Source: a virus. From it: a stretch of 27,520 nucleotides of DNA. The stretch is taken from IMG/VR virus record IMGVR_UViG_3300013137_001607, positions 1 through 27,520 of that record. One strand, written 5' to 3'. The notes beneath the pieces are model-generated. The model was not told the DNA's origin, made no database searches, and worked only from the letters and a program-made list of their open reading frames with translations. Both the position numbers and the translations under genes were made by a program. Position 1 is the first letter of the stretch, and each line of letters starts with the position of its first letter. Positions 1 to 27,520 of the stretch are shown here, piece by piece.

Positions 1-381
1 CCAATCTTTTCTAAAATGAATAAGATCATAAGGAAATAATGAAATCCATATGAATTTATTTTCTTTGTGAATCGATTTTAATATATTAAAAACTTTATGA
101 TATGCCCAACAATCAAGACCAACAAATATAACAATATCAGGTTTATTTGATGCTATTATTTGACATAAATGATTTCCACATAAAGGAACATAAGGATCTT
201 CAATTCCTTCAATAATAATATGTTTTGTTGGAATATAGTAATCAGGTATTATAATTGGTTTTGTTGCTGTAAAAATTCTTACATCATAATTTTCTGAGTT
301 GAGTTGTGATGCAATAGCAAAGCACATCCTTGAATTTCCAGTGGTTCCAAAAGGTGACTCACCGACTAATAATATTTTCAC
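1..381 (-). CDS. Glycosyltransferase-like protein, N-terminal part (runs off window)
   Basis: The frame is open from a GTG at 381 to the window edge: 127 codons, with the C-terminus missing. The GTG overlaps the TGA of the preceding gene (GTGA), and AAGGAG sits 6 nt upstream, so translation is probably coupled. The product begins MKILLVGESPFGTTGNSRM, a beta strand followed by a glycine-rich turn, then YDVRIFT and KPDIVIFVGLDCW. This looks like the N-terminal Rossmann half of a GT-B glycosyltransferase of the GT4 type. The sugar donor and acceptor cannot be told. With the GT-B gene at 15026-16024 it would be the second glycosyltransferase in the window, and DNA-base glycosylation is one plausible role. 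The family call rests on fold-like patterns only, because the catalytic C-terminal half lies outside the window. Confidence 0.6.
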   Translation of the reverse strand, partial: MKILLVGESPFGTTGNSRMCFAIASQLNSENYDVRIFTATKPIIIPDYYIPTKHIIIEGIEDPYVPLCGNHLCQIIASNKPDIVIFVGLDCWAYHKVFNILKSIHKENKFIWISLFPYDLIHFRKDW

Positions 382-713
382 ATTAAACTCCTTATTGTAG
401 CAACACCATTAATATTTTCACAGATGAAAACTTTATCGGCTGCCTCTTGAATTTCAGGAATATGGGATACGAGAATGAATTGGATATGTAACTTTTCACT
501 AAGTTCCTTCAACAGAGTGGAGACTTTCTCTTGATACTCTCTTGAAATAAATTTCCCCGCTTCATCCAGAATAAATGTAGGTCTTGATTTTTTTAACGAC
601 CATAAAGAAATTCTCAAGGCAAGTGATACAACATCAGTAACACCTCCCCCTCCACTATTTAAAATGTCATCAGTCTCATATCCATTTTTCACAAAAACAA
701 GATCGCACTCCAT
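378..713 (-). CDS. Rad50/SbcC-like ATPase, C-terminal head lobe (downstream of in-frame TAG)
   Basis: This segment carries the C-terminal half of an ABC-type Rad50/SbcC/SMC ATPase head: the signature loop LNSGGGGVTDVVSLALR (residues about 18-34), Walker B with D-loop FILDEAGKFIS (about 47-57) and the switch histidine ILVSHIPEI (about 80-88). It cannot hydrolyse ATP alone, since Walker A is on the separate protein at 2119-3219. The ATG at 713 has no ribosome binding site. It lies in frame with the coding sequence ending at 726, separated only by TAG-CGA-CGA-AAT-AAA, and the joined reading RFV-stop-RRNKMECDLVF looks continuous. The real product is therefore probably the 378-1013 readthrough or recoded protein, or a remnant of one broken by an amber mutation. 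The stop is TGA. Confidence 0.75.
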   Translation of the reverse strand: MECDLVFVKNGYETDDILNSGGGGVTDVVSLALRISLWSLKKSRPTFILDEAGKFISREYQEKVSTLLKELSEKLHIQFILVSHIPEIQEAADKVFICENINGVATIRSLM

Positions 714-725
714 TTTATTTCGTCG

Positions 726-1013
726 CTACACAAAGCGAAGTTTAAATTCATATGGATCAGGAAACACTGCTGCAAGTGCAGTTGATACAAGATTACTGAT
801 TTGAAATTCAATTCTCTTTTGAGTGTCTTCGGCAACTTTTTGTACAAATGCACGGGCTTTAAGCAAACTCTCTTGTTTATGAACAAGAACGTCCTTGTCT
901 TTTGTTACTCTTGCAACTTCATCTTGAATGAAATCTCGTTTTGCTTTCAAAGCATTGACCTTTGATTTCATATCAGAAAGATCATCTGTAATATCTCTGA
1001 TTTTACCAATCAT
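726..1013 (-). CDS. Rad50/SbcC-like ATPase, coiled-coil part of C-terminal half (ends in TAG)
   Basis: This 95-aa piece is heptad-rich (ITDDLSDMKSKVNALKAKRD onward) and leads into FQISNLVSTALAAVFPDPYEFKLRFV, the region just before the signature motif in SbcC-like C-terminal lobes. Its ATG overlaps the preceding gene by 11 nt, with AAGGAACAGT as ribosome binding site. It stops at a TAG (728-726), and the next in-frame codons continue directly into the ABC signature and Walker B segment at 378-713. One protein of about 211 residues, with a Gln-like position at the TAG, is the natural reading. The role would be the DNA-end-tethering ATPase partner of the SbcD-like nuclease at 1235-2122. Alternatively the gene is inactivated. 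Confidence 0.7.
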   Translation of the reverse strand: MIGKIRDITDDLSDMKSKVNALKAKRDFIQDEVARVTKDKDVLVHKQESLLKARAFVQKVAEDTQKRIEFQISNLVSTALAAVFPDPYEFKLRFV

Positions 1014-1242
1014 ACTGTTCCTTCAATTCATTGAATTTGGTAATCAATTTCTTTTCAAGGGCTGTAAGTTCAATCTTGTCTTGGTTAAGCTGTATTGTTG
1101 CATCATCAAGTGAATTTAAATTGAAATTGTCCTTCAACTGACGAAGTAATTCAGCACGACGACCAGTCAATTGAGCAAGTTTTGTTTTGCTGTCATCAAT
1201 CTTTTCTTTTAGTTTATTAAGTTCAAGTTGAATATCATTCAT
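1003..1242 (-). CDS. Small coiled-coil protein in the Rad50/SbcD cluster
   Basis: This 79-aa, highly charged protein is almost entirely predicted coiled coil (KLKEKIDDSKTKLAQLTGRR and ALEKKLITKFNELKEQYDW), with no Cys, catalytic motif or membrane segment. The ATG at 1242 has an AAGGAAGGA ribosome binding site and overlaps the TGA of the SbcD-like gene. Its own end overlaps the next Rad50 fragment by 11 nt. Position and composition suggest it supplies part of the ascending coiled-coil arm of a split Rad50/SbcC, or bridges the halves. That role is inference from context, and no independent family was recognised. Confidence 0.65.
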   Translation of the reverse strand: MNDIQLELNKLKEKIDDSKTKLAQLTGRRAELLRQLKDNFNLNSLDDATIQLNQDKIELTALEKKLITKFNELKEQYDW

Positions 1243-2122
1243 AATTTCCTTCCTTTAATATTTCTTCAATGACACATTTAACGTCCTTATCAATATTGTT
1301 TATCACAAGTTCATGATGTAAATTATCAAGAAAGTTCAGTCCGACTTCTTCACATTCAGTAAGCCCATTTACAAAGGATTCAATACTTTCATTTATTTCA
1401 TTACCATTATCTATTTCTTCAAGATTGAACACATCTATTGGATCATTTATTGGAATATTAACTACTGTATGTTTCTTTGTATCTGTATCGTAGATAACGA
1501 AGCACGGTTTATGGTTCAATTGCTTTGTTGTTGATCTCATAAGAGAACCACAATTCACAAGCACTCTGTCTTTATTATGTTCAATAAATGTTTTATGGTT
1601 ATCCCCACTCACAATCAAATCAAACTTATTTGTTTTCAAAAAATTCTTGGAAAATTCATGACCAGTCTGTTGATCCCAAATAATTTCATCAACAATCATC
1701 TTATGAATAAGCAGAATGTTAAATCCTTTTGTTGTTATTTTAGGAATCTCTTCATTATAATTGCAGGAGTATAGATGAATTCCTTTTTGTAATTCAAAAT
1801 AAGGTTCATAATGAACAAGTTTACTTTCAATAAGAACATCAAGCGTAGTGTTTCCTTTTCTTCGATATTTTAAATCATGATTACCAAAGCAAGTGTGAAT
1901 ATCTTCCGTTCTAAATAATTGAATGATGTCAATGATTGTTGCATTCGAAAGATCAGGATCGTCTGTCAGATCACCGGGTTGTAAATACACAACATCATCA
2001 TGATTATTCATATGTTTAAAAATGAAAGAAAGTTTTCTCTTGATTGCTTCTTTATAATTATCGGTACGACTTTTAGGAGCTGTCGCTCGTATATGTAAAT
2101 CAGGAAGGCAGACAAGAATCAT
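1235..2122 (-). CDS. SbcD/Mre11-like metallophosphoesterase nuclease subunit
   Basis: The 295-aa protein has the calcineurin-like phosphoesterase motifs in order: PDLH (D8, H10), GDLTD (D51), GNHD (N81, H82), a metal-binding His in LLIH (H140) and SGDNHK (H176). These ligate two metal ions in SbcD/Mre11/gp47 nucleases, which with a Rad50/SbcC/gp46 ATPase process DNA ends for recombination-dependent replication. The ATG at 2122 overlaps the TGA of the Rad50 N-terminal gene (ATGA), and AAGGATG precedes it. The C-terminal ~90 residues are acidic and less motif-like, as expected of a capping or Rad50-binding region. The gene sits between the two halves of the ATPase, which is unusual. All catalytic positions appear intact. 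Confidence 0.9.
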   Translation of the reverse strand: MILVCLPDLHIRATAPKSRTDNYKEAIKRKLSFIFKHMNNHDDVVYLQPGDLTDDPDLSNATIIDIIQLFRTEDIHTCFGNHDLKYRRKGNTTLDVLIESKLVHYEPYFELQKGIHLYSCNYNEEIPKITTKGFNILLIHKMIVDEIIWDQQTGHEFSKNFLKTNKFDLIVSGDNHKTFIEHNKDRVLVNCGSLMRSTTKQLNHKPCFVIYDTDTKKHTVVNIPINDPIDVFNLEEIDNGNEINESIESFVNGLTECEEVGLNFLDNLHHELVINNIDKDVKCVIEEILKEGNYE

Positions 2123-3219
2123 TGTTTACATCCTTCAAGCAATTCTTTTATTTTTGTAGTAGTAATTGGTGAAAAACAGATTGGACATATTTTTGCTTTC
2201 TTCAGTAAATCTTCATATTTTTCTATCAATATATTTAATTTATTTTGTTCTGAATCTATTTCAAGTAGAAGAGTATTAAAATTTGTAACCAAATAATTTA
2301 ATTCAGTAATTGATTTCTTGCGTAGATCATTTGCTTTAATTTGAGTTTCAAGTTGTTTGATTGTGGATTCATCAACAACATTCTTCTCTAATTCTGTGAT
2401 AGAAGCATGGACTTTTTCAAGTGAAGTAACAAGTGTTTGTAAAAACGATAGGTTTGATGTTAGGTCTTTATTTGTTGTGCATAATGTTTGCACTTCATTA
2501 ATTAAAGGAATTATTAATGACGGAACTTTTATATTAAGGATTTGTTCATCTACAGAATTTATAAGATTAACAAGTTGTTCAACACTTATAATATCATTAT
2601 TGAGAGTACAATAATCATCAAGTATATTTTCACATTTGCGAAGCTGTTTGTATTTGTCATCTACATGACACAATGAGAGCAATGTAGCGTTGTGATTCGC
2701 AATCATTGATTGATATTCATTAATCTTTCGTTTTGACTCGCGTACACGCTCATCAATGCGTTTAAATAGCACATCGATAATATCAAGTCCGATGATCTCG
2801 TTCATCTTGCGAGCGACTTCACCAGGAGAATCCTTCAGCAGAAAATAAGGATCATGTTGTGTCTGAAAATTACACTCATTAAAGTTGAAGGTATTGCTTA
2901 CTTCTGAAGGAACATCTTGACGCAACGCTTCAAATGAATCATCGTTGACAACATAGCTTGATTTACTCTTTAATCGTACTTTTGTGACAGTATTTTTCTC
3001 AGAGAACAAGACTTTTACTGTCGAAGCATCTTTATCCTTCATCTCCCAATTTCGAACAGAATCTCCTGAAGGACGATTATCTTTTACCCAGGTAATTGCA
3101 CGAATCACAGACGACTTTCCACTGTCACTTGAACCTGTAATTACATTTACACCATCACAAAATTCAAGGGTTGAATTGATATGAGCCTGAAAGTTTTTAA
3201 TTTGAAGTTCTTTAATCAT
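2119..3219 (-). CDS. Rad50/SbcC-like ATPase, N-terminal half with zinc hook
   Basis: The 366-aa protein begins MIKELQIKNFQAHINSTLEF, the typical RecF/SMC/SbcC start, with Walker A GSSDSGKSS at residues 29-37. A Q-loop region (FNFNECNFQTQHDPYFLL) and a long coiled coil (about 150-340) follow. It ends with CPIC (345-348), the zinc-hook motif of Rad50/SbcC, and stops 18 residues later. The signature and Walker B motifs of the second lobe lie on other reading frames at 378-1013, after the SbcD-like gene. A working head would therefore need at least two polypeptides. The ATG follows AGGTAATTT, 3 bp after the exonuclease stop, and the gene overlaps SbcD by ATGA. Expected role: ATP-dependent DNA-end resection with SbcD. 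Confidence 0.88.
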   Translation of the reverse strand: MIKELQIKNFQAHINSTLEFCDGVNVITGSSDSGKSSVIRAITWVKDNRPSGDSVRNWEMKDKDASTVKVLFSEKNTVTKVRLKSKSSYVVNDDSFEALRQDVPSEVSNTFNFNECNFQTQHDPYFLLKDSPGEVARKMNEIIGLDIIDVLFKRIDERVRESKRKINEYQSMIANHNATLLSLCHVDDKYKQLRKCENILDDYCTLNNDIISVEQLVNLINSVDEQILNIKVPSLIIPLINEVQTLCTTNKDLTSNLSFLQTLVTSLEKVHASITELEKNVVDESTIKQLETQIKANDLRKKSITELNYLVTNFNTLLLEIDSEQNKLNILIEKYEDLLKKAKICPICFSPITTTKIKELLEGCKQ

Positions 3220-3222
3220 AAA

Positions 3223-4074
3223 TTACCTAAAGATGTATTTCTTCCAAGCAGCAATTGAATCACTTGAAAGAAATGATTTAAATCCATATTCATCACAAAT
3301 TTCAATGAACGATCTCAATGAAAGTTTATCATCTTTTAAAGAAAAATAATTGGTTCCTTCATATGGCAATTGAATCAATTTCATATTAAATCTTACGAGA
3401 TTCATTTGTTCTCGAATCAATTTATATTGATTGGAATCTTCATTCAATTTGCCATTTAAATATTTGATTGCAGTTTTAATCCCAACTCCTTCAATTCCAG
3501 CAACGTTATCAGTTGGACATCCTGCGATTGATTTTACTATATGCCATATCCCAGGATAAATGTCATATTCTTTTTTAAAATCTTCTTCTGTAAAAAGAGG
3601 CTTTTTTGTATTTGTTATGATTAACACATTCCAGTCAATCAACTGAAATAAATCATTATCTGTTGATACAATTATAAAACTCCTTCCTTGCGATCTTACA
3701 ATGCGAGCAATGATGTCATCGGCTTCATACTTTTCTTGTATAAATATGTTTTTGAATCCAATCGAAGGAAGAATATACTTTCTTAATTCAGTGAACTGTT
3801 TAAAATGTAAATCCATTAACTTTTGTTCGTCTTCAGTCAAGTTTTTATGACGATTTTGTTTGTATTGAGGGTATAACTCTCGACGTACACTTTGTCGTGA
3901 GTCCCAACAAAATGCAAAATTATTACAATTCGTTTTCTTTGCAATGACAAGAATCTGTCGGAGAAATCCATAGATAATTCCGACAGAGTTCTCTTCCCAT
4001 GTTAAAGTGTCACCAAGTGTATAACGGACTCGGTGACAGATTGAATGTGAATCAATGACAATACACGTATTCAT
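3223..4074 (-). CDS. 5'-3' exonuclease / flap endonuclease (PIN/FEN fold)
   Basis: The 283-aa protein matches the Pol I N-terminal exonuclease/T4 RNase H/FEN family. Metal-binding acidic residues are visible at D8 (CIVIDSH), D58 (FCWDSR), E117-D119-D120 (YEADDIIA), D139/D141 (VSTDNDLFQL) and D189 (CPTDNVAGIEGVGIKTA), the last starting the helix-hairpin-helix that binds DNA. The expected role is RNA-primer removal and flap processing on the lagging strand, a function missing from the separate Pol I-like polymerase encoded at 7928-10569. The ATG overlaps the recombinase TGA (ATGA) and has a GAGGATG ribosome binding site. No truncation is seen. Confidence 0.92.
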   Translation of the reverse strand: MNTCIVIDSHSICHRVRYTLGDTLTWEENSVGIIYGFLRQILVIAKKTNCNNFAFCWDSRQSVRRELYPQYKQNRHKNLTEDEQKLMDLHFKQFTELRKYILPSIGFKNIFIQEKYEADDIIARIVRSQGRSFIIVSTDNDLFQLIDWNVLIITNTKKPLFTEEDFKKEYDIYPGIWHIVKSIAGCPTDNVAGIEGVGIKTAIKYLNGKLNEDSNQYKLIREQMNLVRFNMKLIQLPYEGTNYFSLKDDKLSLRSFIEICDEYGFKSFLSSDSIAAWKKYIFR

Positions 4075-5126
4075 TTATCATCCTCAGCGTATTTTGATTT
4101 TCTATCGAGACGGATACTATCTTCAATCCTATTCCATGTCTCTCCAACAAGCTGACGAAGATCATTTTCAAGATTATTTTCTTCAATATACTGAATGAAC
4201 TTAGTTCCTGAAGCATCAGGAAATTTCTCAGAACCAGTAATTACTTTCCCACGATTACTACTCCAAACTTTTTCATCAATGAGAAAATCAATACAGCTTG
4301 TAAGATCATCAATCCCATAATCAAAATACACAGAGAATTTACCCTCACGTCTTTTTCCAGTAAGCTTATTTTTCTTTACTCGAAAACGAATATCAGCACC
4401 GATCTCACGTTCTTTTGATTTTTCATGTCCAACAATAGACAACCAAACTTCATGAGTGCTGTAGAACCGAAGTGCGTTCCCCCCGCTTCGTGTTTTCTTA
4501 TCACCAAACAACACTCCGATAGCATCTCTTGTTTGAGAAATGACAATCAACGTGGATTGTGTATTTTGAAGTTCATCAACAATCATACGGAACATTTCAC
4601 TGGCAAGCTTTTGTTTATCCATCTTGAAACTACCACCTGCTTCTTTGCCCTTTTCATAAGCAGTGGCACGGTCTTGATCAGCAGACGATCCTATTCCATC
4701 AAATGAATCAAGAATGTAAATAAAGGGCTTTTTATCTTCATGACGAATTGCCCGCAAAACATTTCCGTAAAACTCTTCAATTGTAGATGATCGAATATCT
4801 GTTTCAACTCTTCCTTCTTTAAGCCCAAACATACACTGAATGTCCATAAAGAAAGCTGCTTCGGACTCATCATAAATTAAGCGATAATCTTTAAAAGCTT
4901 TGTTGTGTGCAGCTTCCGTAAAAATCGTCCAGGCAAGCAGACTCTTCCCTGCGTGGCTATCACCTACAATATTTACCATTGTCCCTGGTTGAATCCCGCC
5001 ATCATATTGATCCGAGAAGGCGAGGTTCAAGAGAGTTGATCCCGTAGGGATTAATATTCGACTCTTTTTTGCAGGAACCGATTTTGTCTCAACAGGTTCA
5101 ACTTCTCTTGATCTCTTCCTGTCCAT
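4071..5126 (-). CDS. RecA/UvsX-like recombinase
   Basis: The 351-aa RecA-fold ATPase has Walker A GDSHAGKS (residues 55-62) after the strand MVNIVG, and Walker B FIYILDSFDG (D140). Next comes a disordered-loop region with SGGNALRFYSTHEVWLS, as in phage RecA/UvsX proteins. A basic N-terminal tail (MDRKRSREVEPVETK) precedes the core. It should form filaments on single-stranded DNA coated by the SSB encoded immediately upstream, driving strand exchange and recombination-dependent replication with the Rad50/SbcD nuclease downstream. Length is near that of RecA/UvsX. The GGAGGTAAGAT ribosome binding site fixes the ATG at 5126. Assignment to bacterial-RecA-like versus UvsX-like is not resolved. Confidence 0.9.
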   Translation of the reverse strand: MDRKRSREVEPVETKSVPAKKSRILIPTGSTLLNLAFSDQYDGGIQPGTMVNIVGDSHAGKSLLAWTIFTEAAHNKAFKDYRLIYDESEAAFFMDIQCMFGLKEGRVETDIRSSTIEEFYGNVLRAIRHEDKKPFIYILDSFDGIGSSADQDRATAYEKGKEAGGSFKMDKQKLASEMFRMIVDELQNTQSTLIVISQTRDAIGVLFGDKKTRSGGNALRFYSTHEVWLSIVGHEKSKEREIGADIRFRVKKNKLTGKRREGKFSVYFDYGIDDLTSCIDFLIDEKVWSSNRGKVITGSEKFPDASGTKFIQYIEENNLENDLRQLVGETWNRIEDSIRLDRKSKYAEDDK

Positions 5127-5129
5127 ATC

Positions 5130-6305
5130 TTACCTCCGTCTACGCACTGGGGGTTTTTCTTCAACAACTTCCTCTTCCTTCTCTTCTTTCATCGCAAGTG
5201 TTTTCTTTTCGGTACGACATGCTTTGCGACTTGTACAATCGTCACAATCATCGTAATTATCAAGATCAATACCGAAATCATGATTATAAGGACACTGATT
5301 TGCATCAGTTACATCTTCTTTCTTTGCAGAACTCTTTTCCTGAACAAGTTTTTCTTCATCCTCACCCTTTACTTTGCGACGGGTAGGAGCTTCCTCTTCA
5401 GCTTCTTCTTTCTTTAACCAACGAGGGGGAGGAGTGTCTTCTTCCTCTTTTTCCTCTCTCGCTTTGCGACGGGGAGGAGCTTCTTCTTCTTCAGGCTCTT
5501 CACGCTTCTTTCTCCAAGAAGGTGTTTCGTCCTCTTCGTCCTCTTCTTTCCTTGAACTCTTTACAGTTCCTTTCAAAACAGCAGCAATTTCTTCATACGA
5601 AGGCCAATAAATCAACTCATCGAGAGTTTTACACTGATCAAGAATCTCATCCGGAAGATCTTCTTCCCGTTTCTCAAACGTAAACGCTGTATATTTCGTT
5701 GTTGTAGCTCCATTCCCTACTCTGCGGAAAGAAACAACACGTCCATCTTCGATGTCAGAGAAGTAAACATACCCTCCACCCTTCTTCAAGCGAGAGTTTT
5801 CAGTCAATTCTTTCTCAAACAAGAAGTGAGACACGTCCCAAATCTGAATCCCTTTGTCTTCTTCTCTTGTGCTGTTATGACACCACACATTGTAAATCGC
5901 TCTACGTGATGCCGAAAAAGCTTTTGCTTTTTCATCTTCTCCTTCAGCAAGTAGCTCCGCACGATATTCACAGATCGGGCAAGCTTGCCGACGAGGATCA
6001 TCCGCTTTAAACGAAGTCTGCATACAGACATATGAATCTTCGTTCGGTCCGATTTTGTTATGAACACGAATATCAAGCAAATAATTCATGCTCCCTTCTT
6101 TTGTGTAAGGATCCATCTTCCCAACAAAGAAAGGTAAGATGTCAATTGCATGTTCTCCTTCACTACACTTAAATAATTTAAGTGAATTCTTGTCTTTGAA
6201 GATCGATTTAAATTTCCCGCTGTCATCTCGTCTTCCGTAAGATTCAGCTTGACGTTTTTGCATCTCCTCCCTCGCCATTTCCCTTCTTTTCTTTGCGTCT
6301 ATCAT
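5130..6305 (-). CDS. gp32-like single-stranded DNA-binding protein with extended charged tail
   Basis: The 391-aa protein resembles T4 gp32-type SSBs. The core (about 40-230) has a putative zinc site H82, C94, C109, C112 (CPICEY), the same H-C-C-C order as gp32. Aromatic and basic core segments include IYNVWCHNS and FSDIEDGRVVSFRR. The tail from about residue 255 is a long low-complexity stretch alternating acidic EEEE runs with RRK or PPRR blocks in at least three imperfect repeats. A second Cys cluster follows (CPYNHDFGIDLD, then CDDC and C), and the protein ends in VRRRR. Gp32 tails are normally short and acidic, so this alternating tail is odd. Ribosome binding site AAGGAG fixes the ATG at 6305. 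It overlaps the membrane-protein gene by 62 nt and leads into the recombinase. Confidence 0.85.
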   Translation of the reverse strand: MIDAKKRREMAREEMQKRQAESYGRRDDSGKFKSIFKDKNSLKLFKCSEGEHAIDILPFFVGKMDPYTKEGSMNYLLDIRVHNKIGPNEDSYVCMQTSFKADDPRRQACPICEYRAELLAEGEDEKAKAFSASRRAIYNVWCHNSTREEDKGIQIWDVSHFLFEKELTENSRLKKGGGYVYFSDIEDGRVVSFRRVGNGATTTKYTAFTFEKREEDLPDEILDQCKTLDELIYWPSYEEIAAVLKGTVKSSRKEEDEEDETPSWRKKREEPEEEEAPPRRKAREEKEEEDTPPPRWLKKEEAEEEAPTRRKVKGEDEEKLVQEKSSAKKEDVTDANQCPYNHDFGIDLDNYDDCDDCTSRKACRTEKKTLAMKEEKEEEVVEEKPPVRRRR

Positions 6306-6450
6306 AAAGCTTTTCTCCTTTCATATACTCTGATTTTAATTCAAACCATGATTTAAACACCGCTGCCGAAACTACTCTAAAAATAGTATATACAGTGAAA
6401 GGTACAATTATTATGGCAATAATAATTTTCCAAATATCATTAATCACCAT
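6244..6450 (-). CDS. Small single-pass membrane protein, unknown function
   Basis: The 68-aa protein has one strongly hydrophobic segment near its N-terminus (IWKIIIAIIIVPFTVYTIF, about 6-24) and then a highly charged tail (KSEYMKGEKLYDRRKEKK). This suggests an N-terminal anchor with a cytoplasmic C-terminus. AAGGAGGAAAA precedes the ATG at 6450. The gene overlaps its upstream neighbour by 11 nt and the SSB gene by 62 nt, so its last 20 codons overlap the start of SSB in another frame. No family was recognised. Its position among replication genes could mean membrane attachment of the replisome or an unrelated accessory role. Confidence 0.6.
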   Translation of the reverse strand: MVINDIWKIIIAIIIVPFTVYTIFRVVSAAVFKSWFELKSEYMKGEKLYDRRKEKKGNGEGGDAKTSS

Positions 6451-6949
6451 TTTTCCTCCTTATCCGTTCACTGTTTTGCAAAGCTTCTCGCTGTGCATTA
6501 CTACCTTCCTCTGAAACAGCACATTTGTAATTGTTGTCTGTTCTTGATGTTGAGACAAAGTAATTTCCTTTGTACAAATCAGTGAGAACCTCAAGAGACT
6601 TTTTCCTATGTTCAAGAACCTCCTTTCTTGCTGACATTTTGTTTGCATAATATTGACATTCAATGACATGTTTCTGAGCCTCTTTGACTCGTTTATCCAG
6701 AGCAACACGATTTGCAATCCATATTTCTGTAGGAGATTTCTTTTCTTCATCCCATCCATACTTCACAGGATTCAATCGGATTGCTTCATCAACTTCAGCT
6801 TTCAATTGGGTTAAATCTTCCTTGGCAAAATCACGTTCTTTTAAAGCAACAGACCACTTGTCACTCCATTCTTCATATAAATCGACTTGATCTATTGCAT
6901 TTTTATCAAGATGAAAAATATTTAATTTAATGGCATCCTTAAAATTCAT
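6440..6949 (-). CDS. Phage coiled-coil protein next to SSB/clamp loader (possible recombination mediator)
   Basis: ATAAGGAGAAAT immediately before the ATG at 6949 fixes this start. An upstream ATG at 6964 would place the ribosome binding site inside the gene. The product is about 169 aa, mostly charged helix: a short N-terminal segment (FKDAIKLNIFHLDKNAIDQ), a region around YEEWSDKWSVALKERDFAK, and EAIRLNPVKYGWDEEKKSPT followed by more coiled coil. It resembles small helical proteins often found beside SSB and recombination genes in phages. I recognise the general pattern but cannot assign a biochemical role. A UvsY-like recombination-mediator or loader function is possible from context only. 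Confidence 0.65.
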   Translation of the reverse strand: MNFKDAIKLNIFHLDKNAIDQVDLYEEWSDKWSVALKERDFAKEDLTQLKAEVDEAIRLNPVKYGWDEEKKSPTEIWIANRVALDKRVKEAQKHVIECQYYANKMSARKEVLEHRKKSLEVLTDLYKGNYFVSTSRTDNNYKCAVSEEGSNAQREALQNSERIRRKNGD

Positions 6950-6984
6950 ATTTCTCCTTATCATAAATAGTATAATAAATTATT

Positions 6985-7926
6985 TTATAAATCTTTTCGG
7001 TTTAATTTTAATGCTTCATAAAACATTAATGTTAATCCAGGAAATCCTGATTCAATAGTAGATTCACAAAAATATGACATAAGAGAATATGTATTTACAT
7101 CACCTTTTGTTAATAAAATTTTATTTAAATAACCAAGAACTGCACGTCTAATTTGTTCCGGTTCTTCTGTTTCACCTAAAGTTCTTAATTTTGCAGATAA
7201 TGATTTCCAATTTGTTGCAGAATCAATTAGCATTCTGCATAAATCAATAACAGCATCTTCACCAACTGTAGCGTTTTGAATAATTTCGATTGCTTGTTTT
7301 TCATCTACAACATCAATTACTTGATCAAGCATTACCAATGCGTTTCGAGGTATGCCATCTGCTGTGCGAATAATTTCATCTATTATTTTGTTTGAAAAAT
7401 CATTTACATTTTCAAATATTTTTTCAAGTACCGATTTCAATAATACTTTCATTTGAGGATTTGTTAAAGGCTGTACTTTAAAAGTTGAACACCGACTTGT
7501 TATTGTTGATTTTATTTTCTCTGGATTTGTTGTACATAAAATAAAATATACATGAGAAGGAGGACTTTCTATAGGCAACAATAAAGCTTCTTGTGCAATA
7601 GCTGTTACCGAATGAAATTCTTCGAGAATATAAACTTTTGTTTTACTAATCATACCACTATAATTCATGTTATTAACAATTTCTCGCATAGTATCAATGC
7701 CTCGTGTATTTGCTGCATTGTACTCATGAATGTCCATTTCATTAGCACCCGTCATTGATGCAATTATTTTTCCAAGAGTAGATTTACCACTACCTTTCTT
7801 GCCAACAAGTAGAAATGAATGAGGATGATCTGCACGAGCAAACATTGTTTTCAAACTTGTTTTGATTGCATCATTACCAACTACTTCATCAAGATTTGTA
7901 GGACGATAGTCTGTATGTAATGCCAT
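6985..7926 (-). CDS. Clamp-loader AAA+ subunit (DnaX/RfcS/gp44-like)
   Basis: The 313-aa AAA+ ATPase begins YRPTNLDEVVGNDAIKTSL, the box II region of clamp loaders. Walker A GKKGSGKST (about 43-51), a Walker B variant VYILEEFH, sensor 1 CTTNPEKI and the arginine-finger SRC motif TSRCSTF follow, then a helical C-terminal collar domain. It should load the DnaN-like clamp (10991-12049) onto primer-template junctions for the phage polymerase. Walker B reads LEEFH rather than DEVH or DEAH; the catalytic Glu is kept. A single ORF suggests a homomeric small-subunit loader or use of host subunits. AAAGGAG fixes the ATG at 7926, and the polymerase stop overlaps the ribosome-binding region. Confidence 0.92.
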   Translation of the reverse strand: MALHTDYRPTNLDEVVGNDAIKTSLKTMFARADHPHSFLLVGKKGSGKSTLGKIIASMTGANEMDIHEYNAANTRGIDTMREIVNNMNYSGMISKTKVYILEEFHSVTAIAQEALLLPIESPPSHVYFILCTTNPEKIKSTITSRCSTFKVQPLTNPQMKVLLKSVLEKIFENVNDFSNKIIDEIIRTADGIPRNALVMLDQVIDVVDEKQAIEIIQNATVGEDAVIDLCRMLIDSATNWKSLSAKLRTLGETEEPEQIRRAVLGYLNKILLTKGDVNTYSLMSYFCESTIESGFPGLTLMFYEALKLNRKDL

Positions 7927-7927
7927 T

Positions 7928-9028
7928 TTAAACTCCTTTTATTTGAGTGAACCATGAAGAATCCTGTAAAGTTCCTTCCCATGAAACCATAAGAGGTACA
8001 ATAATCCAATCCCAATCTTCTCTAATTTGTACAGTGGCAATTTTAGTAGCCATTTCTTTTAAATCTTCTTTTTCAGAAGGATCACAATCGAAAACCAAGT
8101 TGTCATGAATCTGCCCGATGATCTTGGATTTAGCACCAAGATCAAGCAATTTATTATGGCAATGAATTAATGAATACAGTAAACAATGAAACGCAGGTCC
8201 TTGAATCGGACTGTTTGCAATCTTGTTGCGAGACATATATCCTTGGCATCGAAAGCCAGTAACAAGCTCAATATATCCATACTTCATATAGAAAGCTATC
8301 ATCCTATCTTGCCATTGTTTTACTTTATTAAATCGTCTCCAAAACTTAGTCTCAACTTTCTTTACATGATCTTCAAAGCCTTGATAATCAATTCTATCTC
8401 CGCAGACTCCAACATCAATTAAATGATCGATTGTATCGATACCGTCTTTTGTTTTAAGATTTTCTTTGTGCATAATTTCCCAAAGATTTCTTGCACAGCT
8501 TTTATAATAGCTGTTGTAAATCTCAGGGAATACAAAACCATTTTTTGCATAAAATCTAAGAGAATCCGATACATTGTCTTTCTTCAAAACAAAGAGTTCC
8601 GTCGCTTGATCTCTATGCATATCTTTTGTAGGATCTGCACAATATTTTATCAGCTCTGGATCCTGACTTATACAAGCACATATTGACACTTCGAGGGCTT
8701 TGTAATCAAAGCCTAAGATGATGTTTCCTTTACTTGGAAAGATACCAGATCGTGTGTATTTTTTTGCATCTTCATCTCTCACAGGTACATTCTGCCAATT
8801 AGGAGAGGAACTGGAAGAACGTCCCGTATCTGCTTTATGAAGATCAAAGAATGGTCTCATTTTTCCTGTTTGATCGATTTCTCGTAAAAACTGACCAATG
8901 TACGTCCCTTTCACTTTATCAAGTTTGTTTGCTGCAACAAGTTTTTTTGTCAGAGGAATATTTATTGTGTTGAGCACTTCGGCATCAACAGATTTGATAC
9001 CTGAATCAGTTGTTTTCTCTGACTTCAA
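7928..9028 (-). CDS. DNA polymerase I-like polymerase domain (C-terminal part of frameshifted gene)
   Basis: This frame encodes the family A palm-fingers module: TGRSSSSSPNWQNVPV (about 68-83), motif A ILGFDYKALEVS (catalytic D108), an O-helix/motif B variant LRFYAKNGFVFPEI, and motif C IGQIHDNLVFD (H308, D309). Motif C has Asn where Pol I has Glu. No ATG or ribosome binding site starts it. The open frame begins at a TTG with coding-like sequence extending upstream (SLFDILKLK). That extension joins the preceding frame by one -1 shift near 9050, giving a UDG-exonuclease-polymerase protein of about 880 aa over 7928-10569. It is probably the 3' part of one gene rather than a separate cistron. 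Confidence 0.85.
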   Translation of the reverse strand: MKSEKTTDSGIKSVDAEVLNTINIPLTKKLVAANKLDKVKGTYIGQFLREIDQTGKMRPFFDLHKADTGRSSSSSPNWQNVPVRDEDAKKYTRSGIFPSKGNIILGFDYKALEVSICACISQDPELIKYCADPTKDMHRDQATELFVLKKDNVSDSLRFYAKNGFVFPEIYNSYYKSCARNLWEIMHKENLKTKDGIDTIDHLIDVGVCGDRIDYQGFEDHVKKVETKFWRRFNKVKQWQDRMIAFYMKYGYIELVTGFRCQGYMSRNKIANSPIQGPAFHCLLYSLIHCHNKLLDLGAKSKIIGQIHDNLVFDCDPSEKEDLKEMATKIATVQIREDWDWIIVPLMVSWEGTLQDSSWFTQIKGV

Positions 9029-9030
9029 TT

Positions 9031-10569
9031 TCAGTATATCAAATAAAGAATTCTCATGTCATGGTCAGATGTAAAATTTATATCTCTGCCCATTTCTTTT
9101 TTGAATAGTTTTGCTTCGTCCGATGAATGAAGTTCTTTAAACAGATTAATGATCTTCTGTTCAAGTTCATTATTTGTCTGTTGGTAAAATTCTTTGCTTG
9201 CACATATTCCATTCATTTGTATATCAGCAAGAGCATCAAGTCCTTGATTGAACAAAGTCATTACTTTAAGTTGATTCTCTGACATTTCTTTTCGTTGTTC
9301 ATGATAGAGTTTTAATGTCAGCAAAGCATCGATGCCATTGTACAGCAATAATTTATCAAGAGGAGCCTCTTCTATCATGTTAAATTCAGAACCATTCTTT
9401 GAGCGAATGAACGACCTCATTTCTTTGTCGTAATCCTCAATACCCCAACGAATAAATGATTGAAACTTTAATCCTGAGAACGATGCACGATTGTCAAGAA
9501 TATGAGAGGCATTCATTGTACACCAATGCCAGTTGTAAGGCTTCGTGTTAAGAATCTGCTGACTCCACACGTCTTCGAACTTTAGGTTTTGTGCCACTTT
9601 CTTTGCATCATTTACAAGAATCTGATTCCACAAATTACAAAGTATTTGCCATTGATCTTTATTAAATGATATATGTTGAAGAGGAAATGAATATGCAACA
9701 TCTTTGGAATCGCAATAACTCACCGACACAATCTTATGACCTTTATTGAACGGTTTAAGTCCTGTCGTCTCATAATCAAAAGAAAATATTTCGGGAGGAT
9801 TATGAATAATATCTTGCAGAACAGAACGGGCATGATTGAACGATGTCAAGCATTCGACTTTATCATATGGATTAAAGAACGTTGGTAACGGTTTTTTGAG
9901 ACATTGTATAGCAAAGCGTATGTCACGCTCGTATTGAGAAATTGTCAGATCGTCGTACTCATTTCTCATCGCATAGCTTGGATGAAACATAGGAATGACC
10001 CAAGCATTGACAGTAGGATCAGGAATACAAAGCCCTCGCCAACGAGTAGGAGTCAGATCAGTTCCACTGTCATCAGAAAATCGTCCAGAATAAAATGACT
10101 CTATTGCAGACTTCCCCATCAGCCAAATAAACTTTGGTTTTTCTTTCTCTATAAATTTGAGATAGTGATTTCTGCATAACTGCAATTCTTTCTTTGTTGG
10201 TGCTCTGTTCTTTTCGGATTGTGCTGTTTCAGTAAATGGACGACATCGTACAGCATTTGTTTTCCAACAATCTTCATCAAGATCAATCCCGAGGGGGTTA
10301 AGTTTGCTACGAAAAAATTCACCAGCAGACCCTGTAAGTTGTTTATTTTTTTCATCTTCTGTTTTTCCAGGAGCTTCCGCAATGATAAGAATATTCTTTT
10401 TTCCTTTTCCTGTAATTTCCATTTTAGGAGATTTGGCAAATTTGAATAATCCACATTGATTACAATTTTTATCTTCACTTTGAATTTTTGTAAGTACAAA
10501 TTCATCAGGATTAAAAAAAGAACGCATTGTTCCTTTTTTTCGTGCTTCATCAAATATTTTTGTATTCAT
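9031..10569 (-). CDS. Uracil-DNA glycosylase (family 4-like) fused to polymerase I 3'-5' exonuclease domain
   Basis: The N-terminal ~225 residues resemble family 4 iron-sulfur uracil-DNA glycosylases. Cys ligand candidates are C36, C39, C109 and C132, motif 1 is LIIAEAPGKTEDE and motif 2 is MFHPSYAMRN. From about residue 255 comes a DnaQ/Pol I-type proofreading exonuclease: Exo I FSFDYETTG (D265, E267), Exo II NLKFEDVWSQ and Exo III LLYNGIDALL. Polymerase thumb-like helices then lead to FTSDHDMR, where the frame breaks and a TGA follows. The polymerase domain continues in the -1 frame (7928-9028). AGGATAATT precedes the ATG at 10569. The fusion suggests uracil excision coupled to synthesis. 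Confidence 0.88.
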   Translation of the reverse strand: MNTKIFDEARKKGTMRSFFNPDEFVLTKIQSEDKNCNQCGLFKFAKSPKMEITGKGKKNILIIAEAPGKTEDEKNKQLTGSAGEFFRSKLNPLGIDLDEDCWKTNAVRCRPFTETAQSEKNRAPTKKELQLCRNHYLKFIEKEKPKFIWLMGKSAIESFYSGRFSDDSGTDLTPTRWRGLCIPDPTVNAWVIPMFHPSYAMRNEYDDLTISQYERDIRFAIQCLKKPLPTFFNPYDKVECLTSFNHARSVLQDIIHNPPEIFSFDYETTGLKPFNKGHKIVSVSYCDSKDVAYSFPLQHISFNKDQWQILCNLWNQILVNDAKKVAQNLKFEDVWSQQILNTKPYNWHWCTMNASHILDNRASFSGLKFQSFIRWGIEDYDKEMRSFIRSKNGSEFNMIEEAPLDKLLLYNGIDALLTLKLYHEQRKEMSENQLKVMTLFNQGLDALADIQMNGICASKEFYQQTNNELEQKIINLFKELHSSDEAKLFKKEMGRDINFTSDHDMRILYLIY

Positions 10570-10571
10570 AA

Positions 10572-10994
10572 TTATCCTATAACACTCTGACGTTCAGCAT
10601 TACCTAAATATTTATCTTTAAATTTTTTTGATCCAAACCCAAATCCTGTTAATAATCCTTTTCCTTCAATGGATAACATTTTATCAACCCATTGTTTAGC
10701 TATATCGTCTTTTCTTTTTGAATAGGAAAGAAATTTTTTCATTTTTTCAAAACTTAAATTCATTTGGGTTAATGATTTTTTATCTGATTTTTCATATGCA
10801 TATTCTTCGTTTATATTTTCAATAAATTCTTTGATAAGATCAATCGCTTCCAGCATATTATTTCGTAAAGTTTCAAGAGAGGTATATTTATAATGAAGTA
10901 AAATACTTACCATAACCTGAATAATTACTTCATTTACATTTTTATACTTTTCAACATGATTATTAATATGAAGTTCAATTATTATAGGTTTCAT
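10572..10994 (-). CDS. Unknown phage protein between sliding clamp and polymerase
   Basis: The 140-aa protein begins with short strands (MKPIIIELHINNHVEKY), then runs of charged helix (NNMLEAIDLIKEFIENINEE and SFEKMKKFLSYSKRKD). It ends in a glycine/lysine-rich segment LLTGFGFGSKKFKDKYLGNA. No Cys, catalytic motif or membrane span was seen. The ATG overlaps the clamp gene TGA (ATGA) with GAGAGGACAA upstream, and the stop lies only 2 bp before the polymerase start, so it is co-translated with both. Its place suggests a small replication accessory factor, but no family was recognised. Confidence 0.6.
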   Translation of the reverse strand: MKPIIIELHINNHVEKYKNVNEVIIQVMVSILLHYKYTSLETLRNNMLEAIDLIKEFIENINEEYAYEKSDKKSLTQMNLSFEKMKKFLSYSKRKDDIAKQWVDKMLSIEGKGLLTGFGFGSKKFKDKYLGNAERQSVIG

Positions 10995-12049
10995 TTGTCC
11001 TCTCTCAAATCAACAAGAGCGATTCCATGCTGAAATTTATTACGCGAAAACATTGCTTTGTCAGGAAATTCTTCCCCAATCACGAGAAACATTTTTGTGG
11101 CTTGATTTAATATTTGTGAAAAGAAAATAGGATTGACTCTGAACTCAATCTCCTTATCATCATAATCTTCAAAATCAATACTTTTGACAAGCCATCCTTT
11201 TTCTTTCTCACTGCGGCAACTAATAATTCCTTTTTTAATTGTAATTTGTACAGATTGAGATATAGCACTTTCAGAAGAAGTCATAACAATTGCATTCTTC
11301 ATAATCTCTTGAAGCTGAACAGGTACATCAAATGCATCTTCACGATCATAGAAGAATCGATTGATAATATATGGGAAATCACCATTCAGTGTTGTACAAC
11401 TAAACACAGCATCATCTTCCGTACGAAAATGAATCCATCCCTCTCCTGTTCCATATCGATTTATTTTGTAATTTACAAGATCAAATGCGCTGGCGTTTGG
11501 AATTAATAACTCCTCATCTATTGCGGAACTCATTGTAAAGCGGCTGATTCGTGATTCATCAGTTGAATAAACAGTATCTCCTTTTATAGCAACACAAGTA
11601 TATGCTTTCTTTGCAGCGTTCTTACTGGTGCTGAACATACAAAGAGAAACGCCTTCGATGAAATCAACAGGTAATCTCTTCCAGAATCCTTTCTTATTCA
11701 CTCGTTTTTGAATGATTTCGATACGATCGATAACCCTTTCACTCTCAACAATGATCGTTGATAACCCTGCCTTTGTATGTTTACTATTGATAAGAAGCTT
11801 ATCTTTCTTTAAAGACAATTCGATTTCTTCTTCATTAATCCCTTCAAGAATTTTATATAACTCTTCTCCGTCTACTGAGCATTGAAAATCGGTTTCAAAA
11901 GGTACAATAACACAAATCTCATCATTGAACGTTGCAACATCAGTTCCTGTGAAAATAAATCGCACAGCTTCAGCAAGAAATTCTTTTCTTGCAAGACCTG
12001 GTTTTGCTGCTCGTAACACTGAAAATACTTCGCTTTTATTTACTTTCAT
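10991..12049 (-). CDS. DNA sliding clamp (DnaN/beta-clamp-like)
   Basis: The ~352-aa protein has the size and texture of a bacterial beta clamp. Repeated strand-rich domains include KLLINSKHTKAGLSTI, AYTCVAIKGDTVYSTDESRI (the beta-clamp 'VATDGHRLA'-like strand) and FSCTTLNGDFPYIINRFF (cf. the 'GxFPdy..lip' motif). A C-terminal strand set (EIEFRVNPIFFSQILNQAT) follows. It should encircle DNA and tether the phage polymerase, loaded by the AAA+ protein at 6985-7926. Two ATGs are adjacent; the second (12049) is better spaced from AAGGAGG, so it is chosen. Sequence is divergent from host-type DnaN, so the call rests on pattern plus replisome context. Confidence 0.85.
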   Translation of the reverse strand: MKVNKSEVFSVLRAAKPGLARKEFLAEAVRFIFTGTDVATFNDEICVIVPFETDFQCSVDGEELYKILEGINEEEIELSLKKDKLLINSKHTKAGLSTIIVESERVIDRIEIIQKRVNKKGFWKRLPVDFIEGVSLCMFSTSKNAAKKAYTCVAIKGDTVYSTDESRISRFTMSSAIDEELLIPNASAFDLVNYKINRYGTGEGWIHFRTEDDAVFSCTTLNGDFPYIINRFFYDREDAFDVPVQLQEIMKNAIVMTSSESAISQSVQITIKKGIISCRSEKEKGWLVKSIDFEDYDDKEIEFRVNPIFFSQILNQATKMFLVIGEEFPDKAMFSRNKFQHGIALVDLREDK

Positions 12050-12058
12050 CATTCCTCC

Positions 12059-12694
12059 TTATGAAAAATTTCTTATTAATTCATGTTCTGCTGTAATTCT
12101 ATTCGAACCAAAAAAAGTTGCTTGACTTATATCTGCAAATGAATCAGGAGGGAGAAAGAAAAGAAATCTTCTTAATCTACCATTCTCATTACAAGCAGTG
12201 AATTGGAATCTTTTCGTCAAAGATTTTCGATTTCCTTTTTCTTCTTCAATTTCAGACATTACAATAACAAGTTCAGCAATAGGATTTAAAATGTCTTTAC
12301 CAACCGAAATAAAAATAATTGTATTTTTTAATCTCTCTAACATTATATCAATTGTTTCATTAATGAATGCAGGTATATAAATATTTTTTGGTTTCTCATT
12401 TCTAAAGTGTTTAAAAATTGCTCTTTTTGTAACTTCTTGATTTTTATTATTTAGATATTTTAATTCCACTCCGTATCCAAGATCAATTTCTTCTCCCATC
12501 TCTTCTCTTCTTTGAAGATTCTCTTTTGTTTCTCCTTTTAAAGACAAAGTAGGATCTCCAAGCATTCGTACACTAAGCACCCATTTTGAATGCATCTTTT
12601 TAAATTCATTCATTCTCAACTTTACAATTCGGATTGCTTCCTCTTTGTCGCTTTGAGGATTTTTTCCTTTCACCTTTGCCTCTTCCTTGATCAT
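12059..12694 (-). CDS. Unknown phage protein upstream of sliding clamp
   Basis: The 211-aa protein has a charged, helical N-terminus (IRIVKLRMNEFKKMHSKWVL) and a mixed alpha/beta middle with IFISVGKDILNPIAELVIVM. Its C-terminal region (RFQFTACNENGRLRRFLFFL) is strand-like and aromatic. No catalytic motif was recognised. AAGGAGAGAATAG fixes the ATG at 12694 even though this lies 89 nt inside the preceding reading frame. Its stop is followed directly by the clamp ribosome binding site, so it belongs to the replication operon. Function unknown. Confidence 0.6.
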   Translation of the reverse strand: MIKEEAKVKGKNPQSDKEEAIRIVKLRMNEFKKMHSKWVLSVRMLGDPTLSLKGETKENLQRREEMGEEIDLGYGVELKYLNNKNQEVTKRAIFKHFRNEKPKNIYIPAFINETIDIMLERLKNTIIFISVGKDILNPIAELVIVMSEIEEEKGNRKSLTKRFQFTACNENGRLRRFLFFLPPDSFADISQATFFGSNRITAEHELIRNFS

Positions 12695-12863
12695 CTATTC
12701 TCTCCTTCTTTAACGTAAGAACTGTTTCAATGGTCTTTGGATAATAGAAGCTAACAAGACGATTATAAGTCTTACCTCTTTTTTCTATTGACTGCATTAA
12801 TTCTCGTTCTTTTTTAACACTTGTAAGATGAGGAAAACTGCCTGCTAAAAATAATATTGTCAT
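12606..12863 (-). CDS. Small unknown protein overlapping the next gene
   Basis: The 85-aa frame starts at an ATG with GGAGATTTAATT upstream, directly after the QueD-like gene stop. The N-terminus TILFLAGSFPHLTSVKKERE is a hydrophobic strand plus loop. YNRLVSFYYPKTIETVLTLKKE is also ordered-looking. From about residue 57 it becomes a basic low-complexity tail in the 89-nt stretch shared with the next gene in another frame. The first ~55 codons look genuine. The tail may be an artefact of a missing stop or indel, or a real overlapping extension. No function assigned. Confidence 0.55.
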   Translation of the reverse strand: MTILFLAGSFPHLTSVKKERELMQSIEKRGKTYNRLVSFYYPKTIETVLTLKKERIDDQGRGKGERKKSSKRQRGSNPNCKVENE

Positions 12864-12865
12864 AA

Positions 12866-13213
12866 TTAAATCTCCACAATTGCACTATTTTCACCGTCTT
12901 CACTTACTTCAACAGAAACGTCTCGTTTAATCCCATATTGTTTTTCAATATAAGCAATAAAATCTTCACACATCATTTCACATGATTTATTTCCAAGATC
13001 AAAATCGTACATCTTTGTAGTTGCAGCTTGTAAAGAATGTTTTACAAGAAAAAATTCAAGCTGTCTGTCGTTATGATTAACAGGTATCTTTGCTGTGACA
13101 TGAAACATGTGACGATGTGGTTTTCGAAGAAAACCTACATCTTCAGGTGCATCAGCCCATCGATGTTGTCCTTCAAATTGCCATGAAATTTTAATAAATG
13201 TTTTCATTCTCAT
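12866..13213 (-). CDS. QueD/PTPS-fold protein lacking the catalytic Cys (possible 7-deazaguanine-modifying enzyme)
   Basis: The 115-aa protein has the PTPS/QueD zinc triad pattern, H17 followed by H33-x-H35 (FLRKPHRHMFHV), plus a Ser/Glu-rich C-terminal strand VEVSEDGENSA in the place of the QueD ETxxxxA segment. The catalytic Cys that precedes HGH by four residues in true QueD is a Leu here (L29), so 6-carboxytetrahydropterin synthesis is unlikely. It directly follows the DpdA-like gene with an ATGA overlap and a GGAGG ribosome binding site. QueD paralogs are known in phage deazaguanine clusters. A role on the 7-deazaguanine base, such as decarboxylation of 7-carboxy-7-deazaguanine, is my inference. 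The canonical QueD is separate at 17843-18220. Confidence 0.75.
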   Translation of the reverse strand: MRMKTFIKISWQFEGQHRWADAPEDVGFLRKPHRHMFHVTAKIPVNHNDRQLEFFLVKHSLQAATTKMYDFDLGNKSCEMMCEDFIAYIEKQYGIKRDVSVEVSEDGENSAIVEI

Positions 13214-14169
13214 ATTAATCCTCCTATTTGAAATTTAGTAGAACGTTCTTTTTTTGTCCATCGTCTTGGCCATTTAGGTAAGTTGGATTCAAGATCAAGG
13301 TAATACTGTAAATTTGCTTGATCGCGCATATCAATATTATTACAAACACCAAGTTCTTTAATTATTTCATTACCTGTATGTCTGAAATTAGTAATCGGAA
13401 ATTGAGGATAACCTATTTTATCGTGAGTAACAATACCTTCTTCAGTTTCAAGATCAGAACTTCCTATTTTCAATCCAATACTTTCAAGATATGTTTCTAC
13501 ATATCGTTTTTGTTCTTTGGACAGATTAACAAAATTTTCAGCATTTTCTTTTGCTTTCAATCGTGTTGATACTGAATAAATATTTGGAGAAACATCATAA
13601 CGATATTTTCCGTTTGAATTTTTTACAGGTACAACAATGAGTCCATACTTACCAAATTGCATCCAAGACGTACTATCAACACTTGCCCAAGGATACTGAA
13701 CAATTAAAGAAGGAGATGTCATTGCAAAGCCATGAGTTTTTACTCGTGGATAACCTTTCTCATCACAGATTATTGAAAATGCAGGATCGCCTACACTATG
13801 ACACCACATCGAAGAACTCATTTGTTGACCAAGTCCTCCAATACCTATATATTCATATTGATCAATATATTTTTTAAGCCATTTATAATCTTCACCAGAA
13901 TGAAATACAGGAAGTGGTTTTAAATGATATGTTGATTCAATATATTGTTGTACTTTCCAAGAAAGTTCAGCATTAAAAATAACATCAACATTAACATATG
14001 TATTAAAATTATTAATATTTTTAAGTATAAATAAACAATAGGAATCAACATAATTCCAAAAATCATCTGTTTCATAAAAACTAAAATCTCTCATTCCATT
14101 CTTTGATTTTCTTTCACGAGAATGTTGATTAAACAAAGAATGAGCCCCTGAATCAATCATTAAATTCAT
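13210..14169 (-). CDS. dpdA: DpdA-like DNA guanine transglycosylase (7-deazaguanine insertion)
   Basis: The 319-aa TIM-barrel-like protein is related to tRNA-guanine transglycosylases but matches the phage DpdA pattern. It opens MIDSGAHSLF (D6), then has YVNVDVIFNAE (D62), PVFHSGEDYKWLKKYI, YIGIGGLGQ (about 107-115), KTHGFAMTSPSLI (H146) and WASVDSTSWMQFG, whose D165 is in the position of the TGT/DpdA nucleophile. DpdA enzymes swap guanine in phage DNA for a 7-deazaguanine, protecting against restriction. FolE, QueD and QueE, needed for the precursor, are in the same transcription unit. The ATG at 14169 overlaps the radical-SAM stop (TAATG) behind AGGAG. The subfamily, and hence the preferred base, cannot be told by eye. 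Confidence 0.85.
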   Translation of the reverse strand: MNLMIDSGAHSLFNQHSRERKSKNGMRDFSFYETDDFWNYVDSYCLFILKNINNFNTYVNVDVIFNAELSWKVQQYIESTYHLKPLPVFHSGEDYKWLKKYIDQYEYIGIGGLGQQMSSSMWCHSVGDPAFSIICDEKGYPRVKTHGFAMTSPSLIVQYPWASVDSTSWMQFGKYGLIVVPVKNSNGKYRYDVSPNIYSVSTRLKAKENAENFVNLSKEQKRYVETYLESIGLKIGSSDLETEEGIVTHDKIGYPQFPITNFRHTGNEIIKELGVCNNIDMRDQANLQYYLDLESNLPKWPRRWTKKERSTKFQIGGLI

Positions 14170-15029
14170 TAATAACTCCTAAAACTTTTTGTGAATAATT
14201 CCCAATGTAAAAGAACAGGACTCCTCATGTAACATCGACTACAAATATTTTCATAACATTTGGTTTCATGTTGATAACGTAATTTTTTGACAGCATCTCC
14301 GTTCCAAATTTCTTTAAGTGATTGATTATAAAGATTACCATAAATAATATCATCCCAAAAACTAAAACAACAAGGAACTACATTTCCATTACTTTGTATT
14401 GAACAACTAAGCCAAGGATTCAAACAAATATTTTTTGACACTGAAGATCCTTCATGAGTTATAGTGAGAAAGCAATTTGGAATTGATCGAACATTCATTG
14501 TTGGAAATTTATTATAAAGAAATTTTTTTGTTTCTTTCCAATCAGAATTTTCAAGTTCAATCACTTGCAAATCAATACTTGCATCGGTATTATTTTTAAG
14601 AAGATCAATATTATTCATTAATTTATTAAAGTCACCATTAACACGAATATTTGAATAATTGGACATTGAATCAACACTAATGGTAATATAATCAAGATTA
14701 GATAAAGTTTTTAAATTATTTGTAATTAAACTACCATTTGTACTTAATCCTATTTTAATTCCAGCATACGATTTCAATAATTTAATAATTTCTAAAAGAT
14801 TCGGATGAAGTAAAGGTTCACCAGACATTTGTAATTCAACAAAATATGAACCCCGAAAAGCTCCTTCATCAAGAAGTTTATGTATTAATTTTATATCAAG
14901 AAAGGGTTTCATATCTTTTCTTTTATAAATAGAGCGCGGACACATAATACATTTGAAGTTACATTTACTTGATACTTCAATTTGATAAATCTCAGGAAAT
15001 TCCAGTATAAAAGATGAAGGTAGATTCAT
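14169..15029 (-). CDS. Radical-SAM/SPASM-domain protein in the DNA-modification cluster
   Basis: The 286-aa protein carries the radical SAM motif CNFKCIMC (C23, C27, C30) after EIYQIEVSSK. A GEPLLHP segment (70-76) provides the SAM-binding 'GGEP'-like motif, and STNGS follows. The C-terminal region has SPASM-type cysteines for auxiliary clusters: C202, C209, C220, C221, C258, C263, C266. It should generate a 5'-deoxyadenosyl radical to modify a substrate. SPASM enzymes usually act on peptides or small molecules, and here the neighbours (glycosyltransferase upstream, DpdA downstream, both with overlapping start/stop codons) suggest a nucleobase or sugar. It is distinct from QueE (17157-17846). 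The substrate is unknown. Confidence 0.8.
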   Translation of the reverse strand: MNLPSSFILEFPEIYQIEVSSKCNFKCIMCPRSIYKRKDMKPFLDIKLIHKLLDEGAFRGSYFVELQMSGEPLLHPNLLEIIKLLKSYAGIKIGLSTNGSLITNNLKTLSNLDYITISVDSMSNYSNIRVNGDFNKLMNNIDLLKNNTDASIDLQVIELENSDWKETKKFLYNKFPTMNVRSIPNCFLTITHEGSSVSKNICLNPWLSCSIQSNGNVVPCCFSFWDDIIYGNLYNQSLKEIWNGDAVKKLRYQHETKCYENICSRCYMRSPVLLHWELFTKSFRSY

Positions 15030-16024
15030 ATTATCTCCTCCAACATATTTATAATAGCAGCTTCGCCTTTATTCAGTAAACATTGACGATTAATATTGAA
15101 AGATAAAATAAAATTAGATGTGGCATTCATCAATTGTTCTAATTTTATATATGCATCACTATATGATTGATATCGGAAACAATCATGGTATAATTCATGA
15201 TAAGATAATCTGTCTGGAACAAGAGGCATACAACCAAGGAACATTGCTTCTTGCATTGCTATCCCCCAAGTTTCTTGATCAGCAAATGAAACAGCAATTG
15301 TTGATTGATTTAACAAATCATAGTATTCAGCTTTTGTTTTACAAACATCTTTGGTTTTAATAAATTTCCAATCTGGATATTTTTGAGAAAATTCTTTTGA
15401 AAGATTAAAAAATATTGCAGGATGTTTTTCTTTATCAAGACGATGGGGGAAGATTATAATTTTTTCTTTTTTAACAGGTTTTATATTAATCACTTTAATT
15501 GGAAAACCAGTGACAATAATTTTATTACTATCAATTTTTCTATTTTCTACAATGAGATTCCTGTGAAAATTTGTAGCAACAAATATTTTATCAATGAATT
15601 TAAACCAACTATTCTCAAGATCAGCTCCCCACCTATCCATTCCTTTCTGTGTAAGAAAATCCCAAGGATCATAAGTACCTGCATGTAAACAACCCATAAT
15701 CTTAAAATGCATATTTCTTGCATTACGAATATATGCAAGCATCTCTAAACCAGGAAACCAAAGATCATGAAAGAAAAAAACATCATCATCATTTATTTGT
15801 TTTAAATAAAACATGTTACATATAACAGAAAGTTGTTGTGCTTTATAATAATTTGTACCACACACATCAAGAAAACTACCTTCTGTAATTGTTGAAACAA
15901 GAGAAACGGGATCAATACGAAGAAAGGAAATATTATTTTCTTTATAAGAATCTTCAAACCAATGTCTCCAATCATTACTATATCGATCAGGAAAGCTTTC
16001 TATTGGCACATCAATGATTCTCAT
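15026..16024 (-). CDS. GT-B glycosyltransferase (GT4-like) in the DNA-modification cluster
   Basis: The 332-aa protein has a GT-B outline. The N-terminal half holds HDLWFPGLEMLAYIRNARN and a donor-half linker IIVTGFPIKV. The C-terminal half begins IIIFPHRLDKEKHPAIFF, the usual hinge of GT4 enzymes, and has SFADQETWGIAMQEAMFLGC, which includes the EX7E-like nucleotide-sugar-binding segment (E254 through the EAM Glu). It lies between FolE (ATGA overlap, AAAGGA ribosome binding site) and the radical-SAM gene (ATGA overlap). Phage glycosyltransferases commonly glycosylate modified bases; by context the acceptor may be a 7-deazaguanine or another hypermodified base. Neither donor nor acceptor can be read from sequence. 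Confidence 0.78.
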   Translation of the reverse strand: MRIIDVPIESFPDRYSNDWRHWFEDSYKENNISFLRIDPVSLVSTITEGSFLDVCGTNYYKAQQLSVICNMFYLKQINDDDVFFFHDLWFPGLEMLAYIRNARNMHFKIMGCLHAGTYDPWDFLTQKGMDRWGADLENSWFKFIDKIFVATNFHRNLIVENRKIDSNKIIVTGFPIKVINIKPVKKEKIIIFPHRLDKEKHPAIFFNLSKEFSQKYPDWKFIKTKDVCKTKAEYYDLLNQSTIAVSFADQETWGIAMQEAMFLGCMPLVPDRLSYHELYHDCFRYQSYSDAYIKLEQLMNATSNFILSFNINRQCLLNKGEAAIINMLEEII

Positions 16025-16614
16025 ATTTTTCCTTTATCCAACATTGCAAAATTAATTAAACCCATTGCTTCATCACGAGTTGCTTTATTTTCAGAAAAAG
16101 CACCATACAAAGCAGATGTCACCATTCCAGCATCAGGACCTGTTTTCACTCCACGTAAACTCATACATTGATGAACACCTCTCATTACAAGCATTGCTCC
16201 TTTTGGCTTAATCTTTTCACAAAAATAGTCTAATACATTTTTTGTTAAACGCTCTTGGATTTGAGGTCTTTTACAAAAATAATCAATAAGACGTGCAATT
16301 TTAGAAGCTCCAACAATAAGCTCATTAGGTATGTATAAAAAATGTGCTCGACCACTAAAGAAAACCAAATGATGTTCACAAGTAGAACAAAAAGGTATAT
16401 TATCGAGAAGAATCATTTCATTACAACCTGGATTTTTAAATGATGTTAACTCAGGGGGTTCACTATCTATTGATGCAAACATTTCATTACAAAACATTTT
16501 TGCCATACGTTTTGGTGTATCTTTTATATCAGGATTTTCAAGATCAAATTGAAACGCTTTTTCGAATAAATCCTTTAGAATACTTTCCGTCATTTCCTTT
16601 TTTGAGTTGTTCAT
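16021..16614 (-). CDS. folE: GTP cyclohydrolase I
   Basis: The 197-aa protein is a standard FolE. The zinc site is C79 in STCEHH with H82, and C150 in VHQCMSLRGV. Active-site segments SKIARLIDYFCKRPQIQERLT and SALYGAF are intact, as is the N-terminal NPDIKDTPKRMAKMF helix. It converts GTP to 7,8-dihydroneopterin triphosphate, the first step to folate and to 7-deazaguanines. In this operon it should feed QueD and QueE. The ATG at 16614 has AAAGGAAATTAA upstream and lies 71 nt inside the preceding frame. It is not the related QueF nitrile reductase, since it has the CEHH and RPQxQERLT motifs of FolE. Confidence 0.95.
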   Translation of the reverse strand: MNNSKKEMTESILKDLFEKAFQFDLENPDIKDTPKRMAKMFCNEMFASIDSEPPELTSFKNPGCNEMILLDNIPFCSTCEHHLVFFSGRAHFLYIPNELIVGASKIARLIDYFCKRPQIQERLTKNVLDYFCEKIKPKGAMLVMRGVHQCMSLRGVKTGPDAGMVTSALYGAFSENKATRDEAMGLINFAMLDKGKI

Positions 16615-17116
16615 TTAATTTCCTTTCTTTAACATAATAACAAATTCCTTTGGTTTTCTTTTTTACAGACATAATTTCATATTCAGGAAATTTTTTCCTA
16701 ACATCTTTTATATGATTATCAACACGTTGTTCAGAGGAATTAATTGCACATGCAATTTCAAATCGAGAAAATCCTCCTTTTTTAATCATTTCATCAATAA
16801 TATAGGCTTGAGTTCCTTCTTTATGGCCAAACATACTTAATTGCGTCAATGTTTTAAATGATGCTTCATATCCCCTTCTTGGGCCCTCTGCTTCATCTAA
16901 GAAAATATAATTATATAATTGCTCAATCCAATGTGGAACGCTTTTCAGTTGTTCGTCAGTAAGTGATTCAAGAATAACAGCAATAACATGACATTTTTTT
17001 TCTAATGTTAATCCTATAAAAGCATAATGATCAAATTGTGGAGCATAGCCATATTTACGTAATGTAGCATATGCCTTATTAACATCAAAGTAACAAATAT
17101 ATCGTAAATCTCTCAT
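16544..17116 (-). CDS. Unknown protein with C-terminal winged-helix-like region, between queE and folE
   Basis: The frame is open from a TTG at 17164, but the first ATG is at 17116 (MRDLRYICYFDVNKAYATLR). Neither has a strong ribosome binding site, so the start is uncertain. The product is ~190 aa. Residues around KGGFSRFEIACAINSSEQRV and DNHIKDVRKKFPEYEI look like a winged helix-turn-helix, followed by a basic C-terminus. The N-terminal part (HYAFIGLTLEKKCHVIAVIL) is mixed alpha/beta and unrecognised. The last 71 nt overlap FolE in another frame. Lying inside a deazaguanine operon, it might be a regulator or a DNA-recognition accessory to DpdA. This is conjecture. Confidence 0.6.
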   Translation of the reverse strand: MRDLRYICYFDVNKAYATLRKYGYAPQFDHYAFIGLTLEKKCHVIAVILESLTDEQLKSVPHWIEQLYNYIFLDEAEGPRRGYEASFKTLTQLSMFGHKEGTQAYIIDEMIKKGGFSRFEIACAINSSEQRVDNHIKDVRKKFPEYEIMSVKKKTKGICYYVKERKLNEQLKKGNDGKYSKGFIRKSVSI

Positions 17117-17156
17117 TGTATTGTGACTTTTCTTGAATGAATATGTTGTTGTCTCT

Positions 17157-17846
17157 TTAAACAACTCCTATTAGTTTATGTATCTGCCAACTAAATACAG
17201 CTCCTATTTTTTTTAATTCGGGTTCATTCATCATCCATTGAGTAAGTATCAAAGGATCCATTATATCAAAACTTGGTGAAAACGCAAAAATTGGACACTT
17301 CCGATAAGTAAACCTATTTAGAAGATCATTAATAACATGAACTGCCATATTAAAATCTTCACGATCGGCAACAACAAATTTAATAAAATCAGTAGTGGTT
17401 AAATTTTTAAAATTATTAATATCCATTTTATTATTCATACGAGTAGATGGTAATTTATAATCAGCAACCCAAGAAAATGTATTTCGATAATCAATATTAT
17501 GAAATGAAAAATATGGAATATAAATTGATCCATTTGTTTCATCTGATATATTTTTTCCATTTAATAAAAGTTTTTGTGATAGTTCCATTACTTCATCTAT
17601 CTGAAGTAAAGGTTCTCCTCCTGTAATTGTAATATTTTTAGTATTATTTTTAATAAGTTTATCAAACACCTGTAATACTGACATTTCATGTCGAAGATAA
17701 TTTTTTTCATAACTTTGAGGGGTATCACAATTATTACATCGATTATTACATCCAAAAAGTCTAAGAAAAGTTGTTACACTTCCTTGGTGAGATAAACATA
17801 TTTCACCATTAACACTCATAAAAATTCCATTATCACAAACAATCAT
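17157..17846 (-). CDS. queE: 7-carboxy-7-deazaguanine synthase
   Basis: The ~229-aa radical SAM enzyme has the pattern of QueE: NGIFMSVNGE (cf. FYSIQGEG), TTFLRLFGCNNRCNNCDTPQ (CX3CX2C, C33, C37, C40), and NITITGGEPLLQ for SAM binding. It converts 6-carboxytetrahydropterin to 7-carboxy-7-deazaguanine (CDG), using one 4Fe-4S cluster. The ATG at 17846 is chosen because GGAGAGATTT precedes it and it forms ATGA with the QueD stop; an ATG four codons upstream lacks a ribosome binding site. Middle parts are divergent from host QueE, as is common in phages. QueC, needed to turn CDG into preQ0, is not encoded in the window. Confidence 0.9.
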   Translation of the reverse strand: MIVCDNGIFMSVNGEICLSHQGSVTTFLRLFGCNNRCNNCDTPQSYEKNYLRHEMSVLQVFDKLIKNNTKNITITGGEPLLQIDEVMELSQKLLLNGKNISDETNGSIYIPYFSFHNIDYRNTFSWVADYKLPSTRMNNKMDINNFKNLTTTDFIKFVVADREDFNMAVHVINDLLNRFTYRKCPIFAFSPSFDIMDPLILTQWMMNEPELKKIGAVFSWQIHKLIGVV

Positions 17847-18220
17847 AAATCTCTCCATTCAGCATAACTATCTTCGGTTTCATATAATCGTACACGAGTG
17901 AGACGATACATACCATTATTATTAATGATTGATTTTAAACGTAATGCAAATTCTCCAACCATCAATTCAACAGTTGGATTTTCAAATTGATCATTCAAAT
18001 AAGAATGATCACACTGATTAATAATCAAATCATTTACAATAGTTTTTAACATTGAAAAATCAATAATCATCCCTTGTTCAGGACCGATTTTATTATGAAT
18101 AATTCCTGTGATTTCAACTTCTAAAGAAAAACAATGACCGTGTAAATTTTTACATAAACCTAAATGATTTGGTAATTTATGAGCTGCATCAAAACGAAAC
18201 CGTTTACACACTGAAATCAT
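17843..18220 (-). CDS. queD: 6-carboxytetrahydropterin synthase
   Basis: The 125-aa protein is a canonical QueD/PTPS. Zinc ligands are H14 (FDAAHKLP), H27 and H29 (CKNLHGH), with catalytic C23, the catalytic pair D71-H72 in CDHSYLND, the NPTVE turn (81-85) and the ETEDSYAEW C-terminal motif. It makes 6-carboxy-5,6,7,8-tetrahydropterin from dihydroneopterin triphosphate supplied by FolE and passes it to QueE, whose gene overlaps its stop. GAGGAGG precedes the ATG, which overlaps the HD-hydrolase TGA. All catalytic residues are present, in contrast to the paralog at 12866-13213. Confidence 0.95.
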   Translation of the reverse strand: MISVCKRFRFDAAHKLPNHLGLCKNLHGHCFSLEVEITGIIHNKIGPEQGMIIDFSMLKTIVNDLIINQCDHSYLNDQFENPTVELMVGEFALRLKSIINNNGMYRLTRVRLYETEDSYAEWRDL

Positions 18221-18798
18221 TTGGTAACCTCCTCAATTAAATATGAAGCAGTAAAATCAGCAGCAACAAGTAAAGCAACAAGTTTATTTTCTCTCATTGC
18301 TTGACCAAGTGCAAATCCACTTGGATATTGAAATACAGTACCTGGATCATACGCACCAAGATGCCATCTTATTGCAAGTGCTTCAACATCGGTAAGTTCT
18401 ATGTATTTATTAATCAAGTACACAGATTTTTCTCCATGACCCATCGGGAATTGATCCTTCACAGTCCATACAGGAACTGATTGCCATTGTCCATCTATTT
18501 TTTTATTACGTTGCTCAATCATATAAAAATTCACTTTACAAAAATCATGATACAATGCACAAATTTTAATTGTATCTTCCTCTTTTATATTAAGTTCAAA
18601 TAATTTATATAACTGCATCATCGTGTCATAAACATCAAGACAATGCAAAACAAGTCCATATTTTTCATTCCCATGATATTTTGTTGAAGCAGGTGCTTCA
18701 TAAAAATCTGTTGAATCAAGCCACTTCAATAATTTATCATTGCCTGGTCTTTTAATTGTATTTGCAATTTTTAAAAATTCTTTTCGCCAATCATTCAT
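18217..18798 (-). CDS. HD-domain phosphohydrolase-like protein
   Basis: The ATG at 18798 is preceded by AAAGGAGATTATTAC; an ATG six codons upstream would make the ribosome binding site part of the protein. The product is ~193 aa. HD-superfamily metal ligands appear as LHCLDVYDTM, YHDFCKVNF (the HD dyad), MGHGEKS, IRWHLGAYD and VAADFTASY. Such phage HD proteins are often nucleotidases or nucleoside-triphosphate hydrolases. Here it is translationally coupled (ATGA) to QueD, so it may act on a nucleotide pool linked to base modification, or be unrelated. It is not similar to signalling HD-GYP proteins. The substrate is unknown. Confidence 0.8.
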   Translation of the reverse strand: MNDWRKEFLKIANTIKRPGNDKLLKWLDSTDFYEAPASTKYHGNEKYGLVLHCLDVYDTMMQLYKLFELNIKEEDTIKICALYHDFCKVNFYMIEQRNKKIDGQWQSVPVWTVKDQFPMGHGEKSVYLINKYIELTDVEALAIRWHLGAYDPGTVFQYPSGFALGQAMRENKLVALLVAADFTASYLIEEVTK

Positions 18799-18842
18799 GT
18801 AATAATCTCCTTTCATATTTACTATAACATATCGTTAATTAT

Positions 18843-20369
18843 TTAATGCAGGTCTTTTTGATAACAAATTTCACTATCAATATGAAATTGTCCTGCTCCA
18901 TAATTTGTTAAAATCAAAGCATGTTTTTTTGTATCAAAATCTTCATGTCGATGCCCAAGTATTGACATTCTAATTACTTTTCGTACTTTTTCTTCCGGAG
19001 TTTGACTTAATGCTGAAAATATATCTACATGTGCAAGAAGTCCTATCCATTCAGCCACATCATCCTCTTCTGTATTTGTTTTTTTAATGGCACTTCTTGT
19101 TCCTTGTGATGCAGAAATCAATAAACAATTTCTTTCGGTTGCAACTTGAGCAAGTCGTTTCCACACATGATCAAGTTGAAAACGTTTTTCTTCTTTTAAG
19201 TTCTCTGGTTTAAGAATTGAAGAATAATCAATGATTAAAACATCAGGAATAAACATTTCCTTTTCTTCAAGAAGATTAAGATCATGTTCAATGTCTCCTA
19301 ATGTTGCTGAAAATCTTGGATAGGACAACACTCGTAAATTATCACCGTACATTGTAGTAAATGATCGTACAACTTTTCTACCGGTTTTCTTATTGAGTGT
19401 ATCTAAAGATAACTCTTCAAACCAAGTTGCAAGTTTGTAATTTTTTTTAAGTTCAGGATTCTTTCGACAAACATCACACGGAATATATTTAATATCTTTT
19501 GAATAGAAAGGAATTTTTCCATCTACCAATAAAGCACAATTATTTATTCTAAAAGGAAGTCCACAAGAATCATTCTGATTTAATTTGCAATCAAATACAG
19601 GAGATATACGATCTTCTGGTTTGGAACCAAAAGTTCCAACTCCTTGTAAAAAAGATTCGGCAATTTGAACACCTGACATTTCAAGAGAAACAAACACAAC
19701 TTTTAATCGACATGATGCAGCATAATGGGCCATGTACATCATACTTTTTGTTTTCCCTTTCTTGAAGACACCAAGTATTCCAAGTAAATATCCTCTTCGT
19801 AATGGTCCAAAGATATTTCCCATAGCTCCTGGGAATTTCAATAAAGGTTCTTCTTTTGCGGCAAGAACTTTATCAACATACTCATCTGATAATGGATTGA
19901 ATGCAATACTCTGATCCATTTTAAATTTCTTATACTCAACCATTTCATTTTCAGCATCTTCCAATTTTCCTAAATCAAGATATGCTTGAATCCTATCTGA
20001 CCTCATTTTTAAATTTCTTTGCGTAAAATATTCTTTTGCTTGATTAATAAAATATAAATCATTAATCGGTTCTGTAAAATCAATGTAACGCTTACTAAGT
20101 TTAATAAGAAACTCTGCCACAAGATTAGCATCGGATTTTTCAAGCAAAATTTTTCCGTGATCGTACAAATCCTGTATATGTGATTGAGGAGCTTTATTGT
20201 ATTGATCAAAATAAGTTATACACCATTGACAAATAATTCGTAAACTATCGTTGATAATATATGCAGGATCAAAGAAATCTTTAACAGCTTTAATTGTAAC
20301 ATCCGATACTACAAATCCCATTGCAATGGTTTGTTCGATTGTATTGTCAACTTTTTTTCTTGAAAACAT
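18843..20369 (-). CDS. DnaB-type replicative helicase with Cys-rich insertion
   Basis: The ~508-aa RecA-fold helicase has an N-terminal helical domain, then LLGILGVFKKGKTKSMMYMA (Walker A about 200-209), KVVFVSLEMSG (H1a), the Walker B strand DVLIIDYSSIL and LISASQGTRS, followed by a C-terminal strand with RMSILGHRHEDFD. Between H1a and Walker B is a ~90-residue insertion with Cys in DCKLNQNDSCGLPFRINNC and IPCDVCRKNP, a probable zinc-binding element. It should be the hexameric fork helicase, acting with the primase at 22936-23829. The ATG at 20369 is chosen because AAAGGGATGG lies just upstream; the ATG at 20387 lacks a site. Confidence 0.87.
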   Translation of the reverse strand: MFSRKKVDNTIEQTIAMGFVVSDVTIKAVKDFFDPAYIINDSLRIICQWCITYFDQYNKAPQSHIQDLYDHGKILLEKSDANLVAEFLIKLSKRYIDFTEPINDLYFINQAKEYFTQRNLKMRSDRIQAYLDLGKLEDAENEMVEYKKFKMDQSIAFNPLSDEYVDKVLAAKEEPLLKFPGAMGNIFGPLRRGYLLGILGVFKKGKTKSMMYMAHYAASCRLKVVFVSLEMSGVQIAESFLQGVGTFGSKPEDRISPVFDCKLNQNDSCGLPFRINNCALLVDGKIPFYSKDIKYIPCDVCRKNPELKKNYKLATWFEELSLDTLNKKTGRKVVRSFTTMYGDNLRVLSYPRFSATLGDIEHDLNLLEEKEMFIPDVLIIDYSSILKPENLKEEKRFQLDHVWKRLAQVATERNCLLISASQGTRSAIKKTNTEEDDVAEWIGLLAHVDIFSALSQTPEEKVRKVIRMSILGHRHEDFDTKKHALILTNYGAGQFHIDSEICYQKDLH

Positions 20370-20472
20370 AAATTCCATCCCTTTCATTTCATCATTTTTA
20401 AGCTATTGATAATTTCAAACTGACAACTTTTGCTTGGTTTTGAGAAATGCAGACATGATCTGTACCTATGTT

Positions 20473-22281
20473 TTATTCGTCGTAAATAAAATCATGAAAA
20501 TCATTATCACCTGAATCATAATTTGTTGGATCAAATTGTTTCTCTTCATAAGTGTAAGGTACTGTTCTATATTCCGGGGTGTAGGTAGCTACAGACACAT
20601 TATCCATAATACCTTGATTCTGAAGATACAAAGGAAGCATATTTGTAAATGTTAATTTGGAGTAAAGATATGTGGCAGGATGATGGGTTCGTCCATTTAC
20701 AGCAGCAACAAGCCATTCTGCCCATTGTTGAGCTGTTCCATTATATTGAATATGATCATAGTTTGTTACAATAAATTCGTTAAGTTTGTTTGCAGCTTTG
20801 ACAAAAGGTGCTCTTGATCTGTCTGATGTATCAAAATTTGACTGCCCCAATATGCGATAAAATTCAATCATAATTAAATTTGTTAGATTTGGATCTTTAT
20901 CTTCAATACCTTTTTCCGATAACAAAATAGCATCACGTTCATAAAACGTGAGAAACCATGACTTAAATTTATCAACATTTGTGTTATCATTCCAAAGAAA
21001 ATTCAAAAGAGACATCTTTTTCATATAACTTTTATTATTATCACGTGCTGAATATTCATATTCAGGATTTGTTGCTGCAAGATGAAATTGATTAATTGCA
21101 TCAATAAAATCACCTCGCTTAAATTGATGTTTTGCATATTGACTTGTTCCATTACTAAATCCTGTGAATGTGCCTTGAATTAACAATGATAAAAGATGAA
21201 TTGTATTAAAATAATTTAATGTATCTTCCTTATGCTTCGGTAATCCTTCTTTACTGTTCCAATATTCAAACACTGCTTGTGCTATGTTTTTAACATTGTC
21301 AGGAATACGTTGATATATTTTTTTTACTGCAAGTAATTTCTTTTGTTTTGGTTTCAACAACGATTTTTCAGCTTTCCTATATCGTTCCTTAAAAGACTCG
21401 TCACATTTTCCAAGCTCCGCGGAACCTGTGGTGGCGGAACCCGTCACCTTTGACAGCAGGCCACTGTGACCTTTCTCTGTTGAAACAGACGCGGAGCTGT
21501 CTGCTTCGCATGAAACAGGAGAATGTGAATGAGACGTGTTATATTCATCGAGAGCAAAGTTATTCTCTACACTCATGCGAGCAGAGCTTTCATGTGAAGC
21601 AAAGGAATTGTAAGACGTTGTGTTTGATCTTGAGCGTGAACGAATGTTCACTTCATTTGGATTTAATTCTTTGACATGCTCCGCGTCACTATCGTGTCCA
21701 ACAGAGTTATTATATTGCTCCGTTTCATTGGAAGAACTACTTAGCCTCGAAGAGGCCTTTGCAGGCGAAGCCTGCATGAACGATTGTTCCATTGAATTGT
21801 TTTCAAAAGAATCCTTAGAAGAAGATTCTTCAGAGGAAGAATCTTGCGTAGCATAAGATGCTTCTTTGGAAAAATTTCGTATTATTTTTTCTTTAGAAAA
21901 AATATTTTTCTTATGTTCATCACTCTTATTCTTCTGTTTAACAATTTTTTCATGTTTGCACCGAAAAAAATTTCTATACTCCCCATACACTTTTGTATAG
22001 TCAAGGTTGATTTTAATGATGCGTCTTCTGCCATCAAATGATAGTTGTTTCACATAGTTTAGCTCGATTAAATTTGATATACTTGTAGAGATTGTTTTCT
22101 CGGTTACATCAAGAAGTTCTGCGAGATAGAAATTTGTACAGAAACAGTGTTGTGGACCATCAAGAAGTTGAATTATGCTGAAAAGAAATTTTTCAAAATA
22201 TGAAAGTTTTGGATTGAAGAATACTTCATTTGGAGTCCATAGTCCTTTAACTGAATGTTCAGGGTTTTTATCTTCAATCAT
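20473..22281 (-). CDS. Replication-initiator-like protein (N-terminal helix-turn-helix, Ser-rich linker, helical C-terminus)
   Basis: The 602-aa protein begins with a winged helix-turn-helix typical of phage replication/DnaD-like proteins: GLWTPNEVFFNPKLSYFEKF, FCTNFYLAELLDVTEKTIST, then SNLIELNYVKQLSFDGRRRI. Residues about 140-300 are a low-complexity linker rich in Ser, Glu and Asn (SSSEESSSKDSFENNSMEQS). The C-terminal ~300 residues are a helical domain of unknown family (KHQFKRGDFIDAINQFHLAA, FKSWFLTFYERDAILLSEK). It lies between the primase and the DnaB-type helicase, so origin recognition and helicase recruitment are likely. The linker DNA is richer in G+C and packed with short hairpins, unlike the flanks. 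Start: GAGAGGAAATTAAA before the ATG, overlapping the corrected upstream gene by ATGA. Confidence 0.7.
   Translation of the reverse strand: MIEDKNPEHSVKGLWTPNEVFFNPKLSYFEKFLFSIIQLLDGPQHCFCTNFYLAELLDVTEKTISTSISNLIELNYVKQLSFDGRRRIIKINLDYTKVYGEYRNFFRCKHEKIVKQKNKSDEHKKNIFSKEKIIRNFSKEASYATQDSSSEESSSKDSFENNSMEQSFMQASPAKASSRLSSSSNETEQYNNSVGHDSDAEHVKELNPNEVNIRSRSRSNTTSYNSFASHESSARMSVENNFALDEYNTSHSHSPVSCEADSSASVSTEKGHSGLLSKVTGSATTGSAELGKCDESFKERYRKAEKSLLKPKQKKLLAVKKIYQRIPDNVKNIAQAVFEYWNSKEGLPKHKEDTLNYFNTIHLLSLLIQGTFTGFSNGTSQYAKHQFKRGDFIDAINQFHLAATNPEYEYSARDNNKSYMKKMSLLNFLWNDNTNVDKFKSWFLTFYERDAILLSEKGIEDKDPNLTNLIMIEFYRILGQSNFDTSDRSRAPFVKAANKLNEFIVTNYDHIQYNGTAQQWAEWLVAAVNGRTHHPATYLYSKLTFTNMLPLYLQNQGIMDNVSVATYTPEYRTVPYTYEEKQFDPTNYDSGDNDFHDFIYDE
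21488..21844. repeat. Hairpin-rich segment inside the initiator-like gene
   Basis: Perfect short inverted repeats cluster here: gtgaac/gttcac (21636-21651), gcctc/gaggc (21744-21756), tgcaggc/gcctgca with a GAA loop (21760-21776), and agattcttc/gaagaatct (21823-21844). Further apart, gacgcggagc (21488-21497) pairs with gctccgcgtc (21678-21687). All lie in the Ser-rich linker region of the gene at 20473-22281. Confidence 0.7.
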
Positions 22282-22324
22282 TTTAATTTCCTCTCTTTTA
22301 AGAATGAATTAATGAGATTATAAT

Positions 22325-22597
22325 TTACATTGAAGTATCTTGTTTTATCAAAAGCATATTTTTTAATTGGATTTCTTTGAATGTTGATAATATTACGAGT
22401 ATTAAGAATATTATTGCTTCTCTAAGTTTGGTCATTCCAAATAGATGTAAAATCTCTGTTGTGAGTTCTTCTTCAGTAAATGCTTTAGGGTTTTCTTTTT
22501 TGCATTTGTTCATGAGAAAGTTTAAAAGTGCTGTGGCACAATGATGTCCTTCACATAGATCAAGTTGCCAATCTTTTATTGTAACTTCTGTTTCCAT
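22325..22597 (-). CDS. Small winged-helix-like phage protein, frameshifted near its 3' end
   Basis: AAAGGAGAAATAA precedes the ATG at 22597. The 90-aa frame encodes WQLDLCEGHHCATALLNFLM, then EELTTEILHLFGMTKLREAI, a helix-turn-helix-like unit, and ends in a hydrophobic tail that does not look natural. In the -1 frame from about 22380 the sequence reads NIINIQRNPIKKYAFDKTRY followed by FNVNYNLINSFLKE and stops at a TGA (22280-22278), forming ATGA with the initiator gene. That is the expected wing and C-terminus of this type of protein. The full product would be ~106 aa over 22278-22597. Function unknown; a DNA-binding partner of the initiator is plausible. Confidence 0.7.
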   Translation of the reverse strand: METEVTIKDWQLDLCEGHHCATALLNFLMNKCKKENPKAFTEEELTTEILHLFGMTKLREAIIFLILVILSTFKEIQLKNMLLIKQDTSM

Positions 22598-22627
22598 TTA
22601 TTTCTCCTTTCCAAGACAAAATAAAAA

Positions 22628-22740
22628 ACCTTTTTAGGAAGCCGGACAAGAACAAGTGAATTACTTATTGACGTCTTGTTTCGGGCAAGAGAGAGGGAGA
22701 GAAATATAAAGGGTATTCTTGTCCGGCTTCCTAAAAAGGT
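22628..22740. repeat. Perfect 25-bp inverted repeat with 63-bp spacer
   Basis: The arms at 22628-22652 (acctttttaggaag...gacaagaa) and 22716-22740 are exact reverse complements over 25 bp and do not extend further. On the minus-strand transcript the second arm is followed by TTTTTTATTTT. It is the largest perfect inverted repeat I found in the window. Confidence 0.9.
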
Positions 22741-22850
22741 CTTAGGGTGTTCTATGTTACGTCAAAACTAATTCACTACTTTGCAAGACCCCATTGACTG
22801 TTTCCCCTCATTTGCTCCATGAACAATGGCCCGAAACATTATTCTATTGT

Positions 22851-22878
22851 AATTTACAACTACTAAATACATTGTCAA
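22851..22878 (-). promoter_or_regulatory. Sigma70-like promoter upstream of the structured leader
   Basis: TTGACA (22878-22873) is followed after 16 bp by TAAATT (22856-22851) on the minus strand, just downstream of the primase stop. It would drive the 22.8-kb structured RNA and the initiator/helicase genes. The -35 is perfect and the -10 is moderate. Confidence 0.5.
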
Positions 22879-22935
22879 GAAATATTTTTGCGTGTGTTCT
22901 GTTGATGACAATAGGAATAATACTTTGTATTTTAA

Positions 22936-23829
22936 TCATAATCGTAACTCCTTTCGTAAGTATTGTACATCTTGCAATGACATTTCTGCAGGATCATTTT
23001 TATCGATTGAAATGATTTCAACGTGATCAATTAATCCACTTAAATTCATAGCTAAATGAGAAGCTTGCTTTTGTGCATCTTCTTCTGGATCAAAAAGAAT
23101 GAAAACATTTTGATAATCTTTTAATAATAAAACTTGGTCAGCAAGAAACTTAGTTCCGAATGTAGCAACACAATCATCTCCTATTCTCCAAACATCAGTG
23201 ATGCCTTCAACAACAATAACAGAGCGTTTTTGTGCATTGTCGATGTTGTAGAGCGTAGATTTCAATGATAGACGTGATTTTTCTATTGCAAGAGCTTTAT
23301 AGCGTTGTGACGACATATTTGTGATGTCTCGTCCAACTAATGACACAAGTTCTCTTCGTAAATAGATTGGAGCTACTATTCGATAACGAAAGGAACCTGT
23401 AGTATCTCCTGCAAGTAAATGATATTTTTTTATGAGATAATCAGGATCAAAGTTTCTTGAGTTTAAATATTCTCGATGTGACAATGGAATCTCCTGAGAA
23501 AGTTCGGATAAATCAATATGTTCTGAATAAACTTTAACTCGTTTTTGTTGTTCAAGAGCGGCAGTTAAGTTTAGAAATTGACGTGTAATTTTATAAGCCA
23601 TTGATCTATTACATTTTTCAATTTCAGAAACTAACTTAACTGCATCTCCTTTTTCTCCACACTTCCAACAATTAAATCCGTTATTTGTTAAATTAATTCC
23701 TAAATGGAAACTATGATCAGAACACCATAAACATTTAATTCCGATCCATCCTGCAGCAATGTTTTTTCCTCGTGTTTTGTAAGGAATATTTCTATCTTCA
23801 AGAAAAGCGGTAACATCGAATTCTATCAT
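22936..23829 (-). CDS. DNA primase (DnaG-type, zinc finger plus TOPRIM)
   Basis: The 297-aa protein has an N-terminal zinc-binding segment IKCLWCSDHSFHLGI with C33, C36, and FNCWKCGEKGD with C54, C57, as in CHC2-type primases. The C-terminal TOPRIM domain has VIVVEGITDVWRIG (E208), FILFDPEEDAQ (D247) and ISIDKNDPAEM. It should make RNA primers for lagging-strand synthesis with the separately encoded DnaB-type helicase. It is shorter than bacterial DnaG (~600 aa) and lacks a helicase-binding C-terminal domain, as is usual in phages. Its ATG follows the previous TAA by one base and lacks a nearby strong ribosome binding site, so coupling is likely. Confidence 0.92.
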   Translation of the reverse strand: MIEFDVTAFLEDRNIPYKTRGKNIAAGWIGIKCLWCSDHSFHLGINLTNNGFNCWKCGEKGDAVKLVSEIEKCNRSMAYKITRQFLNLTAALEQQKRVKVYSEHIDLSELSQEIPLSHREYLNSRNFDPDYLIKKYHLLAGDTTGSFRYRIVAPIYLRRELVSLVGRDITNMSSQRYKALAIEKSRLSLKSTLYNIDNAQKRSVIVVEGITDVWRIGDDCVATFGTKFLADQVLLLKDYQNVFILFDPEEDAQKQASHLAMNLSGLIDHVEIISIDKNDPAEMSLQDVQYLRKELRL

Positions 23830-23830
23830 A

Positions 23831-24079
23831 TTAACTTATACGCCAAACTCTTACACCTCCTTTTACTATTCGAGAAGTGAATTTGAATTTAAATCCTTTT
23901 TGGTTTTTCAACCATGAAATACGAGATATGATTGCGGAACGAATGCCCCTTGCTTCTTCTTCATTGCATTCGAACAGTGTTGAATCTCCTATCTCCTTTA
24001 GTAATTCAACTTGGTATTTTGATTTTTTTGATCCTCTTCCATCTTCTTTAGGAAATGGTACATTTTTATCAATTTTCAT
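23831..24079 (-). CDS. Small conserved-looking phage protein upstream of primase
   Basis: The 82-aa basic protein has a pattern seen in many phage early regions: a Pro/Lys/Ser-rich N-terminus (VPFPKEDGRGSKKSKYQ), a middle with GDSTLFECNEEEARGIRSAI and a C-terminal strand pair ending KFTSRIVKGGVRVWRIS. This looks like a small DNA-binding or adaptor fold, but no function is assigned. AAAGGAGATTAATT fixes the ATG, and the stop is one base from the primase ATG, so the two are co-translated. Confidence 0.65.
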   Translation of the reverse strand: MKIDKNVPFPKEDGRGSKKSKYQVELLKEIGDSTLFECNEEEARGIRSAIISRISWLKNQKGFKFKFTSRIVKGGVRVWRIS

Positions 24080-24265
24080 AATTAATCTCCTTTCATAGTG
24101 TTTAACATTTTTTATAAAAATTTATGTTGGTTATATGTTTTTCAGATTCGTAGTTGTTTTACTAACGCATTATCCGTTGTATAATTATACAATCTATAAT
24201 TTTTTTATTTCTTAATCATACTTATTGGTTTTTGTTTATCCCAATAATAAATTAATAGTCAAGCA
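24080..24265. other. Intergenic region with 16-bp perfect palindrome and weak promoter-like elements
   Basis: This 186-bp gap contains the perfect palindrome ttgtataattatacaa (24177-24192), whose centre includes a TATAAT on the minus strand. It also holds a 7-bp hairpin (ttattgg/ccaataa) without a U-tract, and a TTGACT (24257-24262) lacking a good -10 at the right distance. It may be a regulated promoter for the primase unit, with the palindrome as operator. No ORF of note. Confidence 0.4.
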
Positions 24266-25615
24266 TTATAACCAATTCATTGATGTGTATGTTTCAAGTC
24301 TATTTGCTATATGATCTATTAAATAATTGTGCGATGTGTTTAGAATGTCGTAATAAGTCAATGTCTTTTTTGTTTTCGTAAGACGCAATCCTCGTCCTAC
24401 AGCTTGAATTGTGGCAATCTCACTTTTCCCTCCTGCTGCGTTTATTATTACGTCTAATTCTGGAATGTCAATACCTTCTTTAAATATTGTGGTCGCAATT
24501 ACACACAAACAATGTTTTTTATTGAGAGCATTTTTAATACTCAACCTATCCTCTGATTCGGTTGCTCCTTGTGCGTATGTGACTTCAATTCCTTGTCTTT
24601 CAAATTCTCGTTGTAAATTATATCCATGTTCAATTTGTGTAACAAGAATTAATACAGATTCATTTTTATTGATATGTTTTATTGCTGTATTTACAATTAT
24701 TTTGTGTTGTAATTTGTTTTCAACAACCCCTGCTTTATAAACGTCGGCGTACTTTCTGAGTTGTTTAAGATTATGATCAATCGGTACTTTAAGAAATTTA
24801 ATTTTAATTTCTGCCATGGTTCCTCGTTCTTGTCCTTCTTCAATTGTTATTTCTTCAATAATAGGACCAATTGATCCTTCAATTGATAATAATAATGATT
24901 TTTCTTTTGGAAGAGTAGCAGTTAATCCAATTCTGATAGGAGCAAGAACATGTTGAAGTATAGTTTCATACTCAATAGAACTGGCATGATGAAGTTCGTC
25001 TACTATTATAATATCAAATACACATCCATATTCACCTACTTGTTTACTGAAACTTTGTCTTGTGGCAAATGTTATGTCTCCTATTGAACATTTTGAATCA
25101 CCAATAAATCCTTGTTTTAAATGGGGAAGTACTTCTTTTGCACGTTCAGCAGCTTGATACATAAGATCAAGAGTGTGACATAACCATAAAGTTTTTGCAT
25201 TTTTAAATGCAGAAACAACGGCAAGCCCCATATATGTTTTACCTTGACCTGTACTTGCAACAAGAGAACCTCTTCCTTTTTTGATCGCAGCGTCAACAAG
25301 ACGTTGTTGTTCTTCACGAAGTACGATTCCTTTTAAAGAAGTTTTATTTGTTGCAGAGAGAGTTTCTGCTTTACCAGTTATTGTAATATCAACATTCCTT
25401 TCTTTACAATATGCAAGAACACGAGGAAGTAAACCTGTCGGGAAATAGTAATAATCACTTCCTTTTTTCATAATTGATTTTTCATATTCTTTGCGTATTT
25501 TTTTGTAAGGACCTTGTTGATAAAAAACAGCAGTATATGAAAGCTCAGGTCTTATTATGTCGGCAAGAGCCTTTTTTATTCTGCAATCAATTACGTCAAG
25601 AATTTCTATTTGCAT
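24266..25615 (-). CDS. SF2 DNA helicase (UvsW/DEAD-like)
   Basis: The ~449-aa helicase has a variable N-terminal domain (to about 110), then LREEQQRLVDAAI (Q-motif-like), SLVASTGQGKTYMGLA (Walker A), IIIVDELHHASS (DExH box, DELH), IRIGLTATLPKE (motif III), CVIATTIFKEGIDIPELD (motif V) and TIQAVGRGLRLTK (motif VI). This layout matches phage UvsW-type branch-migration and fork-remodelling helicases, which would act with the RecA-like recombinase and Rad50/SbcD nuclease. The ATG at 25615 is favoured because AGGTGAAGTT lies just upstream. The ATG at 25633 lacks a site and would overlap the preceding gene. Confidence 0.9.
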   Translation of the reverse strand: MQIEILDVIDCRIKKALADIIRPELSYTAVFYQQGPYKKIRKEYEKSIMKKGSDYYYFPTGLLPRVLAYCKERNVDITITGKAETLSATNKTSLKGIVLREEQQRLVDAAIKKGRGSLVASTGQGKTYMGLAVVSAFKNAKTLWLCHTLDLMYQAAERAKEVLPHLKQGFIGDSKCSIGDITFATRQSFSKQVGEYGCVFDIIIVDELHHASSIEYETILQHVLAPIRIGLTATLPKEKSLLLSIEGSIGPIIEEITIEEGQERGTMAEIKIKFLKVPIDHNLKQLRKYADVYKAGVVENKLQHKIIVNTAIKHINKNESVLILVTQIEHGYNLQREFERQGIEVTYAQGATESEDRLSIKNALNKKHCLCVIATTIFKEGIDIPELDVIINAAGGKSEIATIQAVGRGLRLTKTKKTLTYYDILNTSHNYLIDHIANRLETYTSMNWL

Positions 25616-25619
25616 AACT

Positions 25620-25997
25620 TCACCTATAGGCATTTTGTAAAAAGAATCTTACTTCAAATAAAGTACATTCGGTTTTTAATTTGCTCCAACCAAGTATAGT
25701 TTTACATCGTTTAATTAATGATATTTTTTTTATATTTCCTATCGTGGTGTAGCATTCCGATGGTGCATTTACTATAATCTCAATGAGTTGTTTTGCTTCT
25801 GTGCTTAATACTTTGAGAGTGTCTTTGGCAATAAGAATATCTTCAGGAGAAGGTGATGTGTCTTGAAATTCAAATGATTCAACAGGTTCCCAATTGGTTT
25901 CTTTAATTATACACATTGTATTGATAACTTTTTGTTTTTGTTCGAGTTGTTCTTTGCGGAGTTTTTTTAACATGGTATATCGTGTTCGTCCTATCAT
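25620..25997 (-). CDS. Unknown helical protein with sigma-region-like segment
   Basis: The 125-aa protein has a basic N-terminal helix (MIGRTRYTMLKKLRKEQLEQ), a linker (EPVESFEFQDTSPSPEDILI) and a helical segment AKDTLKVLSTEAKQLIEIIV that resembles the region 2-4 linker of small sigma-like phage proteins. The C-terminal SLIKRCKTILGWSKLKTECT could be a helix-turn-helix. The similarity is only in pattern, so a transcription role is speculative. AAAGGAGAAATAAT fixes the ATG, one base after the stop of the 54-aa gene. Confidence 0.6.
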   Translation of the reverse strand: MIGRTRYTMLKKLRKEQLEQKQKVINTMCIIKETNWEPVESFEFQDTSPSPEDILIAKDTLKVLSTEAKQLIEIIVNAPSECYTTIGNIKKISLIKRCKTILGWSKLKTECTLFEVRFFLQNAYR

Positions 25998-25998
25998 A

Positions 25999-26163
25999 TT
26001 ATTTCTCCTTTCGTGTACGAGTTCGACTAATTGATTTCATTATTGATTCCATTATAGCTATTCCTTTTTTACATTTACAGATGCCTTTATTTTGTCGTGC
26101 CATACATATATTTTGGTCAACTTGATGTCCTTTTTTTTCACAGAAGAAAATTTCAACGGTCAT
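25999..26163 (-). CDS. 54-aa Cys-rich small protein
   Basis: A short ORF of 54 codons runs from the ATG at 26163, which overlaps the RHH-gene TGA (ATGA) behind GAAAGGAAAGACAA, to a TAA one base before the next ATG. The product starts MTVEIFFCEKKGHQVDQ and has Cys at 8, 20, 29 and 31 (IC then ICKCKKG), enough for a small zinc knuckle. It ends in a basic tail SISRTRTRKEK. The exact fit between neighbours supports it as a real gene. No family recognised. Confidence 0.65.
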   Translation of the reverse strand: MTVEIFFCEKKGHQVDQNICMARQNKGICKCKKGIAIMESIMKSISRTRTRKEK

Positions 26164-26312
26164 TTGTCTTTCCTTTCATCGATTTCAAGTTGTGTAGTAA
26201 TGGATTTTCTAATATATGCAGTTATCGACATGCCAAATCTCAAAGCTTGTGTTTCAAGACGTTCATACTGCATTCGTGACATACGAAGTGGAAATGTTTT
26301 ATCAGTTAACAT
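26160..26312 (-). CDS. Ribbon-helix-helix DNA-binding protein (likely small repressor)
   Basis: The product is 50 aa from the ATG at 26312, which has AAAGGAGAGATTAT upstream. The longer frame reaching a TTG at 26426 runs through AT-rich leader and is rejected. TFPLRMSRMQYERLETQALR then FGMSITAYIRKSITTQL is a short beta strand followed by two helices, the RHH layout of Arc/MobC-type proteins. It is the first gene of a transcription unit headed by a strong promoter with a palindromic site in its leader, so autoregulation is likely but inferred. Confidence 0.75.
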   Translation of the reverse strand: MLTDKTFPLRMSRMQYERLETQALRFGMSITAYIRKSITTQLEIDERKDK

Positions 26313-26477
26313 ATAATCTCTCCTTTCTAAAATTGATATTGGTTTAATTTTTAAAAATTTCCTGGAGAATTTATAAAATTTATATTTTATGGCTCCTTTC
26401 TTTAATGGTTTAAAACCAAATTGCAAATATAACTTTATATAAGAAATAATTAATAATTACCGGTTTAAAATCAAATA

Positions 26478-26503
26478 AATTGTCCGTTAATTATCGGTCA
26501 ATT
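26478..26503. promoter_or_regulatory. Imperfect palindromic operator candidate
   Basis: The arms aattgtccg (26478-26486) and cggtcaatt (26495-26503) are inverted with one mismatch around an 8-bp A/T spacer. The site lies about 25-45 bp downstream of the -10 at 26529-26534 on the minus strand, suited to repression of the RHH-headed operon. Confidence 0.5.
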
Positions 26504-26528
26504 ATTATTGATTAATACCTTTTAGTAA

Positions 26529-26557
26529 TATATATCAGATTGAATTAACTTTGTCAA
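26529..26557 (-). promoter_or_regulatory. Strong sigma70-like promoter for the RHH/helicase operon
   Basis: TTGACA (26557-26552) and TATATA (26534-26529) are separated by 17 bp on the minus strand. They lie just after the terminator at 26580-26613, so they start a new transcription unit. Confidence 0.75.
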
Positions 26558-26579
26558 GTACTTTTTATAGTTTTATTAT

Positions 26580-26613
26580 TTAAAAAAGCACACCAAGTTT
26601 CCTTAGTGTGCTT
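26580..26613 (-). terminator. Intrinsic (rho-independent) terminator
   Basis: On the minus-strand transcript AAGCACACTAAG pairs with CTTGGTGTGCTT (12 bp, one G-U) around a GAAA tetraloop, followed by a U-run (A's at 26582-26587). It lies 38 bp after the stop of the gene at 26651-27022. Confidence 0.92.
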
Positions 26614-26650
26614 GAATGGTGTTTGAACTCCTTTAATTAGATTATTCTTC

Positions 26651-27022
26651 CTATTTTTCTTTTCTTAATACAAGGGTTTCTTTTGTATTGTAACTTGCAA
26701 TACATTTACTTGTAGTTGCAGCACCAAATTGTTTATCCAATTCAGTTTTGTTTATTTTTGCTATAGAAATAAAATTTTCTACTCCAAGAAGTTTAAAGAT
26801 TTTATCATTAGGTTTTAAAACAGCGACATCTTGTAATTGTAATTTAATGATAAAAGTGATTTTAGATTCAGGTTCAACAAATGAAAAATCATCACCTCCT
26901 TTCATTTTTGTAATAATAACTTCCCTTAATTTTTTAATTTTTGTTTCTGTTTCTTCTTTTTCCAAAGTCAATTTTGCTAATTCTTTTACATTTGATAACC
27001 ATTCTTTGTTTGGTGTTTTCAT
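26651..27022 (-). CDS. Unknown coiled-coil phage protein (only gene ending in TAG)
   Basis: The 123-aa protein has an N-terminal coiled coil (ELAKLTLEKEETETKIKKLR), then KGGDDFSFVEPESKITFIIK and a mixed C-terminus. No motif was recognised. AAAGGAGAATAGTGT precedes the ATG. It ends in TAG (26653-26651), but two codons later in the same frame there is a TAA (26644-26642), so a TAG-decoding system would add only three residues. It is the last gene before the intrinsic terminator. Confidence 0.6.
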   Translation of the reverse strand: MKTPNKEWLSNVKELAKLTLEKEETETKIKKLREVIITKMKGGDDFSFVEPESKITFIIKLQLQDVAVLKPNDKIFKLLGVENFISIAKINKTELDKQFGAATTSKCIASYNTKETLVLRKEK

Positions 27023-27045
27023 ACACTATTCTCCTTTCATTTAAA

Positions 27046-27486
27046 TTAAAGTAATCCTTCTTCTCGGAAAGATAAAAACTTATTCATTCCAATAATTACA
27101 TGGTCATGAACCATGATATTAAATATCCGTGCAGCCTCAATGAGACACTTGGTTAAGTTCAAATCCGAATCAGAAGGTTTTGTTTCTCCTGAAGGATGAT
27201 TGTGAATAAGAATCATTGATGATGACCTTGATAACAAAGCATGAAGTAGTACTTCACGTGGAAATATTATTGCCTGGTCAACAGTTCCTGTAGTAACATA
27301 AATTCCATTTACCACATTTTTTATATTGAGGTATATAACAATAAATTTCTCCACATCAGCATCTTGTAATGCTGAAGTGAAGTTCATTAATTCACTCGTA
27401 CTGGATATTGATTGTCCTTGATAAGGAAAATCTGTCTCTCGTACTCTTGAGGTTTTAATACTGAAGGCATACTTTGTGTTGCTCAT
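27046..27486 (-). CDS. RadC-like JAB/MPN+ domain protein
   Basis: The 146-aa protein has the JAMM metalloprotease-type motif of RadC: ILIHNHPSGETKPSDSDL (HxHP then S-x2-D), preceded by AIIFPREVLLHALLSRSS and followed by VHDHVIIGMNKFLSFREEG. The N-terminal helix-hairpin-helix of bacterial RadC is missing. RadC-family function is unsettled despite the DNA-repair name. The ATG at 27486 has AAAGGAGAATAGAGAGT before it; a GTG nine codons upstream would place this site inside the protein. Confidence 0.85.
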   Translation of the reverse strand: MSNTKYAFSIKTSRVRETDFPYQGQSISSTSELMNFTSALQDADVEKFIVIYLNIKNVVNGIYVTTGTVDQAIIFPREVLLHALLSRSSSMILIHNHPSGETKPSDSDLNLTKCLIEAARIFNIMVHDHVIIGMNKFLSFREEGLL

Positions 27487-27520
27487 ACTCTCTATTCTCC
27501 TTTCTATATTCACGGACTTA

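Follow-up and report, generated by a model that had tools for sequence, protein, structure and literature searches.

The operon described here is probably a cassette for a sugar-bearing 7-deazaguanine in phage DNA: a CDG-derived base would be inserted by a DpdA enzyme and then glycosylated by a glycosyltransferase (GT). It lies in a window of 27,520 nucleotides, the whole stretch analysed, from IMG/VR virus record IMGVR_UViG_3300013137_001607. We predict a sugar-bearing end product because the operon encodes, in addition to a route to CDG and a DpdA-like protein, a second protein of QueD fold that lacks the catalytic Cys and a GT related to the queuosine glycosyltransferase QTMAN.

Organization of the operon

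The genes for QueD, QueE, FolE and the DpdA-like protein are all located on the minus strand and overlap tightly. The overlaps at the gene ends, from the QueD gene down to the gene starting at 12866, are 16, 8, 71, 4, 4, 1 and 4 bases. Coordinates and overlaps thus bear out a sequence-only reading of the window, which had proposed one minus-strand unit of these four genes with mostly overlapping ends. As a description of the operon that reading was incomplete, since the GT, a radical SAM/SPASM protein, the product of 16544–17164 and the QueD paralogue at 12866–13213 were left unnamed.

Searches of Pfam, PHROGs and NCBIfam gave no match for the uncharacterized protein encoded at 16544–17164 (minus strand; TTG start in the list of open reading frames, ATG 16 codons inward). 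Relatives were found in nine contigs, the window counted among them; the counterpart in locus L002 is 41% identical and sits between QueE and FolE. At 18217–18816 (minus strand), a gene for an HD-domain phosphohydrolase-like protein (PF01966, E 3.1e-5; phrog_28876, E 2.3e-40) overlaps the QueD gene by 4 bases and, judged from this arrangement, may be co-transcribed with it. Relatives of this protein elsewhere are confined to the contig of L002 and L031.

Predicted synthesis of CDG and insertion into DNA

FolE, QueD and QueE, the genes to make a 7-deazaguanine base, are present in the operon. FolE (GTP cyclohydrolase I; 16021–16614, minus strand) matches PF01227 (E 2.8e-50) and phrog_2197 (E 1.5e-51). 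QueD (6-carboxytetrahydropterin synthase; 17843–18220, minus strand) contains a C-x3-HGH motif and matches PF01242 (E 1.8e-28); its match to TIGR03367 (E 1.3e-23) lies just under the model cut-off, and the best PDB relatives are 2oba and 4ntm (E about 1e-12). QueE (CDG synthase, a radical SAM enzyme; 17157–17858, minus strand) matches the QueE-like phrog_2076 (E 9.1e-28) as well as NCBIfam TIGR03963 and TIGR04349 (E 3.2e-41 and 2.8e-33), the latter two below the curated cut-offs. By the established pathway, these three enzymes would convert GTP to CDG. Neither QueC nor QueF scored over cut-off in this record, a genome fragment of 27.5 kb, and each did so in only 1 of 51 records carrying the same GT family. 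For the genes of this record, a pathway that reaches CDG without QueC or QueF is therefore well supported.

The transglycosylase (13210–14169, minus strand) belongs to phrog_887 (E 1.3e-39), the same family as DpdA of phage NP1. It has no Pfam match and consequently none to the TGT model. Asp-6 (in DSGA), Asp-62, Asp-165 (in VDSTSW) and His-146 are invariant in all 32 aligned relatives. The family shared with NP1, the missing Pfam TGT match and the retained catalytic Asp make it appear not to be a tRNA-type enzyme. Two observations that had been named beforehand as speaking against a DpdA-like protein, grouping with tRNA-type TGT and loss of the catalytic Asp, were both not made. Modification of DNA is an established role of the DpdA family (PMC6884629). 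Family and catalytic residues together suggest that the protein would exchange chosen guanines of the phage DNA for the base.

A QueD paralogue without the catalytic cysteine

A second QueD-fold protein (phrog_17812) is encoded at 12866–13213 (minus strand). Its AlphaFold2 model (pLDDT 95.5) matches the fold of E. coli QueD with a Z-score of 13.9 (2.0 Å over 110 residues), and HHalign to phage QueD gave 94.9% (E 4.7e-8). The profile, searched against PDB sequences, retrieved only weak bacterioferritin matches and one match to AFV3-109; it was the fold search, not this profile, that decided the assignment. The T-fold is present, and the zinc-binding triad His-17/His-33/His-35 and Glu-105 are conserved in 60 of 60 aligned sequences. 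In QueD/PTPS enzymes the catalytic Cys is found four residues before the HxH pair. Leu-29 occupies this place in all 60 sequences; the fold thus marks the protein as a QueD paralogue, but it is not a QueD enzyme.

Fold and residues make the paralogue a candidate CDG-processing enzyme, and it probably acts on CDG. It would work on this compound or on the preceding pterin, the likeliest reaction being decarboxylation to 7-deazaguanine, to which we give about an even chance. Cui 2023 reportedly detected both dCDG and dDG in the DNA of phages, and is said to have predicted a CDG decarboxylase (DpdL); the paralogue is possibly the protein named DpdL in print.

The glycosyltransferase is related to QTMAN

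Profile, fold and conserved residues identify the product of 15026–16024 (minus strand) as a GT-B (GT4-type) glycosyltransferase. The AlphaFold2 model (pLDDT 95.3) has a GT4 fold, with a Z-score of 25.6 to BshA (5d01). Retaining glycosyltransferases of the GT4 type carry the motifs R...K and E-x7-E. The corresponding conserved catalytic residues are Arg-195/Lys-200 and the pair E251-x7-E259: Arg-195, Lys-200 and Glu-259 are found in 57 of 57 aligned sequences and Glu-251 in 55, with Asp in the other two.

Among the GT4-type proteins tested, the GT is, over its whole length, specifically related to QTMAN, the tRNA-queuosine mannosyltransferase, which transfers mannose onto queuosine in tRNA (PMC12518689). 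The family profile matches 15 of 16 bacterial QTMAN loci with E-values from 7e-15 to 1e-23 (54–83 bits), the remaining locus offering only a truncated 192-aa frame, whereas other GT4-type proteins from three whole genomes and three phage or bacterial controls gave nothing above 12.2 bits. HHalign of the GT with QTMAN yielded 99.5% (E 3.4e-22 over 304 columns), and in the reverse search with the QTMAN profile the GT family ranks first. As only QTMAN proteins score, a reading of the GT as a generic LPS-type GT4 enzyme was dropped. The Pfam model QTMAN_N (PF12038) found no match among 59 family members scanned at E 0.1, and we therefore regard the GT as a relative of QTMAN and not as a member. 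Searching PDB sequences with the window's GT alone returned nothing useful, and the 59-row profile gave weak GT4 matches only (best 8xsg, E 4.8e-5). QTMAN is not among the solved folds in the matches listed for the GT, which excludes nothing.

Isolates bearing the GT include Acidovorax phage ACP17, Pseudomonas phage PA5oct, Xanthomonas phage X1 and Synechococcus phage BUCT-ZZ01. The family members in PA5oct, ACP17 and X1 are annotated as ‘hypothetical protein’ or ‘glycosyltransferase’, and the present reading, if true, would give this family a function.

Linkage of the glycosyltransferase with DpdA and the paralogue

The GT family was collected from 92 loci, mostly linked to the same genes in diverse phages: DpdA is present in 82, the QueD paralogue in 85 and at least one of FolE, QueD and QueE in 78. 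The set contains near-duplicates (L112/L113, L034/L035/L037 and L047/L048/L050) and leaves out five more loci whose contigs were represented already. The median gap between the GT and the nearest DpdA or paralogue is −3 bases (85 loci). Bacterial GT loci follow the same pattern, with DpdA in 18 of 19. Ten of the 92 loci lack DpdA in the available DNA; several of these are short contigs, but L134 and L138 are not. In the GT tree three DpdA classes are intermixed, and L102 and L138, which form very long branches, may not be true family members. A salvage form, in which a transporter relative accompanies GT and DpdA, was found in five alphaproteobacterial loci, the transporter match exceeding the Pfam cut-off in just one of them.

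A second collection of 78 loci was made via the paralogue instead of the GT. It was drawn from the best-scoring 80 of at least 566, so that the sample leans to the window's kind. Here the GT accompanies 39 of 43 non-DpdA3 transglycosylases (the exceptions being L059, L091, L095 and L127) and none of 32 DpdA3 proteins (Fisher 3.8e-17), with DpdA3 standing here for the phiST-type proteins.

These distributions bear on the alternative that survives best, although we consider it unlikely: the DNA carries only dCDG, as the sequence-only reading had it, or 7-deazaguanine after decarboxylation, and the GT and the radical SAM protein share no more than the operon, acting for instance on LPS, on a protein of the virion or on some metabolite. 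The full de novo gene set to CDG plus DpdA would suffice for such a system, the reported dCDG and dDG and the predicted decarboxylase agree with it, and 34 loci with QueD paralogue and DpdA3 contain no GT, from which it follows that the paralogue pathway can exist without a sugar. Against it stands that the GT, in bacteria as well as in widely differing phages, adjoins the paralogue or a DpdA, with three classes of DpdA represented, and that its homology is specific to the queuosine glycosyltransferase and not to other GT4 enzymes.

Improbable, in our view, is a modification of host or phage tRNA instead of DNA by the DpdA-like protein and the GT. Both QTMAN, to which the GT family is related, and TGT act on tRNA, but the transglycosylase groups with phage DpdA, a family known for DNA modification, and lacks a Pfam TGT match, and queuosine could not be made from the operon genes as no QueC or QueF exceeded the cut-off. 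The thymidylate-synthase family, which includes dCMP hydroxymethylase, is represented in 15 of the 51 GT records. That the GT sugars a hydroxymethylpyrimidine, as in T4, where T4-like phage DNA glycosyltransferases act on hydroxymethylcytosine (PMC13390438), and that two modifications merely travel together has the slightest chance of all, as 36 of the 51 records, including the full ones of ACP17, X1 and BUCT-ZZ01, lack this family, while the relative of the GT uses a 7-deazaguanine base and the GT itself is linked to DpdA.

Sugar supply and radical SAM proteins

No sugar-donor gene was seen in the window. Five loci have a GDP-heptose pathway directly behind the GT, in the space up to FolE, encoding GmhA, HddA and an HddC that carries a GmhB-like domain; the GTs of these loci are 61–69% identical and fall in one clade. 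As the heptose genes occur in 5 of 92 GT loci and 0 of 34 DpdA3 loci, too few for a statistic, the argument is positional. Sugar epimerases (9/92 GT versus 3/34 DpdA3 loci) and cytidylyltransferases (11/92 versus 4/34) are not enriched.

The slot beside the GT is filled in the window by a radical SAM/SPASM (twitch) protein (14169–15029, minus strand; PF04055, E 2.8e-17; PF13186, E 3.1e-15). Its best PDB match is BtrN (E 2.6e-12), and 7wzv (5e-5) and cytosylglucuronate decarboxylase (3e-4) were also found. Close relatives (phmmer E <= 5e-40) are restricted to four other GT loci (L011, L012, L013 and L026); a profile-based count of seven loci was abandoned, L003 and L025 being dropped with a score of about 5e-6. 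A second radical SAM protein of 450 residues occupies the same slot in nine loci. We do not claim a B12 label for it, as NCBIfam matches to such models are weak. In the window phage, the SPASM protein could conceivably oxidise or rearrange the sugar or ready the attachment point.

Proposed end product

The prediction of ‘dCDG or a product of it’ as the base holds in that the 7-deazaguanine would be CDG-derived, and stops short in that the paralogue and the QTMAN-related GT are also encoded. On the grounds of its specific homology and strict linkage, we infer that the GT moves a sugar, perhaps of the manno type, from a nucleotide sugar onto the inserted base. If the paralogue strips the carboxylate, the sugar link could be a C–C bond at C7, giving a C-glycosylated DNA base. 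Decarboxylated CDG offers neither O nor N at C7, so a C-glycoside or another position is needed, which is a real gap in the proposal. Like simpler 7-deazaguanines, the sugar-bearing base would protect the DNA against nucleases of the host.

For the family as a whole we lean, somewhat less firmly than for the window, towards a DNA equivalent of mannosyl-queuosine: a glycosylated 7-deazaguanine that phages and certain mobile elements of bacteria would make by means of a DNA transglycosylase together with a QTMAN-related GT, with some lineages supplying their own GDP-heptose and some tailoring the product with radical SAM enzymes. No description of a sugar-bearing 7-deazaguanine in phage or other DNA was found in the literature searched. 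If true, the reading would join 7-deazaguanine DNA with queuosine glycosylation in a base type undescribed in the searchable literature. Bulky sugars on guanine should affect restriction, CRISPR targeting and sequencing of the GT phages, and the prediction can be tested on isolated phages carrying the genes.

Comparison with known systems

MshA and BshA, GT4 enzymes of mycothiol and bacillithiol synthesis, have the nearest solved folds to the GT (Z about 25); with 11–15% identity this indicates fold class, not function. BshA and MshA work together with a PIG-L deacetylase. In phage PhiXhv-12, a distant GT adjoins a PIG-L deacetylase. T4-type DNA glucosyltransferases share the idea of a sugar on a modified phage DNA base, but their base is hydroxymethylcytosine.

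With the phage DpdA systems (Hutinet 2019, PMC6884629) the operon shares FolE, QueD, QueE, a DpdA with conserved Asp and base exchange after replication. It differs in that no QueC or QueF was found in the record and in containing the Cys-less QueD paralogue, the QTMAN-related GT and the SPASM radical SAM protein. In NP1 (GAT-QueC type) and 29 DpdA3-type records, no GT was found beyond one 21-bit fragment. QTMAN (PF12038) is the closest family found for the GT and likewise acts on a 7-deazaguanine-derived nucleic-acid base (PMC12518689). The GT family, however, has no QTMAN_N match and adjoins DpdA instead of TGT. The acceptor of QTMAN is a cyclopentenediol, which the pathway of this operon cannot make. 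If the reading is true, the two pairs, TGT/DpdA and QTMAN/phage GT, would suggest a side-by-side evolution of tRNA- and DNA-modifying enzymes.

Gene organization in the window

In the 27,520 bases of this IMG/VR virus record, a minus-strand gene run has a DnaB-like helicase gene (18843-20387) on one side and a sliding-clamp gene (10991-12052) on the other. It encodes, in this order, an HD protein, QueD, QueE, a protein without a family match (16544-17164), FolE, the glycosyltransferase (GT, 15026-16024), a radical SAM/SPASM protein, a DpdA-like protein and a short QueD-like protein (12866-13213), with overlaps between adjacent genes of 4, 16, 8, 71, 4, 4, 1 and 4 bases. Family searches bore out the FolE, QueD, QueE and DpdA identities on which the sequence-only reading had based an operon; that operon stands for the named genes, while the GT, the SPASM protein, the 16544-17164 protein and the second QueD-like gene had been left unnamed. 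The 16544-17164 protein keeps its position between QueE and FolE in the comparison loci L002 and L023 and could act in regulation or as an enzyme of the pathway.

The DNA polymerase gene (7928-10569, minus strand) is interrupted near 9043 by a frame change, which may reflect a sequencing error, a pseudogene or a programmed shift; both halves match a single 869-residue frame in L002. At L002 5902-7293, QueE lies in one open frame downstream of a domain which, judged by eye, looks to be of the LAGLIDADG type.

The DpdA-like protein matches phrog_887 (E 1.3e-39), into which the DpdA of Pseudomonas phage NP1 also falls (E 3.6e-100), and has no Pfam family at E 0.1. Residues D6, D62, H146 and D165 are invariant among 32 related proteins. 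On this basis, and as far as sequence tells, the protein appears neither to group with tRNA-type enzymes nor to lack the catalytic Asp, the two features that had been set against a DpdA assignment. A DpdA relative in the comparison locus L004 (1-2097) carries an intein-like insert immediately past the last catalytic Asp; intein-like elements favour conserved insertion sites.

The GT is related to QTMAN

The model of the GT (pLDDT 95.3) has BshA/MshA as nearest solved folds (Z 25.6, 3.0 Å over 297 residues), and by this prediction it is a GT4-type GT-B enzyme. R195, K200 and E259 are found in 57/57 sequences and E251 in 55/57. The tRNA-queuosine mannosyltransferase (QTMAN) was sought in ten GT-bearing bacterial genomes, one of which was positive. 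The phage GT profile was run against the GT4-type proteins of three GT-bearing genomes (26 Pfam matches, one being QTMAN) and against three GT4 controls from phages or bacteria. QTMAN scored 67.5 bits and all other GT4 proteins compared at most 12.2 bits; HHalign with the phage GT gave E 8.6e-17 for QTMAN and 2.9e-6 for the runner-up. Fifteen further QTMAN loci were taken from 36 matching genomes (149 searched), and 15 of the 16 loci reached 54-83 bits with the GT profile, the sixteenth being an incomplete 192-residue frame. In the opposite direction, a QTMAN profile picked up the phage GTs together with their relatives in bacteria, other GT4 proteins scoring at most 13.2 bits, and HHalign of QTMAN against the GT family gave 99.5% (E 3.4e-22, 304 columns). 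The QTMAN_N Pfam model had no match in the 59 GT members scanned; the GT is thus a relative of QTMAN and not a QTMAN.

Two kinds of cassette share a QueD paralogue

The structure predicted for the short QueD-like protein (pLDDT 95.5) has E. coli QueD as closest solved fold (Z 13.9, 2.0 Å over 110 residues; also found by Foldseek), and profile comparison with phage QueD gave 94.9% (E 4.7e-8); modelled in this way, it is a QueD-fold protein. Zinc histidines 17, 33 and 35 and E105 are present in 60/60 relatives, and Leu occupies the catalytic Cys position of QueD in all 60. Relatives number at least 566 in IMG/VR and occur in 27 phage records; in Cellulophaga phage phiST and Acidovorax phage ACP17 the paralogue sits among FolE, QueD and QueE. 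Cui and co-workers (2023) reportedly detected both dCDG and dDG in the DNA of phages and predicted that a protein, DpdL, decarboxylates CDG; we take the QueD paralogue to suit this role.

Local profiles served to annotate the window and 138 loci (one of which, L001, is part of the window), and five loci from contigs already counted were removed. After removal, the GT was present in 92 loci and the phiST-type transglycosylase, which we take to be DpdA3, in 34, never together. The QueD paralogue occurred in 125 loci, 85 with the GT, 34 with DpdA3 and six with neither. As a GT-based search would bias the linkage count, only the 78 loci fetched with the paralogue were used (the best 80 of at least 566, minus two duplicates). 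In this set of best matches, which leans toward the window's kind, the GT was present in 39 of 43 loci with a non-DpdA3 DpdA and in none of 32 loci with DpdA3 (Fisher, 3.8e-17); the remaining three loci lack a visible DpdA, and two of these have the GT. Whole-record searches found the GT family absent from 29 DpdA3-type records and NP1, save for one 21-bit fragment.

The gap between the GT and its partner gene had a median of -3 bases in 85 loci and was at most 100 bases in 59. DpdA classes are intermixed on the GT tree, so GT and DpdA have probably been paired anew on more than one occasion. A phosphoribosyltransferase cluster occurs in 24 loci, close to FolE in many cassettes, and FolE of the comparison locus L003 (7357-8289) has an extra N-terminal part resembling a phosphoribosyltransferase; a salvage or base-release step is possible.

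Bacterial loci

In a single scan across bacterial and archaeal genomes, 19 GT loci came up, 18 with a DpdA-like gene nearby and 13 with the QueD paralogue. Azospirillum, Pelagibacterium, Shimia and two Sulfitobacter genomes encode a Vut_1-type membrane protein with the GT and a DpdA-like protein; FolE, QueD, QueE and the QueD paralogue are absent from the examined DNA of these five loci. The five transporters are closely related to each other, that of Azospirillum lying over the Vut_1 Pfam cut-off (31.9 vs 27.2 bits) and the other four narrowly under it. The Vut_1 family takes in YhhQ. YhhQ has a part in preQ0 transport (PMC5372724). By gene content, these loci look like a salvage form, and they link the GT to a 7-deazaguanine without the remaining pathway genes. 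On Magnetospirillum contigs (L143-L146, L152) the GT is joined by the QueD paralogue, a DpdA-like protein and QueD; this may be a cellular modification island or a prophage.

Sugar supply and the modified base

Five loci (L039, L040, L042, L043 and L051) have three genes between GT and FolE, encoding GmhA-like (E 1e-54), HddC-like with a GmhB-like domain (E 2e-40, 2e-34) and HddA-like (E 4e-34) proteins. With these scores, from one example per gene, under curated cut-offs, the trio is a candidate GDP-D-glycero-D-manno-heptose route. The five GTs share 61-69% identity, so the loci are not copies of one genome. We infer that a manno-type donor would be fitting for a QTMAN relative. In Xanthomonas phage PhiXhv-12 (L138, 6627-9861), genes for GAT-QueC, a PIG-L deacetylase (E 3.5e-7) and a distantly related GT follow one another, which suggests an amino sugar on an amido-deazaguanine. 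Close relatives of the window's SPASM protein occur in four other GT loci only; among solved structures it is best matched by BtrN, which dehydrogenates an aminocyclitol. In nine other GT loci, the place between QueD paralogue and GT is taken by a different radical SAM protein, which never co-occurs with the SPASM protein.

Should the product of the QueD paralogue be 7-deazaguanine itself, its C7 would offer no evident attachment atom for a normal O- or N-glycoside. The sugar could be linked as a C-glycoside, as an ester to CDG, or through a handle built by the radical SAM protein. QueC and QueF each exceeded the cut-off in one of 51 GT records (51 of about 92). A hydroxymethylpyrimidine as sugar acceptor is unlikely, since 36 of the 51 records, including the full ACP17, X1 and BUCT-ZZ01 records, have no thymidylate-synthase-family gene.

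Sugar-bearing 7-deazaguanine DNA was not reported in the literature searched, which comprised sources other than subscription papers and Cui 2023; passages of four papers from 2025-2026 (PMC12783734, PMC13329287, PMC13390438, PMC13216743) treat 7-deazaguanines just generally or with regard to tRNA or preQ0. QTMAN adds mannose to the queuosine of tRNA (PMC12518689). TGT and QTMAN acting on tRNA would have a direct parallel in the predicted action of DpdA and GT on DNA.

Follow-up and report, generated by a model that had tools for sequence, protein, structure and literature searches.

Gene organization of the locus

Why would a virus keep a glycosyltransferase (GT) gene and a radical-SAM gene inside a gene unit predicted to make 7-deazaguanine and insert it into DNA? 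The question is raised by an IMG/VR record that consists of a 27,520-base fragment (~32% G+C), the whole of which was analyzed and is referred to here as the window; the minus strand of this contig carries a DNA-replication gene set. The two genes had been predicted to lie inside a deazaguanine unit, from folE to dpdA, coupled by overlapping start and stop codons, and the coordinates and gene calls of that original prediction proved right. Absent from it was a further member of the unit, here called smallT. In transcription order the unit comprises:

17843-18220, minus strand: QueD, CPH4 synthase (Pfam PTPS (QueD), 1.8e-28)
17157-17858, minus strand: QueE, CDG synthase (PHROGs, 9e-28)
16544-17164, minus strand: 206-aa ORF between QueE and FolE, function unassigned, real start probably internal
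16021-16614, minus strand: FolE, GTP cyclohydrolase I (Pfam FolE, 2.8e-50)
15026-16024, minus strand: GT, GT-B retaining GT4-like glycosyltransferase, 332 aa (Pfam, AlphaFold/Foldseek, motifs)
14169-15029, minus strand: BtrN-like twitch radical-SAM enzyme, 286 aa (Pfam, Cys motifs, profile and fold matches)
13210-14169, minus strand: DpdA, DNA-guanine transglycosylase, 319 aa (PHROG 887, 'queuine tRNA-ribosyltransferase', E 1.3e-39)
12866-13213, minus strand: smallT, QueD-like T-fold protein, 115 aa (PHROG 17812)

The overlaps amount to 4 bases for FolE/GT, GT/radical SAM and DpdA/smallT, and to 1 base for radical SAM/DpdA. Counterparts of the 206-aa ORF were found at the matching position in two other loci, L007 and, weakly, L020. 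In DpdA, D6 and D165 are invariant across the aligned relatives and, from likeness to TGT, would be catalytic residues.

The glycosyltransferase and its relatives

The GT is divergent, matching Pfam Glycos_transf_1 at 2e-5 with 24.7 bits, just below the gathering threshold of 26.4, and Glyco_transf_4 at 0.0024. Its original assignment to the GT-B class is borne out by structure prediction, as AlphaFold returned a GT-B fold (pLDDT 88, pTM 0.85) for which Foldseek found BshA/MshA as best matches (E 3e-10). The protein has an EX7E motif (E251-E259) and a donor-site motif (HR195/K200), of which E259, R195 and K200 are invariant in nine sequences and E251 in a ten-sequence alignment; H114-A-G and D122 are also invariant.

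Relatives were sought in IMG/VR, where the single protein as query found nothing and a nine-sequence alignment (A1) offered no usable stretch; a scan with a closer alignment (A3) returned 376 relatives, and the best 80 of these were surveyed. Homologs lying mostly in surface-glycan or peptide-maturation clusters, away from dpdA or queE, had been named as what would count against the original prediction; instead, 79 of the best 80 of 376 GT relatives have one or more 7-deazaguanine genes close by, far beyond chance, and all ten radical-SAM relatives lie beside dpdA. The sole GT relative outside such a cassette, among the best 80 of 376, is a 6.5-kb fragment, and after collapsing this set at 80% identity, 68 of 69 relatives remained in 7-deazaguanine cassettes. 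The 36 non-redundant loci with full flanks among the best 80 of 376 encode smallT (36), DpdA (34), FolE (33), QueE (32) and QueD (30), and this gene set is constant across GT loci despite shuffled gene order; GT and DpdA share a strand and stand no more than 60 bases apart in 39 of 62 loci, again among the best 80 of 376 relatives.

The same picture emerged from cultured phages and cellular genomes. Twenty records of cultured phages were matched by the GT search, and in all of the five distinct phages with a good match (PA5oct-like, ACP17, Phosso, X1 and BUCT-ZZ01) both GT and smallT are part of a deazaguanine cluster. No DpdA was found within 7 kb in Phosso; in the PA5oct-like phage PAC2 a 540-aa ORF without PHROG match overlaps GT and contains, by eye, a TGT-like motif (DSGGFQ). 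The scan of 84,980 bacterial and archaeal genomes yielded only three GT relatives, all on MAG contigs and all in a 7-deazaguanine cassette. GT matches of 24% in four PhiXhv/Ep032 records lie in a GlmS/deacetylase cluster devoid of deazaguanine genes and were used as an outgroup. PIG-L deacetylases were considered as a general part of the module and rejected, being present in only 2 of 24 records.

The association was further examined in loci that were retrieved via DpdA or the sliding clamp, not via GT, and whose sequence extended 4.5 kb or more upstream of DpdA. GT and smallT were both present in 27 of these loci, both absent in 7 and never found one without the other, counts that come from loci kin to one another and do not represent independent trials. 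The cassettes without GT (L129, L136-L138, L171, L172 and L179) occur in the same phage lineage as those with it; they have kept QueD-QueE-FolE-DpdA and lack smallT as well as both radical SAMs described below. Linkage as a mere matter of phage backbone was rejected, since three clamp relatives keep QueD-QueE-FolE-DpdA yet have neither GT nor smallT. Six phages, phiST and five others, carry smallT without GT. We regard it as highly likely that GT and the radical-SAM enzyme serve 7-deazaguanine modification of DNA.

SmallT, an apparent substitute for QueC

SmallT is a remote relative of QueD (hhalign 90%, E 1.5e-6) in which the zinc-type histidines H17, H33 and H35 are invariant, as are SCE at 77-79 and ED at 105-106, while the catalytic C23 and D71-H72 of QueD, invariant in the QueD alignment, are without counterpart in the aligned smallT sequences. 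No QueC was found among the window ORFs examined, the cassette being of the CDG branch instead. When QueC was searched as PF06508 in whole records, 23 of 24 GT records carried smallT and none of these 23 had QueC over the cut-off; the single GT record with a true QueC (the contig of locus L095) has no smallT, but its GT lies near the contig end. QueC scored above the cut-off in all eight DpdA records without GT and smallT, in one case as a fragment only, and a partial QueC match was seen in one of the six smallT phages without GT. With these smallT-only phages included, the contrast becomes 1/29 versus 9/9 (Fisher P 6e-8, with kinship ignored). QueF matches in the GT records were all below cut-off and probably reflect FolE. 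SmallT thus appears to take the place of QueC, and therefore very probably uses CDG, the substrate of QueC. DpdL, reportedly named as a CDG decarboxylase by Cui in 2023, is an obvious candidate for the identity of smallT.

An exchangeable radical-SAM slot

The radical-SAM protein, described originally as a SPASM enzyme, does match both Radical_SAM (2.8e-17) and SPASM (3.1e-15) in Pfam; its cysteines, however, comprise CX3CX2C (C23/C27/C30) and a single auxiliary-cluster set (C202-x17-C220 ... C263-x2-C266), invariant in 10 sequences, which is the BtrN-type twitch arrangement. BtrN, the radical dehydrogenase of an aminocyclitol in the butirosin pathway, ranks first in both the profile (1e-16) and the fold (1.9e-11) comparison, followed by MoaA, BlsE, SpeY and EpeE, and because of this likeness 'twitch' is the better label, although the protein reaches only 79 bits against the curated twitch subfamily NF033640, whose cut-off is 170. 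Nine of its ten relatives (33-51% identity), all beside dpdA as noted above, occur with GT, and the contig of the tenth ends just upstream. Matches of 23-36% identity in cultured phages, those of Campylobacter and Listeria among them, were set aside as general superfamily matches, and PADLOC viperin matches reflect the radical-SAM core only.

Other GT loci carry a second, unrelated family (rSAM2) of 440-500 aa, in which CX3CX2C follows an N-terminal part of ~180 residues and for which NCBIfam gives AprD4, a sugar diol-dehydratase, and PhpK as top matches, with scores far under the cut-off. All 29 rSAM2 relatives (27 from a separate scan plus L055 and L056) occur with GT. The BtrN-like enzyme is found in 17 and rSAM2 in 28 of the best 80 of 376 GT loci, never together; in 49 non-redundant loci with full flanks the figures are 11 and 17, again with no overlap (hypergeometric P 0.004). 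About 40% of the full-flank GT loci have neither main family, and a third, short radical SAM is present in L033, L070 and L087/L088. On the GT tree the radical-SAM type changes ~19 times by parsimony, fewer changes being forced by strongly supported branches. The radical SAM is an exchangeable accessory of the module.

Since the radical SAMs occur with GT while GT also occurs without them, they most likely act after GT, and the likeness to BtrN and AprD4 would make the sugar their natural target. The structural and profile neighbors of the module's enzymes (the UDP-GlcNAc transferases BshA/MshA; BtrN, SpeY and BlsE; AprD4 and PhpK) are mostly sugar or aminocyclitol tailoring enzymes. The likeness to BtrN and AprD4 is nevertheless remote, at ~20% identity and with scores well short of the NCBIfam cut-offs, and a substrate suggested in this way is not fixed by it.

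Proposed pathway and alternatives

We lean towards the view that GT and the radical SAM form a base-hypermodification add-on of the phage 7-deazaguanine DNA cassette, working in the following order. GTP would be converted to CDG by FolE, QueD and QueE, all three recognized by family, and CDG would then go to smallT because no QueC is present, the leading guess being decarboxylation to 7-deazaguanine. DpdA, again assigned by family, would exchange guanines in DNA for the base processed by smallT, and the GT4-like enzyme may transfer a sugar from an NDP-sugar to the inserted base, at C7 or at a group left there. By hydrogen abstraction, the BtrN-like radical SAM might finally oxidize, epimerize or deoxygenate the attached sugar. 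The predicted outcome is bulky, restriction-resistant DNA, the outermost group of which could be changed by exchanging one radical-SAM gene for another. Should smallT act as a decarboxylase, C7 would be left bare, and GT would need to make a C7 C-glycoside or use another atom; a bare C7 as acceptor is unusual for a GT4 enzyme and is the weakest link of the scheme.

The radical SAM could instead act on the 7-deazaguanine base before GT, making or altering the C7 group that receives the sugar. QueE and MoaA, with their guanine-derived substrates, are also among the structural or profile matches, and the radical-SAM gene precedes GT in transcription order at 11 of 16 loci; however, this gene is missing from many GT cassettes, so GT cannot in general depend on what its enzyme makes, and the closest matches, BtrN, SpeY and BlsE, act on sugars or cyclitols, hence we consider this order unlikely. 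Distinctly more doubtful is glycosylation of the free base or nucleotide, followed by insertion of the ready-made glycosylated base. While DpdA by nature inserts pre-made bases and is adjoined by GT in most loci, a base with its sugar would be bulky for the TGT pocket, and the known phage DNA glucosyltransferases (T4 a-/b-GT) act after replication (PMC13216743). A role of GT and the radical SAM in some other pathway (surface glycan, peptide maturation or glycosylation of queuosine in tRNA), with a link to the cassette through phage lineage only, is very improbable: although members of the GT-B and SPASM superfamilies are often found in clusters of the surface-glycan and peptide-maturation type, the association persists across unrelated phages and despite shuffled gene order, GT and smallT come and go as a pair within one lineage, the scan of cellular genomes turned up no surface-glycan or chromosomal GT homologs, and inspection of the clusters revealed no gene for the queuosine steps that follow preQ0.

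Glycosylation of the inserted base with later tailoring of the sugar remains our preferred reading. Because the set of GT and radical enzymes recurs beside deazaguanine genes in many unrelated bacterial viruses, the viruses with this module probably carry sugar-decorated and as yet undescribed DNA bases. We also propose, tentatively, a widespread and undescribed class of phage DNA in which guanine would be replaced by a 7-deazaguanine made without QueC, by a QueD-like enzyme acting on CDG; this base would receive its sugar once inserted, perhaps in the form of a C7 C-glycoside, and the sugar would be varied by interchangeable radical SAMs (BtrN-like, AprD4/PhpK-like or the short form). If true, the occurrence of this conserved module in hundreds of contigs would imply that phage DNA holds purines that bear sugars and are radically tailored; a new fork at CDG, with a QueD-like protein instead of QueC, and a new chemistry for restriction and CRISPR evasion are predicted.

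Comparison with known systems

Derivatives of 7-deazaguanine reportedly described by Cui in 2023 are the methyl, formyl, DG and CDG forms. Modification of phage DNA with 7-deazaguanine by DpdA is known from phage 9g (dG+) and from CAjan and Rosebush (dPreQ0) (Hutinet 2019, PMC6884629), in a text that contains neither 'glycos' nor 'radical'. The core of the present cassette is this known system: in both, formation of CDG is assigned to FolE-QueD-QueE and insertion of the base to DpdA, and the genes are clustered in the phage genome. The present cassette differs in having no QueC, with a small QueD-like protein instead, and in the addition of GT and the radical SAM. A deazaguanine system of PA5oct was noted in PMC7824862, the main text of which makes no mention of a linked GT. 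The 7-deazaguanine DNA modifications in the literature surveyed have small C7 groups only, and in the literature searched we found no description of glycosylated 7-deazaguanine DNA, of which an account may exist elsewhere.

At the level of single enzymes, BshA and MshA, GT4 enzymes that use UDP-GlcNAc to glycosylate malate or inositol phosphate, have the fold, EX7E and donor-site motifs in common with the phage GT, but the identity is only 13-15% and, by context, the acceptor differs. BtrN likewise has CX3CX2C and one four-Cys auxiliary cluster, to which the phage enzyme aligns Cys for Cys, yet identity is ~21% and BtrN works in aminoglycoside synthesis, as opposed to the DNA-modification context of the phage enzyme with its predicted substrate. 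Precedent for glycosylation of a 7-deazaguanine derivative in nucleic acid comes from the glycosyltransferases QTMAN and QTGAL, which attach a mannose or galactose residue to the queuosine of animal tRNAs; they differ from the phage GT in working on animal tRNA, with a cyclopentenediol as acceptor. No T4 GT was among the 50 best structural matches of the phage GT. Hypermodification of the T4 type (hydroxymethylcytosine glucosyltransferases; arabinosyl-hydroxycytosine) is nonetheless similar in that a phage GT-B enzyme decorates a modified base already in DNA, as is expected here, whereas in the present system the base would be a purine, 7-deazaguanine, introduced by transglycosylation, and the GT is GT4-like. 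If the proposal holds, these bases would be the purine counterpart of the glucosylated cytosine of T4.

Distribution of smallT and of the radical-SAM enzymes

Across DpdA cassettes, QueC and the 115-aa QueD-like protein smallT (window 12866-13213 and its relatives) were mutually exclusive. smallT was also identified without the glycosyltransferase (GT) in Cellulophaga phage phiST, Rhizobium phage RHph_I1_18, Vibrio phage Bakedbeans, Aeromonas phage Ahp1 and further phages, and FolE lies near smallT in every such GT-less phage except Faecalibacterium phage Roos. Among the best 80 of 376 GT relatives in IMG/VR, a second radical-SAM family (rSAM2), unrelated to the BtrN-like enzyme and with AprD4 and PhpK as closest matches at scores under the cut-offs, adjoins GT in 28 loci, and the two families were never found together in these 80. 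A third, short type (216-235 aa), which lacks an auxiliary domain, occupies the same cassette position.

L063:6508-8004, example of rSAM2 beside GT
L033:8999-9649; L070:5174-5860; L087:7297-8004, short radical-SAM

The GT cassettes at L130 and L131 carry a second QueE-like gene, located between smallT and DpdA, which may represent a further radical-SAM variant.

Putative sugar-related genes

Additional genes occasionally found next to GT are a hint that the sugar donor is synthesized by some of the phages themselves.

L080:4958-5677; L101:9074-10024; L001:8806-9318; L010:4986-6329, NTP-transferase, NAD-dependent epimerases and second GT4

Xanthomonas phage X1 encodes, beside GT and DpdA, a protein (L004:5864-6511) that has no Pfam match; its PIG-L-like motif SPHVDDE, recognized by eye, would fit deacetylation of a GlcNAc sugar. 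In Xanthomonas phage PhiXhv-12, a distant GT relative is clustered with a GlmS-like aminotransferase, a GlcNAc-malate-type deacetylase and a Leu/Phe-tRNA-protein transferase, and this cluster, which contains no deazaguanine genes, possibly encodes a different sugar-based DNA modification.

PolA

In the window, the PolA reading frame (7928-10569) breaks near 9030 and continues in another frame as a second ORF, whereas loci L007 and L009 encode PolA as a single ORF of ~870 aa; a frameshift or sequencing error probably accounts for the split.
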